A stretch of DNA of 64,000 bases from Maribacter stanieri (lineage in GTDB: Bacteria; Bacteroidota; Bacteroidia; Flavobacteriales; Flavobacteriaceae). The notes below the pieces were generated by a model. It did no database searches, was not told the DNA's origin, and worked only from the letters and a program-made list of their open reading frames with translations. Positions 1 through 64,000 of the stretch are shown here, piece after piece; within the stretch, counting starts at the first letter, position 1, and each line of letters starts with the position of its first letter. The stretch covers positions 186,001 through 250,000 of the forward strand of contig NZ_FOYX01000002.1 of the NCBI RefSeq assembly GCF_900112245.1, given 5' to 3'. The position numbers were made by a program, and so were the translations under genes.

Positions 1-49
1 GCTCTCTTCGTAAATCGGTAAATCGTTTTAATGTCAATTCGTTTTCCAT
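1..49 (-). CDS. 5' end of a divergent gene, possibly a helix-turn-helix/LexA-like regulator (partial)
   Basis: An ATG on the minus strand at 49-47 opens a frame that stays open to the window edge, giving 16 residues that begin MENELTLKRFTDLRRE. From memory, this resembles the N-terminus of flavobacterial XRE/LexA-type regulators, whose first helix carries an LKRFTDLR-like stretch. That is a recollection on very few residues, so the identity is only a suggestion. It is divergent from the radical SAM gene and separated from it by a spacer full of inverted repeats, which fits an autoregulated repressor controlling both sides. Confidence 0.4.
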   Translation of the reverse strand, partial: MENELTLKRFTDLRRE

Positions 50-100
50 AATATCCACTTAAATCAAGATAAAAAAATTCTCAACACTTCAAATATACTC

Positions 101-163
101 ATTATGGATTATATCCATAATAATATTTGGAATATTTCCATAATTAGGAATATTTCCATAATT
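101..163. promoter_or_regulatory. Cluster of three GGA-N5-TCC inverted repeats, candidate operator
   Basis: The divergent spacer holds a palindrome with 9-bp arms (ATTATGGAT and ATCCATAAT, 101-109 and 113-121, 3-bp centre). It also holds two copies of GGAATATTTCCATAATT at 129-145 and 147-163. All three contain GGA-N5-TCC cores, at 106-116, 129-139 and 147-157. Repeated dyads between a divergent regulator-like gene and a DNA-repair-type operon are what a repressor binding site would look like. Binding itself is inferred. Confidence 0.5.
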
Positions 164-184
164 TTGGATTAATTACAAGTCGTT

Positions 185-1444
185 ATGGATTTTAATCGAA
201 TTAAAGAAAAACTAAATATTTTGGCCGATGCAGCCAAATACGATGTGTCATGTTCTAGTAGCGGCAGTAATCGTAAAAATAAAGACAAAGGCTTGGGTGA
301 TGCTGGAAACGGAATCTGCCATACCTATACTGAAGACGGACGATGTGTTTCTCTATTAAAAATTCTACTAACCAATCATTGCATATTTGATTGTGCTTAT
401 TGCGTAACACGTAAAAGCAACGATATAAAACGAGCTGCATTCAAAATTCAAGAGGTAGTTGATTTAACCATTAATTTTTACAGAAGAAACTATATTGAGG
501 GGTTATTCTTAAGCTCTGGAATTTTTAAAAGCCCAGACCACACTATGGAACGTTTAATAGCAGTAGCTAAAAAACTTCGCTTAGAAGAAAATTTCAATGG
601 ATACATCCATTTAAAATCAATACCAGGCGCAAGTGATGAGTTAATGTACGAGGCCGGATTATATGCTGACCGATTATCGGTCAATATTGAAATCCCCACA
701 ATTTCCGGCCTTAAACTATTAGCTCCAGATAAAAAACATGAAGATTTCATTAAGCCAATGCTAAAGGTTAAAAATGAAATCATTCGTTATTCAGAAGAGC
801 GTAAAATCATAAAAAGTACAGCAAAGTACGCACCTGCAGGACAAAGCACTCAAATGATTATTGGAGCTACTGGTGAAAGTGATAAGGACATTATGTATTC
901 TGCTACCCATTTCTATAAAAATTATAAGATGAAACGGGTGTACTATTCCGGTTATGTTCCTATATCTACCGATAGTCGCTTACCATCTTTGGGTTCTGAA
1001 GTACCAATGCTACGTGAAAATAGATTATATCAAACAGATTGGCTTCTTCGTTTTTATGGTTTTAGTGTTCATGAAATTTTAGATGCAGACAATCCAAATC
1101 TTGAAATGGACATTGACCCAAAATTAATGTGGGCTCTTCGTAATCTAAATCATTTTCCTGTAGATATAAATAAGGCAGATGCCAGAATGTTAGCACGAAT
1201 TCCAGGGATAGGAATGGGTTCTGTTCATAAGATTATTAGTGGTCGAAAATATAGAAATTTAAGCTGGGAACATTTGAAAAAAATGGGTGTGGCTCTTAAT
1301 CGTGCTAAATATTTTATCATATGTAATTCTAACGACTGGGAGCGGAGAGATTTAGATGCTTCAAAGATAAAAGGAATGATTTTACAGTCCCAAAATGGCA
1401 AATTCAAAAATCAATATACCAATCAATTATCTCTATTTAACTAA
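185..1444 (+). CDS. Putative DNA modification/repair radical SAM protein (TIGR03916-like)
   Basis: This is a 419-residue radical SAM protein. The [4Fe-4S]-binding CX3CX2C motif is Cys66, Cys70 and Cys73 (CIFDCAYC), with further cysteines at 23, 45 and 54 that could hold a second cluster. The C-terminal part contains a helix-hairpin-helix around residues 336-352 (ARIPGIGMGS), a DNA-binding element. This architecture matches the family called 'putative DNA modification/repair radical SAM protein', which is linked genomically to a partner with or without a uracil-DNA glycosylase domain. The partner is the next long gene. Substrate and reaction are unknown for the family as far as I know. The upstream dyad cluster suggests damage- or repressor-controlled expression. 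Confidence 0.85.
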   Translation: MDFNRIKEKLNILADAAKYDVSCSSSGSNRKNKDKGLGDAGNGICHTYTEDGRCVSLLKILLTNHCIFDCAYCVTRKSNDIKRAAFKIQEVVDLTINFYRRNYIEGLFLSSGIFKSPDHTMERLIAVAKKLRLEENFNGYIHLKSIPGASDELMYEAGLYADRLSVNIEIPTISGLKLLAPDKKHEDFIKPMLKVKNEIIRYSEERKIIKSTAKYAPAGQSTQMIIGATGESDKDIMYSATHFYKNYKMKRVYYSGYVPISTDSRLPSLGSEVPMLRENRLYQTDWLLRFYGFSVHEILDADNPNLEMDIDPKLMWALRNLNHFPVDINKADARMLARIPGIGMGSVHKIISGRKYRNLSWEHLKKMGVALNRAKYFIICNSNDWERRDLDASKIKGMILQSQNGKFKNQYTNQLSLFN

Positions 1445-1472
1445 AGTAAAACTTAATTAACAACCAACGACT

Positions 1473-1643
1473 ATGGAACATATAAACAACATCTCTAATT
1501 CGGTAAATTTTTCATTTTTTAATACTGCTATAGACCGTAGTCAAAGCCAACTATTATCATTTGGATACCAAGTGGTATTTATGAAAAGTAAAATTAAAAA
1601 AAGGATGAAAATTTTAACTAAAATATTCTTCTTCAACTTCTAA
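1473..1643 (+). CDS. Possible 56-residue small protein between the repair pair
   Basis: An ATG at 1473 opens a 56-codon frame ending in TAA at 1641-1643, 10 bp before the next gene. The product begins MEHINNISNSVNFSF, has a basic stretch (KSKIKKRMK) in its second half and ends in aromatic residues. No family is recognised. Its position, filling the gap between two genes whose products are expected to act together, is the main reason to list it. It may instead be untranslated spacer. Confidence 0.35.
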   Translation: MEHINNISNSVNFSFFNTAIDRSQSQLLSFGYQVVFMKSKIKKRMKILTKIFFFNF

Positions 1644-1653
1644 AACTATTACT

Positions 1654-2430
1654 ATGAATTCGACAAAAACTTTGGTTTACGATGGTAGCTTTAATGGTTT
1701 TTTGACTGCAGTTTTTATTGGTTACGAACAGAAGCTTGCCTACGCAGATATTCAAAAAAAAGGGCAATTACAAAGTGGACTTTTTACTGAGACAGAAACG
1801 ATTTTTACCAATTTAGAAAAAGCACAGCGTGTATGGAACGGTGTTAAAAACAAAAGTAATTCTGCTATTAAGAATATTTATTTTGCTTTTTTAAGTGAAC
1901 AAAATAATATGGAGGCACTACTCTACCGTTATATTCAAAAATTAATGGGTAGTACATACAAGGGCGCTACAGACTTTAGCGATGATTGTGTTTTAAAAAT
2001 AAATTCATTAGCACAAAAAGTAGGTAGGGAAAAACACAGAATGGAAGCTTTTGTACGCTTTCAATTAACTAAGGATGAAGTTTATTTTGCTAATATTGAA
2101 CCAGATTTTGATGTTTTACCATTGATATCTAAACACTTTAGAAACCGCTACGCAGATCAATCTTGGATTATTTATGACGTTAAGCGTAAATACGGACTTT
2201 ACTATGATTTACAGACGGTTGAAATAATTTCATTAGACTTAACCGATATACATACAAATAGTCTTGAGAAAAGTGCTGTCTTCACTGATGCTGAATATGA
2301 ATACCAAGACCTTTGGAACAATTACTTCAAAAGCACTACTATTAAATCTAGGATTAATACTAAGCTTCATGTACAACATGTACCTAAGCGTTATTGGAAA
2401 TACTTGTCCGAAAAAAAGGAAGCAGTTTAA
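1654..2430 (+). CDS. TIGR03915-family putative DNA repair protein, partner of the radical SAM protein
   Basis: The 258-residue product starts MNSTKTLVYDGSFNGFLTAVF. The YDG-SF-GFL opening is typical of the TIGR03915/DUF4130 proteins that sit next to the TIGR03916 radical SAM protein. The central region (around residues 130-175, ERFV-like MEAFVRFQLTKDE followed by DFDVLPLISKHF) and the WIIYD element fit that family. In many bacteria this domain is fused to a uracil-DNA glycosylase domain; the length here leaves no room for one, so this is the stand-alone form. It is predicted to act with the upstream gene in DNA metabolism or repair; the actual reaction is not known. Confidence 0.85.
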   Translation: MNSTKTLVYDGSFNGFLTAVFIGYEQKLAYADIQKKGQLQSGLFTETETIFTNLEKAQRVWNGVKNKSNSAIKNIYFAFLSEQNNMEALLYRYIQKLMGSTYKGATDFSDDCVLKINSLAQKVGREKHRMEAFVRFQLTKDEVYFANIEPDFDVLPLISKHFRNRYADQSWIIYDVKRKYGLYYDLQTVEIISLDLTDIHTNSLEKSAVFTDAEYEYQDLWNNYFKSTTIKSRINTKLHVQHVPKRYWKYLSEKKEAV

Positions 2431-2526
2431 TAATTTGTAATTTCTTTTTTACCATTGTAATTCCGCATTGAATTTTAGATTTTTAAGTCAAAAAGTATTT
2501 CTCTATCTTATTAACTTAGCTGCTTA

Positions 2527-2676
2527 ATGAAAACTTTCATTATAATAATTACCGGAATTTTAGCTGCAATAACAACTTTTAATGTGAGTCATCATTATAA
2601 TCAAGGCGCAGTAAGAGCATATGCCCTTTTATCTTTTTTAGTCGGCTTGTTTTTTACTATTTCCCTGATTTATTAA
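2527..2676 (+). CDS. Small two-helix membrane protein (49 residues)
   Basis: The ATG at 2527 opens a 49-codon frame. The protein has a hydrophobic N-terminal helix (MKTFIIIITGILAAITTF), a short polar loop (SHHYNQGAVR) and a second hydrophobic helix (ALLSFLVGLFFTISLIY). Two membrane segments in a complete start-to-stop frame, in a 302-bp gap and next to another small membrane protein, make it a credible small gene. No family is recognised. Confidence 0.5.
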   Translation: MKTFIIIITGILAAITTFNVSHHYNQGAVRAYALLSFLVGLFFTISLIY

Positions 2677-2732
2677 ATACACACCTAACAAAAAACATAT
2701 CTGTAGTTTTTATAGAAACCTCTTTCTTAGGT

Positions 2733-2954
2733 ATGATTTCAAAAACCACTCGAAGAAGTTACATTTACTTGGCAATTGCTGGCTACTTGTTTAGTATTAT
2801 CCATATCAATAAGAATAATTTATTTCAAGGCTTTGGCGGTGCACTTGGCACCCTAGCATTTATTGCATTATTAACCACCTTTGCTTTTTCAATTGCATTT
2901 TCTAAAAGTATCTACAAGCTAAAAGCGATACTTAGACTATGCAAGTGGAAATAA
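2733..2954 (+). CDS. Small hypothetical membrane protein (73 residues)
   Basis: The product has a basic N-terminus (KTTRRSY), a first hydrophobic helix at about 11-25, a glycine-rich turn (FQGFGGALG) and a second helix at about 37-56, followed by a basic tail ending LRLCKWK. It is predicted to sit in the inner membrane with both ends in the cytoplasm. It lies 57 bp after another two-helix small protein and converges on kdgK, leaving only 15 bp. I do not recognise the family and cannot assign a function. Confidence 0.55.
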   Translation: MISKTTRRSYIYLAIAGYLFSIIHINKNNLFQGFGGALGTLAFIALLTTFAFSIAFSKSIYKLKAILRLCKWK

Positions 2955-2969
2955 TTCTAATTATTTAAC

Positions 2970-3974
2970 TTAACGCATTAATCTACCGGTAATATTGCCT
3001 GCAATAATATTGTTTACTTCGTCTACCGTAGCAAAATTTACATCACCCTCATAAGTATGTTTTAATGCGCACGCAGCACTTGCAAATTCCATTGCTTTAT
3101 AGTCATCATATTTCTGTAAACCATAAATTAAACCTGCTGCAAAAGCGTCACCGGTACCAATACGGTCTACCACATGGGTAATATCTATATCTTCAGTTTC
3201 CCTAAATTCTATGCTATTCCACATTCTGGCTCTTATTTTATGCCAAGAAGAATTTACCGAAGTTCTTATTTTATCGAACACCTTTTCAATGGTTGGAAAT
3301 TCTTCTATAAGCTGCTTGCTAGCCGCTATAAAATCGTCATTACTATAACCGAATTCCGTACCCAATACTTCATTAATTTCATTTACACCACCTATGAAAA
3401 TTGTAGAATAATGTAAAAGTTCTACTAAAGCCTCTTTAGGATTTTGACCGTATTTCCATAAACCACTACGATATGTTGGGTCTGCAGAAACAGCCATCCC
3501 TTTTTGTCTAGCTAACTTTAGTCCGTCTTTAAGAACGTTAAAAGCACCTTGAGATAATGCAGGGGTAATTCCGGTCCAATGCATCCATTCCCCATCTTCC
3601 AAAGCATTTTCCCAATTTACCTTTGTAGGTTCAATTTCAGAAAACGCCGAATGTGATCGGTTATACGAAATCATACTTGGTCTAATAACCGCGCCTACTT
3701 CTAAAAAATATACTCCTAATGGTCGTTTAGATTTAACAATACAAGAGGTATCTACACCAAACTTACGTATATAAGTCATAGCTGTGTCACCAATAAAATC
3801 ATCTGAAACAGCACTAATATGCTTTACTTTAATGCCGAAATTAGAAATTGAAATACCAACATTTAATTCTGTTCCGCCAAAATAAAACTCTACGATGTTA
3901 GATTGAACAAACTTCTTGTTACCACGAGGAGAAATACGCATTAGTACTTCTCCGAAGGTTATAATCTGACCCAT
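2970..3974 (-). CDS. kdgK: PfkB-family sugar kinase, probable 2-dehydro-3-deoxygluconokinase
   Basis: The 334-residue protein is a complete PfkB/ribokinase-fold kinase. It begins with ITFGEVLMRISP, has the GGTELNVGIS substrate-side motif near residue 30, and carries the C-terminal anion-hole and catalytic motif GTGDAF at 273-278, with Asp276 as the presumed base. The GEVLMR opening is characteristic of KDG kinases, which phosphorylate 2-keto-3-deoxygluconate to KDPG in uronate and alginate catabolism. No kdgA, uronate isomerase or lyase genes are nearby, so the substrate is inferred from sequence type only; other sugar kinases of this family remain possible. Confidence 0.75.
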   Translation of the reverse strand: MGQIITFGEVLMRISPRGNKKFVQSNIVEFYFGGTELNVGISISNFGIKVKHISAVSDDFIGDTAMTYIRKFGVDTSCIVKSKRPLGVYFLEVGAVIRPSMISYNRSHSAFSEIEPTKVNWENALEDGEWMHWTGITPALSQGAFNVLKDGLKLARQKGMAVSADPTYRSGLWKYGQNPKEALVELLHYSTIFIGGVNEINEVLGTEFGYSNDDFIAASKQLIEEFPTIEKVFDKIRTSVNSSWHKIRARMWNSIEFRETEDIDITHVVDRIGTGDAFAAGLIYGLQKYDDYKAMEFASAACALKHTYEGDVNFATVDEVNNIIAGNITGRLMR

Positions 3975-4354
3975 TTTATAATTTTAAACCTAAAATAACC
4001 AATGTGAAATAAAAAAACTATGGTTATTAAAAATATATCAAAAACAAAACGGAATTGATTAATTATGAAGTTGATTGTTGGAAAGGCATACCTCATTATT
4101 TGATTAAAAAAAATATGGATTCAAATGCAACCTTCTTAATTTTAATACGACTATATATTTAGTAAGTAATTATTCCAAAAGACATTAAGCAAAAAATTAA
4201 TTATAGAATTAAAATTTTTCTATTCGTAAAGAGAGAATTTAACAGACCGTATACCTGGACGTAATCATCAATATTAGACTTTAAATTTAGTTTTAGATCT
4301 AAACCGATAAATATCTTCGTATATTAATAATTCATCATTCAATCATCAATAAGC
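3975..4354. other. 380-bp AT-rich divergent intergenic region
   Basis: No open frame longer than about 15 codons, no strong hairpin and no RNA motif was recognised between kdgK and the divergent hydrolase gene. A TATCTTCG at 4312-4319 is one base off the TAnnTTTG -7 consensus and lies 36 bp before the hydrolase start, so it may be its promoter, but no good TTG -33 element accompanies it. Confidence 0.4.
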
Positions 4355-5395
4355 ATGCAAATTAGACAATTCCTATTTCTTACAATTTTTCTAGTATCAT
4401 TTGCATCTTATAATCAAGATAAAATATCTGAAGAAAAGTTTATAAACATTGAAGGTATTGATCAATGGATAACTATAAAAGGAAATGATAATAGCAATCC
4501 GGTAATCTTATTAATTCATGGTGGACCAGGTAGTACCATGAGCCAATATGAAGATGGCATTTATGCTGATTGGTTGAAGGAATTTACCATTGTTCATTGG
4601 GATCAACGAGGAGCTGGAAAAACTTTTGGAAAAAATTATCCTAAAGAAATAACTGAAGAGTTTTATTTAAAAAATCCACTTTCCGTTGAAAAGATGACAA
4701 ACGATGGCATTGCCGTTGCCCAATATCTAATTAAGCATTTAAATAAAAGCAAAGTTATTTTAATGGGTACCTCTTGGGGTTCTATCTTGGCAACACAAAT
4801 GGCTCAAAAGAACCCTAACTTATTTCACGCTTATATTGGTCATGCTCAATTTGTAAATTTTGACAGCAACATAAAAAATGCCTATTCAGAAGTATATGAA
4901 ATTGCAGAAGTCAAAGAGAATAAATCAACTTTAGCAAAACTAGAAGAACTAGGTCCACCACCTTATAAAAGAGCAAAGAATTACGGACAATTATTGCGCG
5001 TTGTAAAACAATTTGAGAAAGAGAATACTACCCCTGCTCCTACATCTTGGTGGGAAATAGCAGATTCCTATGAGAATAATGAAGACAGCAGAGATAGATA
5101 TAATGGTGATGATTATTCTTTTTTGAACCTTGTGGGTGATGAAACCATGGGTATTAAATCAATGGTACGTCATATCAATTTCGATAAAACCGGATTTATT
5201 TTTCGACTACCTGTTTATTTGGTACAGGGTGAAAACGATATTTTATGTTCTAAAGAACTAAATAAACCATATTTTGATAAAATTAGGGCTCCAAGAAAAG
5301 AATATGTTATCGTCTCTAAAGCAGCCCATGGTTTCAACGAAGCAATCATTAAAAAACAATATGAAATCGTTAAATCGCTTCGAGTTCAAAATTAA
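4355..5395 (+). CDS. Exported alpha/beta hydrolase, proline iminopeptidase-like (S33 type)
   Basis: The 346-residue protein has a hydrophobic N-terminal export signal (residues 1-18). An alpha/beta hydrolase follows: oxyanion-hole motif HGGPG at 55-59, DQRGAGKT at 83-90 as in prolyl aminopeptidases, nucleophile elbow GTSWG at 138-142 with Ser140, and a likely acid Asp near 295 (GENDIL) and base His near 325 (AAHGF). HGGPG together with DQRG points to the S33 peptidase group rather than lipases. It is predicted to act in the periplasm on peptides or small esters. It stands alone, convergent with the next gene. Confidence 0.75.
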   Translation: MQIRQFLFLTIFLVSFASYNQDKISEEKFINIEGIDQWITIKGNDNSNPVILLIHGGPGSTMSQYEDGIYADWLKEFTIVHWDQRGAGKTFGKNYPKEITEEFYLKNPLSVEKMTNDGIAVAQYLIKHLNKSKVILMGTSWGSILATQMAQKNPNLFHAYIGHAQFVNFDSNIKNAYSEVYEIAEVKENKSTLAKLEELGPPPYKRAKNYGQLLRVVKQFEKENTTPAPTSWWEIADSYENNEDSRDRYNGDDYSFLNLVGDETMGIKSMVRHINFDKTGFIFRLPVYLVQGENDILCSKELNKPYFDKIRAPRKEYVIVSKAAHGFNEAIIKKQYEIVKSLRVQN

Positions 5396-5421
5396 ATTAT
5401 TGGATAAATAATAATCAGAAC

Positions 5422-5952
5422 CTACTTACCCCCTTTTTCTCCAACAAAATGATCGCTTTTAGCCTTAAAAAGAACATTAAATGTAGTTAAACTACCATAT
5501 ATTCTGGTAATATATTGCTGTAAATCTATTTTTTCTTGATCATCTAAATTTTTGCTAGAATTTATTTTTTGCTCCATTACACGTATGCGATCACGCACCA
5601 TTACAATTTTATGAAAGAAGGTGTTAATAGGAATTTCTTTATTGCTCATACCTGCTTCACCAGGTTCCAAAATTAAATTACCACCTTTCCATTTATCCGC
5701 AATGGCCACACGTTGGGTAGCATCACTCCATTTTTGTAAAATAGAGACCAAAGAACTTTCTACATCAAAAAAACTAACGGTATCTACCTCATTGTCAATA
5801 GCCTCAATCACTTCATAATCAGAATCTATATCAATGGTTTCTAAGCCTTTATCCATAAATGTCACCCAATACATATTACTAGATACATTCGTAACTACAC
5901 CTTTACCAAATTCAGCATGTGAAATTCTTGAACCTATTCCCAATATTTTCAT
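5422..5952 (-). CDS. Hypothetical protein with N-terminal tudor/SH3-like segment
   Basis: The 176-residue soluble protein has no signal or membrane segment. Residues 5-45 (IGSRISHAEFGKGVV..., then WVTFMDKG) resemble the small beta-barrel found at the C-terminus of UvrD/PcrA-type helicases and in related tudor-like modules. The rest is predicted mixed to helical, ending with a basic helix. I do not recognise a named family. Divergent from the ThuA gene with a 155-bp spacer. Confidence 0.6.
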   Translation of the reverse strand: MKILGIGSRISHAEFGKGVVTNVSSNMYWVTFMDKGLETIDIDSDYEVIEAIDNEVDTVSFFDVESSLVSILQKWSDATQRVAIADKWKGGNLILEPGEAGMSNKEIPINTFFHKIVMVRDRIRVMEQKINSSKNLDDQEKIDLQQYITRIYGSLTTFNVLFKAKSDHFVGEKGGK

Positions 5953-6107
5953 TTTATTAATCTTTACAGTGAACTGCTAAATTAATAGCACTTTTTATTA
6001 TCCGCAAAAAGAAATCTGTTTTAATATTCAAGTTATCCTTAGTTCGTTTTTGCCATCTTAACAAGTTCATGTACATTTAATGTCAACAATTTTAAGTAAA
6101 CATCAAC

Positions 6108-7151
6108 ATGAAAAATTTATTGGCCGTTGTTTTATTCAGTTTAGCACTTACTTCTTGTGGAGAAAAGAAGAAAGAAATTGTTGAGAAAGAGCAATCACCA
6201 TCAAAATTGAGAGCATTAATCATTGACGGACAAAACAATCATTACGTTTGGCCTAAGACCACCATGATGATGAAAGATTACTTAGATAAAACCAATCTTT
6301 TCACAGTAGACGTCAAAAGAATGGATTCTGTTTGGTTAGGTATTAAATACAATCAAACAAGACCAGAAGCTTATAACTCATTTATAGAAATCTATCCTTT
6401 AACAGATAAAACATATCAAATTTCTGACAGTCCTATTAAAACTTCAGATTTTACACTTGATTTTAATAACTACGATGTCATAATTTCTAATCTTGGAGCA
6501 GAGTCTCCCCTATGGCCAGAGAAAACAAGAAAAGACTTTGAAACTTACATGCAAAACGGAGGTGGCTTAGTGGTCATTCATGCCGCTAACAATGCTTGGG
6601 GAGATTGGGAAGAATTCAATAAAATGATTGGTTTAGGCGCCTGGGGAAATCGTGATGAAAGCTCCGGACCTTACGTATATTATAATGATAAGGGTGAATT
6701 AATAAAAGACCCCGTAGAAGGTGTTTGTGGATCTCACGGTCCTGAATATGAATTTCAATTAACAACAAAAGCACCTGAGCACCCCATTATGAAAGGTATA
6801 CCTGAAAAATGGCTTCATACTCCAGATGAATTATATGAACGTATGAGAGGCCCTTTTGAAAATGCCACTATTTTGGCCACAGCTTTTGCAGATGTTGAAA
6901 AAAATGCACCACCTTGGGACCCAAATGTTACCGGCTTAGGACAAAATGTGCCTCAACTTATGGCTATCAACTACGGTAAGGGGCGCGTATTTCATTCAAC
7001 CTTAGGTCATTTTGACTATTCTATGGAGTGTGTAGGGTTTATTACCACATTTCAAAGAGGTGCAGAATGGGCTGCTGCTGGTAAGGTTACACAAGAAATT
7101 CCTAATGATTTTCCTACTGCCGGTGCAACTTCATCTAGATTTTGGAAATAG
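6108..7151 (+). CDS. ThuA-domain lipoprotein
   Basis: The 347-residue protein has a lipoprotein signal (lipobox LTSC, Cys17) followed by a ThuA-like domain. Visible family features are the beta strand RALIIDGQNNH, YDVIISNLGAESPLWP, the GGGLVVIHAANNAWGDW block and the late GKGRVFHSTLGH motif. ThuA domains have a class I glutamine amidotransferase-like fold and are often associated with sugar or trehalose utilisation, but no catalytic activity is established for most members. The protein is expected on the periplasmic face of a membrane. No carbohydrate genes adjoin it. Confidence 0.8.
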   Translation: MKNLLAVVLFSLALTSCGEKKKEIVEKEQSPSKLRALIIDGQNNHYVWPKTTMMMKDYLDKTNLFTVDVKRMDSVWLGIKYNQTRPEAYNSFIEIYPLTDKTYQISDSPIKTSDFTLDFNNYDVIISNLGAESPLWPEKTRKDFETYMQNGGGLVVIHAANNAWGDWEEFNKMIGLGAWGNRDESSGPYVYYNDKGELIKDPVEGVCGSHGPEYEFQLTTKAPEHPIMKGIPEKWLHTPDELYERMRGPFENATILATAFADVEKNAPPWDPNVTGLGQNVPQLMAINYGKGRVFHSTLGHFDYSMECVGFITTFQRGAEWAAAGKVTQEIPNDFPTAGATSSRFWK

Positions 7152-7161
7152 GATGCAATAT

Positions 7162-7629
7162 TTATTCTGATGCATTATTGCAATCTTCTTTTCTTCTTGA
7201 ATCAATTAAGTAAATAATTTTCCAGGTATCTTCTTCTTTAAAAAGTTGAAAAGAATTAACTCCACAATGGCTAAATTCCCCATTATACCAAAATTCATAC
7301 GGTGCCCAAACATGCGCCATACCACCATCTATATGAATTTTATAATCTAAAATTTTTTCTTGAAAACTTATAGAATCTGGTGTGGTAATCATAAAGTTTA
7401 TTAAATCATTAAAATTATTATTTCGTACGGTCATTTTGCCTAGCATATTTAAACCTACAGTCTGCATTAAAATATCAGGATTAACAACACGCTTCATCGC
7501 TAATTCATTTTTGTCATGAAAAGCGTAAAAAAAAGTCTCTACCGCATACTTAACTTTTACCTCTTCTTCAATTTGTGCGCTAACCAAAGTGACGACTAAT
7601 AGTGTCAATAGCAAAAAGAAATTTTTCAT
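7162..7629 (-). CDS. Exported NTF2-like (SnoaL-type) protein
   Basis: The 155-residue protein has a signal peptide (MKNFFLLLTLLVVTLVSAQ, cleavage predicted after residue 18 or 19). A domain of the nuclear-transport-factor-2-like fold follows: VKYAVETFFYAFHDKNELAMKR opens the cone, and HVWAPYEFWYNGEFSHCG plus FQLFKEEDTWKIIYLIDSRR form the sheet. Such proteins are small periplasmic enzymes or binding proteins of mostly unknown substrate. It is tail-to-tail with the ThuA gene (10 bp apart). Confidence 0.7.
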   Translation of the reverse strand: MKNFFLLLTLLVVTLVSAQIEEEVKVKYAVETFFYAFHDKNELAMKRVVNPDILMQTVGLNMLGKMTVRNNNFNDLINFMITTPDSISFQEKILDYKIHIDGGMAHVWAPYEFWYNGEFSHCGVNSFQLFKEEDTWKIIYLIDSRRKEDCNNASE

Positions 7630-7765
7630 GTAATACCTTTTATTAAGTTAATACCCTAAAAATAGATAAATTCTAAATTATTCCCTTTTAAATGGAATCT
7701 AAACTATGAGGGTTAAATCTCATTAAAACTCCTTACTTTTATGGCACTTAATCAAATAACAGACT

Positions 7766-8584
7766 ATGTCAGTAGCTAAGAAGGAATATAAAAGAGTCAC
7801 GGTTAAATCACTAGTGGACATGAAGAAGAATGGAGAAAAAATCTCTATGCTTACTGCATATGACTACTCTATGGCTAAAATCGTTGATGCCGCAAAGGTT
7901 GATGTAATTTTGGTTGGTGATTCTGCCAGTAATGTTATGGCTGGCCATGAAACTACGTTACCAATTACCTTGGACCAGATGATTTATCATGCTTCTTCTG
8001 TAATTAGAGCTATTGACAGGGCTTTAGTTGTTGTTGACTTACCATTTGGCAGCTACCAGAGCGACCCGAAGGAAGCTTTACGTTCTGCTATTAGAATCAT
8101 GAAAGAAAGTGGTGCACATGCCGTAAAATTAGAGGGCGGAGCAGAAATTAAGGAATCAGTGAAAAGAATTTTAGCTGCCGGTATTCCGGTAATGGGCCAC
8201 TTAGGTTTAACTCCTCAATCCATATATAAATTTGGTACGTACACCGTTCGTGCAAAAGAAGAAGAGGAAGCGGAAAAGTTAATGGAAGACGCCAAATTAC
8301 TTGAAAAACTTGGCTGTTTTGGAATCGTTGTCGAAAAAATTCCTGCTGAGCTTACAAAAAAGGTTTCTGAAAGTTTAACCATACCTACCATTGGTATTGG
8401 AGGTGGAAAATATGCAGACGGACAGGTTTTAGTAGTTCATGATCTATTAGGAATGACACATGAATTCAATCCTCGTTTTTTACGTAGATACATGAATTTA
8501 TACGAAGAAATGGGAAATGCCATTTCTAATTACGTAAGCGATGTAAAAAGTCAAGATTTCCCTAATGATGAGGAGCAATATTAA
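7766..8584 (+). CDS. panB: 3-methyl-2-oxobutanoate hydroxymethyltransferase
   Basis: The 272-residue enzyme makes ketopantoate from alpha-ketoisovalerate and 5,10-methylene-THF, the first step of pantothenate synthesis. The family blocks are clear: [13 protein letters not shown], the Mg-binding [38 protein letters not shown], and IGIGGG near the C-terminus. Length is normal. The rluA-type gene follows 18 bp later and may be co-transcribed. panC and panD are not in the window; coaBC and coaE, which use the pathway's product, are present further right. Confidence 0.96.
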
Positions 8585-8602
8585 TTAACACTACCCTACT
8601 CT

Positions 8603-9301
8603 TTGTCAAAAAAAGAACATTCTACAATTGATAATCTTCAAGTTTTATTTGAGGATAACCATCTCATTGTTATAAATAAACGTCCTGGTGATATCGTGCA
8701 AGGAGATAAAACCGGAGACCAACCACTTAGCGATACCGTTAAAGCATTTATAAAGAAAAAATACAATAAGCCAGGTAACGTTTATTTAGGTGTAGTACAC
8801 CGTTTAGACCGCCCTACATCAGGCATTGTAGTATTTGCTAAAACCTCTAAAGCACTGCCAAGATTAAATAAGATGTTCGCTGAAAAAGATGCTAAAAAAA
8901 CCTACTGGGCAATTGTAAAAAATAGTCCAGAAGAGCCAAAAAAGAGATTGGTTCATTGGATGAAGAGGAATACAAAGCAAAACAAATCTTACGCTCATAT
9001 AAAAGAGATTTCAGAAAGTAAAAAAGCAATTTTAACCTATAGAACTTTGAAAAAGCTTGACCGTTATTTTCTTTTGGAAGTAGACCTTGAAACTGGAAGA
9101 CACCATCAAATACGATCGCAACTTACCGCAATCGGCTGCCCTATTAAAGGTGATTTAAAATATGGCTTTAATAGAAGTAACGAGGACGGAAGTATTCACT
9201 TACACGCAAGAAAACTACGATTGATGCATCCTGTAAAAAAGGAACCTTTAGAAATTATTGCCCTGCCGCCAAATGATCCCATTTGGAATGCGTGTCTTTA
9301 A
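8603..9301 (+). CDS. RluA-family pseudouridine synthase
   Basis: The 232-residue protein carries the RluA-family catalytic motif HRLDRPTSG with the catalytic Asp at about residue 69, followed by LETGRHHQIRSQL and the LHARKLRL block. It converts uridine to pseudouridine in rRNA or tRNA. There is no S4 domain in front, so it is the short RluA/RluE-like form and the target site cannot be named. The frame begins with TTG at 8603; no in-frame ATG lies before the family's conserved LFEDNHLIVINK start, so TTG initiation is likely. Confidence 0.88.
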   Translation: MSKKEHSTIDNLQVLFEDNHLIVINKRPGDIVQGDKTGDQPLSDTVKAFIKKKYNKPGNVYLGVVHRLDRPTSGIVVFAKTSKALPRLNKMFAEKDAKKTYWAIVKNSPEEPKKRLVHWMKRNTKQNKSYAHIKEISESKKAILTYRTLKKLDRYFLLEVDLETGRHHQIRSQLTAIGCPIKGDLKYGFNRSNEDGSIHLHARKLRLMHPVKKEPLEIIALPPNDPIWNACL

Positions 9302-9332
9302 TTTTACTACTTTTAACATAAACACTATTACC

Positions 9333-9863
9333 ATGTTAAAGAAAATTTGCTTCTTAGGTTTGTTTATAGTAATTACTTCATGCAGTAGCTATAATTCTAT
9401 TGACACCTTTTACAATGCACACAAAAATGATAATCAAGTAACCGCAGTACGTGTTCCACAGTTCATGCTTTCCATGATAAGTGAAATTTCTCCTGAAATG
9501 AAAGCTATGGTTGGGAATACCAAAGATTTAAGATACATGCAATTCCCCAGTACCACAGATAGTAAAACCCAATTTCTAAATCAACAAATGAATGGTATTA
9601 CAGGTAATTCATTTATAGAGGTTTTCAGAAAAAATGATGAACTAAAACGCAATGTGGTTTCTGTAAGAGAGAAAAAGAACTTGGTTAAAGAAATATTGAT
9701 TTATAATAATGATAACCAAACAGGCTCCTTTTTATATTTTAATGGAGATTTTGACCCAGTAAAGGTTAGAGAAATGGCTAAGAATGAGCAATTCACCAAA
9801 TTCGGAGATAATATAATTAGCCAATTTGGCGCAAGTACTCCTGGTATAAATTCTCAAAATTAA
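9333..9863 (+). CDS. DUF4252 lipoprotein
   Basis: The start is placed at the ATG at 9333, because it gives a clean lipoprotein signal (MLKKICFLGLFIVITSC, Cys17); the longer frame from 9258 lies inside the preceding gene. The 176-residue product matches DUF4252 in its layout: TAVRVPQFMLSM near residue 40, the DLRYMQFP stretch, and the later KEILIYNND...SFLYFNGDF block. DUF4252 proteins are small outer- or inner-membrane lipoproteins of Bacteroidota with no known function. The gene begins 31 bp after the pseudouridine synthase. Confidence 0.8.
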   Translation: MLKKICFLGLFIVITSCSSYNSIDTFYNAHKNDNQVTAVRVPQFMLSMISEISPEMKAMVGNTKDLRYMQFPSTTDSKTQFLNQQMNGITGNSFIEVFRKNDELKRNVVSVREKKNLVKEILIYNNDNQTGSFLYFNGDFDPVKVREMAKNEQFTKFGDNIISQFGASTPGINSQN

Positions 9864-9874
9864 TTGAGCATATC

Positions 9875-10735
9875 TTAAGTTTTCTTCTTTGAGCGAAAAC
9901 TTTCTATAACTACGGAACTTAAAATTAAAACACCTCCTAGAATTGTAGTTCCTTTAGGTATTTCAGATAGAAATATAGCTCCTATTAAAATACCGTATAC
10001 GGGCTGCACACTACTTAATATACTAACGGTGGTAATATTAAAATGCTTAAAAGTCATTAAAAACATAGTATGACCTATTGCAGTGGTCAAAATTGCTAGA
10101 GCCACCAGTACTTGCCATTGGTCAATTATTACATTTGGCGAAATTGTAAACAAAAATGGAAATAGCAAAATACCAACTATGGCTGTCTGATATGTCATTA
10201 GCACAGAACCATTATACTTTTCAACCTTCTTTTTAAGTACTAAATTTCTTAAGGCATAGGCAAATGCCGAAAACACCCCGAAACAAATTGCGATAGTATA
10301 ACTATTCTCAAAATCTAAAGACGGACTAAGAAAATACATGCCTGTTAATACCAGAAAAGCAAGAAGTAAATGTGCCAATTGAAACTTGGTCTTTAATAAA
10401 ATTGGCTCTAAAAACGCAGTAATTACCGGGTATGTAAATATGGAGAGCATACCGATGGCGACATTTGATAGTTTTAAGGCGTAGAAATAGGTAACCCAAT
10501 GAACTCCCATTAAGACACCGCTAAATAAAATTACGCCTGCATCTTTTGTATCTATTTTTAAATTGAATTTTTTATATCTGCAGTACAGAAATAAAGCTAC
10601 AAATGCCAGTAAGGCTCGTGAACCAATTGTTACGGGCACAGGTAGTTGTACATATCGCCCAAGAGCTCCAGAAGTGGCTATGAATAACATAGCCAAGTTG
10701 ATTTCTAATAAATGTTGAATATGGTTACTTTTCAT
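9875..10735 (-). CDS. EamA/DMT-family transporter
   Basis: The 286-residue protein is nearly all hydrophobic, with about ten membrane helices arranged as two EamA repeats (roughly 8-135 and 145-280). Repeat 1 ends with the typical MLSIFTYPVITAFLEP stretch and repeat 2 with SILSSVQPVYGILIGAIFLSE. Members export amino acids, nucleosides or other metabolites across the inner membrane; the substrate cannot be inferred. It is tail-to-tail with the DUF4252 gene and directly downstream (16 bp) of the helical-repeat gene. Confidence 0.88.
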   Translation of the reverse strand: MKSNHIQHLLEINLAMLFIATSGALGRYVQLPVPVTIGSRALLAFVALFLYCRYKKFNLKIDTKDAGVILFSGVLMGVHWVTYFYALKLSNVAIGMLSIFTYPVITAFLEPILLKTKFQLAHLLLAFLVLTGMYFLSPSLDFENSYTIAICFGVFSAFAYALRNLVLKKKVEKYNGSVLMTYQTAIVGILLFPFLFTISPNVIIDQWQVLVALAILTTAIGHTMFLMTFKHFNITTVSILSSVQPVYGILIGAIFLSEIPKGTTILGGVLILSSVVIESFRSKKKT

Positions 10736-10750
10736 CTAACAAAAGTTTCT

Positions 10751-12295
10751 TTAGCGTGTTTTCGCCAAAGCCTTCTCCCTCATTATTTGAGATACAGGTT
10801 TATTTTGCAAATGACTCTCTAACCATGAAAGAATATCTAAATACAAGAACGCCCTTTTTTCATAAGGGTGATCCTCATACTTTTTCAATTCAGTATATAA
10901 CTTCTGAAATTCCGCTTTTAATTGATTAGGATAGATACCGCCAAGACTTCTTAAAAACTTGATCATTTCTTTTTGGACTGCGTGCATATCGTTCATTTTC
11001 AATAAAAACTTATAGGTGCTTTTTAATTGAACTTCTAAATGATAATCCATACCAGCCTCATAATGAGCCACTAAACTTAAAACACGAGCAAAACACATTA
11101 GGTCTTCACGCATTTTTAAATTCTTGTTATCTATAATTTTTTTAAGATATTGAATACACGTTTTGTTATCCCCAATTCCAAAATACAGACACGCAATTTT
11201 ATAATAGAGAACCATAACATGATGTACATCTATTCTGTCTCTATGCTTATTTATTCCGTATTCAACAATCTTTACTAGATAAAGTCCTTTTTCAAAAGTT
11301 CCTTCTAGAAAATGCAAGTTCAATTTATTCGCATTTAAATACATGAATACCAATGAATTGATATTATCATTATCTGGAAATTCCTTTTCCTTAATAGTCA
11401 ACTCTAAACGCTCAAGAACTTCTTTAAATTGAGAGCTATACTGTACATAAAAAAGTGATTCCAATAAATAGTGATTACCTTTTAAAAAGAACACCGGATT
11501 AAGATAAATCATGTCTTTATGATCATAAAAAAGATCAACCCACTTACTTGCGTATTTAAAACAGGACAAGAAATCTTGAGTAAGAAAACTGTACCACAGA
11601 TACGCTTTATACAACCATAACTTTTCTCTAAATCCTAAATCCTCTATGTTATATAGCGGTAAATGATCATTAAAATAAGTTTTTACTTTTTGATAATCCT
11701 CATCACTGCGTACATAACCTACTTTCAACATCATTCCATAAAGTTGAAGCGAAAGATTAGATAGTTTACTGGTCATTACATTATGCCCAGATAATTCTTT
11801 TGCCTGTATGGCAAGTTCATCTGCACGATCAGGTATACTTCGCGTAATGTACTGTGTTTCAATAATTTTCTCTAACTCAACAATCTCATAGGCAATATTC
11901 TTTTCCTCATTTTCAATAGCGATACTTTTTACCTTATCAAGAATCTTTAAACTTTGCTTGTATAGTCCTTTTTGATATAAAATTGTGGCAAAATCTAACT
12001 GCTCCCGTATTTGAACCCTAATATTCTGGTTAACGGGATTTAATCTTAAACTGACTAAAATCTGTTTGTATAGATGTGCTTTTAGGTTAGAGAGTTGTGC
12101 TTTCTTAACTATACCACTTTCTAGTATGGTTTTCTCATCATAATGCTTAATTTTATCCAATAGATTGAACAGTGCTAAAAATTTAGCATCGGTATTCACA
12201 CCTAATCTGCCTACATAAAGCTTAAATTGACGCTTTTCAGATTTAGAAAGTGATTTAACTAAAACGAACAAAGCATCTTTATGCGCATTTGTCAT
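10751..12295 (-). CDS. Conserved hypothetical helical-repeat protein
   Basis: The 514-residue protein has no signal peptide or membrane helix and is predicted all-helical. TPR-like periodicity is visible in segments such as ILYQKGLYKQSLKILDKV and IACLYFGIGDNKTCIQYLKKI. The N-terminus (KDALFVLVKSLSKSEKRQFKLYV) looks like a conserved Bacteroidota opening. It is probably a cytoplasmic scaffold or regulatory protein, but I do not recognise a named family. Divergent from leuA with a 145-bp spacer. Confidence 0.65.
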   Translation of the reverse strand: MTNAHKDALFVLVKSLSKSEKRQFKLYVGRLGVNTDAKFLALFNLLDKIKHYDEKTILESGIVKKAQLSNLKAHLYKQILVSLRLNPVNQNIRVQIREQLDFATILYQKGLYKQSLKILDKVKSIAIENEEKNIAYEIVELEKIIETQYITRSIPDRADELAIQAKELSGHNVMTSKLSNLSLQLYGMMLKVGYVRSDEDYQKVKTYFNDHLPLYNIEDLGFREKLWLYKAYLWYSFLTQDFLSCFKYASKWVDLFYDHKDMIYLNPVFFLKGNHYLLESLFYVQYSSQFKEVLERLELTIKEKEFPDNDNINSLVFMYLNANKLNLHFLEGTFEKGLYLVKIVEYGINKHRDRIDVHHVMVLYYKIACLYFGIGDNKTCIQYLKKIIDNKNLKMREDLMCFARVLSLVAHYEAGMDYHLEVQLKSTYKFLLKMNDMHAVQKEMIKFLRSLGGIYPNQLKAEFQKLYTELKKYEDHPYEKRAFLYLDILSWLESHLQNKPVSQIMREKALAKTR

Positions 12296-12440
12296 CGTAA
12301 TAATAAGAGTTTAAATAATTGTAATTCAATGTTTTATACACCTAAAAAACTGACTTAACGTTGTAAACATGTTAACAAAATTCGAGCATTTTGTGTTTTA
12401 GGTTATATATTCGTTTGACGAGTAAAACTACGTAAATATA

Positions 12441-13613
12441 ATGAGTAAAGAGATAGTACAAATATTTGACACTACTTTAAGAGATGGAGAGCAAGTTCCG
12501 GGCTGTAAATTAGACCGTGAGCAAAAATTGGTAATAGCTGAGCGCCTAGATTTACTAGGGGTAAATGTTATTGAGGCCGGTTTTCCTGTTTCTAGCCCTG
12601 GAGATTTCCAATCTGTAGAGGCCATAGCCAAACTCGTTAAAAATGCGACTGTTTGTGGATTAACCCGTGCGGTAAAAAATGATATTGAAGTTGCAGCTGA
12701 TGCATTGAAATATGCTAAAATGCCTCGAATTCACACCGGTATAGGTACATCTGACTCACATATAAAATTTAAATTCAATTCTAACAGAGAAGCTATTATA
12801 GAGCGTGCAGTTGCTGCCGTTTCCTACGCTAAGACTTTTGTTGAGGATGTTGAATTTTATGCGGAAGACGCAGGGCGTACGGATAATGAATTTTTAGCTC
12901 GTGTATGTGAAGCTGTAATAAAAGCTGGTGCAACAGTACTTAATATTCCAGATACAACTGGTTACTGCCTACCAGATGAATACGGTGCTAAAATGAAATA
13001 TTTACGTGAAAATGTAAAGGGAATACACAACGCTATACTTTCTTGTCATTGTCATAATGATTTAGGTTTAGCCACCGCAAATTCAATTGCAGGTGTTTTA
13101 AATGGTGCAAGACAAATAGAGTGTACTATAAATGGCATTGGAGAGCGTGCAGGTAATACCTCATTAGAAGAAGTGGTAATGATTATGCGCCAACACCCAG
13201 ATTTAAACTTAGATACTACCATAAATAGTAAACTATTGTATGACACTAGTTTAATGGTTTCTAGCAAAATGGGAATGATGGTACAACCAAACAAAGCTAT
13301 TGTTGGTGCTAATGCATTTGCCCATAGTTCTGGTATTCATCAAGATGGTGTTATAAAAAATAGAGAGACTTACGAAATTATTGACCCCGCAGAAGTTGGT
13401 GTCACAGAATCTTCTATTGTCTTAACAGCTAGAAGCGGTAGAGCCGCACTTGCTTACAGAGCAAAAATTGTTGGTTATGAGCTTACTAAAACTCAATTAG
13501 ACCAAGTTTATCAAGAGTTTTTAAAATATGCAGACACAAGAAAAGAAGTCAAAGACGATGATATTCATCAAATTATAGAGACCTCTAATATAGACTTACA
13601 AAGTATTAGCTAA
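12441..13613 (+). CDS. leuA: 2-isopropylmalate synthase, short form without C-terminal regulatory domain
   Basis: The 390-residue protein contains the HMGL-like TIM barrel: [13 protein letters not shown] at 9-21 with the metal- and ketoacid-binding Arg14-Asp15, and the metal-binding HCH at 203-205 ([15 protein letters not shown]). [11 protein letters not shown], from the subdomain after the barrel, begins at about residue 291. It condenses acetyl-CoA with 2-oxoisovalerate. Classical LeuA has about 510 residues with a leucine-sensing C-terminal domain; this one stops after the subdomain, so leucine feedback at that domain is absent. leuB follows 2 bp later, which supports LeuA over homocitrate or citramalate synthase. 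Confidence 0.88.
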
Positions 13614-13615
13614 TT

Positions 13616-14734
13616 ATGCATTTAAATATTGCTGTTTTAGAAGGAGATGGAATAGGGCCTGAGGTGGTTGCGCAATCCATTAAATGTTTACGATCGGTTG
13701 AAGAAACTTTTGGACATAGTTTTACTTTTGAAAAAGGCCTAATTGGTGCTTCTGCAATTAAAAAAACAGGAAATCCGCTACCTGATGAAACTCTTGAACT
13801 TTGTAAAAGAACAGATGCAACCTTGTTTGGTGCATTAGGTTTACCCGAGTTTGATGATAATCCGAAAGCAAAAGTTTGGCCAGAGCAAGGACTTTTACGA
13901 TTACGTAAAGAACTAGGTCTTTTTGCCAATATTAGACCTGTAAAGGTTTTTCCTTCACTTGTAAAGCAGTCTCCCCTTTCTAAAGCGCAGGTTCAAAATA
14001 CTGATCTTGTAATTTTTAGAGAACTGGCGGGCGGAATTTATTACGGAGTAAAAACCATTGATGAGGAAGCAAATTCTGCTACCGATACATGCACATATAC
14101 AGAAGCTGAAATTAGCAGAATAACACATTTAGCGTTTAAATCTGCTCGTTCAAGAAAAAAGAAAGTTACACTGGTAGACAAAGCCAATGTACTTGAAACA
14201 TCACGTTTATGGAGACGTGTAGTAAGGTCTATTTCTGAAAGTTATCCAGACGTAGAGTTAAATTGCCTATTTATAGACAATGCCGCTATACAAATGGTTT
14301 TAGACCCCTCACAATTCGATGTTATTTTAACCGATAATATGTTTGGAGACATCCTTTCTGACCAAGGTAGCGTTATTGCTGGCTCAATAGGGCTTTTACC
14401 ATCTGCTTCAGTAGGATTAGAACATGCTATGTTCGAACCTATACACGGCTCATACCCAGATGCTGCGGGCAAAAATATTGCTAACCCGGTTGCTTCCATT
14501 TTAAGTATGGCTATGTTACTACAACACTTTAAAATGAATGAAGAATCTGATGCCGTTGTGGCTGCCGTTCTAAAATCCTTTTCTAAAAAAATAGTTACTG
14601 CAGATATTTTAGGTAGCTCTAAATATGGAACTAATTATGTAGGGGATTTTATTGCAGATAATATTATGGAACTAGATGGTAGCTTCAACATTAACGACGA
14701 AAATATTGGTTTAGGAAAATCTACCATTATCTAG
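13616..14734 (+). CDS. leuB: 3-isopropylmalate dehydrogenase
   Basis: The 372-residue enzyme oxidises and decarboxylates 3-isopropylmalate with NAD. It has GDGIGPEV at 10-17, the substrate-binding arginine block (LLRLRKELGLFANIRP), FRELAGGIYYG, and the Mg/NAD region DVILTDNMFGDILSD followed by the NAD-loop HGSYPDAAGKNIANP. It is translationally close to leuA (2-bp gap), so the two form an operon. leuC and leuD are not adjacent and must be elsewhere. Confidence 0.95.
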   Translation: MHLNIAVLEGDGIGPEVVAQSIKCLRSVEETFGHSFTFEKGLIGASAIKKTGNPLPDETLELCKRTDATLFGALGLPEFDDNPKAKVWPEQGLLRLRKELGLFANIRPVKVFPSLVKQSPLSKAQVQNTDLVIFRELAGGIYYGVKTIDEEANSATDTCTYTEAEISRITHLAFKSARSRKKKVTLVDKANVLETSRLWRRVVRSISESYPDVELNCLFIDNAAIQMVLDPSQFDVILTDNMFGDILSDQGSVIAGSIGLLPSASVGLEHAMFEPIHGSYPDAAGKNIANPVASILSMAMLLQHFKMNEESDAVVAAVLKSFSKKIVTADILGSSKYGTNYVGDFIADNIMELDGSFNINDENIGLGKSTII

Positions 14735-14735
14735 T

Positions 14736-15959
14736 TTACTCATTACTAAGCTGCGTAATTAAAGCGTTAAAATCCTTTTTAAATTCAACATACTTTTCTC
14801 CAGTTGCAGGACCGTTAAATCCTGTATGAATTTTTCTTACATCTCCATTTTTATCAATAAAAATAGTAGTAGGGTAAGAAAGTATATGGTTTAACATGGG
14901 TAGTTTTTCTTGTGCCTTTTTCTTATCATAGCTTCCATATTGAGCTAGTAATATAGGATAATTTACCGCTACCCTATCCTTTAAACGATTAATAGCCTTA
15001 AATGCTATTTCTTTAGTTTTTGCAGATTCAAAAGCCAGCCCAATAACTTCAACATTAGAATCTTGTTTAAGATAATCTACCAAAAACTTAGTCTCATCTA
15101 AACAATTTGGACACCAAGTTCCCATTAACTGGACAATAACAACTTTGTTTTGATACTTCTTATCAGATAGGGATATCATATTTCCATCAGAATCAGGAAA
15201 AGAGAAAGCAAGTTTATCATAACCTTCATTTAAAAAAGTTAACGAATCTGGATTAGGCAGTTCAAATCCATCATTTCTATTTGCCACAAAAGGTTCTTTA
15301 AAATGATTGCCTGAGTAAAAATTACCATTCATACTTGAATCTGTAACTTTTGCAGTAAATAGAAAAGCATGAGCACCATCAAAAGAAGATAACTTTAAAG
15401 AGTCTCCATCAAGTATACCTTCAAGGAATCTATAATCACCAGTAGTTGTTCTAAAAGTACCGGTTACCTTACTATCCTCTTGTAAAAAAATTCCTTTGCC
15501 AACATATTCCTCCTCTAAATCTGGACTAAAATAGGTTTCCCAAATTCCAGTTACGTTTCTTTCCGTTTTCTTTAATTTAGCAGGAAATCTATCTTCAATA
15601 CCATAAACTGCCGTAAACGGTACAATCCTATCTAGACTTTCTTTTATAAACTGTCCTTGTATTTTGTTTTCTGTAAAAGTACCTGCTAGGTATCCTTCAA
15701 AAACAGGTGTTTGCATACGTATAGAATCTCCTTTAATTTCTATTTCGTCTACATCTATAACTTCTTCTGCATTATAAATTTGCATTTTATAGCTACCATC
15801 ATCCTTTTTAGCTACTGTAAGATTAAAAGGTAGTTCTTGGTTATCCATAACATTTAACTCCACAAGCCAAATACCTTCAGAGAGGTTATTGGTTTGTTTT
15901 TTTTCCTTACATCCAACAATTAATAGTAAAGCGGATAATATTGCTAACCCAAATCTCAT
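14736..15959 (-). CDS. TlpA-like thioredoxin-fold lipoprotein
   Basis: The start is taken as the ATG at 15959, which gives a lipoprotein signal ending at Cys17 (LIVGC); a longer frame would need TTG at 15971. The 407-residue product has a beta-rich N-terminal half of about 230 residues. A TlpA/AhpC-TSA domain follows, with the redox motif CPNC at about 283-286 (GTWCPNCLDE). The cis-proline region (PTTIFIDKNG) is also present. It is predicted to be a membrane-anchored periplasmic thiol-disulfide reductase. It is tail-to-tail with leuB. Confidence 0.82.
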   Translation of the reverse strand: MRFGLAILSALLLIVGCKEKKQTNNLSEGIWLVELNVMDNQELPFNLTVAKKDDGSYKMQIYNAEEVIDVDEIEIKGDSIRMQTPVFEGYLAGTFTENKIQGQFIKESLDRIVPFTAVYGIEDRFPAKLKKTERNVTGIWETYFSPDLEEEYVGKGIFLQEDSKVTGTFRTTTGDYRFLEGILDGDSLKLSSFDGAHAFLFTAKVTDSSMNGNFYSGNHFKEPFVANRNDGFELPNPDSLTFLNEGYDKLAFSFPDSDGNMISLSDKKYQNKVVIVQLMGTWCPNCLDETKFLVDYLKQDSNVEVIGLAFESAKTKEIAFKAINRLKDRVAVNYPILLAQYGSYDKKKAQEKLPMLNHILSYPTTIFIDKNGDVRKIHTGFNGPATGEKYVEFKKDFNALITQLSNE

Positions 15960-16035
15960 ACTGTTTTCCAATTTAACTGGTAAGAAACAATTAAATATGC
16001 ATAATTAAAAATTTAAATAAAGACTTCATAGCTTA

Positions 16036-16066
16036 TTGAATGTATACGGGCATTGTTTTATCTTTG
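16036..16066 (+). promoter_or_regulatory. Bacteroidota-type promoter of pheT
   Basis: TTG at 16036-16038 and TATCTTTG at 16059-16066 are separated by 20 bp, matching the Bacteroidota -33/-7 consensus TTG-N19/20-TAnnTTTG. The -7 box ends 19 bp before the pheT ATG, leaving a short leader. Confidence 0.7.
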
Positions 16067-16085
16067 CGCACTATAAATGTTTTGA

Positions 16086-18515
16086 ATGAAAATATCATAT
16101 AACTGGCTTAAACAGTTCATACAAATAGATTGGGAATCACAAAAAACCGGAGAACTTTTAACCGATTTAGGTTTAGAAGTAGAGGGTGTTGAAAAATTTG
16201 AATCTGTTAAAGGCGGATTGAAAGGCATTGTTGTTGGTCATGTATTAAGTTGCGTTAAACATACTAATGCCGATAAGCTAAATGTTACTATGGTCGATAT
16301 AGGCCTAGATGCTCCTGTACAAATTGTATGTGGTGCCAAAAATGTTGCAGCAGGACAAAAAGTACCTGTAGCTACTATTGGTACAACATTGTATACCCCA
16401 GAAGGAGAAGCCTGGACTATTAAGAAAGGTAAAATTAGAGGCGAAGAAAGTTTTGGAATGATTTGCGCTGAAGATGAACTTGGTCTTGGATCTAGCCATG
16501 ATGGAATTATGGTCTTGAACGAGGATTTAAAAGCGGGTACACCTTGCGCTGAAATATTCAATGTTGAAGAAGATGAAGTTTTTGAAATTGGACTTACCCC
16601 TAACCGTGCTGATGCTATGAGCCATTTTGGTGTAGCAAGAGATTTAAAAGCTGGGTTGAAGCAAAAGGAAATTACAAAAGAATTGATTACCCCATCGACC
16701 AGTCATTTTAATATTAATGACCGATCATTAAAAATAGACGTAGACGTTAAACAAACTGAACTTGCCCCAAGATACTGTGGTGTTACGTTGAGTAATTTAA
16801 TTATTCAACCCTCTCCTACTTGGTTACAAAATAGGTTGAAATCTATAGGTCTAACTCCAAAAAATAATGTTGTTGATGCTACTAATTATGTATTACATGA
16901 ATTAGGGCAACCTTTGCATGCATTTGACGCAGCAAAAATAAAGGGTAATAAAATTATTGTTCAAACCCTACCTAAAGGCACTAAATTCACTACACTTGAC
17001 GGCGTTGAAAGAACGTTACATGAAGATGATTTAATGATTTGTGACACCGAAAAACCCTTATGTTTAGCTGGTGTGTTTGGAGGTTTAGGTTCTGGTGTAA
17101 CCGAAGAAACCACTTCTATATTTTTAGAAAGTGCCTATTTTAACCCAGTTTCCATTAGAAAATCAGCAAAAAGACATGCGTTAAACACCGATGCGTCTTT
17201 TAGGTTTGAACGTGGTATTGATATAGAGAATGTTGAGTTCAGTCTAAAACGTGCCGCTTTATTGATAAAGGAAATTGCTGGCGGAGAAATCACTTCAGAC
17301 ATTTATGATCTATATCCTAAGAAGCAACCAAACTTTGAAGTTTTTCTTGCTTTTGAAAAAATAAACAAGCTTATAGGTCAAGCTATTCCGCAAGATACTA
17401 TCAAATCTATTTTAGCATCTCTAGACATCAAGGTTAAAAACGTTACAGAAGCCGGTATGGGTCTTGAAGTACCGTCTTACAGAGTTGATGTACAAAGACA
17501 GGTAGATGTTATAGAAGAAATATTAAGAGTCTATGGCTATAACAATGTAGCTTTCAGCCAAAAGCTGAATGCATCCGTTGCAACCACAGAAGCAACCGCA
17601 GATCACACTATACAAACTACAATTGGCAATGTTTTAGCTTCAAAAGGCTATTATGAAATTTTAACCAATAGTTTAACCAATCCTGATTATGTTTCGTTAC
17701 TAGATTCAGACGAAGAGGAACATAAATCTATAGAAATCATTAACCCATTAAGTGGCGATTTATCTATTTTAAGAAGAACCTCATTATTCTCTGCATTAGA
17801 AACTGCCAACTATAATATTAACCGTAGACGCGCAAACCTAAAGTTGTTCGAATTCGGAAAAACATATTATGCAAAAGGAGATAAAAGAATAGAGCCAAAA
17901 TATTTAAGTATCTTATTAAGTGGAGATTCTACACAAGATAGCTGGACCAACAAAGCTATATCGACCAATTTTTACGAATTAAAATCAATTGTTGAAACAG
18001 TTCTATTAAGACTTGGAATATCTAACTTAAAGAGTGAGCCTATTAGTTCTTCCAATTTTTCAGAGGGCTTAACTTTTACATATAAAAAGAAAGAATTAGT
18101 TTCTTTCGGATTGATTAAAAAGTCAATTCTTAAACATTTTGATATCAAGCAAGATGTATTATATGCAGACTTCGATTGGGGTGCTGTTTTAAAACACTTA
18201 GAGACAACTCCTGTAGTGTTTAAAGAAATACCTAAGTATCCTGAAGTTAAGAGAGATTTCGCACTACTGTTGGATAACAAAGCGACTTATCGCGAACTTC
18301 ACGACCTTGCTTTTGGAGCTGAGCGTAAGTACTTAAAAGATATGACGCTATTTGATGTTTACGAAGGCAAGAACTTACCGGAGGGTAAAAAATCTTATGC
18401 AGTTAGTTTTACTTTGCAAGATGACAAAAGCACGTTAACTGAAAAACAAATTGAAAAGATAATGTCTAAACTACAAAATACTTACGAACGTAATTTAGGA
18501 GCAACGCTTCGTTAA
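16086..18515 (+). CDS. pheT: Phenylalanine-tRNA ligase beta subunit
   Basis: The 809-residue protein is the full-length bacterial PheT. The order is an N-terminal start MKISYNWLKQFIQ, an OB-fold tRNA-binding domain (about 40-155, with HTNADKLNVTMVDIG), the B3/B4 editing region (LHELGQPLHAFDAAKI) and the B5 domain. The catalytic-like core follows (NPLSGDLSILRRTS), then the C-terminal anticodon-binding FDX-ACB domain (about 715-809, YPEVKRDFALLLD). It forms an alpha2-beta2 enzyme with PheS. pheS is not adjacent here, so the two subunits are encoded apart, as is common in Bacteroidota. Confidence 0.97.
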   Translation: MKISYNWLKQFIQIDWESQKTGELLTDLGLEVEGVEKFESVKGGLKGIVVGHVLSCVKHTNADKLNVTMVDIGLDAPVQIVCGAKNVAAGQKVPVATIGTTLYTPEGEAWTIKKGKIRGEESFGMICAEDELGLGSSHDGIMVLNEDLKAGTPCAEIFNVEEDEVFEIGLTPNRADAMSHFGVARDLKAGLKQKEITKELITPSTSHFNINDRSLKIDVDVKQTELAPRYCGVTLSNLIIQPSPTWLQNRLKSIGLTPKNNVVDATNYVLHELGQPLHAFDAAKIKGNKIIVQTLPKGTKFTTLDGVERTLHEDDLMICDTEKPLCLAGVFGGLGSGVTEETTSIFLESAYFNPVSIRKSAKRHALNTDASFRFERGIDIENVEFSLKRAALLIKEIAGGEITSDIYDLYPKKQPNFEVFLAFEKINKLIGQAIPQDTIKSILASLDIKVKNVTEAGMGLEVPSYRVDVQRQVDVIEEILRVYGYNNVAFSQKLNASVATTEATADHTIQTTIGNVLASKGYYEILTNSLTNPDYVSLLDSDEEEHKSIEIINPLSGDLSILRRTSLFSALETANYNINRRRANLKLFEFGKTYYAKGDKRIEPKYLSILLSGDSTQDSWTNKAISTNFYELKSIVETVLLRLGISNLKSEPISSSNFSEGLTFTYKKKELVSFGLIKKSILKHFDIKQDVLYADFDWGAVLKHLETTPVVFKEIPKYPEVKRDFALLLDNKATYRELHDLAFGAERKYLKDMTLFDVYEGKNLPEGKKSYAVSFTLQDDKSTLTEKQIEKIMSKLQNTYERNLGATLR

Positions 18516-19088
18516 TTAAAATGTAGTTTCTGGAACAAAAACGGTGTCAATCTCATGAATGATGCCGTTAGATTGATTTGAGTCCGCAGTTACAATAACA
18601 GCACTATTGCCTGATTTATCAGTTAATACAATATCTATACCCTTCATTGTTGCAGTAATTTTTTCACCCTGTATTGTGGTAAATTTTGCTACACCATTAC
18701 CTCTACACATTGCTCTTAATATTGTAGATGCAGATAACTTATCCGCGATAATGTGATATGAAAGCATCGCTTTTAAAGCTTTCCTATTTTCTGGATCAAA
18801 TAATTTATCAATTGTAGCTTCTGATAATTTTTCAAACGCAAGATTAGAGGGAGCAAAAACAGTAAATTCTCCTTTATAATTTAATACCTTATCTAAATTT
18901 GTAGCTCTAAGGGCATTTAAAAGTCTAGAATGATTTTCAAAAGAGGCAGTACGTTCTATAATAGACTTTTGTGGTTGTATACTAGAAATTAAACGCTCAA
19001 ATTGTAATTCAATTACATTATCCTGTGCATAGGTCTGAATCCCTATAAATAGGGCAAACAAGGACACGAGGGCTGTCCATTTTTTCAT
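18516..19088 (-). CDS. Exported fasciclin (FAS1) domain protein
   Basis: The 190-residue protein has a signal peptide (cleavage after about residue 21, IQTYAQ) and one FAS1 domain from about 50 to 188. The two conserved FAS1 blocks are FTVFAPSNLAFEKL and the C-terminal NGIIHEIDTVFVP. FAS1 domains mediate adhesion or ligand binding at the surface or in the periplasm. The stop codon abuts that of pheT with no spacer. Confidence 0.88.
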   Translation of the reverse strand: MKKWTALVSLFALFIGIQTYAQDNVIELQFERLISSIQPQKSIIERTASFENHSRLLNALRATNLDKVLNYKGEFTVFAPSNLAFEKLSEATIDKLFDPENRKALKAMLSYHIIADKLSASTILRAMCRGNGVAKFTTIQGEKITATMKGIDIVLTDKSGNSAVIVTADSNQSNGIIHEIDTVFVPETTF

Positions 19089-19294
19089 GATAGTTGGTTC
19101 TTAAGGGGCAAATGTTCTAGAAATCGACAAACGGTTCAATTTCTCCGTTAATATACAATTAGATGTCATTTTCACCTAGTATGAAATAAGCAATAAATTA
19201 ACTTTAACATTTTATTAACATTTTATTAAGTTAAACAAGAATTTCTCCAAATCACTAATTCATTAACTTTGAGAGTATTGCTAAAAAGAAGAAC

Positions 19295-19993
19295 ATGTTA
19301 TTACCCAAAACTAACATTGAAGCGAAACTTACAGAAGTTAGAAAGAAAAGTGTTTTATCTGAACAACATAGACTCGATGAAGTTTATGAAATCTTGTCTA
19401 AATTGGATAATGAACTTGACAGAATTGAAGAAAATGTAACAAGTAGTAAAGGAATATTAAATAATAAATTCAATATCAATTTATTAGATAGGTCAAAAAT
19501 TTACCATATAGAGGATATCAAACAAATCTGTATAGATTATAGATTACGTTTTTTAGATACAAAATATTTTAAAGGCACTCTTCCTACTGAAGCATTATCA
19601 AAAATTAAAGCGCTAGAAAAAGAGCATAATATAGAAGTTAAGGGATTTAAAATTATTACTCCTTCTAAACTTTTTAAACTAGAAGATAAAGATGATCCAC
19701 TTTTGTTCGCCCCTATAGGTAACGGTTATCACTATTTAATACATCATTGGGGAAACGACCTTCACCCATTACGTAAAATTATGATGTGGCCGTTTAAAAG
19801 CATTATAAATCTTATCATTTTAATATTGTTGATGAGCTTTTTAACCACACTAGGTATCCCTGAAGGACTATTCTCAAAAACGAATTCAAATGCTCAATTT
19901 TGGATTCTAAACTTTTTTATGTTCAAGTGTATTGCCTCTGTAGTAATATTCTACGGCTTTGCCATGGGTAAGAACTTTAACCCAGCTATTTAG
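19295..19993 (+). CDS. Hypothetical protein with C-terminal membrane helices
   Basis: The 232-residue protein starts with a charged, likely coiled-coil region (about 1-60). A mixed central segment (60-160) follows, then two hydrophobic helices at about 170-190 and 204-226. A TAACTTTG box at 19264-19271 upstream fits a -7 element. The layout suggests a cytoplasmic domain anchored by a C-terminal hairpin in the inner membrane. I do not recognise the family. Confidence 0.6.
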   Translation: MLLPKTNIEAKLTEVRKKSVLSEQHRLDEVYEILSKLDNELDRIEENVTSSKGILNNKFNINLLDRSKIYHIEDIKQICIDYRLRFLDTKYFKGTLPTEALSKIKALEKEHNIEVKGFKIITPSKLFKLEDKDDPLLFAPIGNGYHYLIHHWGNDLHPLRKIMMWPFKSIINLIILILLMSFLTTLGIPEGLFSKTNSNAQFWILNFFMFKCIASVVIFYGFAMGKNFNPAI

Positions 19994-20027
19994 AATAGCA
20001 AATACTTTAATAGTTAGATACCCTACC

Positions 20028-21152
20028 CTATTTAACGAATATTGTATGCGGAACTCCTTCTAAATCTAAATTGTCTATTAACTTAAAATCGGGAGACGGG
20101 GTAATTCTTAGTATACCACCTTCATCAGCAGAACCATTTTTCTTATAGCCTATAAGTACATAATTGTTTTTATTATCATAGGCTATTGCTGTTGTTTCAG
20201 CAATGTTATACTTGATATCCAATTCAGTTTCAGTTAAGAAATTTTCAAATAAATAAACTACGGTACTATTTTTTTCAAAATCGTAAATAGCTGGAACTTC
20301 AGTAACTGCAGCTGATGGCATATTTTTGTGAAAATATAATTTACCTGCGGCATCCATGTAATAATCATTTGTAGTAATGAATCCTGGCTCTGTATTTTCT
20401 CCGTATGTTGTATACTCTTTATCTAAAGTCAGCGGGTCTATAGTAGTGTGTAATTTCGGATAACTGACAATAACTTTACCAGAATTATTGGTGAATAATC
20501 TTAAGGCATCAACCCCTAAATCCAATTCCATAATTATAATGTCGGTATCTAAATCAATTACCGATAAATAATAGTTATCCGTAACATATTCATCTAAAGT
20601 CAAAACGAAAAGTCTATCACCAGATGCAATTATATCTATTGGCTTTTTGTCTAGTGTAATTTCAGAGTAACTAGCTGTTGTTTGATCAAGGGGATTAACT
20701 CTTACTACAAATTGTTTGTCTTTACCTAGCAACTCTCTTTCATAAGCTATAAATGCCGATTCACTAGAATGTGCAGTTGCTATTACATTTAATTCACAAG
20801 AATCTAAATCTTCAAAAAGTGGAATTGATTTTGTTGTCTCACTACTTGCATCATACCATTGAAAATTAGATTGGCAATTAGAAGTATAAAAATAACTGAT
20901 ATCTAAAGTCGTGCGATATTTTAAAGAATTTGAAGGAACATCATTAAATGATGCCAAAGTATTTTCCACGATTATTTCTTCTCCTGTAGAATTAACCACT
21001 ACCGCATTAAGCTGGTTGTTGTTTTGCATAAAAACAGTATAATCTGAGACTACACTAGTTTTAATTTCTTCTGTGCTAGTATCGGTAGATTTCTCACACG
21101 CAACGAAACTGAAGGCCAGCATAAGACAGGCCACAATATTGTAGGTTTTCAT
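20028..21152 (-). CDS. Hypothetical lipoprotein, probably beta-propeller-like
   Basis: The 374-residue protein has a lipoprotein signal (SFVAC, Cys19) followed by a threonine/serine-rich linker and a long beta-rich domain. Repeating strands such as YFYTSNCQSNFQWYD, LFVLTLDEYVTDNYYLSVIDLDT and KLYFHKNMPSAAVTEV suggest propeller-type repeats. It is expected on the periplasmic side of a membrane or on the cell surface. No named family is recognised. The gene lies 32 bp downstream of the ABC-F gene on the same strand, counted from stop to start. Confidence 0.6.
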   Translation of the reverse strand: MKTYNIVACLMLAFSFVACEKSTDTSTEEIKTSVVSDYTVFMQNNNQLNAVVVNSTGEEIIVENTLASFNDVPSNSLKYRTTLDISYFYTSNCQSNFQWYDASSETTKSIPLFEDLDSCELNVIATAHSSESAFIAYERELLGKDKQFVVRVNPLDQTTASYSEITLDKKPIDIIASGDRLFVLTLDEYVTDNYYLSVIDLDTDIIIMELDLGVDALRLFTNNSGKVIVSYPKLHTTIDPLTLDKEYTTYGENTEPGFITTNDYYMDAAGKLYFHKNMPSAAVTEVPAIYDFEKNSTVVYLFENFLTETELDIKYNIAETTAIAYDNKNNYVLIGYKKNGSADEGGILRITPSPDFKLIDNLDLEGVPHTIFVK

Positions 21153-21184
21153 AAAACATCGATTTGGGTTAATCTATTCTATGC

Positions 21185-22858
<1,674 letters not shown>

Positions 22859-22984
22859 CTACTTAGTTTATCATCAAATTCGACAAAAGATTCTTAAGTT
22901 AGCGGTCGACAACATTTAACTAGCTATTAACAACATCTGGTGATTAGGTTTATTATTTTTGGCTAACACCAGTCCCATAACTAT

Positions 22985-24367
22985 ATGATAAGATTTTTAC
23001 TCTCTACATGCGTAGCCTTATTAGTAGGTTGTTCTTCTACAAAAAAAGATTCAGATACTGTTTTATTCGCTGGTGAAATTGTGAACCCTACGAGTGATCA
23101 AGTCATTTTAATGAAAGGTGGACTAAAAATAGATTCTGCCAAGCTAGATGATAAAAATAGATTTAAGTTTAAATTATCCGCTATAGAAAATGGATTGTAC
23201 CATTTTAATTTAGCACCAGAACACCAATATGTATATTTAGAAAAAGGTGATAGCTTAATGGTACGCCTTAACACCATTTATTTTGATGAATCTTTGGTTT
23301 TCTCCGGGAGTAACGAAGAGACAAATAATTTTCTCTTAGAACTTTTCTTAGCTACTGAAGATGAAGATTCTGCCATGTACTCTGAGTACTACGAATTAGA
23401 ACCAAAAGATTTTTTAGAAAAAATTGAATCTCTAAAACAAGACAAAATCTCTAGGTTACAAGAATTAAGCACTGACAATTTAATTTCCGAGGAGGCAATT
23501 AAATTGTTGAACGGAAGTATTGATTATACGTATAATAGATATAAAGAAATTTATCCTTTTCACCATAAAAGAAAGACTGCTGAAGAAAATTTTCATGATC
23601 TGCCTGAAAATTTCTATTCCTACAGAAATCAAATAAATTACGGAGATCACACACTTACATACTTAAGACCTTACTACGATTTCATGAAGGCACACTTTGG
23701 CAACTTATCTTACATGAATTGTTTAAAGGATTGTGACAAAAGCAATAAAGTAGAAAGCAAGCAGCTGCATTACAAGAAACACAAACTTCATTTAATAGAT
23801 AGCTTGGTAATAGAAAAGGAATTAAGAGACAACCTCTTTAGAAATGTTGCTTTTGATTATCTATTAAAAAAGAAGGATGCTCCGGAAAACACAGAAATCT
23901 TTTTAAAGGAATTTAAAAACGTATCTAAGAATAATATTCATATTGATGAGATTGAAAACCTTTACCAAGGTATTGCAAACCTTCAACCCCAAAAGGTTAT
24001 TCCAGATTTAGATGTTATTTCATTTAATAGTGAAAACAAAACATTAACCGAAATTGCAGCGAATAAGAAAGTAATGTTTTATTTCTGGTCTGGCACCAAC
24101 AAAAAGCAATACCAAGAGATATTTAAAAGAGTTGCCGTACTTAAAGAGAAGAAACCTGATCTTGAATTAATTGGTATTAATATTAAAACCGATTTTGATC
24201 AATGGAAGATTATCCTAAAAAATCTTGGTGTAGACGAATCTCTACAATATCACAGTAACGATTTTAAAGAGCTTACCGAGAAATTAGTTCTCTACCCTAT
24301 GAACAAGGCTATTATTACTGAAAATGCGGTAATTGTAGATGGCTTCTCAAATATCTATTATAATTAA
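22985..24367 (+). CDS. Lipoprotein with DUF4369-like and cysteine-less thioredoxin-like domains
   Basis: The 460-residue protein has a lipoprotein signal (LLVGC, Cys16). Residues about 25-110 (GEIVNPTSDQVILMKGG, then HQYVYLEKGDSLMVRLN) resemble DUF4369, the N-terminal domain of many Bacteroidota TlpA-like proteins. The C-terminal part (about 350-455) has thioredoxin-fold strands (KKVMFYFWSGTNKKQYQEIF, then LELIGINIKTD), but the CXXC position reads SGTNKK, so it lacks redox cysteines. It is probably a non-catalytic relative anchored in a membrane, role unknown. Confidence 0.7.
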   Translation: MIRFLLSTCVALLVGCSSTKKDSDTVLFAGEIVNPTSDQVILMKGGLKIDSAKLDDKNRFKFKLSAIENGLYHFNLAPEHQYVYLEKGDSLMVRLNTIYFDESLVFSGSNEETNNFLLELFLATEDEDSAMYSEYYELEPKDFLEKIESLKQDKISRLQELSTDNLISEEAIKLLNGSIDYTYNRYKEIYPFHHKRKTAEENFHDLPENFYSYRNQINYGDHTLTYLRPYYDFMKAHFGNLSYMNCLKDCDKSNKVESKQLHYKKHKLHLIDSLVIEKELRDNLFRNVAFDYLLKKKDAPENTEIFLKEFKNVSKNNIHIDEIENLYQGIANLQPQKVIPDLDVISFNSENKTLTEIAANKKVMFYFWSGTNKKQYQEIFKRVAVLKEKKPDLELIGINIKTDFDQWKIILKNLGVDESLQYHSNDFKELTEKLVLYPMNKAIITENAVIVDGFSNIYYN

Positions 24368-24402
24368 TAGCAATTACTAAATTTATCTGCTGGGCATAAA
24401 AC

Positions 24403-25212
24403 TTAATGGCTACTATGGCTCTCTAATAGTTTTTCGAACCAACGACCTGGTAACAAGTTTTTAAGTGTCAAAGAAAACTTCTGAATAAAAGTACCAACCT
24501 TATAGTGTGGTTTAGGGTTCTTGGTCTCTATAATTTTTGCTATTTTTTTGCCGACTTCAGCTGGGTCACTACCACTATCAACGTCTGCATCTATAGCTTC
24601 TAAAGTATTTCTATAAGCTTCTCTATATGGAGAATTTTCAAAAACCGGCGTATGATATCTACCTGAGGCAATATTTGTAGCAAAATCACCTGGTGCTAAA
24701 GTTGTAAGCTTTATACCAAAAGACTTAGTTTCCATTCTATAACTTTCCGTTACTATTTCAAGAGCACCTTTAGAAGCAGAATAAATTCCTCTGTAAGGCA
24801 AACCCATATAGCCCGCTATGGAAGTAATATTTATAATCAACCCACCTTTCTGCTTACGCATTACCGGTAGAACTTGATTCATTACATTTAAAGGTCCATT
24901 AAAATTGGTGGCAAATGCTTTTAAAACTTCTTCATGAGGTGTTTCTTCAATTGGTCCGGTAATACCAACACCAGCGTTGTTCACAAGCACATCTATTCTT
25001 TCTTCTTTCTCTAGCAAAGAAGCTATACAACTTTTAATAGTGGCTTCATTTCTAACATCCAACTCTAAAAGAGGAAACTCTGAAAATGATGGATATTTAT
25101 TCTTGTCACGAGTAGTACCGTAAACTTTATACCCTAATGTACTTAAATGTATACCAATTGCTTTACCGATACCTGAAGACCCACCTGTAATTAGAACTAC
25201 TTTTGTTTTCAT
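24403..25212 (-). CDS. Short-chain dehydrogenase/reductase (classical SDR)
   Basis: The 269-residue protein is a classical SDR. The NAD(P)-binding TGGSSGIG is at 9-16, NNAG at 78-81, the catalytic Ser is near 131, and Tyr144 and Lys148 form YSASK. The SIAGYMGLPYRGIYSASKGALE stretch and the extended C-terminal tail resemble the group often annotated as SDR family oxidoreductase acting on lipophilic or steroid-like substrates. No substrate can be assigned. Confidence 0.87.
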   Translation of the reverse strand: MKTKVVLITGGSSGIGKAIGIHLSTLGYKVYGTTRDKNKYPSFSEFPLLELDVRNEATIKSCIASLLEKEERIDVLVNNAGVGITGPIEETPHEEVLKAFATNFNGPLNVMNQVLPVMRKQKGGLIINITSIAGYMGLPYRGIYSASKGALEIVTESYRMETKSFGIKLTTLAPGDFATNIASGRYHTPVFENSPYREAYRNTLEAIDADVDSGSDPAEVGKKIAKIIETKNPKPHYKVGTFIQKFSLTLKNLLPGRWFEKLLESHSSH

Positions 25213-25306
25213 TTTATAGAAAATAAGCGATGCTAAACGTTATATAGAATTGGTTTTGAATATGTTACCTTAAGTTGATTTATTTCACAATAAGGCACAA
25301 AAAAAA

Positions 25307-25400
25307 GGCAAGCTACCTACATCGCACCGCTACGACCATATACCCTTGCTGTGTTCCCACCCTGGGGGATTCTACAGGAGCTGGTCGTGTAGGACTTGCC
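25307..25400 (-). ncRNA. ffs: Signal recognition particle RNA (small bacterial SRP RNA, 4.5S)
   Basis: Read on the minus strand, the sequence starts GGCAAGTCCTACACGACC and ends with GGTCGTAGCGGTGCGATGTAGGTAGCTTGCC-type complements. GGCAAG pairs with CTTGCC, CCTAC with GTAGG, and ACGACC with GGTCGT, giving one long hairpin. The apical part contains GGTGGGAACACAGCAAGG, the asymmetric/symmetric loop signature that binds Ffh. A run of U follows (plus-strand A run at 25298-25306). With Ffh it targets nascent membrane proteins to the inner membrane. Confidence 0.9.
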
Positions 25401-25405
25401 AGGTG

Positions 25406-25435
25406 CAAATATACAATCTTTTAAAACTTTCACAA
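25406..25435 (-). promoter_or_regulatory. Promoter of the SRP RNA
   Basis: On the minus strand, TTG (25435-25433) and TATATTTG (25413-25406) are 19 bp apart, an exact match to TTG-N19-TAnnTTTG. The -7 box ends 5 bp before the folded RNA's first base, so the predicted start coincides with the RNA 5' end. Confidence 0.8.
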
Positions 25436-25535
25436 TCCTTTTACATTCTAAATTTTATGAATTAAATTGCCTATTAATAGCAAGAGACCCTTCTTGCACA
25501 CGATTACTAAGCAAACTTAAACACCCATTTTCTTA

Positions 25536-26591
25536 ATGAGAATTGTAAAAATTATCTGTATCACTCTTATTACCAGTTTATTCACAGCATGCGGTAGCGG
25601 TAACCAAAAAGCATCTTCTCTATTCGAAATTGCTCTAGAAAAAAATGCAAACCTGGTTAACCAGAACCAAGAAATTGGTGTTAGTATTAAAAATAAAAAA
25701 GAAAAAGATATAGAAAGCGTTCAGTATAGCATTGACGGCAAAGTTATTCCGGTTAAAAATGACAAAATACATATCAATTTACCAACTCTAGGCAACAAGA
25801 TTTTAACAGCTAAAATTACATTTGATGGTGAAACCGTAGCTATTAATAAAAACCTAAAAGTACTTTCAGAAAAAGCTCCTGAAATATATACCTATACTAT
25901 TATTAATGAATACCCGCACGATACAAAGGCTTACACGCAAGGTTTAGAATTCTACAACGATACATTATATGAGTCTACTGGAAAAAAAGGACAGTCCTTT
26001 CTAAGAAAGTTAGATTTTAAAACCGGTGAGGTTTTTGAACAAATAGATTTAGATGAAACTTACTTTGGAGAAGGCATTACCATTTTAAATAATAAAATAT
26101 ACCAGCTTACTTGGCAAAGTGGATTAGGTTTTATTTATGATTTAGATACTTTTAAAAAAATAGACAACTTTCAATATGGAAAAAGTCGTGAAGGCTGGGG
26201 CTTGACTAATGATGGCTCTAAAATTTATAAAAGTGATGGAACTGAAAAAATATGGTTTGTGAATCCAGATACAATGACAGAAGAAGGTTACATAGAAACA
26301 GTTACCAATTCTTCAATTTTTAATTCTGCTAATGAATTAGAATACGTAGATGGTAAGATTTATGCTAATGTTTACCAAAAACCTAGCGTGATGATTATTG
26401 ACAGCAAAACTGGAGCAATTGAAGGGGTAATTAATTTTAGCGGCTTAAGTGATATTATCACCAAAACCGAGAATTGGGATAAAACAAATTACGTGCTTAA
26501 CGGTATAGCTTACCACCCAGAACGCAAGACATTTTTTGTTACCGGTAAGTTCTGGGACAAAATGTTTGAAGTGCAAATAGAGAAAAAATAG
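25536..26591 (+). CDS. Glutaminyl-peptide cyclotransferase, lipoprotein form
   Basis: The 351-residue protein has a lipoprotein signal (LFTAC, Cys19), an N-terminal beta domain (about 30-115) and a glutamine cyclotransferase-type beta-propeller from about 120. Family blocks are YPHDTKAYTQGLEF, LYESTGKKGQSFLRK, GEGITILNNKIYQLTW, GWGLTNDG and VLNGIAYHPERKTFFVTGKFWD. The enzyme would convert N-terminal glutamine to pyroglutamate on exported peptides. The thioesterase gene begins 4 bp after the stop. Confidence 0.88.
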   Translation: MRIVKIICITLITSLFTACGSGNQKASSLFEIALEKNANLVNQNQEIGVSIKNKKEKDIESVQYSIDGKVIPVKNDKIHINLPTLGNKILTAKITFDGETVAINKNLKVLSEKAPEIYTYTIINEYPHDTKAYTQGLEFYNDTLYESTGKKGQSFLRKLDFKTGEVFEQIDLDETYFGEGITILNNKIYQLTWQSGLGFIYDLDTFKKIDNFQYGKSREGWGLTNDGSKIYKSDGTEKIWFVNPDTMTEEGYIETVTNSSIFNSANELEYVDGKIYANVYQKPSVMIIDSKTGAIEGVINFSGLSDIITKTENWDKTNYVLNGIAYHPERKTFFVTGKFWDKMFEVQIEKK

Positions 26592-26595
26592 AAAT

Positions 26596-26982
26596 ATGGC
26601 ATTTCAAAAAGAGATTGTTGTTTCGCATGACGATTTAGACGATTTAAACCATGTAAACAATGTGCGCTATGTACAGTGGATACAAGACATTTCTAAAGAA
26701 CATTGGCAAACAGTAGCAACTGCAAAAATGCAGCAAGACGTTATTTGGGTAGTATTAACTCATCATATAGAATATAAGCGGGCAGCAGTATTAGATGACC
26801 CAATTGTTATATCAACACACATAGAATCTAGTTCTGGTGCTAAATGTGTTAGAATTGTAGAGATGAAACATGGTAAAACCAATAAATTATTAGTTCGTTC
26901 AAGTACAGAGTGGTGCTTATTAAATAGTAAATCTTATAGACCTGTAAGAATCCCTGAAGAGATAAAAGAAATTTTCCTCTAA
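26596..26982 (+). CDS. Acyl-CoA thioesterase of the 4HBT hot-dog family
   Basis: The 128-residue protein is a single hot-dog domain. The N-terminal DDLDDLNHVNNVRYVQWIQD matches the D-x-NHVNNxxYxxW active-site motif of 4-hydroxybenzoyl-CoA thioesterase and FadM/YbgC-like enzymes, and the central strand HHIEYKRAAVLDDPI is typical. It should hydrolyse an acyl-CoA or acyl-ACP; the substrate is unknown. It lies between two lipoprotein genes in a short plus-strand run. Confidence 0.85.
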   Translation: MAFQKEIVVSHDDLDDLNHVNNVRYVQWIQDISKEHWQTVATAKMQQDVIWVVLTHHIEYKRAAVLDDPIVISTHIESSSGAKCVRIVEMKHGKTNKLLVRSSTEWCLLNSKSYRPVRIPEEIKEIFL

Positions 26983-27008
26983 CTTAGTAATGCAAAAAGA
27001 ATGCAACT

Positions 27009-28538
27009 GTGCGTATTAGAATATTAATTACTCTATCTATTTTGTTTACTATTCTATGGAGCTCATCTTGTAGAAAAGATTTTGAATACACCGCCAGTAA
27101 TGGTCATTTGTCTTTTTCTAAAGATACCGTTTACCTAGATACCGTTTTCTCGAATATAGGCAGTAGCACCTATACTCTTAAAGTTTATAATGACACTAAG
27201 GATGATGTCATTATACCCAACATTGCTCTTAGAAATGGCACTGAAAGCTTTTACCGACTGAATGTTGACGGAGTTGCAGGTAATAGTTTTACCGAAATTC
27301 CGATTTATGCAAAAGATAGTCTTTTCATTCTTATTGAAACGACAATAGACATAACGGACAACTCCATAAATAAGCTTTTATATACCGATGCAATTCAGTT
27401 TGATAATGAACCTAATTTACAATCTGTTGAATTAGTAACATTGGTAAAAAATGCCATATTCCTTTTTGCCAATAGTAATACTGAACATATTGATTTATAT
27501 AATGATGAATCTGGCAATCCTATTCAGATAGAAGGGTTTAATATTCCAGATGAAAAATTAAATTTTACTAAAGATAAATCTTATGTTATCTATGGATACG
27601 CCATCATCCCTGAAGATAAAGAACTAATTATAGACGCAGGTGCCCGAGTTCATTTCCATCAAAATTCTGGAATTTTAGTAAAAAATAAAGCCACACTAAC
27701 CATAAACGGCGAACTAAGTGATAGTGATGAATTATTAGAGCGAGAGGTAGTTTTTGAAGGTGATAGATTAGAACCAGAATTTGCTAGTATACCAGGGCAA
27801 TGGGGAGCTATTTGGATTAGTGCAGGAAGTACAAACAACACTATAAATCATCTTACCATAAAAAATGCAACAGTTGGATTGTTCGTTGAAGGAAAAGAAA
27901 ATGAAGCTGAAGCATCTTTAAACATTTCAAACAGCCGTATATATAATAGCGCTAGGTATAATCTATGGTCAAAGAGTGCTGAAATAGAAGCTAACAACAT
28001 TGTTTTAGGTGGATCGGGTAGTTCTTCGCTAATTATAGAAAATGGAGGCAGTTATTCTTTTATACACGCTACAATTGCTAATTACTGGAATAAAGGCTTC
28101 AGGTTTAATCCTTCTGTAGTAATAAGCAATACAAGCAGCAATAATGGCTTTGGGTTAGATTTGATAAAGGCGGATTTTAAAAATTGCATTATTGACGGCA
28201 GTAGCCAGAATGAGATCTTCCTTCAATCTAATAACGAAAACAGCTTGAACTATAATTTTCAAAATTGTTTTATCAAATTCAATGAAAACCAATCTTCAAC
28301 CAATGATAGTTCTTTCTATCAATTTGATAATCCCGCCCACTACTCCAACATTCAAACAAATGGAAATTTAGATTACTATTTTCCTTTTGAAAATGATTTT
28401 AGAATTGGACTAGATTCTGAAGTAATTAATAAAGGGGATGTAAATACAGCAAATTTTACACCTTTAGACATAATAGGAATAACACGAATAATGAGTCCAG
28501 ATTTAGGAGCATTTCAAGCAAAAGAGAAGGAATTTTAG
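27009..28538 (+). CDS. Lipoprotein with right-handed beta-helix region
   Basis: Translation is placed at GTG 27009, 26 bp after the thioesterase, because it yields a lipoprotein signal (LWSSSC, Cys21); no suitable ATG precedes the lipobox. The 509-residue product has a beta-sandwich-like N-terminal part (about 25-160, DTVYLDTVFSNIGSSTYTLKVYN). A repetitive parallel beta-helix region follows (about 200-420, LTIKNATVGLFVEG, LNISNSRIYNSARYN, FKNCIIDGSSQNEIFL). Such proteins often sit on the cell surface. No catalytic motif was recognised. Confidence 0.75.
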   Translation: MRIRILITLSILFTILWSSSCRKDFEYTASNGHLSFSKDTVYLDTVFSNIGSSTYTLKVYNDTKDDVIIPNIALRNGTESFYRLNVDGVAGNSFTEIPIYAKDSLFILIETTIDITDNSINKLLYTDAIQFDNEPNLQSVELVTLVKNAIFLFANSNTEHIDLYNDESGNPIQIEGFNIPDEKLNFTKDKSYVIYGYAIIPEDKELIIDAGARVHFHQNSGILVKNKATLTINGELSDSDELLEREVVFEGDRLEPEFASIPGQWGAIWISAGSTNNTINHLTIKNATVGLFVEGKENEAEASLNISNSRIYNSARYNLWSKSAEIEANNIVLGGSGSSSLIIENGGSYSFIHATIANYWNKGFRFNPSVVISNTSSNNGFGLDLIKADFKNCIIDGSSQNEIFLQSNNENSLNYNFQNCFIKFNENQSSTNDSSFYQFDNPAHYSNIQTNGNLDYYFPFENDFRIGLDSEVINKGDVNTANFTPLDIIGITRIMSPDLGAFQAKEKEF

Positions 28539-28682
28539 ATATTTCTTTAAATATAATGACAGATTTTTCTCTCACAAGCCCCGTAAATAGGCATTATATC
28601 AATATGTCCTTGGTTTTTATAAGGATATTCTAGGTCTCCTTTTTCCTTCCTATGTTTAATTTCGTAGTATACATTATATTTT

Positions 28683-29414
28683 TTGAACTACACATATACC
28701 ATAATAGACTCTGATGCTGTCTCAAATTTGCAGTTGCATGCATTTTTAGACGAATATGGTGATTTTGAATGTATAAATACTACCACCAACCCTACAGATG
28801 GTTTAAACGATATTTTAAAATATTCTCCTGATATTGTTTTTATAAACTTAAATAACGACTATTCATCAGTTTTTTTAATGGTGACCGAAATTCACCAATA
28901 TATGAGTCAATTACCTATTTTAATTGGTATTGCTTCAACCAAAAATTACGCATATGACGCCATAAAAAATGGTTTTTTTGATTATTGGCTACAACCCTTT
29001 AATGAATTTGATATTCGTAAATCTTTGTTGAAACTTCAAAAAAGAATGCCAAAAGAAAAGGCTCCTGCAACTTTATGCCTTAAATCCTACAACGATTTTC
29101 AATACTTGAATACCAATGATATTCTTTATTTAAAAGCAGATAATAATACCACTGAATTTTTTATGAAAGATGGTGCAATTATTAATGCTTTTAAAACGTT
29201 AAAAACTTTTGAGAAAACATTGCCAGATAACTTTATGCGTATACATCAAAGTTATATTGTAAATACTAGCTATGTTTCTCGCATTAACTTTGGCAAATCT
29301 ATCTGCGCCTTAAAAACGGTGAATGAGAACATTCCCTTCTCAAAATCATACCGTGAGAATATGAATAACCTAAAAACTATTCTCTCAAAAAACACCCTTT
29401 CCACCTTGAATTAA
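28683..29414 (+). CDS. LytTR DNA-binding regulator with degenerate receiver domain
   Basis: The frame starts at TTG 28683; no earlier ATG exists. The 243-residue protein has a receiver-like N-terminal domain and a LytTR DNA-binding domain (about 138-240, DILYLKADNNTTEFFMKDG, then FMRIHQSYIVNTSYVSRI). In the receiver, the phosphoacceptor Asp is replaced by Asn55 (DIVFINLN in place of the usual LIFLDI). The conserved Lys before the proline is Gln (YWLQPF in place of YLLKPF). Phosphorylation by the normal route is therefore unlikely. It heads the signalling cluster that continues to 32612. Confidence 0.85.
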   Translation: MNYTYTIIDSDAVSNLQLHAFLDEYGDFECINTTTNPTDGLNDILKYSPDIVFINLNNDYSSVFLMVTEIHQYMSQLPILIGIASTKNYAYDAIKNGFFDYWLQPFNEFDIRKSLLKLQKRMPKEKAPATLCLKSYNDFQYLNTNDILYLKADNNTTEFFMKDGAIINAFKTLKTFEKTLPDNFMRIHQSYIVNTSYVSRINFGKSICALKTVNENIPFSKSYRENMNNLKTILSKNTLSTLN

Positions 29415-29554
29415 AGAATTCTCTCACAATTGGGTCATATACTCACAGAACAGCGTCATTCACTTATGACTCAGAAAACTGCAATTACGCTCCGCTTTAT
29501 GGTATTACCTTGGCTATAGAATAAACCAAAGAACCCCTAAAAAACAGGAACATT

Positions 29555-29734
29555 ATGAAAAAAGTAACAAGTATCTTAGCAGTAGCAGTAATGACATTAG
29601 GAATAGCAACAGCGGCTGTTCAAAATTTAAATAGTGAATTTGATTTCTTAAACGATATTTCTAAAGCACTTGCTTGTGATGATTGCCATACCAATGATAC
29701 AAGAGGAGATAGACCTATAGGTAAAATCGCATAA
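29555..29734 (+). CDS. Exported 59-residue peptide with CXXCH motif
   Basis: An ATG at 29555 opens a 59-codon frame ending at 29734. Residues 1-20 are a clear signal peptide (MKKVTSILAVAVMTLGIATA). The mature part is about 38 residues, acidic in the middle, with CDDCH at 41-45 followed by a TRGDRP stretch. CXXCH is the haem c attachment motif, but could equally be a metal or disulfide site. It has its own strong terminator and lies between a LytTR regulator and a TPR histidine kinase, which would fit a secreted signal or sensor cofactor. No known family was recognised. Confidence 0.7.
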   Translation: MKKVTSILAVAVMTLGIATAAVQNLNSEFDFLNDISKALACDDCHTNDTRGDRPIGKIA

Positions 29735-29753
29735 GAATATAAAAACATATTAC

Positions 29754-29793
29754 AAAAAAGCTTTTAACATTAATGTTAAAGGCTTTTTTTTTA
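29754..29793 (+). terminator. Rho-independent terminator after the 59-residue peptide gene
   Basis: GCTTTTAACATT (29760-29771) pairs with AATGTTAAAGGC (29772-29783), preceded by six A and followed by nine or more T. The stem is almost perfect over 12 bp with one G-U pair. Confidence 0.85.
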
Positions 29794-29825
29794 TACCTTG
29801 GTTTTCTATCTCCAAATATTTTTTT

Positions 29826-31904
29826 TTGATTAAATATTATTTTTCAATATTCGTGCTAGTTATATTTTGTACCAGTTGTGCAAAAACAAAACCTTCTTCA
29901 GAAACAACCACAACAACTAAGTTAGAAAATGATAGTATTTCTATCTGGATTGCAAAAAGTCAAAAACCTACCACAACAAATGAAGAAAAGTTAAAACTAC
30001 AATTAAAAGCATATGCTTTTGCTGAAAATTCAAGTAACGATTCCTTAAAAGCCAGTTATTTTTCTACCCTTTCATATAATCAAATATTTGTAACTGATAG
30101 TTCTTTATTTCGTAAAGTAAATAAAAGAGCAATTACAACAAATGAAAAAATCAAGGACTCCACTGCGTTAGGTATAGCCTATTGGGATATGGGCTATTTT
30201 TTTCAAGGCAAAGTCTTTAAGGATAGTGCTTTCTATTATTACTCGGAAGCTCAGAAGACATTTGAAGACATTAATGAAAATGCATTATCAGGAATAATGT
30301 ATTTAAATATGGCATCCATACAAATGCAGATAAAGGATTATACGGGCAGTGAAGCAAATACCACAAGAGCAATTGAACTATTTAAGCCTTTAAATGATAA
30401 TTACAACTTATACAATTGTTATAATCTTCTTGGTATACTGCTAGGTGATTTAGAGGAATATGAAAAATCATTAATTTATTATAATGAGGCGCTTTATTAT
30501 TTAAAAAAAACAGAAAATAGCAAAATAAATGAATTGCCTATTATTAATAACATAGGTATTGTTTATCGAAACACTAAACAATACAAGAAAGCAATTGAAA
30601 ATTTTGAAAGTGTTATAAATGCCAGTAATATCCTTGTAAAAAATCCGAATTTATACGCAAAAGCTTTAAGTAACCTAGCTACTACCAAGCTATACAACGA
30701 AGATACACTTGGTATACATAACTTATTGATCAAAGCTATTGATATAAAGCACCAAGAGAAAGCATTAGGAAGCTTAGCATCAAGCTACTATGGTTTAGCT
30801 GAATACAACCTTTATGCAAAAGATACTTTAACAGCATTCGACAATGCTAAAAAGGCGTTAAAATTTTCAATTGAAAGTAATAATAATGAACGACTACTTA
30901 AAACTTGGTCTTTTCTCGCAGGCATAGATAACGCTAATGCTACTGAATATTTTCAAAAATTCACCATACTTAGTGACAGCCTTCAAAAAGAAGAACGTAA
31001 ACAACAGAATAAATTTGCACGTATACGATTTGAAACAGATGAATTTATAGCAGAAAATATAGAATTGGAAAGTGAAAAAGAAGTGCTTTCTAAACAAAAG
31101 AAAATGTGGATCGGTATTGCAACTGGTTTCTTTTTACTTGGTCTGTCAATCTACATTATCATTAACCAACGTGCTAAAAATCAAAAATTACGTTTTGACC
31201 AACAACAACAGGCAAATAACCAAGAGATCTTTAATCTCATGTTAATGCAAAAACAAAAAGTAGACGAAGTTAAAAGGCTAGAACAAAAACGTATTTCAGA
31301 AGAACTTCATGATGGTGTCTTAGGTAAAATGCTAGGTGCCCGTATGATATTGACAGGACTTAATAAACGCGCTACCGATGAGGCTATACAAGAAAAATCT
31401 AAAGCACTAGGCTCCTTACAAGAAATTGAAAATGAAATACGATCTATATCACATGAGTTAAGCCACAGTGCCTATCAAAAAATCAACAACTTTACAGACT
31501 CTATTGAAACACTACTTTCAAACAACAAAAATATCGACATTAAAACCTTCTTTCATTTTAACGAAGACGAAAACTGGGACAGCCTAGCTGGCGATGTAAA
31601 AATTAATGTATACAGAATAATACAAGAAACATTTCAAAATGCAATTAAGCATGCAAACTGCTCGTATTTTGAAGTTACTTTTCACCGAGATGATGAGAAA
31701 TTCAATGTTATAATGAGCGACAATGGCATCGGTTTCAATCTTAATAAAGGTAAAAAAGGTATTGGCATTAGAAATATTACTTCTAGGATGGATAAATTAA
31801 ATGGTTCATTTCATATTGATACAACTGAAGGACAAGGCACTACAATCTCCCTGAACATTCCGATACAAATTGAAACTAAAAAAATAATAAATAATAATAC
31901 CTAG
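29826..31904 (+). CDS. TPR-containing histidine kinase (HisKA_3/NarX type)
   Basis: The 692-residue protein begins at TTG 29826 with a hydrophobic export signal ending near Cys18 (CTSC, a poor lipobox). A periplasmic helical/TPR region (about 50-390) follows, then a coiled coil, one membrane helix (427-447) and the cytoplasmic kinase. The HisKA_3 motif RISEELHDGVLG places the phosphorylated His at 495. The ATPase has NAIKHA, DNGIGFN and KGIGIRNITSRM. Periplasmic TPRs with this kinase type are common in Bacteroidota. The NarL-type regulator 39 bp downstream is the expected partner. Confidence 0.9.
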   Translation: MIKYYFSIFVLVIFCTSCAKTKPSSETTTTTKLENDSISIWIAKSQKPTTTNEEKLKLQLKAYAFAENSSNDSLKASYFSTLSYNQIFVTDSSLFRKVNKRAITTNEKIKDSTALGIAYWDMGYFFQGKVFKDSAFYYYSEAQKTFEDINENALSGIMYLNMASIQMQIKDYTGSEANTTRAIELFKPLNDNYNLYNCYNLLGILLGDLEEYEKSLIYYNEALYYLKKTENSKINELPIINNIGIVYRNTKQYKKAIENFESVINASNILVKNPNLYAKALSNLATTKLYNEDTLGIHNLLIKAIDIKHQEKALGSLASSYYGLAEYNLYAKDTLTAFDNAKKALKFSIESNNNERLLKTWSFLAGIDNANATEYFQKFTILSDSLQKEERKQQNKFARIRFETDEFIAENIELESEKEVLSKQKKMWIGIATGFFLLGLSIYIIINQRAKNQKLRFDQQQQANNQEIFNLMLMQKQKVDEVKRLEQKRISEELHDGVLGKMLGARMILTGLNKRATDEAIQEKSKALGSLQEIENEIRSISHELSHSAYQKINNFTDSIETLLSNNKNIDIKTFFHFNEDENWDSLAGDVKINVYRIIQETFQNAIKHANCSYFEVTFHRDDEKFNVIMSDNGIGFNLNKGKKGIGIRNITSRMDKLNGSFHIDTTEGQGTTISLNIPIQIETKKIINNNT

Positions 31905-31943
31905 TATTAAAACGTTTAGTAAATTACAATAGAATCGTAACTT

Positions 31944-32612
31944 ATGAACACTGTACGAATTTTAGCGGTAGATGATCACGAAATGACAGCTTTGGGGTAT
32001 AAATATATCCTTGAAGACTCTGATTTTACTGGCTTTAATGTAAAAGTTGAAATTGCCACTAGTTTTGAAAAAGGTAAAAGTAAAATTGAATTATCTAAGC
32101 GAGCAGTACCTTATGATTTAATTCTGTTAGATATTCAATTATTTTCACCAGAATCTAAAGATATCAGAACTGGTATTGATTTAGGCATGGTTGCAAGAGC
32201 TGAAGTACCCAATTCAAAGGTAGTTTTTATGTCTTCTTATAGCGACAACTACAGAATCAATAACATTTTTAAAACCGTAAATCCAGATGGGTATATGGTT
32301 AAATCTGAAATTGATGAAATGTCGTTAAAAACAATGGTTGAAACTATAGTTAATGAATCTCCATATTATACCGCAAGTGCACTTTCTGCAATACGCCGAA
32401 GAATGTCTACAGACATTGTAATAGACGAACAAGACCAAAAAATACTATATCACCTTTCCCAAGGTATACACACAAGAGATATAGCACCATTAATTGGCTC
32501 TGCAAATACCACTGTTGAAGCTAGAAAAAGACAACTAAAAGCTTTATTTGATGTTAAGAATGGAAACGATCTTGCATTAATAAATGAAGCTAAAACTCGT
32601 GGATTCTTGTAA
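31944..32612 (+). CDS. NarL/LuxR-type response regulator
   Basis: The 222-residue protein has an intact receiver: acidic pair AVDDHE at 9-13, phosphoacceptor Asp63 in LILLDIQ, and a conserved Lys in MVKSE near 117. The C-terminal region (about 155-220, DEQDQKILYHLSQGIHTRDIAPLIG) is a LuxR-like helix-turn-helix. Its receiver is complete, unlike the LytTR protein of the same cluster, so it is the likely phosphorylation target of the upstream kinase. Confidence 0.9.
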   Translation: MNTVRILAVDDHEMTALGYKYILEDSDFTGFNVKVEIATSFEKGKSKIELSKRAVPYDLILLDIQLFSPESKDIRTGIDLGMVARAEVPNSKVVFMSSYSDNYRINNIFKTVNPDGYMVKSEIDEMSLKTMVETIVNESPYYTASALSAIRRRMSTDIVIDEQDQKILYHLSQGIHTRDIAPLIGSANTTVEARKRQLKALFDVKNGNDLALINEAKTRGFL

Positions 32613-32757
32613 AATTATTAAATAATTGATTTTCAATTAGTTATGATTTTTATCTTCATTTTAACATAATATCCTCATAAATTCTAAGGTTTTCCTATAT
32701 GATATTGCAACGTGAGAAAAGTATCTTTATAAGAAAGAATGCTATAATTTTTCTTGT

Positions 32758-33396
32758 ATGCCATTTAATTACGAAAACTTCATAAACAATTCAAAGCTAG
32801 AATACACCAAAGAAATTAATGGTTTAGACGAATTTCTAACCTCTCTTGGTTTTCATTATTTCTCAAGTGTAAAGCTTAACAATAAGCATATTACCTTTAA
32901 CTCCATTAGTTTGGTAGTAGAAGTAACTTGTAATTTAGATTTGCTGGAGCTACTAGCGCACTTTAATACCGGACGTTGGGGAAGCAATGGCAAAGAAGAA
33001 TCTCCTTTACAACATGCCTTAGATATTCTTGATTTACAGAATCAATATCATATAGATATTGAAGAACTTACCTTTTTCTTAAATGATACAAGTATTGTTA
33101 TTAAAAGAATTTATGACAAGAGTATACCAAGCCAATTAAATGACATTTTAAAGCAAATTGCATTTAACTATGTCTTTTTAACAAGAGGTCTTACTCAAAA
33201 ACCATATGAAATTTTCGTTCCTATTTTTGAAGATATAATAGAAAATATAGATGCTAACGAAAATCAACTAAATATGGTCCCAAAATCATATTCTGAATTT
33301 TGGGGAATATATTTAGATAAAGACGACGAAGCATCTATTTATGATGTGAACAAGAATACCTATGTAAGTGGTGATTTAGAGTTTCTATCAGAATAA
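32758..33396 (+). CDS. Hypothetical protein, 212 residues
   Basis: The protein has no signal peptide or membrane helix and looks soluble and mixed alpha/beta. Notable segments are NSISLVVEVTCNLDLLELLAHFNTGRWG in the first half and an acidic C-terminal region (IYLDKDDEASIYDV). No family or catalytic motif is recognised. It is convergent with glyA, whose terminator hairpin starts 8 bp after this stop codon. Confidence 0.6.
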   Translation: MPFNYENFINNSKLEYTKEINGLDEFLTSLGFHYFSSVKLNNKHITFNSISLVVEVTCNLDLLELLAHFNTGRWGSNGKEESPLQHALDILDLQNQYHIDIEELTFFLNDTSIVIKRIYDKSIPSQLNDILKQIAFNYVFLTRGLTQKPYEIFVPIFEDIIENIDANENQLNMVPKSYSEFWGIYLDKDDEASIYDVNKNTYVSGDLEFLSE

Positions 33397-33434
33397 AAAA
33401 CAAACCTATTTTTATTTAAGCATTAAAAATAGGT
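33395..33434 (-). terminator. glyA terminator overlapping the stop codon
   Basis: Read on the minus strand, ACCTATTTTTA (33434-33424) and TAAAAATAGGT (33414-33404) form an 11-bp stem with a 9-nt loop. The run TTGTTTTTT follows. The glyA stop codon (33418-33416) lies in the loop and the last glyA codons are in the first arm. Confidence 0.7.
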
Positions 33435-34690
33435 CTCGTATTCATCATTGCATTTACTTTACTTTTCACTTCTTTAATTATAGTTTCATTTTCAGGATTT
33501 GTAATTACCTGATCAATGAAATCAACAACTATTTCCATATCACTTTCAACTAAGCCCCTAGTGGTAATAGCTGCAGTTCCAAAACGAATACCCGAAGTAA
33601 CAAATGGAGATTTGTCATCAAAAGGCACCATATTCTTGTTTGCCGTAATATCAGCAAGAACCAATGCTTTTTCTGCATCTTTACCAGAAATATCTTTATT
33701 TCTAAGATCAATAAGCATCATATGATTGTCCGTACCATCAGAAATGATGTTGTAACCACGTTTCACAAAAGATTTAGCCATTGCATCGGCATTCTTCTTT
33801 ACTTGCGCTATATAAGTTGCATACGATTCTGTTAATGCTTCACCAAAAGCAATTGCCTTACCAGCAATAACATGCTCTAAAGGACCACCTTGATTACCTG
33901 GAAAAACTGCTAAATCCAATAAAGCGGACATTTTTCTAAGGTTACCGTTTTTCAATTTAATGCCAAATGGGTTTTCAAAATCTTCTCCCATCAATATTAA
34001 ACCACCTCTTGGTCCTCTTAATGTTTTATGTGTTGTTGTAGTAACAATATGACAGTGAGGAATAGGATTGTTCAATAATCCTTTTGCAATTAATCCTGCC
34101 GGATGAGAAATATCTGCAAGCAAAATAGCATTTACACTATCTGCAATTTTCCGAAAACGCTCAAAATCCATATCTCTAGAATAAGCAGATGCCCCAGCGA
34201 TAATTAATTTCGGCTGCTCTTTTGTAGCTACTTCTTGAATTTTATCGTAATCTAATCTACCTGTTTCTTTATCAACTCCATAAAAAACAGGGTTATATAA
34301 CCTACCTGAAAAATTTACGGGAGAACCATGAGTTAGGTGCCCTCCGTGAGATAGATCAAAACCTAATATTTTATCTCCTGGTTGTAAACATGCATGATAA
34401 ACTGCCGCATTAGCTTGAGAACCTGAGTGTGGTTGTACATTAGCATATGCCGCACCAAAAAGCTCTTTAGCCCTGTCAATAGCCAATTGCTCAACTTTAT
34501 CAACTACTTCGCAACCTCCGTAATATCTTTTTCCAGGGTAACCTTCTGCATACTTATTTGTAAGCACAGAACCTTGGGCTTCCATAACTTGAGGACTAGT
34601 AAAGTTTTCAGAGGCAATTAATTCAATGCCGTTAATTTGACGTTGCTTCTCTTCTTCAATAAGATTAAATATTGTTGTATCGCGTTGCAT
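33416..34690 (-). CDS. glyA: Serine hydroxymethyltransferase
   Basis: The start is the ATG at 34690 ([18 protein letters not shown]); the frame continues upstream but the extra residues are not conserved. The 424-residue PLP enzyme interconverts serine and glycine with tetrahydrofolate. It has ELIASENF near 23-30, [14 protein letters not shown] at 47-60, the PLP-contacting [12 protein letters not shown], and the Schiff-base Lys222 in [14 protein letters not shown]. Length and motifs are complete. Confidence 0.96.
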
Positions 34691-34767
34691 GTTACTATAT
34701 CTTTTAAATAAGCTGCTAAAATACAAATAGCCTACTTAATGAAATATAAAAAACAGTACAAACACAT

Positions 34768-34789
34768 AACTTATTTATTAAAATAAGTT
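34768..34789. repeat. 9-bp perfect inverted repeat upstream of glyA
   Basis: AACTTATTT (34768-34776) and AAATAAGTT (34781-34789) are separated by 4 bp, in the 248-bp divergent spacer between glyA and a lipoprotein gene. It could be an operator or a plain AT-rich hairpin; eight T lie 10 bp downstream on the plus strand. No promoter boxes close to consensus were found around it. Confidence 0.35.
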
Positions 34790-34938
34790 AATAACTATAT
34801 TTTTTTTAAAAGACGCCAAAGTAATGACAGTTAAGCATCTTAACGAAAATATACTATTCCTTATCCTATTACGTTAAGTAATAACCCTTTTATGGCACGG
34901 CTGTTGAATAGCTTTAATAAATTCTAAAATTAATAGAC

Positions 34939-36123
34939 ATGAAAAAATTTCTACTATTTAGTTTTATAGGTCTACTACTTTCTTGTAGTGGCGTTAAGAA
35001 AACGCAAGAAGCTCTTAATTCTGGCAATTACGAAGCTGCAATTAATAAAGCAGTTATGAATATTGCAGAGAACAAGACCAAAAAAAGTAATCAAACGTAT
35101 ATTGCTCTGCTTGAGGAAGGGTATAAAAAAAATACCGAAAGAGAATTACAACATATAAAGTTCCTTAAAAAGGATGGTAATGCTGCTAATTACGAAGAAA
35201 TCTATAATACATACGGACGTTTAAAATCTATTCAGGAAAGAATACGACCATTGCTTCCTTTGTATATTCAAGACGAAAACAGAAAGGCGCAGTTTAATTT
35301 TAAAAATTATGATGAGGATATAATTGCCGCTAAAACTAATTTATCCGAATTTTTATACAATAAGGCAACAACGCTATTAAAAGATGCTAATTATAAGTCT
35401 GACTATAGAAATGCGTATAATGACCTTAATTATTTAGAGGAGATTAATCCTAATTTCAAAGATGTTGTAAGCAAGATAGATGAAGCATATAAAAAAGGGT
35501 TAGATTTTGTTATTGTAGAAATGACGAATAATACAGATCAAATAATACCAAAAAGGCTTGAAGATGAACTTTTAAATTTGAATACTTATGGATTGAATTC
35601 TGATTGGACCGAGTACCACACTAATAGAATACAGAATCAACTATACGATTATCAGATGGAGGTTTCTTTTCAGGACATTAATATTTCTCCCGAACAAATT
35701 AGAGAGAAACAAATAAGTAAGGAAAAGCAGATTAAAGACGGATATACTTTTGTTGAAGATCGTAATGGCAATGTAGTTTCTGACAGTTTAGGCAATAGTA
35801 TAAAGGTTGATAAATTTAAAACTGTAAGATGTGATTTTTACCAATTTACTCAATTTAAAAGTGCACAAGTTACAGGTGTTGTAAGTTTTATTGATATAAA
35901 AAAGCAACAGAAAATTAATCAGTACCCATTATCCAGTCAGTTCGTATTTGAGCATATTTACGCCAATTACGATGGAGACAAAAGAGCTTTAGACAATGAT
36001 TTGGTTTCACTATTACAATTGGCAAGAGTTCCTTTTCCCAGTAACGAACAAATGGTTTATGATGCTGGTGAAGATTTAAAAAATAATCTTAAAAATATTC
36101 TTAACAATCAAAGGTTCAACTAA
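34939..36123 (+). CDS. Hypothetical lipoprotein, 394 residues
   Basis: The protein has a lipoprotein signal (LLLSC, Cys16) and an N-terminal helical region with a TPR-like first repeat (EALNSGNYEAAINKAVMN). The middle is helical and charged; the C-terminal half has beta strands (YQMEVSFQDINISPEQI, then TGVVSFIDIKKQQKI) and an aromatic segment. A duplicated GTG... style repeat was not found. It is probably a periplasmic membrane-anchored protein; I do not recognise the family. A strong terminator follows. Confidence 0.65.
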   Translation: MKKFLLFSFIGLLLSCSGVKKTQEALNSGNYEAAINKAVMNIAENKTKKSNQTYIALLEEGYKKNTERELQHIKFLKKDGNAANYEEIYNTYGRLKSIQERIRPLLPLYIQDENRKAQFNFKNYDEDIIAAKTNLSEFLYNKATTLLKDANYKSDYRNAYNDLNYLEEINPNFKDVVSKIDEAYKKGLDFVIVEMTNNTDQIIPKRLEDELLNLNTYGLNSDWTEYHTNRIQNQLYDYQMEVSFQDINISPEQIREKQISKEKQIKDGYTFVEDRNGNVVSDSLGNSIKVDKFKTVRCDFYQFTQFKSAQVTGVVSFIDIKKQQKINQYPLSSQFVFEHIYANYDGDKRALDNDLVSLLQLARVPFPSNEQMVYDAGEDLKNNLKNILNNQRFN

Positions 36124-36130
36124 AAAAAAA

Positions 36131-36156
36131 GCCCCGTTTAGTACGGGGCTTTTTTA
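36131..36156. terminator. Bidirectional terminator between the lipoprotein gene and ytxJ
   Basis: GCCCCGT (36131-36137) pairs with ACGGGGC (36143-36149) around a 5-nt loop. A tract of A precedes it and of T follows, so it can end transcription from both convergent genes. Confidence 0.9.
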
Positions 36157-36549
36157 TATATATTGTTCTAATTTTATATCGGATATTGCTCCATGAGAAT
36201 CGTGGATTACCACTACCCCATTTTTTATTATCAACATTTGTGGCGATTGATGCATTACCCCAAATTCTGAAGCTACCGCATTAGATACATCCCTATTTGC
36301 CAATAAGTCTAAAAAGTAAAGATCCATCTGTCCATTTTCAAGACCATAACTACTTTTAAACATATTCAAAACCATTCTACTAATACCGCAAGACGTTGAG
36401 TGCTTGAATATAACCTGTGGCCTATTATTAGATGCTTCCTTAATGTCTTTCAATTGACCAATTGTATTCAAGGAAATCCAAGGTATATCTGACGAAGCAT
36501 TCCCATCATCACTTTTTGAATTCCCAAATAAACCTCCAAATAATCCCAT
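36154..36549 (-). CDS. ytxJ: YtxJ-type monothiol bacilliredoxin-like protein
   Basis: The 131-residue protein has a glycine-rich N-terminus and a thioredoxin-like fold with a single conserved cysteine, Cys54, in VIFKHSTSCGISRMVL. The cis-Pro region is SPQMLIIKNG. This matches YtxJ, also called bacilliredoxin-like or bacillithiol-system redox-active protein. It implies bacillithiol chemistry in this organism, although no bsh genes are in the window. It is divergent from clpB (157-bp spacer). Confidence 0.85.
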   Translation of the reverse strand: MGLFGGLFGNSKSDDGNASSDIPWISLNTIGQLKDIKEASNNRPQVIFKHSTSCGISRMVLNMFKSSYGLENGQMDLYFLDLLANRDVSNAVASEFGVMHQSPQMLIIKNGVVVIHDSHGAISDIKLEQYI

Positions 36550-36706
36550 AAAATTCTTAATTTAATAGTCTAAATTCAATTCGAGCAACCTGACTAATTG
36601 TCATTTTATTTTCTTAAATTTACGCCATTTTGTCTCATAAATTCAATTGGTAAGATTGTTGAATATTAATTTTCAAAAGTATTACAATTAACTAAAACCT
36701 GAGATA

Positions 36707-39307
36707 ATGAATATAAATAATTTTACTATAAAATCACAAGAGGCTATTCAACAAGCCCAGTTGATTGCTCAGAATAATGGGCATCAACAAATTGAAAACG
36801 AACACCTATTTAAAGCACTTACAGAAGTAGAAGAAAATGTAATGCCCTTTTTAATTAAAAAGCTTGGTATTAATTTTTCGCTAGTTCAACAAATTTTAGA
36901 AAAAGAACTTTTAAGCTTTCCTAAAGTTGAAGGCGGTGACTTACAATTTTCTAGAGAAGCTAGTAAGACTTTAAACGAAGCCAGTATCATCGCCAAAAAA
37001 ATGGAAGATGAATATGTCTCTATAGAACATCTATTTTTAGCCATCTTAAAATCAAAAAGTAAGATAGCCCAAATCTTAAAAGACCAAGGGGCAACCGAAA
37101 AAGATTTAATGTCTGCAATAGACGAATTGCGTAATGGCGACAAGGTAACCTCGCAAAGTGCCGAAGACAATTATAACTCACTTAATAAATACGCTAAAAA
37201 TCTAAATGAATTAGCAGATAGCGGTAAATTAGACCCAGTAATTGGGCGTGATGAAGAAATTCGTAGAATTCTACAAATTTTGTCTAGACGCACCAAGAAC
37301 AACCCAATTTTAGTAGGTGAACCAGGAGTTGGTAAAACGGCTATTGTTGAAGGTTTAGCACATAGAATCATACAGGGCGATATTCCTGAAAACCTAAAGG
37401 ATAAAGTAATTTACTCTTTAGATATGGGAGCATTAATAGCTGGCGCCAAGTATAAAGGCGAGTTTGAAGAACGATTAAAAGCGGTTATTAAGGAGGTGGT
37501 AAGTGCAGATGGTAATATCATCTTATTTATTGATGAAATACACACTTTAGTTGGCGCCGGAGGCGGACAAGGAGCTATGGATGCCGCAAACATTCTCAAA
37601 CCTGCTTTAGCTAGAGGTGAATTAAGATCGATCGGTGCAACTACCTTAGATGAATATCAAAAATATTTTGAGAAAGATAAAGCCCTTGAAAGAAGATTTC
37701 AAAAGGTGGTTGTAGATCAGCCAGATACTGAAAGTGCTATTTCCATCCTTAGGGGTATTAAAGAAAAGTATGAAGCTCATCACAAAGTACGTATTAAAGA
37801 TGAAGCGGTCATTGCTGCTGTAGAGTTATCACAACGATATATAACCAATAGATTCTTACCAGATAAGGCTATTGACCTTATGGATGAAGCCGCATCTAAA
37901 CTTCGAATGGAAATTAATTCTAAGCCAGAAGAGCTAGATGTGCTTGATCGAAAGATCATGCAGATTGAAATTGAGATTGAAGCCATTAAACGCGAAAATG
38001 ACAAGGCTAAGCTTCAAGTTTTAAATTTAGATCTGGCAAACATAAAAGAAGAACGTAATGAAATATTTGCTCAATGGGAAAGCGAAAAATCTGTAGTTGA
38101 TAATATTCAACAGACTAAACTTGATATTGAAAATTTCAAGGCAGAAGCGGAACGTGCAGAGCGTAACGGCGATTACGGGAAAGTTGCCGAGATTAGATAT
38201 GGAAAAATCAAGGAAGCACAGGAGAATTTAACCAAATTACAAGATGATTTGGCTTCACAGCAACATTCTGGTACTTTAATTAAAGAAGAAGTTACTAGTG
38301 ACGATATTGCTGAAGTTGTTGCAAAATGGACAGGAATACCTGTTACTAAAATGCTGCAAAGTGAGCGGGAAAAGTTACTGAAATTAGAAAGTGTGCTACA
38401 CAAAAGAGTAGTTGGTCAAGAAGAAGCTATTGAAGCTGTTTCCGACGCAATTAGAAGAAGCAGAGCAGGTTTACAAGATGCTAGAAAACCAATTGGTTCA
38501 TTTTTATTCTTAGGTACAACTGGTGTTGGTAAAACGGAGTTGGCAAAAACATTAGCCTCTTATTTATTTGATGACGAGAATGCAATGACCAGAATAGATA
38601 TGAGTGAATACCAAGAAAGACACTCCGTAAGCAGACTTGTAGGAGCTCCTCCAGGATACGTTGGTTATGACGAAGGTGGACAATTGACAGAGGCTGTTAG
38701 AAGAAGACCATATTCTGTGGTGCTTTTAGATGAAATTGAAAAAGCACACCCAGATACTTTCAATATTTTATTACAAGTATTGGATGAAGGAAGATTGACA
38801 GATAATAAAGGAAGGGTTGCTGATTTTAAAAATACAATTATAATCATGACCAGTAATATGGGAAGTGATATAATTCAAGATAAATTTGAAAACGCAGTAG
38901 ATACTTATAGCGCTACAGAAGCCGCTAGAGTTGAAGTACTTGGGTTGTTAAAGAAAACAGTTCGCCCAGAGTTTATTAATAGAATTGATGACATTGTAAT
39001 GTTTACGCCTTTAACCAAGGACAACATTAAACAAATTGTAAGACTTCAATTAGATCAACTAAAGAAAATGTTGGACAAACAACAAATTACTTTAGATGCT
39101 ACTGAAGAAGCTATTGCTTATTTGGCAGATAAAGGTTATGATCCTCAATTTGGAGCAAGACCGGTTAAAAGAACTATTCAAAAAGAGGTTCTTAACAATA
39201 TGTCCAAATCACTTCTTAGTGGAGAAATTAAGTCTGATAGCGTTGTCTTGCTAGACGCCTTTGACAATAGTTTAGTTTTTAGGAATCAAGAAGATATAGT
39301 TGTCTAA
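36707..39307 (+). CDS. clpB: ATP-dependent disaggregase ClpB
   Basis: The 866-residue AAA+ protein unfolds aggregated proteins together with DnaK. The order is an N-domain (1-145), NBD1 with Walker A GEPGVGKT (204-211) and Walker B, and the coiled-coil middle domain (about 405-530) that distinguishes ClpB from ClpA. NBD2 follows with Walker A GTTGVGKT near 603-610, then the C-terminal small domain. Length is typical. A terminator follows directly. Confidence 0.97.
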   Translation: MNINNFTIKSQEAIQQAQLIAQNNGHQQIENEHLFKALTEVEENVMPFLIKKLGINFSLVQQILEKELLSFPKVEGGDLQFSREASKTLNEASIIAKKMEDEYVSIEHLFLAILKSKSKIAQILKDQGATEKDLMSAIDELRNGDKVTSQSAEDNYNSLNKYAKNLNELADSGKLDPVIGRDEEIRRILQILSRRTKNNPILVGEPGVGKTAIVEGLAHRIIQGDIPENLKDKVIYSLDMGALIAGAKYKGEFEERLKAVIKEVVSADGNIILFIDEIHTLVGAGGGQGAMDAANILKPALARGELRSIGATTLDEYQKYFEKDKALERRFQKVVVDQPDTESAISILRGIKEKYEAHHKVRIKDEAVIAAVELSQRYITNRFLPDKAIDLMDEAASKLRMEINSKPEELDVLDRKIMQIEIEIEAIKRENDKAKLQVLNLDLANIKEERNEIFAQWESEKSVVDNIQQTKLDIENFKAEAERAERNGDYGKVAEIRYGKIKEAQENLTKLQDDLASQQHSGTLIKEEVTSDDIAEVVAKWTGIPVTKMLQSEREKLLKLESVLHKRVVGQEEAIEAVSDAIRRSRAGLQDARKPIGSFLFLGTTGVGKTELAKTLASYLFDDENAMTRIDMSEYQERHSVSRLVGAPPGYVGYDEGGQLTEAVRRRPYSVVLLDEIEKAHPDTFNILLQVLDEGRLTDNKGRVADFKNTIIIMTSNMGSDIIQDKFENAVDTYSATEAARVEVLGLLKKTVRPEFINRIDDIVMFTPLTKDNIKQIVRLQLDQLKKMLDKQQITLDATEEAIAYLADKGYDPQFGARPVKRTIQKEVLNNMSKSLLSGEIKSDSVVLLDAFDNSLVFRNQEDIVV

Positions 39308-39322
39308 TTTTATAAAAATGAT

Positions 39323-39361
39323 AAAAAAGCGTTCATATTAAATATATGAGCGCTTTTTTTT
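39323..39361 (+). terminator. Rho-independent terminator after clpB
   Basis: A tract of six A precedes a stem in which GCG-TTCATAT pairs with ATATGA-GCGC around a short loop, followed by eight T. It lies 20 bp after the clpB stop. Confidence 0.8.
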
Positions 39362-39418
39362 ATCAACAATATATACCATGCAGTATAGATTTTTTATATT
39401 CGCATAAAACAGTCTTAT

Positions 39419-40012
39419 ATGTCCACAAAAGCCGAAAGAACTACCGCTTATATTATTGAGACTGTCGCCCCTGTTTTTAATAAACATGGATACGTCGGCA
39501 CTAGCATGAGTGATTTAACAGATGCTACAAACCTTACTAAAGGTGCATTGTACGGTAATTTTGAAAACAAAGAAGCTTTAGCATTAGCGGCATTCGAATT
39601 TAACCGTAACGTATTGCTTACAGGTATTGATGAACATTTATCTATTGAAGGCAAGGCTATTAACAGGATAGAGAACCTTATAGCATTTTATAAGAAATAT
39701 GATGTTTTTACCATGAACATGGGTGGTTGTCCAATTTTAAATGTAGGCATAGACGCACAACATAACAATAAATTATTGGCTGCCGCAGCAAAGGAAACCA
39801 TTAAAGAAATTGAAGGAAAAATTGCTTTGGTTTTTGAGAATGGTATTAATAATGGAGAATTTAAATTACCAGTAACTCCTCTGCAGTTTTCTAAGCAATT
39901 ATTCACCATTATCCAAGGAGCCATAGCAATGGCAAGTATTACCAAAGACCGTAAATACTTATTGAATACAGTAACTTACCTAGAAGTTTTGATAAAAAGA
40001 GAACTTAAATAG
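39419..40012 (+). CDS. TetR/AcrR-family transcriptional regulator
   Basis: The 197-residue protein has an N-terminal TetR helix-turn-helix (GTSMSDLTDATNLTKGALYGNFENKEAL, about 27-55) and a helical ligand-binding domain typical of the family. The ALYGNF variant of the usual ALYxHF is normal for this group. The regulated genes are not obvious: the neighbours are clpB, with its own terminator, and a convergent secretion gene. Confidence 0.9.
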   Translation: MSTKAERTTAYIIETVAPVFNKHGYVGTSMSDLTDATNLTKGALYGNFENKEALALAAFEFNRNVLLTGIDEHLSIEGKAINRIENLIAFYKKYDVFTMNMGGCPILNVGIDAQHNNKLLAAAAKETIKEIEGKIALVFENGINNGEFKLPVTPLQFSKQLFTIIQGAIAMASITKDRKYLLNTVTYLEVLIKRELK

Positions 40013-40045
40013 GCTAATACGGTTTTCGCATTAGCTTATTTCTAA
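40013..40045. terminator. Weak hairpin between the TetR and PorP/SprF genes
   Basis: GCTAATaCG and CGcATTAGC form a stem around GTTTT, 3 bp after the TetR stop codon. The following T stretch is interrupted, so termination is uncertain. Confidence 0.4.
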
Positions 40046-40069
40046 TTATTTAATAGAGCTTAAGGGAGA

Positions 40070-41710
40070 TTATTCTTCTCCCGTTACTCTAAATATCCAT
40101 ATTTTATCATTGTACTTGCCGTCTAATTTAGAGTCTCTAGCGGCTCTTGCATCTTTAATGAAGTTATATTTAGCCAGGTATACGTAGTTATATTTATTCT
40201 TTTGTCTAAAGAAAGATTTTGCATTTATTCCCTTTTTCTTCATGTCCGCCAAGAAAGCGTCTAAGTATTTTTTAGTCCCAAATACGTTTGCTATTAAATA
40301 ATAACCCGGTTCCAAAGAGCCTTCTTTAGCGACTTCTTCGTATTTCTCGCCAGCCTTAACTTCAACCACTTCGTTTTTCATAGCCAAAGCTTCGCTTTGA
40401 GCTATTGAATCTTGTCGTTGTTTTTGCGCTAATGCAACAGCCTCAGCCTCTCTCTTCATTACAACAGCAATTGAATCTTGCTGTCTTTGCTGTTTAAGTG
40501 CTTTTGCAGCAACTAATGCCTGTTCCACTTTTGCATTCTCTATTGAATCCCTTTTTCTCTTTAAGTCTCGCTTAGATTCCTTTGCGGCAATACCCGTCTT
40601 CCTGGAAGCATCTTGAATAGAATCTCTAATTCTATTACTTTCTATAAGTGCTAGACGCTCTTGTTTTTTCGATTCGCGTTTTAAAGCTAGCTTTTCCGCT
40701 TTAGTCAATTCAGTTGACTCTACTTCCTTTTCTTCTTGTTTAGCAAGTAACTCTTCTTTATTCTTTTCTTCTTCAGCTATTAATTGCTCTTCTAATTTTT
40801 CTTCAGGCGTTTGTAATGCTCCTAATTTATAAGAAGTAACCAATTCAAAAGAAGGGTCCTGTCCTTTTAGATCTGAACTTGTCCCAACTTCAATTAAAGC
40901 CCCAAAAGAAACTCGTTTAAAGAAACGACCTCCAACTCCTCCTGAGAATCCGTAGAAACTATTATAACCTGCTTGAGCCCAATACTTATTGGTTGTCAAT
41001 AAAGTGGTTAAACCCACTTGATTATCCAAGCCAGGTATAGTCTTGTAATACAATATTGGTCTAAAAACAGAACTATTATCAGTTGCTAATACATTTACTG
41101 GAAAATCATAACTTACCAATGCCTGAAACATTCTATCATCTGGACTAGTGTTTCTCTCATTAGTAGTGAAGTTATAATCGAAAAGATTCTCTGATACCAA
41201 CCCAATATTAAAACCATCAATACTCAAATTAACACCAGGTGCCATTTGTATGATAAAATCATTATTTATAGTTGTCTGGATAGGATTCGGCACAAAGAAA
41301 CGATCATCTGCCAACTTCTGCTGAAAAGCAAATAGATTAAGACCTACCCCCAAAAACACATTTTCGCTTAGTTCTATATTATAAGCGTAATTTAAAGCGG
41401 CACCGGTATTTAGAAAAATACCTGTATTATGTTGAAAAAAACCAACACCTGCAGAAGACACATCACTTAGTCTTGTAGTGTAATTTAAAAATAATGAAGT
41501 TGGGTCAGCATCATAGCTTTGCCATTGCCATCTAGCCCATAGCGCCACAGAGGAAGGATTATTACGATCCAAACTATAAGCAGGATTTATTAAACTACTG
41601 TTATATTCGGTTAGATTTTGTTGCCTAAAATCTGTAGGAAGTACGACTTCTTGAGCCTTAAGACCTAGAACTACAAAACCGATAAGAAGTGCCCCACAAA
41701 ATTTTTTCAT
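40070..41710 (-). CDS. PorP/SprF-family type IX secretion protein with SPOR-like tail
   Basis: The start is the ATG at 41710, which opens with a signal peptide (MKKFCGALLIGFVVLGLKAQ). The 546-residue product has an outer-membrane beta-barrel of the PorP/SprF family (about 20-300). Typical features are the N-terminal NSSLINPAYSLDRNN and periodic aromatic strands (GYNSFYGFSGGVGGRFF). A long Lys/Glu-rich, probably coiled-coil region follows (about 305-455). The C-terminal domain (about 465-546, GYYLIANVFGTKKYLDAFLADM) resembles SPOR/peptidoglycan-binding modules. PorP/SprF proteins work with type IX secretion and gliding. Confidence 0.82.
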   Translation of the reverse strand: MKKFCGALLIGFVVLGLKAQEVVLPTDFRQQNLTEYNSSLINPAYSLDRNNPSSVALWARWQWQSYDADPTSLFLNYTTRLSDVSSAGVGFFQHNTGIFLNTGAALNYAYNIELSENVFLGVGLNLFAFQQKLADDRFFVPNPIQTTINNDFIIQMAPGVNLSIDGFNIGLVSENLFDYNFTTNERNTSPDDRMFQALVSYDFPVNVLATDNSSVFRPILYYKTIPGLDNQVGLTTLLTTNKYWAQAGYNSFYGFSGGVGGRFFKRVSFGALIEVGTSSDLKGQDPSFELVTSYKLGALQTPEEKLEEQLIAEEEKNKEELLAKQEEKEVESTELTKAEKLALKRESKKQERLALIESNRIRDSIQDASRKTGIAAKESKRDLKRKRDSIENAKVEQALVAAKALKQQRQQDSIAVVMKREAEAVALAQKQRQDSIAQSEALAMKNEVVEVKAGEKYEEVAKEGSLEPGYYLIANVFGTKKYLDAFLADMKKKGINAKSFFRQKNKYNYVYLAKYNFIKDARAARDSKLDGKYNDKIWIFRVTGEE

Positions 41711-41794
41711 ATGCAAAAAAACAAAAAATAGACTATTTATAGTACTATTTTGAAGTAATTTTAGTTATTAAATTAATACACCAAACATAATTTC

Positions 41795-42337
41795 ATGAAA
41801 GCATTCAAATATGTTCTTTTTATTTTACTGTCTATCAGTCTTTCTTGTAAAGATGAGCCAACAGTTGACACATCACAAGAACAATCTTCTGTTTCTACTT
41901 TTTACCTTATAAGACATGCAGAAAAAAACAGAGGTAATCTTAATGACGCCGACCCAGAACTTAACCAACAAGGGTTAGGTAGAGCTATGCATTGGGCAGA
42001 AATTCTAGCAGACACAGAATTAGATGCAATCTACTCTACCGACTACAATAGAACTTCTATGACCGCCGCACCTACCTCTGTAAAACAAAATATAGATGTA
42101 CAGTATTATGACCCCAACACTATTGATATTGCGCAATTTAAAACAGAAAATTTAAATAAAAACGTTTTAGTTGTTGGCCATAGTAACACTACACCAGATT
42201 TTGTCAATAAATTAATAGACGAGCAAAAGTATTTTGATATTGATGATAGTGAGAACGGAACGCTATTTATCGTGAAAATAATTAATGGAAAACCTTCAGT
42301 TGACAAACTTATTTTCAACTGTAATTGCCCCGATTAA
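41795..42337 (+). CDS. Histidine-phosphatase-family lipoprotein
   Basis: The 180-residue protein has a lipoprotein signal (SLSC, Cys18) and a compact phosphoglycerate-mutase-like domain. The phosphate-accepting RHA motif is at 40-42 (FYLIRHAEKNRG) with His41 as the nucleophile. The second catalytic His is in VVGHSNTTPDF near 128. The family includes SixA and small periplasmic phosphatases. The substrate is unknown. Confidence 0.88.
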   Translation: MKAFKYVLFILLSISLSCKDEPTVDTSQEQSSVSTFYLIRHAEKNRGNLNDADPELNQQGLGRAMHWAEILADTELDAIYSTDYNRTSMTAAPTSVKQNIDVQYYDPNTIDIAQFKTENLNKNVLVVGHSNTTPDFVNKLIDEQKYFDIDDSENGTLFIVKIINGKPSVDKLIFNCNCPD

Positions 42338-42417
42338 TCTTTTTTAAATCTATTTTCATTAGCAATTAGTTTTAAAAGGCTAAGACATTCATTGAATTGT
42401 TCTTACTTTTGTCTGTG

Positions 42418-42879
42418 ATGCAGAATACTATTAACATTAAAAATAAAAGGGCTCGTTTTGAATATGAGCTTTTGGACACGTTTACAGCAGGTATTGTTTT
42501 GGCAGGTACCGAAATAAAAGCCATTAGAGAAGGTCGCGCCTCTATTTCGGAAAGCTTTTGTGAGTTCAACGAAAGAGAAGAACTATTTGTAATCAACATG
42601 CAAATAGATGAATATTCGCACGCATCTCATTTTAACCATAAACCAAAAGCGGAACGTAAATTACTGCTACAAAAAAGAGAACTTAAAAAACTAAGTAAAG
42701 AAGTCAAAACTTCTGGTTTAACCATTGTACCACTTCGTGTATTCTTAAACGATAGAGGACTTGCTAAAATGCAAATTGCTTTAGCCAAGGGTAAAAAACT
42801 CTACGACAAGAGAGAATCCATTAAAGATCGTGATAACAAAAGAGACTTAGACCGAGTTAAAAAGAATTTCAATAATTAG
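42418..42879 (+). CDS. smpB: SsrA-binding protein
   Basis: The start is the ATG at 42418 ([18 protein letters not shown]); the longer frame from TTG 42397 is not conserved. The 153-residue protein has the SmpB OB-fold core ([25 protein letters not shown]) and the basic C-terminal tail ([23 protein letters not shown]). With tmRNA it rescues stalled ribosomes. A TACTTTTG box sits 6 bp before the ATG, so the message may be nearly leaderless. The 3' end overlaps pcm by 4 bp. Confidence 0.96.
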
Positions 42880-43517
42880 TTTTTATTCTCTAATAGTGGT
42901 ACGAATCTAAAGGACCCGTATTCTGTTTTTGAAAATTCTTTTTCGGTTGTTCTAACAAATAATGTCATTATTTGCTCCTCAAAACCTATAGGTATAACTA
43001 ACCTACCTCCTACTTTTAACTGTGACAACAAGGCTTTAGGTACTTCTGGTGCGCCTGCCGTGACAATAATACAATCAAAAGGCGCCTGTTCCGGCAGACC
43101 TTTATAACCATCACCAAAAATTATTTTTTTAGGCCGGTACCCCATTTTCTTAAAAAACAGATTTGTTTTTTTAAACAATTCTAATTGTCTTTCTATTGTC
43201 CAAACTTTTACGCGTAAGTTTAAAAGAATTGCAGTTTGATATCCACTGCCTGTACCTATTTCTAAAACTTTTTGACCTTCTTCAAGTTGTAATAATTCTG
43301 TTTGAAAAGCAACGGTATATGGATGCGAAATTGTCTGGTTTGCAGCAATAGGAAATGCTTTGTCTTGATAGGCATGCCCCTCAAAACTACTATCCATAAA
43401 CAAGTGCCTAGGTATCTCTCTTACAGCATCAAGTACTTTTCTATCCGCTATTCCCTTGTCTATTAATATTTGCGCTAAATGGTTGCGCATGCCCCTGTGT
43501 TTTAAGGTATCTTTCAA
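42876..43517 (-). CDS. pcm: Protein-L-isoaspartate O-methyltransferase
   Basis: The 213-residue enzyme repairs isoaspartyl damage using S-adenosylmethionine. Its SAM-binding loop GTGSGYQ is at 88-94 after the PCMT opening IPRHLFM...QDKAFPI. The frame opens with TTG at 43517; starting there keeps the conserved LKHRGMR that begins flavobacterial Pcm proteins, while the next ATG (43490) would lose it. A candidate promoter lies upstream. Confidence 0.93.
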
Positions 43518-43536
43518 TGGTAGTTGGTTTGACCAT

Positions 43537-43567
43537 CAAAGTTAACAAAGTTCTTTATACGACGGAA
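43537..43567 (-). promoter_or_regulatory. Candidate promoter of pcm
   Basis: On the minus strand, TAACTTTG (43544-43537) lies 20 bp from TTC (43567-43565), a TTG-like -33 box. The -7 box ends 19 bp before the TTG start codon of pcm. Confidence 0.5.
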
Positions 43568-43648
43568 GAACCTTTTAAAACTAATCATCATTTTTTATAA
43601 AATTGAAATAACGCATAGGATAAAAGTACCTAACTATGTGTATTTTTG

Positions 43649-44638
43649 ATGAAAACGAAACAAATGTTAAAAGTTGGTGTTTTAGGAGCTGGGCATCTAG
43701 GTAAAATCCACCTTAGACTTCTAAAAGAATCTAAAAAATATGACCTTATAGGCTTTCACGATGCAGATAGCTCTAATGGTCAAAAAGTTAGTGAAGAATT
43801 TGGATATACCTATTTTAAAAATCTTGATGATTTAATAGATGTAGTAGATGTAGTAGATATTGTCACCCCTACACTTTCACATTACGAATGTGCTAAAAAA
43901 TCAATTGAAAAAGGTAGGCATATTTTCATAGAGAAACCAATTACACATACTCTGGAAGAAGCTAATTCTTTACTTGAGCTAGAAGAAAAATATGGCATAA
44001 AAGGGCAAGTTGGACATGTTGAACGTTTTAACCCGGCATTTACCTCTGTAAAACATGCTATTAAAGAACCAATGTTCATTGAATCTCATCGTTTAGCTGA
44101 ATTCAACCCTAGAGGAACAGATGTTCCTGTGGTATTGGATTTAATGATTCATGATATCGATGCTATTTTAAGCGTTGTTAATTCTAAAGTAATACAAGTT
44201 AATGCAAGCGGGGTATCTGTTATTAGCCAATCTCCCGATATTGCAAATGCTAGACTAGAATTTGAAAATGGATGTGTAGCAAATTTAACCGCAAGTAGAA
44301 TTTCATTGAAGAATATGAGAAAATCTCGCTTCTTTCAAAAAGACGCGTATATATCGGTAGATTTTCTAGAGAAAAAAGTTGAAGTAGTAAAAATGAAAGA
44401 TGCTCCCAAAGAACCAGGAGATTTCGACATGATATTACAGAATGCGGAAGGAATTAAAAAGCAAATCTATTTTGAAAATCCTTCAGTTGAAACCAATAAT
44501 GCAATTTTAGATGAGCTTGAATCTTTCGCTGATTCAATTAATGACGACACAATACCTGTAGTTAGTTTAAAGCAAGGTACACAGGCTTTAAAAGTTGCCC
44601 TACAAATTATTGCAGCATTTAATCCAAAGAAAATATGA
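43649..44638 (+). CDS. Gfo/Idh/MocA-family oxidoreductase
   Basis: The ATG at 43649 is preferred over the TTG one codon earlier. The 329-residue protein has a Rossmann NAD(P)-binding site (VGVLGAGHLGKIH, GAGHLG at 13-18), the EKPITHT motif with the family's catalytic Lys, and the C-terminal alpha/beta domain. The GHVERFNPAF stretch is typical of UDP-sugar or inositol-type members. It overlaps the next gene by 4 bp (ATGA), indicating coupled translation. Confidence 0.87.
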   Translation: MKTKQMLKVGVLGAGHLGKIHLRLLKESKKYDLIGFHDADSSNGQKVSEEFGYTYFKNLDDLIDVVDVVDIVTPTLSHYECAKKSIEKGRHIFIEKPITHTLEEANSLLELEEKYGIKGQVGHVERFNPAFTSVKHAIKEPMFIESHRLAEFNPRGTDVPVVLDLMIHDIDAILSVVNSKVIQVNASGVSVISQSPDIANARLEFENGCVANLTASRISLKNMRKSRFFQKDAYISVDFLEKKVEVVKMKDAPKEPGDFDMILQNAEGIKKQIYFENPSVETNNAILDELESFADSINDDTIPVVSLKQGTQALKVALQIIAAFNPKKI

Positions 44639-45525
44639 AAAACATAGCAGTTATAGGCGCAGGTACTATGGGCAATGGAATTGCTCATGTATTTGCTCAA
44701 AACGGATTTCAAGTACACCTTATTGATGTTTCTAAAGAAGCTTTAGATAAAGGTCTTAGCACCATTTCAAAGAATTTAGACCGCATGGTTGCAAAAGAAA
44801 AAATAAATGTAGCGGACAAAGAGCGTACTCTTTCTAATATTACATTGTTTACCGAATTAAAAGCAGGTGTCACCAACGTAGAACTTGCCATAGAAGCAGC
44901 AACAGAAAACATAACTGTTAAACTGAGTATTTTTAAGGAATTGGATTCCCTGTGTAGTGAAAATACAATTTTAGCATCTAATACATCATCTATTTCCATT
45001 ACACAAATTGCGGCAGCTACCAACAGACCCGAAAAGGTTATTGGTATGCATTTCATGAACCCTGTGCCAATAATGACCTTGGTTGAAATTATTAATGGCT
45101 ATAGCACTACCAGTGCAACCACTTCTACTATCATGGAGCTTTCAAAACAGTTGGGCAAAACCCCAACAGAGGTTAATGATTACCCAGGTTTTGTTGCCAA
45201 TAGAATTTTAATGCCAATGATTAATGAAGCGATAGAAACTTTGCACCATGGTGTTGCAGGCGTGCAAGAAATAGATACGGTCATGAAATTAGGTATGGCA
45301 CACCCTATGGGTCCTTTGCAATTGGCAGATTTTATTGGGTTAGATGTATGTCTTTCTATTTTAAATGTTATGTATGACGGATTCAAAAATCTAAAATATG
45401 CCCCTTCCCCATTATTAGTAAATATGGTTATGGCAGGAAAAAAAGGCATTAAATCTGGAGAAGGTTTTTATGATTATGCCGATAGTAGAAAAGCTGAGAT
45501 AGTATCAAGTCAGTTCACAAATTAA
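44635..45525 (+). CDS. 3-hydroxyacyl-CoA (3-hydroxybutyryl-CoA) dehydrogenase
   Basis: The 296-residue protein has the NAD-binding GAGTMG (8-13), the active-site region TSSISITQIAA and GMHFMNPVPIM with the catalytic His. The C-terminal domain follows, with NRILMPMINEAI and the late GKKGIKSGEGFYDY. It oxidises 3-hydroxyacyl-CoA to 3-ketoacyl-CoA, as in butanoate metabolism or beta-oxidation. It is translationally coupled to the preceding oxidoreductase. Confidence 0.92.
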   Translation: MKNIAVIGAGTMGNGIAHVFAQNGFQVHLIDVSKEALDKGLSTISKNLDRMVAKEKINVADKERTLSNITLFTELKAGVTNVELAIEAATENITVKLSIFKELDSLCSENTILASNTSSISITQIAAATNRPEKVIGMHFMNPVPIMTLVEIINGYSTTSATTSTIMELSKQLGKTPTEVNDYPGFVANRILMPMINEAIETLHHGVAGVQEIDTVMKLGMAHPMGPLQLADFIGLDVCLSILNVMYDGFKNLKYAPSPLLVNMVMAGKKGIKSGEGFYDYADSRKAEIVSSQFTN

Positions 45526-45548
45526 GATTACCAAAGAAGTAAAATTAT

Positions 45549-46202
45549 ATGTCAATAAAAGAAAATCTTTTAGCTGTTACAAATACAATTCCTAATTCAG
45601 TAACCCTTGTTGCTGTCTCTAAAACAAAACCAATGTCCTTAATTCAAGAAGCATACGATGAGGGACAACGTATTTTTGGAGAAAACAGGGTTCAAGAAAT
45701 GACAGAAAAATGGCAGAAAATGCCTAAAGATATCAAATGGCATATGATCGGACACTTACAGCGCAACAAGGTCAAATATATGGCAGAATATATTTCCTTG
45801 GTTCATGGAGTTGATAGCCCTAGATTACTTGCCGAAATAAATAAACAGGCTGAAAAGCATAACAGAGTTATTTCTTGTCTATTACAAGTACATATTGCAG
45901 AAGAGGATACTAAATTCGGATTTAACGAAGAAGAGCTACTTGATTTAGTAGCTAACGAAGAATTTAAAGCTTTCAAAAATGTAAAAATTGTGGGGTTAAT
46001 GGGCATGGCTACCTTTACCGAAAACATGAATCAAGTACGTAGAGAATTTGCTAGCCTTAAATCACTCTTCACAAAACTAAAAAGTAATTATACAGACTTT
46101 AACACCCTTTCAATGGGTATGAGTGGTGATTATAAAATTGCAATTGAAGAAGGTAGTACTATGGTACGTATAGGAAGTAGTATCTTTGGATCAAGAAATT
46201 AA
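45549..46202 (+). CDS. YggS-family pyridoxal-phosphate homeostasis protein
   Basis: The 217-residue protein is a single alanine-racemase-like TIM barrel. The PLP-binding Lys25 is in LVAVSKTKP, FGENRVQE and WHMIGHLQRNKVK follow, and the C-terminal phosphate-binding TLSMGMSGDYKIAIEEGSTMVRIGSSIFG is clear. YggS/PLPBP proteins control PLP levels and do not act as racemases. It is the third gene of the plus-strand run. Confidence 0.94.
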   Translation: MSIKENLLAVTNTIPNSVTLVAVSKTKPMSLIQEAYDEGQRIFGENRVQEMTEKWQKMPKDIKWHMIGHLQRNKVKYMAEYISLVHGVDSPRLLAEINKQAEKHNRVISCLLQVHIAEEDTKFGFNEEELLDLVANEEFKAFKNVKIVGLMGMATFTENMNQVRREFASLKSLFTKLKSNYTDFNTLSMGMSGDYKIAIEEGSTMVRIGSSIFGSRN

Positions 46203-46243
46203 TACCTAAATCCCCACTTACCCAAAAAATCCGATTATATTAA

Positions 46244-47611
46244 ATGTACGCAATTTTAGATATTGAAACTACTGGAGGAAAGTTTAATGAGGAAGGAATT
46301 ACCGAAATTGCTATTCACAAATTTGACGGTCAAAAAGTAGTGGACAAATTTATTAGTCTGGTAAATCCTGAAAAGGAAATTCAGCCCTTTGTCGTAAAAC
46401 TTACCGGTATTAATAGTAAAATGTTAAGGACAGCCCCTAAATTTTATGAGGTTGCCAAGAGAATTATTGAAATAACAGAAGATACCGTCATTGTAGCTCA
46501 CAATGCTCAATTTGATTATAGAATTTTAAGAACGGAATTTAGGCGTTTAGGTTACAATTTTGAACGTAAAACCTTATGTACCGTTGACCTTTCTAAGTTA
46601 TTATTGCCAGATGCAGAATCTTATAGCCTAGGAAAGTTGGTGAGGTCATTAGGTATTCCCGTAAGTGATAGACATAGAGCCAATGGAGATGCTTTAGCAA
46701 CGATTAAATTATTTAAACTTTTACTAGCTAAGGATACAGAAAAAATAATCATAAAAGACACTATCAGAAAAGAAACCCAAGGTGAACTTTCAGAAAAACA
46801 ATTGGATATTGTGAGGGATTTACCAAACAAGACAGGTGTTTTTTATATGCATAATAAGGATGGAGATATTATTCACCTTAGCAAAACCAGTGACATAAAA
46901 AAGAAAGTAAATCAAATCTTTACAAAGACTAGTGATAAATCTAGAAAAATAGCCAAAGAAACCAAAAAGGTAACTTTTGAGCTAACCGGAAATGAACTAG
47001 TAGCTATATTAAAAGAACACGAAGAATTATTGAAACTTAGACCTAAGTACAGTATTATCCCTAAAAAAAGAATGTACAGTCATGCTTTTTGTAAAAGTAT
47101 GAATGAAAATGGCTATTTCGTTATAGAGATAAAACCTTACCGCGAGTGTGATGAGCCACTAGCTCTTTTCAACGGCGTATTCAGTGCTAAAAATTACTTA
47201 TATAAGATAACACAAGAATTCCGATTATGCGAAAAGGTGAACGGTATAAGTGAAGCTCGTAATAATTGCTCTGGTTATGATGCAGGTACATGCAAAGGTG
47301 CATGTATTAGCAAAGAAGATGTAGAAGATTATAATAAACGAGTAATTGCTGCGCTCTCTAAAAATAGAGTTAACGGTAATAAAGTATTAGTAATAGATAA
47401 GGGTCGAGAAATTGGTGAACAAAGTGCAATTTTAGTTAAAAACGGATCTCTAGTAGGTTTTGGTTTTTATGATCTTAACTATCAAATAAATAATATTCAT
47501 ATCTTAGAAAGTATTATTACACCAATGAACGGTACGCATGATGCTAACTTTCTGATAGAATCGTACTTAAGAAAAAAGAGAGTGCTTAAAATAATGGAAA
47601 TAAACGATTAG
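46244..47611 (+). CDS. Exonuclease (DEDDh) fused to a degenerate GIY-YIG, Cho/UvrC-like module
   Basis: The 455-residue protein joins two nuclease-type modules. The N-terminal DnaQ-like 3'-5' exonuclease has Asp6 and Glu8 (LDIETTG), Asp91 (AHNAQFDY), and His144/Asp149 (DRHRANGDA), all intact. From about 190 a GIY-YIG-like segment follows (LPNKTGVFYMHNKDGDIIHLSKTSDIKKKV). The usual IYVGK reads IHLSK and the catalytic Arg reads Lys. A cysteine-containing region (CSGYDAGTCKGAC, about 345-358) resembles UvrC/Cho. A repair or proofreading role is likely, with the second nuclease centre probably inactive. Confidence 0.82.
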   Translation: MYAILDIETTGGKFNEEGITEIAIHKFDGQKVVDKFISLVNPEKEIQPFVVKLTGINSKMLRTAPKFYEVAKRIIEITEDTVIVAHNAQFDYRILRTEFRRLGYNFERKTLCTVDLSKLLLPDAESYSLGKLVRSLGIPVSDRHRANGDALATIKLFKLLLAKDTEKIIIKDTIRKETQGELSEKQLDIVRDLPNKTGVFYMHNKDGDIIHLSKTSDIKKKVNQIFTKTSDKSRKIAKETKKVTFELTGNELVAILKEHEELLKLRPKYSIIPKKRMYSHAFCKSMNENGYFVIEIKPYRECDEPLALFNGVFSAKNYLYKITQEFRLCEKVNGISEARNNCSGYDAGTCKGACISKEDVEDYNKRVIAALSKNRVNGNKVLVIDKGREIGEQSAILVKNGSLVGFGFYDLNYQINNIHILESIITPMNGTHDANFLIESYLRKKRVLKIMEIND

Positions 47612-47612
47612 T

Positions 47613-48470
47613 TTGAAAGAGGACGAAAAACTATCATCCTGGAAGAAAAAGGTTCATGAGATTATTTATGAAGCAGATACCCCTATGGGTAAATTGTTTG
47701 ATATTATACTTTTTGTTATCATTATTTTTAGTGTTATCCTTATCATGCTTGAAAGTGTAAAAGCTATTGATGCAGAGTATCATGAGATTCTTTTTATTCT
47801 TGAATGGATTGTTACTATTTTCTTTACCATTGAATACATTGCACGAATTGTTAGTATAAGAAAGCCCAGTAAGTATATTTTTAGTTTTTATGGTATTATT
47901 GATTTCCTTTCAACAATCCCCCTTTATATATCTTACATTTTTGCAGGATCACAGGTGCTTTTAGCCGTTAGAGCATTTAGGTTATTACGTGTTTTTCGTA
48001 TATTAAAATTGGCTCGTTTTCTAGGTGAAGCCTCTCAATTAAAGAGAGCCCTAAAAGCTAGTAGGGCAAAAATTACGGTTTTCCTTTTTGCTGTACTTAT
48101 TTGTTCCGTAATGATGGGAACCTTAATGTATTTAATAGAAGGAGATGAAGCTGGCTTTACAAGTATACCTACTAGTATCTACTGGACAATAGTTACACTA
48201 ACTACTGTAGGTTATGGTGACATTGCACCTATAACACCTCAAGGTCAAGCAATAGCTACTATTATTATGCTTTTGGGTTATGGGATAATTGCGGTACCTA
48301 CTGGTATGGTTACAGCTGAATTTGCGAAGCAGAATAGAGAAACTTCTAATTTAAAAAATGGCGGTAGTTATGTTCATATAAACACACAAAGCTGCCCAAC
48401 ATGTAGTAAAGAAGGTCATAGAGATGACGCTACCCATTGTTATAATTGTGGATCAATATTAAATGAATAA
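47613..48470 (+). CDS. Voltage-gated potassium channel with zinc-ribbon tail
   Basis: The frame begins at TTG 47613, one base after the previous stop. The 285-residue protein has six membrane segments. S4 carries a regular arginine/lysine pattern (VRAFRLLRVFRILKLARF, about 119-136) and the pore has the K+ selectivity filter TVGYGD at 198-203. The C-terminus has a likely zinc ribbon: CPTC at 261-264, then HCYNCG at 275-280. It overlaps miaA by 8 bp. Confidence 0.88.
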   Translation: MKEDEKLSSWKKKVHEIIYEADTPMGKLFDIILFVIIIFSVILIMLESVKAIDAEYHEILFILEWIVTIFFTIEYIARIVSIRKPSKYIFSFYGIIDFLSTIPLYISYIFAGSQVLLAVRAFRLLRVFRILKLARFLGEASQLKRALKASRAKITVFLFAVLICSVMMGTLMYLIEGDEAGFTSIPTSIYWTIVTLTTVGYGDIAPITPQGQAIATIIMLLGYGIIAVPTGMVTAEFAKQNRETSNLKNGGSYVHINTQSCPTCSKEGHRDDATHCYNCGSILNE

Positions 48471-49383
48471 AACTTTAATTTCAGTGGTAGGCCCTACGGC
48501 TATCGGCAAAACCAAACTAGCTATACATTTAGCCAAACAGTATAATACAGAAATAATATCTGCAGACTCACGTCAGTTTTTTAAAGAAATGAATATTGGT
48601 ACCGCTGTGCCTAGTTTAGAAGAACAAGCACAAGCAAAGCACCATTTCATTCAACATAAAAGTATTACCGAAACTTATACGGTCGGTGATTTTGAACGTG
48701 AAGCTATTCAAAAGCTATCTGAACTTTTCAAAATACATGACGTAATTGTTATGGTTGGCGGAAGCGGACTATATGTAAATGCCGTAACCGACGGATTAAA
48801 TACATTCCCAACAATAGACCCTTCAATTAGAGAAGAACTAAATACCAAACTCTCTGAAAGTGGCATAAAACCATTACAACATAAATTAAAACAGCTAGAC
48901 CCCGAATATTTTAATAAAGTTGATATTTATAACCCTCAAAGAGTAATACGAGCACTTGAAGTTGCCATAGGTAGTGGTAAGCCATATTCTTCTTTTATAA
49001 ACAAACCTAAGGCAGAAAGAGATTTTAAACTATTGTCCGTAGGTCTAAGAGCAGAACGTGCTTTAATTTATGAACGCATTAATGCACGTGTAGATGTTAT
49101 GGTCGAAACTGGGTTATTACAAGAAGCTAAAAGTTTACTTTCCTTTCGCGATTATAATGCTTTACAAACTGTTGGATACAAAGAACTTTTTAAATATTTT
49201 GATGGAGAATGGACTTTGGATTTCGCCATATCAGAAATTAAGAAAAATACGAGAAGGTTTGCTAAAAGACAGCTTACATGGTTTTTAAGAAATGAAGATA
49301 CTCTTTGGTCCGATTATGACTATGAAACTAAGACCCTCTTGGATATAATAGATGTTGAAATTGAAAATTTAAAAAATGTTTAA
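48463..49383 (+). CDS. miaA: tRNA dimethylallyltransferase
   Basis: The 306-residue enzyme adds a dimethylallyl group to A37 of tRNAs reading U-starting codons. The P-loop GPTAIGKT is at 10-17, followed by the DMAPP- and tRNA-binding motifs EIISADSRQFFKEMNIGT, VGGSGLYV and RVIRALEVA. Length is normal. Its start overlaps the channel gene and its end overlaps the kinase gene by 8 bp each, so all three are probably co-translated. Confidence 0.95.
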   Translation: MNKTLISVVGPTAIGKTKLAIHLAKQYNTEIISADSRQFFKEMNIGTAVPSLEEQAQAKHHFIQHKSITETYTVGDFEREAIQKLSELFKIHDVIVMVGGSGLYVNAVTDGLNTFPTIDPSIREELNTKLSESGIKPLQHKLKQLDPEYFNKVDIYNPQRVIRALEVAIGSGKPYSSFINKPKAERDFKLLSVGLRAERALIYERINARVDVMVETGLLQEAKSLLSFRDYNALQTVGYKELFKYFDGEWTLDFAISEIKKNTRRFAKRQLTWFLRNEDTLWSDYDYETKTLLDIIDVEIENLKNV

Positions 49384-49864
49384 AAAGCAAATCTTATTTG
49401 TAATGGGTGTTTCCGGAAGTGGAAAATCCACTATAGGGAAACTTTTAGCCGATAAACTTAATATACCCTTTTTTGATGGAGACAGTTTTCATGCAGAAGC
49501 CAATGTAAAAAAAATGAGCGAAGGTCACCCTCTGAACGATGACGATCGTCAAGGTTGGTTAGAGCGCCTTAACGAGGTTGGTATAGAAAATTTAAGTACT
49601 GGTGCAGTAATAGTGTGTTCTGCCCTTAAACAAAAGTATAGAACTACCCTTGGTCATAATTTAGAGAACAAACATCAATTTATCTATTTAGAGGGTAGTT
49701 TTGAGCTTATAGATGCACGCCTTAATAAGCGTAAAAATCATTACATGCCAAAAGGGTTATTAAAATCTCAATTTGAAATTCTTGAAACCCCTATAGAAGC
49801 GCTTTCTGTTTCAATAGACCAATCTCCTGATGAAATCGTAAATGAAATTTTAGAAAAACTCTAA
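49376..49864 (+). CDS. gntK: Gluconokinase (thermoresistant GntK type)
   Basis: The 162-residue kinase has a P-loop GVSGSGKST (11-19), the DGDSFH motif near 35 and LNDDDRQGWLERL near 54, which are the substrate-side blocks of the thermoresistant gluconokinase family. It phosphorylates gluconate to 6-phosphogluconate, feeding the pentose phosphate or Entner-Doudoroff route. It is the last gene of the run and is followed by a terminator. Confidence 0.88.
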   Translation: MFKKQILFVMGVSGSGKSTIGKLLADKLNIPFFDGDSFHAEANVKKMSEGHPLNDDDRQGWLERLNEVGIENLSTGAVIVCSALKQKYRTTLGHNLENKHQFIYLEGSFELIDARLNKRKNHYMPKGLLKSQFEILETPIEALSVSIDQSPDEIVNEILEKL

Positions 49865-49865
49865 A

Positions 49866-49899
49866 ACAAAAAAAGCATCCAATTTTGGATGCTTTTTTT
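49866..49899. terminator. Bidirectional terminator between gntK and the two-component genes
   Basis: GCATCCAA (49875-49882) pairs with TTGGATGC (49885-49892). Seven A precede it and seven T follow, so it can terminate both converging transcripts. Confidence 0.9.
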
Positions 49900-49917
49900 A
49901 ATTTTTATTATAGTATT

Positions 49918-50631
49918 CTATTCTCCTTCAGTCTTCACAACCAAACGGAAACCTTCACCATGTATATTCAAAATTTCTACAGTATCATCAACTTTAAGAT
50001 ACTTACGTAATTTAGCTATATAAACATCCATACTACGAGATGTAAAGTAATTATCATCTCTCCATATTTTAGTAAGTGCTAACTCTCTTGGCATTAAATC
50101 ATTTTCATGTAAGGCCAATAACCTCAATAATTCATTCTCTTTCGGAGATAATTTAATTGATTCTTCGTCTTTATATTTTAAAAATCTCAATTTAGAATTT
50201 AAGTGGAAACCACCAATTGTAAATTCAAACTTCTTACTATCTGCCAATCCATTAGAAGCTTTTCTTTGAAGTATTGCTTTTAACTTCATTAATAACACTT
50301 CAGAATCAAATGGCTTGTTCAAATAATCATCTGCACCAGCTTTGTATCCTTTAAGAACATCTTCCTTCATTGTTTTTGCCGTTAAAAAAACAATTGGCAC
50401 GTTCTCATTTTTTTCACGAATTTCCTTCGCCAATGTAAACCCGTCTTTATACGGCATCATTACGTCCAAAATGCAGATATCATAATTATCTTTCTTGAAC
50501 TTCTCAAAACCTTCCATTCCATTTTTCGCCAAAGTGACATCAAAGTCATTCATTGACAAATAATCTTTCAACACAATTCCAAAATTTGGATCGTCCTCCA
50601 CTAAAAGTATCTTCTTGTTTATTGTTTCCAT
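49918..50631 (-). CDS. OmpR-type response regulator, RprY-like
   Basis: The 237-residue protein has a complete receiver (acidic LVEDD, phosphoacceptor Asp56 in ICILDVMMP, Lys in LNKPF) and a C-terminal winged-helix OmpR/PhoB domain (about 135-232, LSPKENELLRLLALHENDLMPRELAL). Sequence and neighbour (a kinase 6 bp upstream) resemble the RprX/RprY pair of Bacteroidota. The regulon is not visible here. Confidence 0.92.
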   Translation of the reverse strand: METINKKILLVEDDPNFGIVLKDYLSMNDFDVTLAKNGMEGFEKFKKDNYDICILDVMMPYKDGFTLAKEIREKNENVPIVFLTAKTMKEDVLKGYKAGADDYLNKPFDSEVLLMKLKAILQRKASNGLADSKKFEFTIGGFHLNSKLRFLKYKDEESIKLSPKENELLRLLALHENDLMPRELALTKIWRDDNYFTSRSMDVYIAKLRKYLKVDDTVEILNIHGEGFRLVVKTEGE

Positions 50632-50637
50632 AATTTT

Positions 50638-52221
50638 TTATATTAACGGCAGTTTGATGTAAAATGTACTTCCTTTTCCTTTTTCACTTTCGGCATAAAC
50701 TTCACCTTGGTGATCTTCTACTATTTTTTTAACGTAAGACAATCCTAATCCATGTCCTTTAACGTTATGTATGTCTCCTGTGTGCTCTCGATAGAATTTT
50801 TCAAAAACTTTCTTAACTACACCTTTGCTCATACCAGTACCTTGATCTTGTACTTTAATAATTATATAATTCTTTGCTCTTTCAGTATACACATCAATTT
50901 TCGGTGCTTCTTCCGAATACTTAATAGCATTATCAAGCATATTCACAATTACATTGGTAAAATGCATCTCATTTGCTAAAACCTCTGAGCGTTCCGAATT
51001 TAAATGCGTGTGTATATATCCTCCTCTATCATCTACTATTAACTCAACATGAGTTATAGCGTCTTCTATTATGTCGTGAACATTCACCCTATCCTTACTA
51101 ATATCCAGTTGATTTTTTTCCAACTTAGATATTCGCAATACATTTTCTACTTGCGCATGCATTCTCTTATTCTCATCACGTATCATTTGCAAGTATCGCA
51201 ACACTTTTTCTTGATCCCCAATAATTTTTGGGTTTCTAATAGCCTCCACAGCTAAGTTTATAGTTGCTATTGGTGTTTTAAATTCATGCGTCATATTATT
51301 AATGAAATCTGTTTTTATTTCAGAAATCTGCTTTTGACGAATTAACTGATAAATTGCTCCGGCATATGCTACTACAATTATAATTGTAAATAACAATGAT
51401 AACATTGCCAAACCTAGAATAGACTGCACCAAGAATCGCTTTTTCTTAGGAAAGGAAATTAACAAATCGAAATTTGACACTCCCTCAAAGTCAACGAACA
51501 TTGGTGACCTATACACGTTTGCCTCTGCATATTTAAATTTAGACGACTTTACTTTTGTCGGCAAACCATTGCTATAAACACCATATTCAAATGCAATATC
51601 TACTCCTCTATTTTCCAACTCGCGTTGTAACAATAATTCAATTTCTTGCTTAGAGACCCTTTTATGAATTGGAACACGTTTAGCATGAACCATAAACATA
51701 TCTTCCATGGCAGCCTTTTCCATTTTGTTAAGACCTCCAATTTTTTCGATTCTCTGAATTGGATTTAAACGTGGTGTATTACCTTCTAAATCAAAATCTT
51801 TTCTAAAAATAGATGTAGTTCGTTTACTGGTGTAATTTTTAATAATGGTGGTATCTGCACCATCACTACTATCAAAGAACGTTGACGAAATACCATAATC
51901 CTCTTCTAAAATACCGTGTTCATACAGTAAAATTTCGTTGGAATTGATATCCCTATCAATAAAGAAAAAATTAGTAAGCTGAGTACCTTTAAGCTCTCCT
52001 CCTATACTATCCTTCGCATTTAAATACCTGTCAAAATAGTTTTTAGATTCTCTTTCGGTAATCTTATTGGTGACGCTGTTCAATGCTTCAGAAACACTGC
52101 TAGAAAATTGCTCTTCTCCACTGTCAATTGATTTCTTAATCCAGAAACTTTGAACGAAAATCAGACCAATAAGTGAAAGGCTCATTAAAACTACTAAGAG
52201 CACAAATAACTTTTTGTTCAT
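50638..52221 (-). CDS. Two-component sensor histidine kinase, RprX-like
   Basis: The 527-residue kinase has two membrane helices (about 5-27 and 265-288) enclosing a 230-residue periplasmic sensor region. The HisKA motif NNMTHEFKTPIAT follows, with His312, then the HATPase boxes NMLDNAIKYS, DQGTGMS and GHGLGLSYVKKI. It sits 6 bp before the OmpR-type regulator in one operon. The periplasmic stimulus is unknown. Confidence 0.93.
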   Translation of the reverse strand: MNKKLFVLLVVLMSLSLIGLIFVQSFWIKKSIDSGEEQFSSSVSEALNSVTNKITERESKNYFDRYLNAKDSIGGELKGTQLTNFFFIDRDINSNEILLYEHGILEEDYGISSTFFDSSDGADTTIIKNYTSKRTTSIFRKDFDLEGNTPRLNPIQRIEKIGGLNKMEKAAMEDMFMVHAKRVPIHKRVSKQEIELLLQRELENRGVDIAFEYGVYSNGLPTKVKSSKFKYAEANVYRSPMFVDFEGVSNFDLLISFPKKKRFLVQSILGLAMLSLLFTIIIVVAYAGAIYQLIRQKQISEIKTDFINNMTHEFKTPIATINLAVEAIRNPKIIGDQEKVLRYLQMIRDENKRMHAQVENVLRISKLEKNQLDISKDRVNVHDIIEDAITHVELIVDDRGGYIHTHLNSERSEVLANEMHFTNVIVNMLDNAIKYSEEAPKIDVYTERAKNYIIIKVQDQGTGMSKGVVKKVFEKFYREHTGDIHNVKGHGLGLSYVKKIVEDHQGEVYAESEKGKGSTFYIKLPLI

Positions 52222-52278
52222 TGGGGGTTAAAATTAAAGATTTAACAGTTAGAGGATAGTACGTTTAACCTAACCTTA

Positions 52279-52311
52279 ACAAAAATGTTAAAATTGCTAA
52301 AGAACTAGCAA
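52279..52311 (-). terminator. Likely terminator after coaE
   Basis: On the minus strand, TTGCTA (52311-52306) and TAGCAA (52299-52294) form a 6-bp stem with a 6-nt loop, followed by a U-rich stretch. The coaE stop codon (52307-52305) spans the base of the first arm and the loop. Confidence 0.5.
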
Positions 52312-52889
52312 TCAGTTAAGATAGAAGCGTGAACTTGAAGAACATTTGAGCTAGTTCTTTCTAAATCAATATTTTCGATAACGTAATTGCTCAAATTCAA
52401 TTTCGTTTTATCATCTAATTGATTGTTCATTCGGGCAATAACTTGCTCCCTACTACTCTTATCTCTATCAACGACTCGTAATATACGCGTTTCTTTAGGT
52501 GCTGTTACCAGAATTATGCTATCGTATAAGTCTTGTGCCTTATTTTCAAATAATAAAGCTGTTTCTTGAATTACATAGCTATAATCTTGTTTTTTAGTCC
52601 AATCAATAAAATCTTTCCTTACTATAGGATGGACGATATCATTTAATTTAGCCAATAAATTAGTGTTACTAAAAACCTTTTCTGCTATAAATGACCGATT
52701 TAACTTATCACCCTTATACGCTTCCTCTCCTAATAATTTAATTAATTGACTTTTAATATCAAGAGAAGTATTCATTAGGTACTTCGCTCTTTCATCTGAG
52801 TTATAAACAGGCACACCAAGCTCTTTAAACATATTGGCTACTGTAGATTTACCACTTCCAATACCACCTGTTAAACCAATTATCTTCAT
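52305..52889 (-). CDS. coaE: Dephospho-CoA kinase
   Basis: The 194-residue kinase performs the last step of coenzyme A synthesis. The P-loop GGIGSGKST is at 8-16, with DERAKYLM near 37 and HPIVRKDF near 88 as in other CoaE proteins. The start overlaps the ybbR-like gene by 4 bp, so the two are translationally coupled. Confidence 0.95.
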   Translation of the reverse strand: MKIIGLTGGIGSGKSTVANMFKELGVPVYNSDERAKYLMNTSLDIKSQLIKLLGEEAYKGDKLNRSFIAEKVFSNTNLLAKLNDIVHPIVRKDFIDWTKKQDYSYVIQETALLFENKAQDLYDSIILVTAPKETRILRVVDRDKSSREQVIARMNNQLDDKTKLNLSNYVIENIDLERTSSNVLQVHASILTDC

Positions 52890-53854
52890 TCTCTTCTCAA
52901 TATAAATTCAACCTCATTAGTACTAATTACAGCATTGTTCAAAGTTTTTGGATATTGTGCTAACTGTACCGTTAAACTATTACCAGATTCTTTGGAAATT
53001 TTTGAATAATCTGCTTCCACGGCAAAATCATCAGCTGAAAGTTCTTTTAAATGCTCTAAAGTTCCTTGACAACGCACCTCTATAATTTCCGGAAAAGTTC
53101 TCACCTTAATTTTCTCTGGTAAATTAATAACCGTAACCGGCACCTCAATTACCCTTTCGGAAAACTTAACAATCTTTGCCGAAACCATAACAACGTCATT
53201 AGAGAAAGTAGTTCCTTTTAATTGCTTTGGTAACTTAAGTGCTACTTCATCTGTAAAAGAGTTATTTAAGTCATCCCTTTTTATCACTTCTGTTCTTATG
53301 TTACGGATAGAATCAATTTGACTTTTTGGACCAGATACTTGAATAGAATCAGGAATTACTTTTATTTCCCCTTCAAGAATATGGTTCGCTGCAAAAGTAA
53401 AATCTAATACCGCCTTTACTGGAACTTTTTTAGTTTCTAAAGATGTAAAATCGAAATATATAATATCACTATCAAAATCTGTTAAGGTATTATAATTGTT
53501 CAGCTGAGCTTCAAGTTGAATTCTAATTTGATCAGATGTCAAATAATAGCTATCATCTTTATGCATGACTTTACTAACATCTAATTGTATTTGCTTAGGC
53601 TTAAGTTCATACCCTAGAAATTGAAATCCGACTGCCTGTAAGCGCACTTGAATTTCTTCCTTAGGGGTATTCGCCAATAAGAACTCTTCCGGAATATTTA
53701 TATATTCAACCTGAAATGTGGTATTGCTAGTATACGTTTGAGATAATTTATTGATCAACCAAGCTAGGGAAGCACACAATAAGAACACTAGAAAGACTTT
53801 CACCTTTCTTTTTTTTAGTCCTGTTTGTATCCACTCTATTAAACGTTCCATCAA
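52886..53854 (-). CDS. YbbR-like domain protein
   Basis: The 322-residue protein has a short cytoplasmic N-terminus and one membrane helix (about 18-33, VFLVFLLCASLAWLI). Repeated YbbR-like beta modules follow on the outside (VPVKAVLDFTFAANHILEG, PDSIQVSGPKSQIDSI, VPVTVINLPEKIKVRTFP). In other bacteria YbbR-type proteins are associated with cyclic-di-AMP cyclase. The gene overlaps both neighbours by 4 bp, which indicates one tight operon with the glycosyltransferase and coaE. Confidence 0.85.
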   Translation of the reverse strand: MMERLIEWIQTGLKKRKVKVFLVFLLCASLAWLINKLSQTYTSNTTFQVEYINIPEEFLLANTPKEEIQVRLQAVGFQFLGYELKPKQIQLDVSKVMHKDDSYYLTSDQIRIQLEAQLNNYNTLTDFDSDIIYFDFTSLETKKVPVKAVLDFTFAANHILEGEIKVIPDSIQVSGPKSQIDSIRNIRTEVIKRDDLNNSFTDEVALKLPKQLKGTTFSNDVVMVSAKIVKFSERVIEVPVTVINLPEKIKVRTFPEIIEVRCQGTLEHLKELSADDFAVEADYSKISKESGNSLTVQLAQYPKTLNNAVISTNEVEFILRRE

Positions 53855-54858
53855 TTCACTCTAAAAAATAATTTAGGAAAAATTTCCTCTGGTTTTTTAT
53901 TTGAAGATTGAATATACAGGGTTGACTTTAAAAAACCGTATCCATATCCAACAAATTGTATCGCAGTTGCCAATAACGATAAAAATGCAACTTTTAAATT
54001 GCGTGTTTTAAACAAGGCATCTACAAACAATATTAAAAAGTACGTTGCATAGAAAAATAACGGAATAGAAAACCCTATTACGGCCAACAAAATAGAAATC
54101 ACCAATCCAACACAAAATATAGTAGGAAACCAATAAGTAATCTTCTTTGTTTCTGGATGCCACTTATTTAATATGGGACGAACCATTCCGAATTTATTGA
54201 CTTGTATATAAAATTTATTCCAGTCTATTCGTCTTTTATGGTATACGAATGCTTCTGTTATCAACTTGGTTCCATATCCTTTATTCCATATACGGATGGT
54301 TAAATCTGGATCTTCACCTGGGTGAATATTTCCATAACCGCCAACATTTTCAAAAGCTTCTTTGGAAATACCCATATTAAAGCTTCTAGGCTGAAATTTA
54401 TCTACAGCTTTTTTACCACCACGAATTCCACCTGTTGTTAAAAATGAGGTCATCGCATAATTAATCGCTTTTTGAACATCAGAAAACGACTCATGTGCCG
54501 CATCAGGACCACCATAACAATGAACAAAATCTTCTTTTAAGCTTTTCTCCGCTTCTTGTAAATACTGAGGTGGAAGTATACAGTCAGAATCCAAGACAAT
54601 AAAGTAATTACCTTTTGCCTTACCCATTCCGTAATTACGAGAATCACCAGGACCTGAATTGGTTTTTTTATAATAGGAAATGGCTAATGTATCTACGTAC
54701 CCACCTATGACCTCTTCCGATGAAATAGTAGAACCGTCTTCGACGATAACCACCTCAAAAGTCTTGTCATAGGTTTGTAACCGCAGACTATCCAACAGTT
54801 CCTTAATTTCGTTGGGTCTATTATATACGGGAATGATAAAAGAAAACGATAAGTTCAT
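53851..54858 (-). CDS. Family 2 glycosyltransferase, membrane-anchored
   Basis: The start is the ATG at 54858 (MNLSFSFIIPVYNRP); a longer frame would need TTG. The 335-residue protein has a GT-A domain with VVIVEDGST and the metal-binding DXD-type VLDSDC. A later acceptor-side EDPDLTIRIW motif follows, then C-terminal hydrophobic helices (about 250-300). It is predicted to transfer a sugar at the inner membrane. fabI lies 53 bp upstream. Confidence 0.87.
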   Translation of the reverse strand: MNLSFSFIIPVYNRPNEIKELLDSLRLQTYDKTFEVVIVEDGSTISSEEVIGGYVDTLAISYYKKTNSGPGDSRNYGMGKAKGNYFIVLDSDCILPPQYLQEAEKSLKEDFVHCYGGPDAAHESFSDVQKAINYAMTSFLTTGGIRGGKKAVDKFQPRSFNMGISKEAFENVGGYGNIHPGEDPDLTIRIWNKGYGTKLITEAFVYHKRRIDWNKFYIQVNKFGMVRPILNKWHPETKKITYWFPTIFCVGLVISILLAVIGFSIPLFFYATYFLILFVDALFKTRNLKVAFLSLLATAIQFVGYGYGFLKSTLYIQSSNKKPEEIFPKLFFRVN

Positions 54859-54911
54859 TATTACTCTCCTTTTATAAATAGGCTCCAATAAAATTGGAAA
54901 TTAAATCTAAA

Positions 54912-55718
54912 TTAAAATTTCTCTATAACCTCTTGACTAACTCCAGTATTTGAGAAACCACCATCATGAAACAAATTCTGCATGGTTACTTTTCTAGTTA
55001 AGTCAGAGAATAAAGTAACAGTATAATCAGCACAGTCCTGAGCCGTCGCATTACCTAATGGAGACATTTTCTCAGCATAGCTGATAAATCCGGCAAATCC
55101 TTTTACCCCTTGTCCTGCTGTAGTTGCGGTTGGAGATTGAGAAATTGTATTTATACGAACTTTCTTTTCTTTACCAAAGAAGTAACCAAAGCTACGTGCC
55201 ACAGATTCCAAATATGCCTTATTATCTGCCATATCATTATAATCAGGGAAAGTTCTTTGTGCTGCCATATAGGTCAACGCAACAACACTACCCCACTCAT
55301 TCATTGCATCTGCTTTGTAAAGTGATTGTAACACTTTATGAAAAGACAACGCAGAAACATCCCATCCTTTTGCTGTAAAATCATACTTCTCATCAGTATA
55401 AGCACGGCCTTTACGTACGTTTACAGACATACCTATAGAATGTAATACAAAATCAATTTTTCCTCCTAAAATTTCAACTGCCTTAGCAACCAAATTATCC
55501 AAGTCTTCTACACTTGTTGCATCTGCAGGAATAATTTCTGAACCTGTTTTCTTTGCTAACTCATCTATTTGACCCATTCTCATGGCAATTGGGGCGTTTG
55601 TCAAAACAAAAGTTCCACCTTCATCATGCACAGTTTGTGCAGTTTTCCATGCAATAGAATTTTCATCTAAAGCTCCAAAAATAATTCCCCTTTTACCTTT
55701 TAATAAGTTATATCCCAT
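54912..55718 (-). CDS. fabI: Enoyl-[acyl-carrier-protein] reductase (NADH)
   Basis: The 268-residue SDR-type enzyme reduces the enoyl-ACP double bond in fatty-acid elongation. It has the FabI N-terminus (GKRGIIFGALDENSIAW), LHSIGMSV, and the catalytic Tyr160 and Lys167 in YNDMADNKAYLES. The Y-X6-K spacing separates FabI from ordinary SDRs. A promoter candidate lies upstream. Confidence 0.94.
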   Translation of the reverse strand: MGYNLLKGKRGIIFGALDENSIAWKTAQTVHDEGGTFVLTNAPIAMRMGQIDELAKKTGSEIIPADATSVEDLDNLVAKAVEILGGKIDFVLHSIGMSVNVRKGRAYTDEKYDFTAKGWDVSALSFHKVLQSLYKADAMNEWGSVVALTYMAAQRTFPDYNDMADNKAYLESVARSFGYFFGKEKKVRINTISQSPTATTAGQGVKGFAGFISYAEKMSPLGNATAQDCADYTVTLFSDLTRKVTMQNLFHDGGFSNTGVSQEVIEKF

Positions 55719-55749
55719 GATAGTTGATTCTATAGTTTGATTTAATATT

Positions 55750-55779
55750 CAAAGATATCTAAAATATGTTAAAACCGAA
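55750..55779 (-). promoter_or_regulatory. Candidate promoter of fabI
   Basis: On the minus strand, TATCTTTG (55757-55750) matches the -7 consensus, and TTC (55779-55777) lies 19 bp further upstream. The -7 box is 31 bp before the fabI ATG. Confidence 0.5.
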
Positions 55780-55879
55780 TTGATGTAATACGGAAAAAAG
55801 CTAAATATAACGCTTGACCCGTTGCATATGTATAACTCACATTTAAATCGCAAAATTTAAAAAACTCATCTCAAAAAGT

Positions 55880-57547
55880 TTACACCTCCTGTGTAGAATT
55901 CAAAAGTTGTTTAGCATGTGCTAAAGCAGAATCAGATAAATCTTTACCACTAAGCATATGGGCAAGCTCCACTACTCTTTCATCTGTAGTCAATTGCTTC
56001 ATATTTGTCATGGTACGCTCTTTACCTTCGGTTTTATATACTTTAAAATGATGATTTCCTTTTGATGCCACTTGTGGTAAGTGTGTTATAGAAAACACTT
56101 GTAAATCTCCACTCATATCTTTCATGATATCAGCCATTCTGTTTGATATCTCTCCAGATACACCTGTATCTATTTCATCGAACATGATGGTCGGTAATTT
56201 TTCATATTTAGCAAGTATTGCCTTTATTACCAACATTATTCTAGACAATTCTCCACCAGATGCAACCTTTTTTAATTCACCATAACTGCCACCTCTGTTA
56301 GCTGTAAAAAGAAAAGATAACTCATCTTTCCCTGTCGAAGTAAACGATTCCGAAGCACTTAGTTCTATTTCAAAAGAAGCACTTGGCATACCTAGCAAGC
56401 CCAAATCAGATTCCAACTTTTTCTTTAATTTAGGTGTAACAGCATTTCTTTTTTCACGTAGTACGATAGCCTGTACCTCTAAAGCAGATTCTATTTCTTG
56501 AATCTCCTTTGTTTTTGAGGCTATTTTCTGATCTAGATTAGCTGTTTCAAATACTTTATCGGCAAGCTCATTTTTAATGCTGATTAATTCTGAAACGTCA
56601 CCAGCATTATGCTTCTTTAAAAGATTATAAAGTAATTGAAGTTTATTATTTACTTGCTCTAATTGATCAGGATTTGCCTCTACTCCTTCTTGCAAACGTT
56701 GTAATTCAGAACTAACATCATCCAACTCTATCAACACAGATTTTACACGTTCATAAAGATCCTTGTAATTGGTTCCAAAATCAACCAACTTAGAAAGTGA
56801 TTGACGCATTTCTGTTACTAAAGGTAAAACACCAATTTGCTCATCATTGAACAATTGGTCTCCTTTTGACAATTGCTCCATAATCAACTCAACATTGTTC
56901 AGTTGCTCATATTCCTCTTCTAACTCTTCAATAACCCCTAACTTTAAAGGTGCTTTTTCCAGCTCTTCTAAAAGAAAAGAATTATAATCTTGCTCCTTAT
57001 TTGCGGTAACCTGAACATCAACTAGATTTTGCAGCTCTTTTTCTGCTTTGCGATACGTTTTTAAACCTTTCCTATATTCCGATAATCGTTTTTGATTATT
57101 TGCCAATGCATCAACCAATTTCAATTGAAAGTCGTTCTCTGTAAGTTGCATGGTCTGATGCTGAGAATGGATATCAATAAGGTTCTCTCCTAAACTAGAT
57201 AAAACCCCTAAAGTAACAGGTGTATCATTTACAAAAGCTCTGGATTTACCACTTGGTAATATTTCGCGCCTAATGACCGTACTTACATCATAATCTAGAT
57301 CATTTTCCTCAAAGAAATTTTGGAGACCATATGTATCTAACTTAAAAGTTCCTTCTATAATACATTTCTGGTCCTTAACCCGCAACGATGTTAAGTCTGC
57401 ACGTTTACCCAATACTAGAGATAAGCCACCGAGTAAAATAGATTTACCTGCACCTGTTTCACCTGTAATAACAGTAAAACCTTTATCGAAGTCTACTTCT
57501 AGACTGTCAATTAATGCGTAATTAGAAATGGAAAGGGTTGAAAGCAC
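55880..57547 (-). CDS. recN: DNA repair protein RecN
   Basis: The 555-residue SMC-like ATPase has an N-terminal P-loop GETGAGKS (29-36), a long helical coiled-coil region with a central break, and a C-terminal ATPase half with VASGGELSRIMLVIK and the Walker B-type MFDEIDTGVSGEI. It acts in double-strand break repair. Translation appears to start at GTG 57547, since it gives the conserved MLSTLSISNYALID opening. A TACCTTTG box (minus, 57575-57568) lies 20 bp upstream. Confidence 0.95.
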   Translation of the reverse strand: MLSTLSISNYALIDSLEVDFDKGFTVITGETGAGKSILLGGLSLVLGKRADLTSLRVKDQKCIIEGTFKLDTYGLQNFFEENDLDYDVSTVIRREILPSGKSRAFVNDTPVTLGVLSSLGENLIDIHSQHQTMQLTENDFQLKLVDALANNQKRLSEYRKGLKTYRKAEKELQNLVDVQVTANKEQDYNSFLLEELEKAPLKLGVIEELEEEYEQLNNVELIMEQLSKGDQLFNDEQIGVLPLVTEMRQSLSKLVDFGTNYKDLYERVKSVLIELDDVSSELQRLQEGVEANPDQLEQVNNKLQLLYNLLKKHNAGDVSELISIKNELADKVFETANLDQKIASKTKEIQEIESALEVQAIVLREKRNAVTPKLKKKLESDLGLLGMPSASFEIELSASESFTSTGKDELSFLFTANRGGSYGELKKVASGGELSRIMLVIKAILAKYEKLPTIMFDEIDTGVSGEISNRMADIMKDMSGDLQVFSITHLPQVASKGNHHFKVYKTEGKERTMTNMKQLTTDERVVELAHMLSGKDLSDSALAHAKQLLNSTQEV

Positions 57548-57602
57548 GCGTTAGAATTTTAGATTCACAAAGGTAATCTATAATTCAATGCTGTAAAATG
57601 GT

Positions 57603-58496
57603 TCAATATTTAATATCGTTCCAAGTTGTAGCGTAAAGAGGAGCAATTTTATTCAAGGTTTCCTTCAGTTTCACAATATCCACTTTTGGTCCGTCAGAAA
57701 AAATATTCTTAATCTCTTCAGATTTCGCATCAAAAAAAGTGGAAATAAGAAAAGCATTTGGCCTTCTATTGATCATAGTCTGAAATAAATTCATGGTACC
57801 AGCTATCACCTGTTTACCCGTGCTATTATTATCTGGAAGAATATCCAGACCTTTTCTATGGTAGTTATACATTGCAATACGGTATTCTCTATAGGTATTT
57901 GACAAAAGGTTATCTACCAATTCAAACCTACTTCTATTAGAATCTGCCGATTGACTCCACCCTGCAGAATTACTACCCTGAGCCTGGGTTACAATATTTT
58001 GGGCCTTTCTATAAAACTCTGTTCCGCCTTCTAAAGAAAAAGTATCAGCATCTAAGCCTAATATTACATATACATAGTAAGCCATAACGCTCACCAAATT
58101 AGACTCGAACTGATTTTCATTAAAAATTAATGGTTGAAATTCGATGTATTGAAAGTTGAATGCATTATCCTTATAATTAAAGACCGGAGATGAATAAGAA
58201 GTATTATAAACTGGTCTAGAAGATTGTATTTGAATATTACCACTGAACATATTGGATTCATACGATGTAATGGTGATGAACATTTGGGCATTTACCCTTT
58301 CATTCTCTTTATATACACGATTAGTCCATTTTGTCTTGTTTACAAAATCATTTAAAGATCGTTCTAAGGTCTTAAAGACCTGAAGTTCTCCTTGTGATAA
58401 CTGATCTGAATTGACAGTAATTGTACAAGTTAATTCTTGAGCAATTGAAGCAAAACAAATAAAGGTAAATAGTAATAGAAAAATAGCCTTACGCAT
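57603..58496 (-). CDS. DUF4835 family exported protein
   Basis: The start is the ATG at 58496, which gives a signal peptide (MRKAIFLLLFTFICFASIAQ); the longer frame runs into coaBC. The 297-residue mature protein begins with ELTCTITVNSDQL and matches DUF4835, which in Flavobacteriia is located between coaBC and recN. Its function is unknown. The start overlaps the coaBC stop by 8 bp. Confidence 0.88.
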   Translation of the reverse strand: MRKAIFLLLFTFICFASIAQELTCTITVNSDQLSQGELQVFKTLERSLNDFVNKTKWTNRVYKENERVNAQMFITITSYESNMFSGNIQIQSSRPVYNTSYSSPVFNYKDNAFNFQYIEFQPLIFNENQFESNLVSVMAYYVYVILGLDADTFSLEGGTEFYRKAQNIVTQAQGSNSAGWSQSADSNRSRFELVDNLLSNTYREYRIAMYNYHRKGLDILPDNNSTGKQVIAGTMNLFQTMINRRPNAFLISTFFDAKSEEIKNIFSDGPKVDIVKLKETLNKIAPLYATTWNDIKY

Positions 58497-59694
58497 ACCG
58501 TCTTTTAATAATTTCATTGAAGATATCCACGGCAACTTCCGCCTTGGTCTTTAGTTCAAACGTAGTTATGTTAGAATTGGTATCTATAAATGAAATTTTA
58601 TTGGTAGCACCACCAAATCCTGCGCCTTTGTCTCGCATAGAATTCAAAACAATGGCATCTAAATTTTTACGCTTTAGCTTACCCTTTGCGTTTTCTACTT
58701 CATTTTCGGTCTCTAAGGCAAAACCAACTAAAAATTGTTGCTTTTTGTTATCTCCGAAAGTTTTCAAAATATCTTTATTCTTTACTAACTCAATCGTAAA
58801 ATTTTCTTCAGATTTTTTGATTTTTTGCTCAGCTATTGTTTTTGGTCTGTAATCCGCTACCGCTGCGGCACAAATAACAATGTCAGAAGTATCATAATAC
58901 ATTTGAGCACTATGGTACATATCGTCTGCCGACACAACATGTACTACATGTATATTATCGTGAGTAACAGATAAATGGGTAGGCCCCGTTACCAAGTAAA
59001 CTTCAGCACCTAAACTAGCAGCAGTATTTGCAAGCTCAAAACCCATTAGACCAGAAGAGTGATTTCCAATAAAACGAACTGGATCAATTGCTTCATAGGT
59101 TGGTCCTGCCGTTATCAGTACTTTCTTTCCGGAGAGTGGTAAACCTACCGACAATTGTTTTTTTATGAACTCAACAATATCTTCTGGCTCAGCCATTCTC
59201 CCTTCACCAACCAAACCACTGGCCAGTTCACCATTAGTCGCAGGTATAATAAAGTTTCCAAACGAAGCAAGCGCCTCTAGAGAGCTTTTGGTACTTGGAT
59301 GCTTATACATATCCAAATCCATTGCCGGAGCAACAAATACAGGACATTTAGCAGACAGATAAGTTGCCATTAAAATATTATCACAGTTACCTGTTGTCAT
59401 TTTAGACATGGTATTTGCCGTAGCCGGCGCAATTACCATCAAATCAGCCCAAAGCCCCATTTCTACATGATTGTTCCAATCTACCGTATTATCCTCTGTC
59501 TTGACAAAATCGAGTACCACAGGATTTTTCGCTAAGGTGGACAATGTAAGTGGAGAAACAAAAGAGCTGGCACTATCGGTAAGTATAATCTTAACGTTAG
59601 CGCCAGCTTTTATAAATAAACGAACTAAGAATGTTGTTTTATAAGCAGCAATTCCCCCGGTAATCCCTAAAAGAACATTTTTGCCGTTCAACAT
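58489..59694 (-). CDS. coaBC: Bifunctional phosphopantothenoylcysteine decarboxylase / phosphopantothenate-cysteine ligase
   Basis: The 401-residue protein combines two coenzyme A enzymes. The CoaC half (1-185) has the flavoprotein motifs GITGGIAAYK, APATANTMSKM and PAMDLDMYKHP. The CoaB half (about 186-401) has ITAGPTYEAIDPVRFIGNHSSG, AAVADYRPK and FALETEN. It uses phosphopantothenate, so it complements panB and coaE of this window. Confidence 0.95.
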   Translation of the reverse strand: MLNGKNVLLGITGGIAAYKTTFLVRLFIKAGANVKIILTDSASSFVSPLTLSTLAKNPVVLDFVKTEDNTVDWNNHVEMGLWADLMVIAPATANTMSKMTTGNCDNILMATYLSAKCPVFVAPAMDLDMYKHPSTKSSLEALASFGNFIIPATNGELASGLVGEGRMAEPEDIVEFIKKQLSVGLPLSGKKVLITAGPTYEAIDPVRFIGNHSSGLMGFELANTAASLGAEVYLVTGPTHLSVTHDNIHVVHVVSADDMYHSAQMYYDTSDIVICAAAVADYRPKTIAEQKIKKSEENFTIELVKNKDILKTFGDNKKQQFLVGFALETENEVENAKGKLKRKNLDAIVLNSMRDKGAGFGGATNKISFIDTNSNITTFELKTKAEVAVDIFNEIIKRRYA

Positions 59695-59699
59695 ATGTC

Positions 59700-60026
59700 T
59701 TAAGCGTCTTTTTCTGTGTTTCTATGGTAGATTTTATCCATCAACCATTCTTCTACTGCCATTGCGTGTGGCTTAGGTAATTTTTCGTAAAACTTAGAAA
59801 CCTCTATCTGTTCTTTATTTTCAAAAACTTCTTCTAAACTATCGCTATAAGTAGCAAACTCTTCTAATTTTTCTAAAAGCTCTTTCTTTATCTCAGAGTT
59901 GATCTGAACAGCACGCTTTGCAGCAATTGAAATAGCCTCATAAATATTCTCAGTAGGTGCGTCAAACTCATTACGGTCAATAGTTACCGTAGATACCGAT
60001 GCTTTAGAGTTTTTTAAATCGTTCAT
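59700..60026 (-). CDS. rpoZ: DNA-directed RNA polymerase omega-like subunit
   Basis: The 108-residue protein (start at 60026; an ATG two codons earlier at 60032 is also possible) has the Bacteroidota omega-like core TENIYEAISIAAKRAVQINSEIKKELLEKL. It ends with an acidic/EKLPKPHAMAVEEWLMDKIYHR region. Its place between bamD and coaBC is the standard flavobacterial context. Omega supports RNA polymerase assembly. Confidence 0.85.
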   Translation of the reverse strand: MNDLKNSKASVSTVTIDRNEFDAPTENIYEAISIAAKRAVQINSEIKKELLEKLEEFATYSDSLEEVFENKEQIEVSKFYEKLPKPHAMAVEEWLMDKIYHRNTEKDA

Positions 60027-60043
60027 ATTCATAATTAAATTAT

Positions 60044-60871
60044 TTATTTTGATTCAACGTTTTGCGCTTGCATACGTTGTAATTCTTTGTCAATTTTCTC
60101 AATTAAGTTAGTAGCCTCCTTATCAAACTTAGTTTCAGGAAACTGCTTTTTTAAAGCAACATGAGCAGCTTTAGCATTTTTTAAACGCTCTTCCTTTAAT
60201 TGCTCAAAACTATTTACAGCCATATGTGTCAAAGCTTCAACTTTAATGAACATAGCTTCTTCTCTAAATGGTGATCCAGGATTATCTGAAACAAAATTAT
60301 CACTTGCAGCTACCGCAGATTTAAGCATATCATAATTGAACTCACCCAATTTGTTGTATTGCTTTAATATCTCAAACGCTTTTTCTTCTTTTTTAGTAGT
60401 TAGCTCTTGAGCCATAGCATTTGCTTCTGCAAAATATTCAGATTCAGCATAGGTATTGATGAAATTCTGTAATTTCAACAATGCCTTATCCGTATCAGTT
60501 TGATCTAAGGAATACTCCGGAGATAATTTGTAATAACTCTTAGCTCCTAAAAAATTTGCTTCAACAGCTTTATCACTTTTAGGATATGATTTTACAAAAC
60601 GTTCAAATTGGTAACCGGCCATATTATAATCGCCGCGTTGAAAATAGCTGTTGGACAAGAAAAACATAACACGCTCTCCTTGAGGCTTACCTACATATTT
60701 AGGTGCAATTTGCTCAAGCAATCTATTCGCTCTTCTAAAATCACCTTCTTCGTAGAAAGTTTCAGCCATATCATATTTAGCTTTTACATCATCATGCTTA
60801 AGTACTTTTTGGTACTCACTACAAGATTGTAAAGCAATGGCAATCAATAGTATTGGTAAAACTCTCCTCAT
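60044..60871 (-). CDS. bamD: Outer membrane assembly lipoprotein BamD
   Basis: The start is the ATG at 60871, with lipobox ALQSC (Cys17); an ATG at 60883 would add four residues. A TAATTTTG box at 60895-60888 (minus) ends only 5 bp before 60883, which favours 60871. The 275-residue protein has the BamD TPR array (DVKAKYDMAETFYEEGDFRRANRLLEQ and FFLSNSYFQRGDYNMAGYQFERFVKSYP). It anchors in the outer membrane as part of the Bam complex. Confidence 0.92.
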   Translation of the reverse strand: MRRVLPILLIAIALQSCSEYQKVLKHDDVKAKYDMAETFYEEGDFRRANRLLEQIAPKYVGKPQGERVMFFLSNSYFQRGDYNMAGYQFERFVKSYPKSDKAVEANFLGAKSYYKLSPEYSLDQTDTDKALLKLQNFINTYAESEYFAEANAMAQELTTKKEEKAFEILKQYNKLGEFNYDMLKSAVAASDNFVSDNPGSPFREEAMFIKVEALTHMAVNSFEQLKEERLKNAKAAHVALKKQFPETKFDKEATNLIEKIDKELQRMQAQNVESK

Positions 60872-60990
60872 TTTAAAAAACATTTTGCAAAATTAGTGAT
60901 TATCAATGGATTTAAAAAACATTTTAAACCAATAAAAATACAGGCTTTATACCACAAGAATGTACTACCTAAAGAAGATTTAACGAATAT

Positions 60991-61881
60991 TTATGCAGGT
61001 ATGCGTATCATAGTTTCCATAAATGAAACAATTCTATGCTTTAAGGCATCGCTAGCTGTTATTAAAGGTAATCTTACAAAAGGTTTGGCAAGACCTAAAT
61101 ATTCAAATATAACTTTGATACCAGCTGGGTTTCCTTCTTCGAAAATCAACTTCATGCCTTCTTGCATCTTGTAATGATAACTATAAGCCAATTCGGTATT
61201 ACCATCTAAACCTTCATGTACCATTTTAGAAAACTCTTCTGGCAACCCCTGTCCTATTACAGAAATAACACCATCTCCACCTGCTACTATGGTGGGTAAA
61301 GCAGTAATATCATCACCAGAAAGAACTAAGAATCCTGCTGGTCTTTTAGATATCAACTCTTGTACTTGTGTCATATCACCACAGGCTTCTTTAACAGCTA
61401 CAATGTTTTCGAATTTCTTGGCTAAACGAACCACAGTTTCCGGTAGCATATTACTTCCCGTACGCCCTGGTACGTTATAAACTATTATAGGTAAAGGCGA
61501 TACTTGCGCCAATGCTGCAAAATGTTGATAAATACCTTCTTGTGTTGGTCTATTATAATATGGAGAAACAGATAATATTGCATCATAAGCAGATAAATCT
61601 GCCGATTGTAATTCCTCTACTAAAGCCATAGTGTTATTACCACCTATACCGATTACTAAAGGTAATACACCTGCATTGGCTTCTTCAACCGTTCGCATTA
61701 CCAATTGTTTTTCTGCTTTGGACAAGGTTACAGATTCTGCTGTAGTGCCCAACACCACCAAATAATCTATATGGCTTTCAATGTTAAAGGCTACAACTTT
61801 TTTAAGTGCCTCAACATCTACATGACCATCTTCTGTAAAAGGCGTAATTAACGCTACACCTGCACCCCTTAATTCTTTCAT
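60991..61881 (-). CDS. dapA: 4-hydroxy-tetrahydrodipicolinate synthase
   Basis: The 296-residue TIM-barrel enzyme condenses pyruvate and aspartate semialdehyde, the first committed step of lysine and meso-diaminopimelate synthesis. It has GTTAESVTLS near 45, YYNRPTQEG, Tyr135 in VYNVPGR, and the Schiff-base Lys164 in VAVKEACGD. It starts 2 bp after the DUF6913 gene. Confidence 0.95.
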   Translation of the reverse strand: MKELRGAGVALITPFTEDGHVDVEALKKVVAFNIESHIDYLVVLGTTAESVTLSKAEKQLVMRTVEEANAGVLPLVIGIGGNNTMALVEELQSADLSAYDAILSVSPYYNRPTQEGIYQHFAALAQVSPLPIIVYNVPGRTGSNMLPETVVRLAKKFENIVAVKEACGDMTQVQELISKRPAGFLVLSGDDITALPTIVAGGDGVISVIGQGLPEEFSKMVHEGLDGNTELAYSYHYKMQEGMKLIFEEGNPAGIKVIFEYLGLAKPFVRLPLITASDALKHRIVSFMETMIRIPA

Positions 61882-61883
61882 AA

Positions 61884-62417
61884 TTAAATCTCTTTAAAAA
61901 TGCCCAAGTACTTTTTCAATTCTTTTTTAAATATTTGAAAGTCCTTTAAGGGCGTATCTAACATTAAATCATTGTAAGTTGGACCAACTTTTTGAAAACC
62001 AACTTTTAAACGCGCCTTGGTCTTCATTGACATCAAATTCAATAATAGACTGTCTTCGTCATAATAATTTACTAAAAGGTCATATTCCCTACCCAAAAAC
62101 TCATGGGCATAGCTATTTTCAATTTCACCGTTCCATCCTAAATCCTTATCTGAAAAAACTGGAGTGGCATAAGGCGAGTTTTTATCGTAAAAACGCTTAT
62201 AACCAATAATTTTAACTGCGTTAGGATGCAGCGATAACTCTTCTTGAAACTGAAAAAACACTTCTGATTTCTCAAATTTATCTAAATCAACAATACAACC
62301 TACAGAACGTATACCTTTACTCTCACGTGCTACAGCAACTGGTGTTGCCACCAACTGTTTTAATATTTTACGGCCAGATTTCCGCTTAAACTTGTCCTTA
62401 ATTCCTTTTAAAAACAT
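61884..62417 (-). CDS. DUF6913 family protein
   Basis: The 177-residue soluble protein begins with a basic helix (MFLKGIKDKFKRKSGRKILKQ), followed by a predicted Rossmann-like or ferredoxin-like core (IRSVGCIVDLDKFEKSEVFFQF) and a YDLLVNYYDEDSLLLNLMSM segment. It matches the flavobacterial family now called DUF6913, which is found next to dapA. No function is known. It is the first gene of the dapA operon. Confidence 0.8.
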   Translation of the reverse strand: MFLKGIKDKFKRKSGRKILKQLVATPVAVARESKGIRSVGCIVDLDKFEKSEVFFQFQEELSLHPNAVKIIGYKRFYDKNSPYATPVFSDKDLGWNGEIENSYAHEFLGREYDLLVNYYDEDSLLLNLMSMKTKARLKVGFQKVGPTYNDLMLDTPLKDFQIFKKELKKYLGIFKEI

Positions 62418-62422
62418 GTATT

Positions 62423-62444
62423 TTTACATTTAGACAAATGTAAA
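62423..62444. promoter_or_regulatory. Inverted repeat with opposed -7-like boxes in a divergent promoter
   Basis: TTTACATTT (62423-62431) and AAATGTAAA (62436-62444) form a perfect 9-bp dyad with a 4-bp centre, in the 45-bp gap between the DUF6913/dapA operon and the 5'-nucleotidase genes. Each arm contains a -7-like box: TACATTTA on the plus strand (62425-62432, with TTC 20 bp upstream) and TACATTTG on the minus strand. The dyad may be an operator or just two opposed promoters. Confidence 0.5.
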
Positions 62445-62462
62445 TAATATCCCTGCAACTCT

Positions 62463-63248
62463 ATGGCGAAGTTAAAACACTTTGATATTTTAAAAATACA
62501 ACATTATGTTATATTTATAACATTGGTTGGATTTGCATCATGCAAAAATACCCCTGAGCACCTTATTGAATTGACTGGCAAGCAGATAGCTATTGATAGT
62601 AATTATACATCAGTAGATAGTATTCAGAAATTTATTTTACCCTACCATGAACATGTAGAAACCATTTTAGATAGCACATTGGCATATGCCCCATATACTA
62701 TTACTAAAACGGATGGTAAATTCAATACAACGGCAGGTAATTTAATGGCAGATATTGTGTTAAGTGAAGCTAACCCTGTATTTAAAAGCCGAACTGGTGA
62801 AAATATTGACATGGTTTTATTAAATCATGGTGGTATTAGATCAGTCATATCTAAAGGCAATGTTACTTCAAGAACCGCTTATGAGGTAATGCCTTTTGAA
62901 AACTCGGTGGTGGTGGTAGAACTTAAAGGGGAAGCATTATTAAAAATGGTTGACTATTTAATACAATCAAAAAGAGCACACCCAGTTGCTGGTATTCAAC
63001 TAGTATTGAACAAAAACAATACTGTTAAAACATTTACAGTAGGCGGCAAGGCCATAGATAAAGACAAATCCTATTTTGTGGCTACATCAGATTATTTGGT
63101 TACCGGTGGCGATAATATGACTTTTTTTAAAGATGCACTATCTAAAACAGAAACAGATTATAAAATACGTAACGCCATGATAGATTTCTTTTCTAAAGTG
63201 GACACCATAGCACCAAAAGTAGATTTAAGATATTATCAATTACAGTAA
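62463..63248 (+). CDS. Lipoprotein with 5'-nucleotidase C-terminal domain
   Basis: The 261-residue protein has a lipoprotein-type signal (GFASC, Cys27, after an unusually long N-terminus). The 5'-nucleotidase C-terminal domain follows: NTTAGNLMADIV, MVLLNHGGIRSVISKG, AYEVMPFENSVVVVELKG and the substrate-binding VATSDYLVTGGDNMTFF. There is no metallophosphatase domain in this protein; it is supplied by the next gene, one base after the stop. Together they would hydrolyse nucleotides in the periplasm. Confidence 0.88.
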   Translation: MAKLKHFDILKIQHYVIFITLVGFASCKNTPEHLIELTGKQIAIDSNYTSVDSIQKFILPYHEHVETILDSTLAYAPYTITKTDGKFNTTAGNLMADIVLSEANPVFKSRTGENIDMVLLNHGGIRSVISKGNVTSRTAYEVMPFENSVVVVELKGEALLKMVDYLIQSKRAHPVAGIQLVLNKNNTVKTFTVGGKAIDKDKSYFVATSDYLVTGGDNMTFFKDALSKTETDYKIRNAMIDFFSKVDTIAPKVDLRYYQLQ

Positions 63249-63249
63249 A

Positions 63250-64000
63250 ATGGAACGAAGAAAATTTATAAAAAATACTGCTGCATCCTCTAGTCTATTA
63301 ACCCTTGGGGGTTTAAGTCTAAATTCATGCAACGTAACTACAAAAAAACATATTACCATTTTACATACTAATGACGTACACAGTCATGTAGATGCTTTCC
63401 CTAACGACCACGCAGATTTTCCAGGCATAGGAGGTTTGGCTCTTAGAGCTGGTTTGGTAGATAGTATCCGAAAAGAAAACCCACATACATTTCTTTTTGA
63501 TGCCGGCGATATTTTTCAAGGTACCCCCTACTTCAACTTCTATGGTGGTGAGCTAGAATTTAAACTCATGAGCATGCTTAATTATGACGCCACTACTATT
63601 GGTAATCATGATTTTGACAATGGTATTGACGGACTCTTGGCGCAAATGCCCAATGCTAAATTTAATTTTATAAGTGCTAACTACGACTTTACAAATACGG
63701 TTTTAGACGGACTTACAGAGCCGTATAAAATTTATGAGAAAGACGGAATTAAAGTTGGTGTTTACGGATTAGGAATTCAATTAGCTGGTTTGGTTACAAA
63801 ACAACTCTATAAAGAAACCGTATTTCTTGACCCGTATGAATTGGCAACGGATATGGAAACCAAACTCAAGGAAGAAGAAAAATGCGATTTGGTTATTTGT
63901 CTTTCCCACCTAGGGTATGAATATAACAGCGTACAAAAGCCAGATGATTTAAAACTAGCCAAAAGAACCAAATACACAGATTTAATTATTGGTGGTCACA
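63250..64000 (+). CDS. Tat-exported metallophosphatase of the 5'-nucleotidase family (3' end cut)
   Basis: The frame is open from ATG 63250 to the window edge (250 codons). It starts with a twin-arginine-like signal (ERRKFIK) and a lipobox LNSC (Cys27). The metallophosphatase motifs are present: LHTNDVHSH with Asp42 and His44, DAGDIFQGTPYF with Asp87, GNHDFDNG at 118-125, and the beginning of a GGH at the very end. It is the catalytic half of a 5'-nucleotidase/UshA-like enzyme. The window edge cuts it, so a fused C-terminal domain cannot be excluded. Confidence 0.88.
   Translation, partial: MERRKFIKNTAASSSLLTLGGLSLNSCNVTTKKHITILHTNDVHSHVDAFPNDHADFPGIGGLALRAGLVDSIRKENPHTFLFDAGDIFQGTPYFNFYGGELEFKLMSMLNYDATTIGNHDFDNGIDGLLAQMPNAKFNFISANYDFTNTVLDGLTEPYKIYEKDGIKVGVYGLGIQLAGLVTKQLYKETVFLDPYELATDMETKLKEEEKCDLVICLSHLGYEYNSVQKPDDLKLAKRTKYTDLIIGGH

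Follow-up and report, generated by a model that had tools for sequence, protein, structure and literature searches.

Organization of the locus

Do the clustered genes for a LytTR regulator, a short exported peptide, a TPR-containing kinase and a NarL-type regulator in Maribacter stanieri form one signalling system, and does the peptide act as its signal? The initial annotation of the window, the stretch of 64,000 nucleotides analyzed here, had proposed four consecutive genes on one strand, and the four open reading frames were found on the plus strand exactly where it had placed them. The TTG start of the LytTR gene agrees with the alignment of 33 Maribacter loci: TTG stands at this position in 31 of them, and the two exceptions are a broken gene (L063) and a gene truncated by its contig (L071). 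The genes and a terminator-like hairpin are as follows:

28683..29414, + strand, LytTR regulator, TTG start; degraded receiver with Asn in place of the acceptor Asp
29555..29734, + strand, exported peptide precursor of 59 aa, ATG start; C-terminal CxxC...R tail, the probable active part
29757..29791, + strand, terminator-like hairpin with a T run, -15.1 kcal/mol
29826..31904, + strand, TPR sensor histidine kinase (HisKA_3) of 692 aa, predicted TTG start
31944..32612, + strand, NarL-type response regulator, ATG start; receiver residues intact
32758..33396, + strand, fifth gene, 212 aa, assignable to no known family; the NarL-type regulator is predicted to act on it

The fifth gene at 32758-33396 and the hairpin after the peptide gene were absent from the initial annotation. 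No family or fold was found for the fifth gene, and since its structure model was poor (pLDDT 55), it was left out of the fold search. This gene is also part of the unit, which comprises five genes and probably at least three promoters. Because 73 of 91 loci have a predicted terminator-like hairpin 3' of the peptide gene, versus 13.6 in shuffled sequences, the set is, on this prediction, not one simple operon.

Conservation of the gene set in Flavobacteriaceae

The four genes do exist and form a coherent set. All 33 Maribacter loci have the same gene order: the LytTR gene with its degraded receiver, then a short peptide of exported type, then the kinase and the NarL-type regulator unless the contig stops; the peptide is present in 33 of 36 Maribacter genomes. 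Among the 51 orthologous loci of other Flavobacteriaceae genera, the peptide ORF follows the LytTR gene in all, the kinase is found in 50 and the regulator in 49, the remainder being lost to contig ends. The claim that the genes keep together thus holds in 33/33 and 51/51 loci. Even in a divergent sister group, whose neighbouring genes are different, the arrangement LytTR, small lipoprotein-like ORF, kinase and regulator occurs in eight of nine fetched loci.

A peptide gene without its partners had been named beforehand as evidence against such a system, and none was found: in a search of 349 genomes (E <= 1.2e-4), with positions relative to LytTR genes compared by hand, all 34 matches lie directly 3' of the LytTR gene of this group. 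At E <= 1e-28, matches were obtained in 27 of 246 genomes of the order, all 27 from Flavobacteriaceae, in a search that covered this one order and for which the number of genomes from other families is not given. The fetched neighbourhoods yielded no recognisable gene for a peptidase or an exporter, most neighbours having been compared with the window genes only.

The peptide precursor

A signal-peptide-like ORF occupies the LytTR-kinase gap in the sense direction in 87 of 90 cases and in the antisense direction in three; for other gaps this control carries little weight, as they are shorter. Export was called by a hydrophobicity rule, not SignalP, and the predicted signal is of Sec type in Maribacter and of lipoprotein type in most other genera. 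No Pfam or NCBIfam family scored above cut-off for the window peptide, nor did any Pfam family for the peptides of four relatives. In 13 of 92 precursors, from nine genera, the C-terminal unit is present in tandem copies of only 12-15 residues, and some of these repeat-bearing precursors exceed 100 aa. Pairwise codon differences summed over 10 arrays amount to 340 synonymous versus 120 non-synonymous, with values of 22/0, 18/0 and 14/0 in three of them. Tandem multiplication in these precursors, together with copies that vary largely at silent codon positions, gives the peptide the appearance of a signal precursor.

It is highly improbable that the ORF lacks a translated function and arises incidentally from a conserved regulatory region such as a small RNA or leader. 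Its shortness and the conservation of the flanking promoter and terminator would fit such an origin, but the synonymous excess inside the arrays, the signal-peptide start in nearly every gap and a coding frame kept in 33 of 33 Maribacter loci speak against it. The tails themselves allow a different role, namely that of a periplasmic accessory that would tune the kinase within the same cell, either by inhibition or as a co-sensor binding metal or calcium, with no cell-to-cell signal. Tails with CxxC or many Asp residues could coordinate metal ions, the TDGDxxP motif resembles the calcium-binding thrombospondin type 3 repeats, one array gave very weak zinc-ribbon matches (0.036), and lipoprotein-type signals outside Maribacter would hold the peptide on its producer. 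Nevertheless, tandem units of this size in several genera fit released units better than a fixed domain, and tails with and without cysteines are found at the same locus, so that we regard an accessory role as quite unlikely and retain the signal precursor as the preferred reading.

Regulators and their predicted binding sites

The two regulators differ in their receivers. The LytTR protein carries a LytTR domain well above the Pfam cut-off (3.3e-18, 66.2 bits, cut-off 22.6), its receiver match falls below cut-off, and the acceptor column holds N in 78 and D in three of 93 aligned proteins. In the NarL-type regulator, the receiver residues D63 and K120 are kept in 91/91 proteins; its Pfam receiver match (2.9e-6) is below cut-off, as is a very weak GerE match (0.1), and NarL-like models cover most of its length with scores below their cut-offs. 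Two kinds of candidate sites accompany these genes:

28605..28627, no strand, palindrome TGTCCTTGGTTTTTATAAGGATA (CC-N13-GG) in the LytTR promoter, where the NarL-type regulator is predicted to bind
29417..29431, + strand, direct repeat 1 AATTCTCTCACAATT, predicted LytTR box
29438..29450, + strand, direct repeat 2 TATACTCACAGAA, predicted LytTR box
29459..29470, + strand, third, weaker repeat TTCACTTATGAC
29503..29514, + strand, TA-n-TTTG-like element TATTACCTTGGC, conserved in the alignment and probably the -7 box of the peptide promoter
32670..32692, no strand, second palindrome TATCCTCATAAATTCTAAGGTTT, 5' of the fifth gene

Using expressions for palindromes and repeats that were composed with sequences already in view, a palindrome was located 5' of the LytTR gene in 77 of 81 loci, mostly 78-84 nt from its start, and 5' of the fifth gene in 76 of 81. 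A stricter search returned 48/72 and 45/82 loci, respectively, against 0.3 and 0.5 in shuffled sequence; in one palindrome set, which was selected on pairing score, there is no excess at the three innermost pairs. Where both palindromes occur outside Maribacter, they have a half-site dinucleotide in common in 34 of 42 loci (mean 16.8 and maximum 27 in 2000 shuffles). The palindrome type goes with the recognition helix of the regulator: at p < 1e-5, 32 of its 222 columns track the CCCC half-site, compared with 2/243 in LytTR, 5/692 in the kinase and 2/212 in the fifth gene, a statistic to be read with the provisos that the CCCC loci possibly form a single clade and that tracking columns are found in the receiver as well.

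No wider regulon was found. The core pattern of the LytTR-promoter palindrome has one exact match in the whole genome, where the palindrome patterns were found only at the LytTR and fifth-gene promoters, plus one one-mismatch site within a long ORF. Nine genomes carrying CCAT-type sites were selected, and of the 16 exact sites in them 13 lie at these same two promoters; the other three, from two genomes, are flanked by genes without a common theme, and one-mismatch sites are about as frequent as in the reversed control.

The direct repeats 5' of the peptide gene lie 21 bp apart, a spacing like that of LytTR sites, whose direct repeats are separated by about two helical turns. Repeats spaced 20-22 bp occur at this position in 66 of 84 loci, compared with a mean of 7.7 and a maximum of 14 after shuffling. 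The double box is found once in the 4.46 Mb genome, allowing up to three mismatches, and the element downstream of it resembles the Bacteroidetes -7 box. LytTR had been proposed as a phosphorylation-independent output. The degraded receiver is conserved. The protein is probably a relay and not a parallel output, because a palindrome assigned to the NarL-type regulator lies in its own promoter and LytTR-like direct repeats precede the peptide gene.

The kinase and its TPR sensor

The kinase contains the Pfam domains TPR_12, HisKA_3 and HATPase_c, and its phosphorylatable His is kept in 90 of 91 aligned sequences, the remaining row being a gap. Residues 20-422, N-terminal of a predicted transmembrane segment, were modelled as a TPR superhelix (pLDDT 86.5), for which Foldseek returned peptide-binding TPR proteins, including Rap-Phr and NprR structures. 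The TPR part is probably extracytoplasmic, judging from a signal sequence and transmembrane segment read by eye.

Binding of the peptide to these periplasmic TPRs, as originally suggested, is plausible, with both coevolution tests negative. The distance correlation between peptide tail and sensor, corrected for the other genes, was 0.08 and not significant (permutation p 0.14), below the values for the DNA-binding domains of the regulator (0.31) and LytTR (0.26); likewise, sensor columns tracked the CxxC peptide class no better than those of other genes, and the regulator has more such columns.

This undetected coevolution would also suit a peptide that is an output of the system, a secreted or surface product, structural or akin to a bacteriocin, made in response to some other stimulus of the kinase, with LytTR as the dedicated activator of its promoter. 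Gene order and promoter evidence fit such a product equally well, and repeats could increase effector dose. We nonetheless consider it unlikely, given that no immunity gene was recognised adjoining the peptide gene, that credible peptide matches always adjoin the LytTR gene (34/34) and that the protein-level sameness of the copies suits a recognised ligand.

A proposed autoinduction circuit

We therefore favour, as a rather probable model, a peptide autoinduction circuit running from the precursor through the kinase, the NarL-type regulator and LytTR back to the peptide gene. The 59-residue precursor would be exported, and its C-terminal unit, freed by some protease or working tethered, would be sensed by the extracytoplasmic TPR superhelix; we infer this peptide-to-kinase step. 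The kinase would then phosphorylate the NarL-type regulator, which may bind the 23-bp palindrome 5' of two genes, LytTR and the fifth gene, the latter as a putative target. LytTR, whose receiver is devoid of a phosphorylation site, would in turn bind the direct repeats 21 bp apart and drive a short peptide transcript with its own terminator, closing a positive loop. The wiring from regulator to LytTR to peptide is well supported by the predicted sites, from which we infer the pairing of each protein with its site and the positive sign of regulation.

Comparison with known peptide signalling systems

The locus resembles Gram-positive peptide signalling but is built from different parts. In Agr/Com-type systems (AgrC-AgrA, ComD-ComE), a secreted peptide, a membrane kinase and a LytTR regulator are clustered under positive feedback, and the LytTR regulator is itself phosphorylated by the kinase. 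The present locus clusters genes for the same three components, but here the LytTR acceptor is lost, a separate NarL-type regulator stands between, and the kinase is of the HisKA_3 type with a TPR sensor. The residues of a HisKA_3/NarL-type two-component pair are present (His and HATPase_c; acceptor Asp and Lys). Positive feedback in Agr/Com-type systems is described in the available text of PMC8895600.

According to the available portion of PMC10075063, RRNPP systems of Firmicutes (Rap, Rgg, NprR, PlcR, PrgX) combine an intracellular TPR receptor of 250-500 aa with an adjacent Sec-exported propeptide of 10-100 aa. Here, too, a short precursor gene (59 aa, export by the hydrophobicity rule) lies directly upstream of the gene for a candidate receptor with TPRs, recognised by Pfam and by the superhelix model that matches Rap-Phr and NprR; unlike RRNPP receptors, the protein has 692 aa with kinase domains, is membrane-bound with its TPRs probably outside, and belongs to a host in Bacteroidota. 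Small precursor genes, some adjoining TPR or kinase-regulator genes, are also a feature of Bacteroidales RiPP clusters, whose modifying enzymes and peptidase-transporters, as given in the accessible part of PMC10352776, were not recognised here. No description of this system was found among the literature matches listed, a scope that left out preprints and most subscription journals.

A comparable kinase architecture is that of FimS/FimR of Porphyromonas, with multiple TPRs in a periplasmic sensor whose signal the authors state to be unknown, considering a polypeptide possible (PMC11053733, available portion); that portion makes no mention of a linked peptide or LytTR gene, both present here. 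Against the FimS model our kinase gave a weak match (1.8e-9, 36.5 bits, cut-off 600). The locus pairs a TPR sensor kinase with a precise candidate ligand, which many genera carry in single or repeated form, and operators of two types are predicted alongside. If the circuit is correct, it would represent a peptide communication system for a common marine group and a clear case of transcriptional relay by a protein with a dead receiver. We give about an even chance to the broader proposal of a family-wide Flavobacteriaceae pheromone system with an architecture of its own, in which secreted, often multi-copy peptides, extracytoplasmic TPR kinases and a NarL-to-LytTR relay would form private channels through species-specific units and sensors; in that case, other orphan Bacteroidota TPR kinases, such as FimS, may be peptide receptors.

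The four-gene organisation and its extension to a fifth gene

The four open reading frames (ORFs) claimed in the initial annotation are present at their coordinates, and domain searches bore out a kinase of TPR - HisKA_3 - HATPase architecture, a LytTR protein whose receiver is degraded, and a NarL-like regulator with a weakly scoring DNA-binding domain; the peptide of the window was assigned to no family by these searches. The proposal of a four-gene unit held in that the four genes are kept together, although the real unit comprises five, the fifth gene being preceded by a palindrome like that of the LytTR gene. The locus is real and conserved, has five genes and contains an unusually readable circuit:

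28605-28627, palindrome, predicted regulator site before the LytTR gene
28683-29414, + strand, LytTR gene
29555-29734, + strand, peptide gene, preceded by direct repeats (predicted LytTR boxes)
29826-31904, + strand, kinase gene
31944-32612, + strand, NarL-type regulator gene
32670-32692, palindrome, predicted regulator site before the fifth gene
32758-33396, + strand, fifth gene, of no known family

The window belongs to a Maribacter genome (Flavobacteriaceae), and the peptide was detected in 33 of 36 genomes of this genus; the three without a match are 64, 68 and 92% complete and divided into 360-590 contigs. Gene order (LytTR, peptide, kinase, regulator, following gene) is identical in all 33 Maribacter loci, including L063, whose genes are fragmentary, and two of these loci encode three peptide units within a single ORF. 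Since the neighbourhood is syntenic throughout the genus, this order alone is weak evidence, and the search was therefore widened to 349 genomes of the family. At E <= 1e-40, LytTR gave 100 matches in 95 of the 349 genomes, which a hand count divided into 54 strong (at least 286 bits, three of them Maribacter) and 46 weaker ones; neighbourhoods were compared for all 51 strong non-Maribacter loci and for nine of the 46 weaker loci. In 51/51 of these strong loci LytTR is followed by a short ORF that begins like a signal peptide, so that, with the 33/33 Maribacter loci, the genes do stay together in other genomes; 50 of the 51 also have the kinase and 49 the regulator, the remainder being cut by contig ends. 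Because their neighbours are mostly those found in Maribacter, we infer that the strong loci across genera are one ancestral locus. Eight of the nine weaker loci have the same gene order with other neighbours and a different small lipoprotein-like ORF, and in the ninth (L197) LytTR and regulator are accompanied by no kinase within the stretch examined. One genome carries two such kinases in tandem (L173:2734-7007) and another two LytTR genes in tandem (L158:1437-3292; both in oriented locus coordinates), a pattern that resembles duplication of cassette parts.

The peptide as a putative signal precursor

In the gap between LytTR and kinase, a signal-peptide-like ORF was found in the sense direction in 87 of 90 loci and in the antisense direction in 3 of 90, three loci with broken or missing genes being excluded; the three sense failures (L050, L154 and L167) miss the filter, yet carry the peptide ORF. 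Five other kinds of gap contained no signal-peptide-like ORF, and as these gaps are shorter they form a weak control. The peptide was also tied to LytTR: a hand comparison of the two sets of matches in the 349 genomes put a LytTR gene of this group immediately upstream of each of the 34 peptide matches at E <= 1.2e-4. Some of the weaker matches (E up to 0.01) are also at the locus, most span the leader only, and the profile would miss peptides of the sister group, the diverged loci with other neighbours.

The peptide resembles the precursor of a signal. It consists of a leader, a variable spacer and a tail, which is of the type CxxC...DR in Maribacter and TDGDDxPxxxRD-like in many genera; both motifs occur within one repeat of the relative L180, whose units appear to link the two peptide types. 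A scripted search found the tail unit in tandem in 13 of 92 precursors, from nine genera, and L148 and L154, of a tenth genus, have two imperfect units each by eye; genus g2 has one unit in one species (L147) versus about seven in another (L144). Array copies are nearly constant in protein while their codons drift. Pairwise copy differences in the 10 arrays tested total 340 synonymous versus 120 non-synonymous, totals in which pairs within an array are non-independent, certain first copies have degenerated and array L180 alone contributes 66 of the 120; three arrays give 22/0, 18/0 and 14/0. Such a synonymous excess would be expected if selection favoured multiple equal units. The L180 ORF consists of six 28-residue units, each joining the TDGD motif of many genera to RRDPPK, a motif present in some Maribacter peptides.

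Predicted operators and circuit

The palindrome CC-N13-GG lies upstream of LytTR, 78-84 nt before the start in most loci, and its half-sites vary between genera in complementary fashion. Pairs 6-18 and 3-21 are complementary in 63 and 60 of 83 (shuffles: mean 35, maximum 47, and mean 38, maximum 53), counts in which choosing each palindrome by pairing score creates a bias to complementarity and the shuffles ignore relatedness; no excess over shuffles is seen for the three innermost pairs. Under a loose rule the palindrome precedes LytTR in 77/81 loci, the fifth gene in 76/81 and both in 73. A stricter rule gives 48/72 and 45/82 (0.3 and 0.5 in shuffled sequence), and 1/83, 0/29 and 0/37 for three other gaps of the locus. 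Both sites of a genome have a common half-site type in 34 of 42 non-Maribacter loci (shuffles: mean 16.8, maximum 27).

Among 34 loci typed by eye, CCCC sites pair with recognition helices like AASTTVEN and CCTT/CCTC sites with TTVE[SA]R helices. Sites with one CCAT half, including those whose other half is CCTT, pair with SLSLPxIEN helices, L169 deviating. Alignment columns tracking the CCCC class (p < 1e-5) number 32/222 in the regulator, 2/243 in LytTR, 5/692 in the kinase and 2/212 in the fifth gene. As helix types and column tracking follow site type, the palindrome-binding protein is probably the NarL-type regulator. Tracking columns are also located in the regulator's receiver and the CCCC loci may be a single clade, so regulator and sites may have been replaced together once, an event that would still tie the regulator to its sites. 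Exact palindrome copies outside the locus occur at G340:C5:31605 (L219), G340:C5:52029 (L228) and G265:C22:126801 (L215; genome and contig handles), that of L219 near a kinase gene and a LytTR regulator whose receiver looks intact.

LytTR sites are direct repeats at ~21-bp geometry. Direct repeats 20-22 bp apart precede the peptide gene in 66 of 84 loci (shuffles: mean 7.7, maximum 14), with by far the strongest enrichment at spacing 21, the search expression having been composed after the sequences were inspected. With up to 3 mismatches allowed, the 4.46-Mb genome contains a single copy of the double box. Downstream of the peptide gene, 73 of 91 loci have a terminator-like hairpin (13.6 in shuffles). 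Taken with the palindromes before LytTR and the fifth gene, these repeats predict a circuit in which the NarL-type regulator would act on LytTR and the fifth gene, and LytTR on the peptide gene. In the sister-group loci L189-L196, inspection by eye of the 180 nt ahead of the peptide ATG showed a GAAGCTTC palindrome in 6 of 8 and no clear direct repeats, suggesting that this group may use a different operator.

Comparison with known systems

By analogy, the locus would work like Gram-positive peptide signalling, and it fails one defining feature of each closest family. The LytTR proteins of Agr and Com systems are phosphorylated regulators, whereas that of the locus has a degraded receiver. RRNPP receptors are intracellular and shorter than this kinase (PMC10075063). 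FimS has a sensor of the kind found in the locus kinase, and its signal is given as unknown in PMC11053733. Passages of PMC8895600, which reviews quorum sensing through two-component systems, assign peptide signals to Gram-positive bacteria and, for Bacteroidetes, report nothing beyond homologues of some components of known pathways. Among the papers listed by literature searches, none describes this locus.

The kinase as candidate receptor

The peptide-kinase step is the missing link of the circuit. Of all parts of the kinase, the sensor changes fastest (median identity within Maribacter 0.42, versus 0.68 for the kinase domain), and the membrane-adjoining stretch is conserved (0.80). Its predicted structure is a TPR superhelix (mean pLDDT 86.5), and structural search placed LGN-peptide complexes best, with Rap-Phr and NprR within the top 50; since any TPR array may yield such matches, these hints at peptide sensing are suggestive only. 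Both tests of peptide-sensor coevolution were negative, and in the first the DNA-binding domains of both regulators correlate with the peptide better than the sensor does. Among the window kinase (start at 29826-29880) and its relatives, many begin with a lipoprotein-like signal (e.g. FCTSC) and also seem to carry a TM segment ahead of the kinase domain; anchoring by a lipid, if such it is, would be unusual for a sensor kinase.
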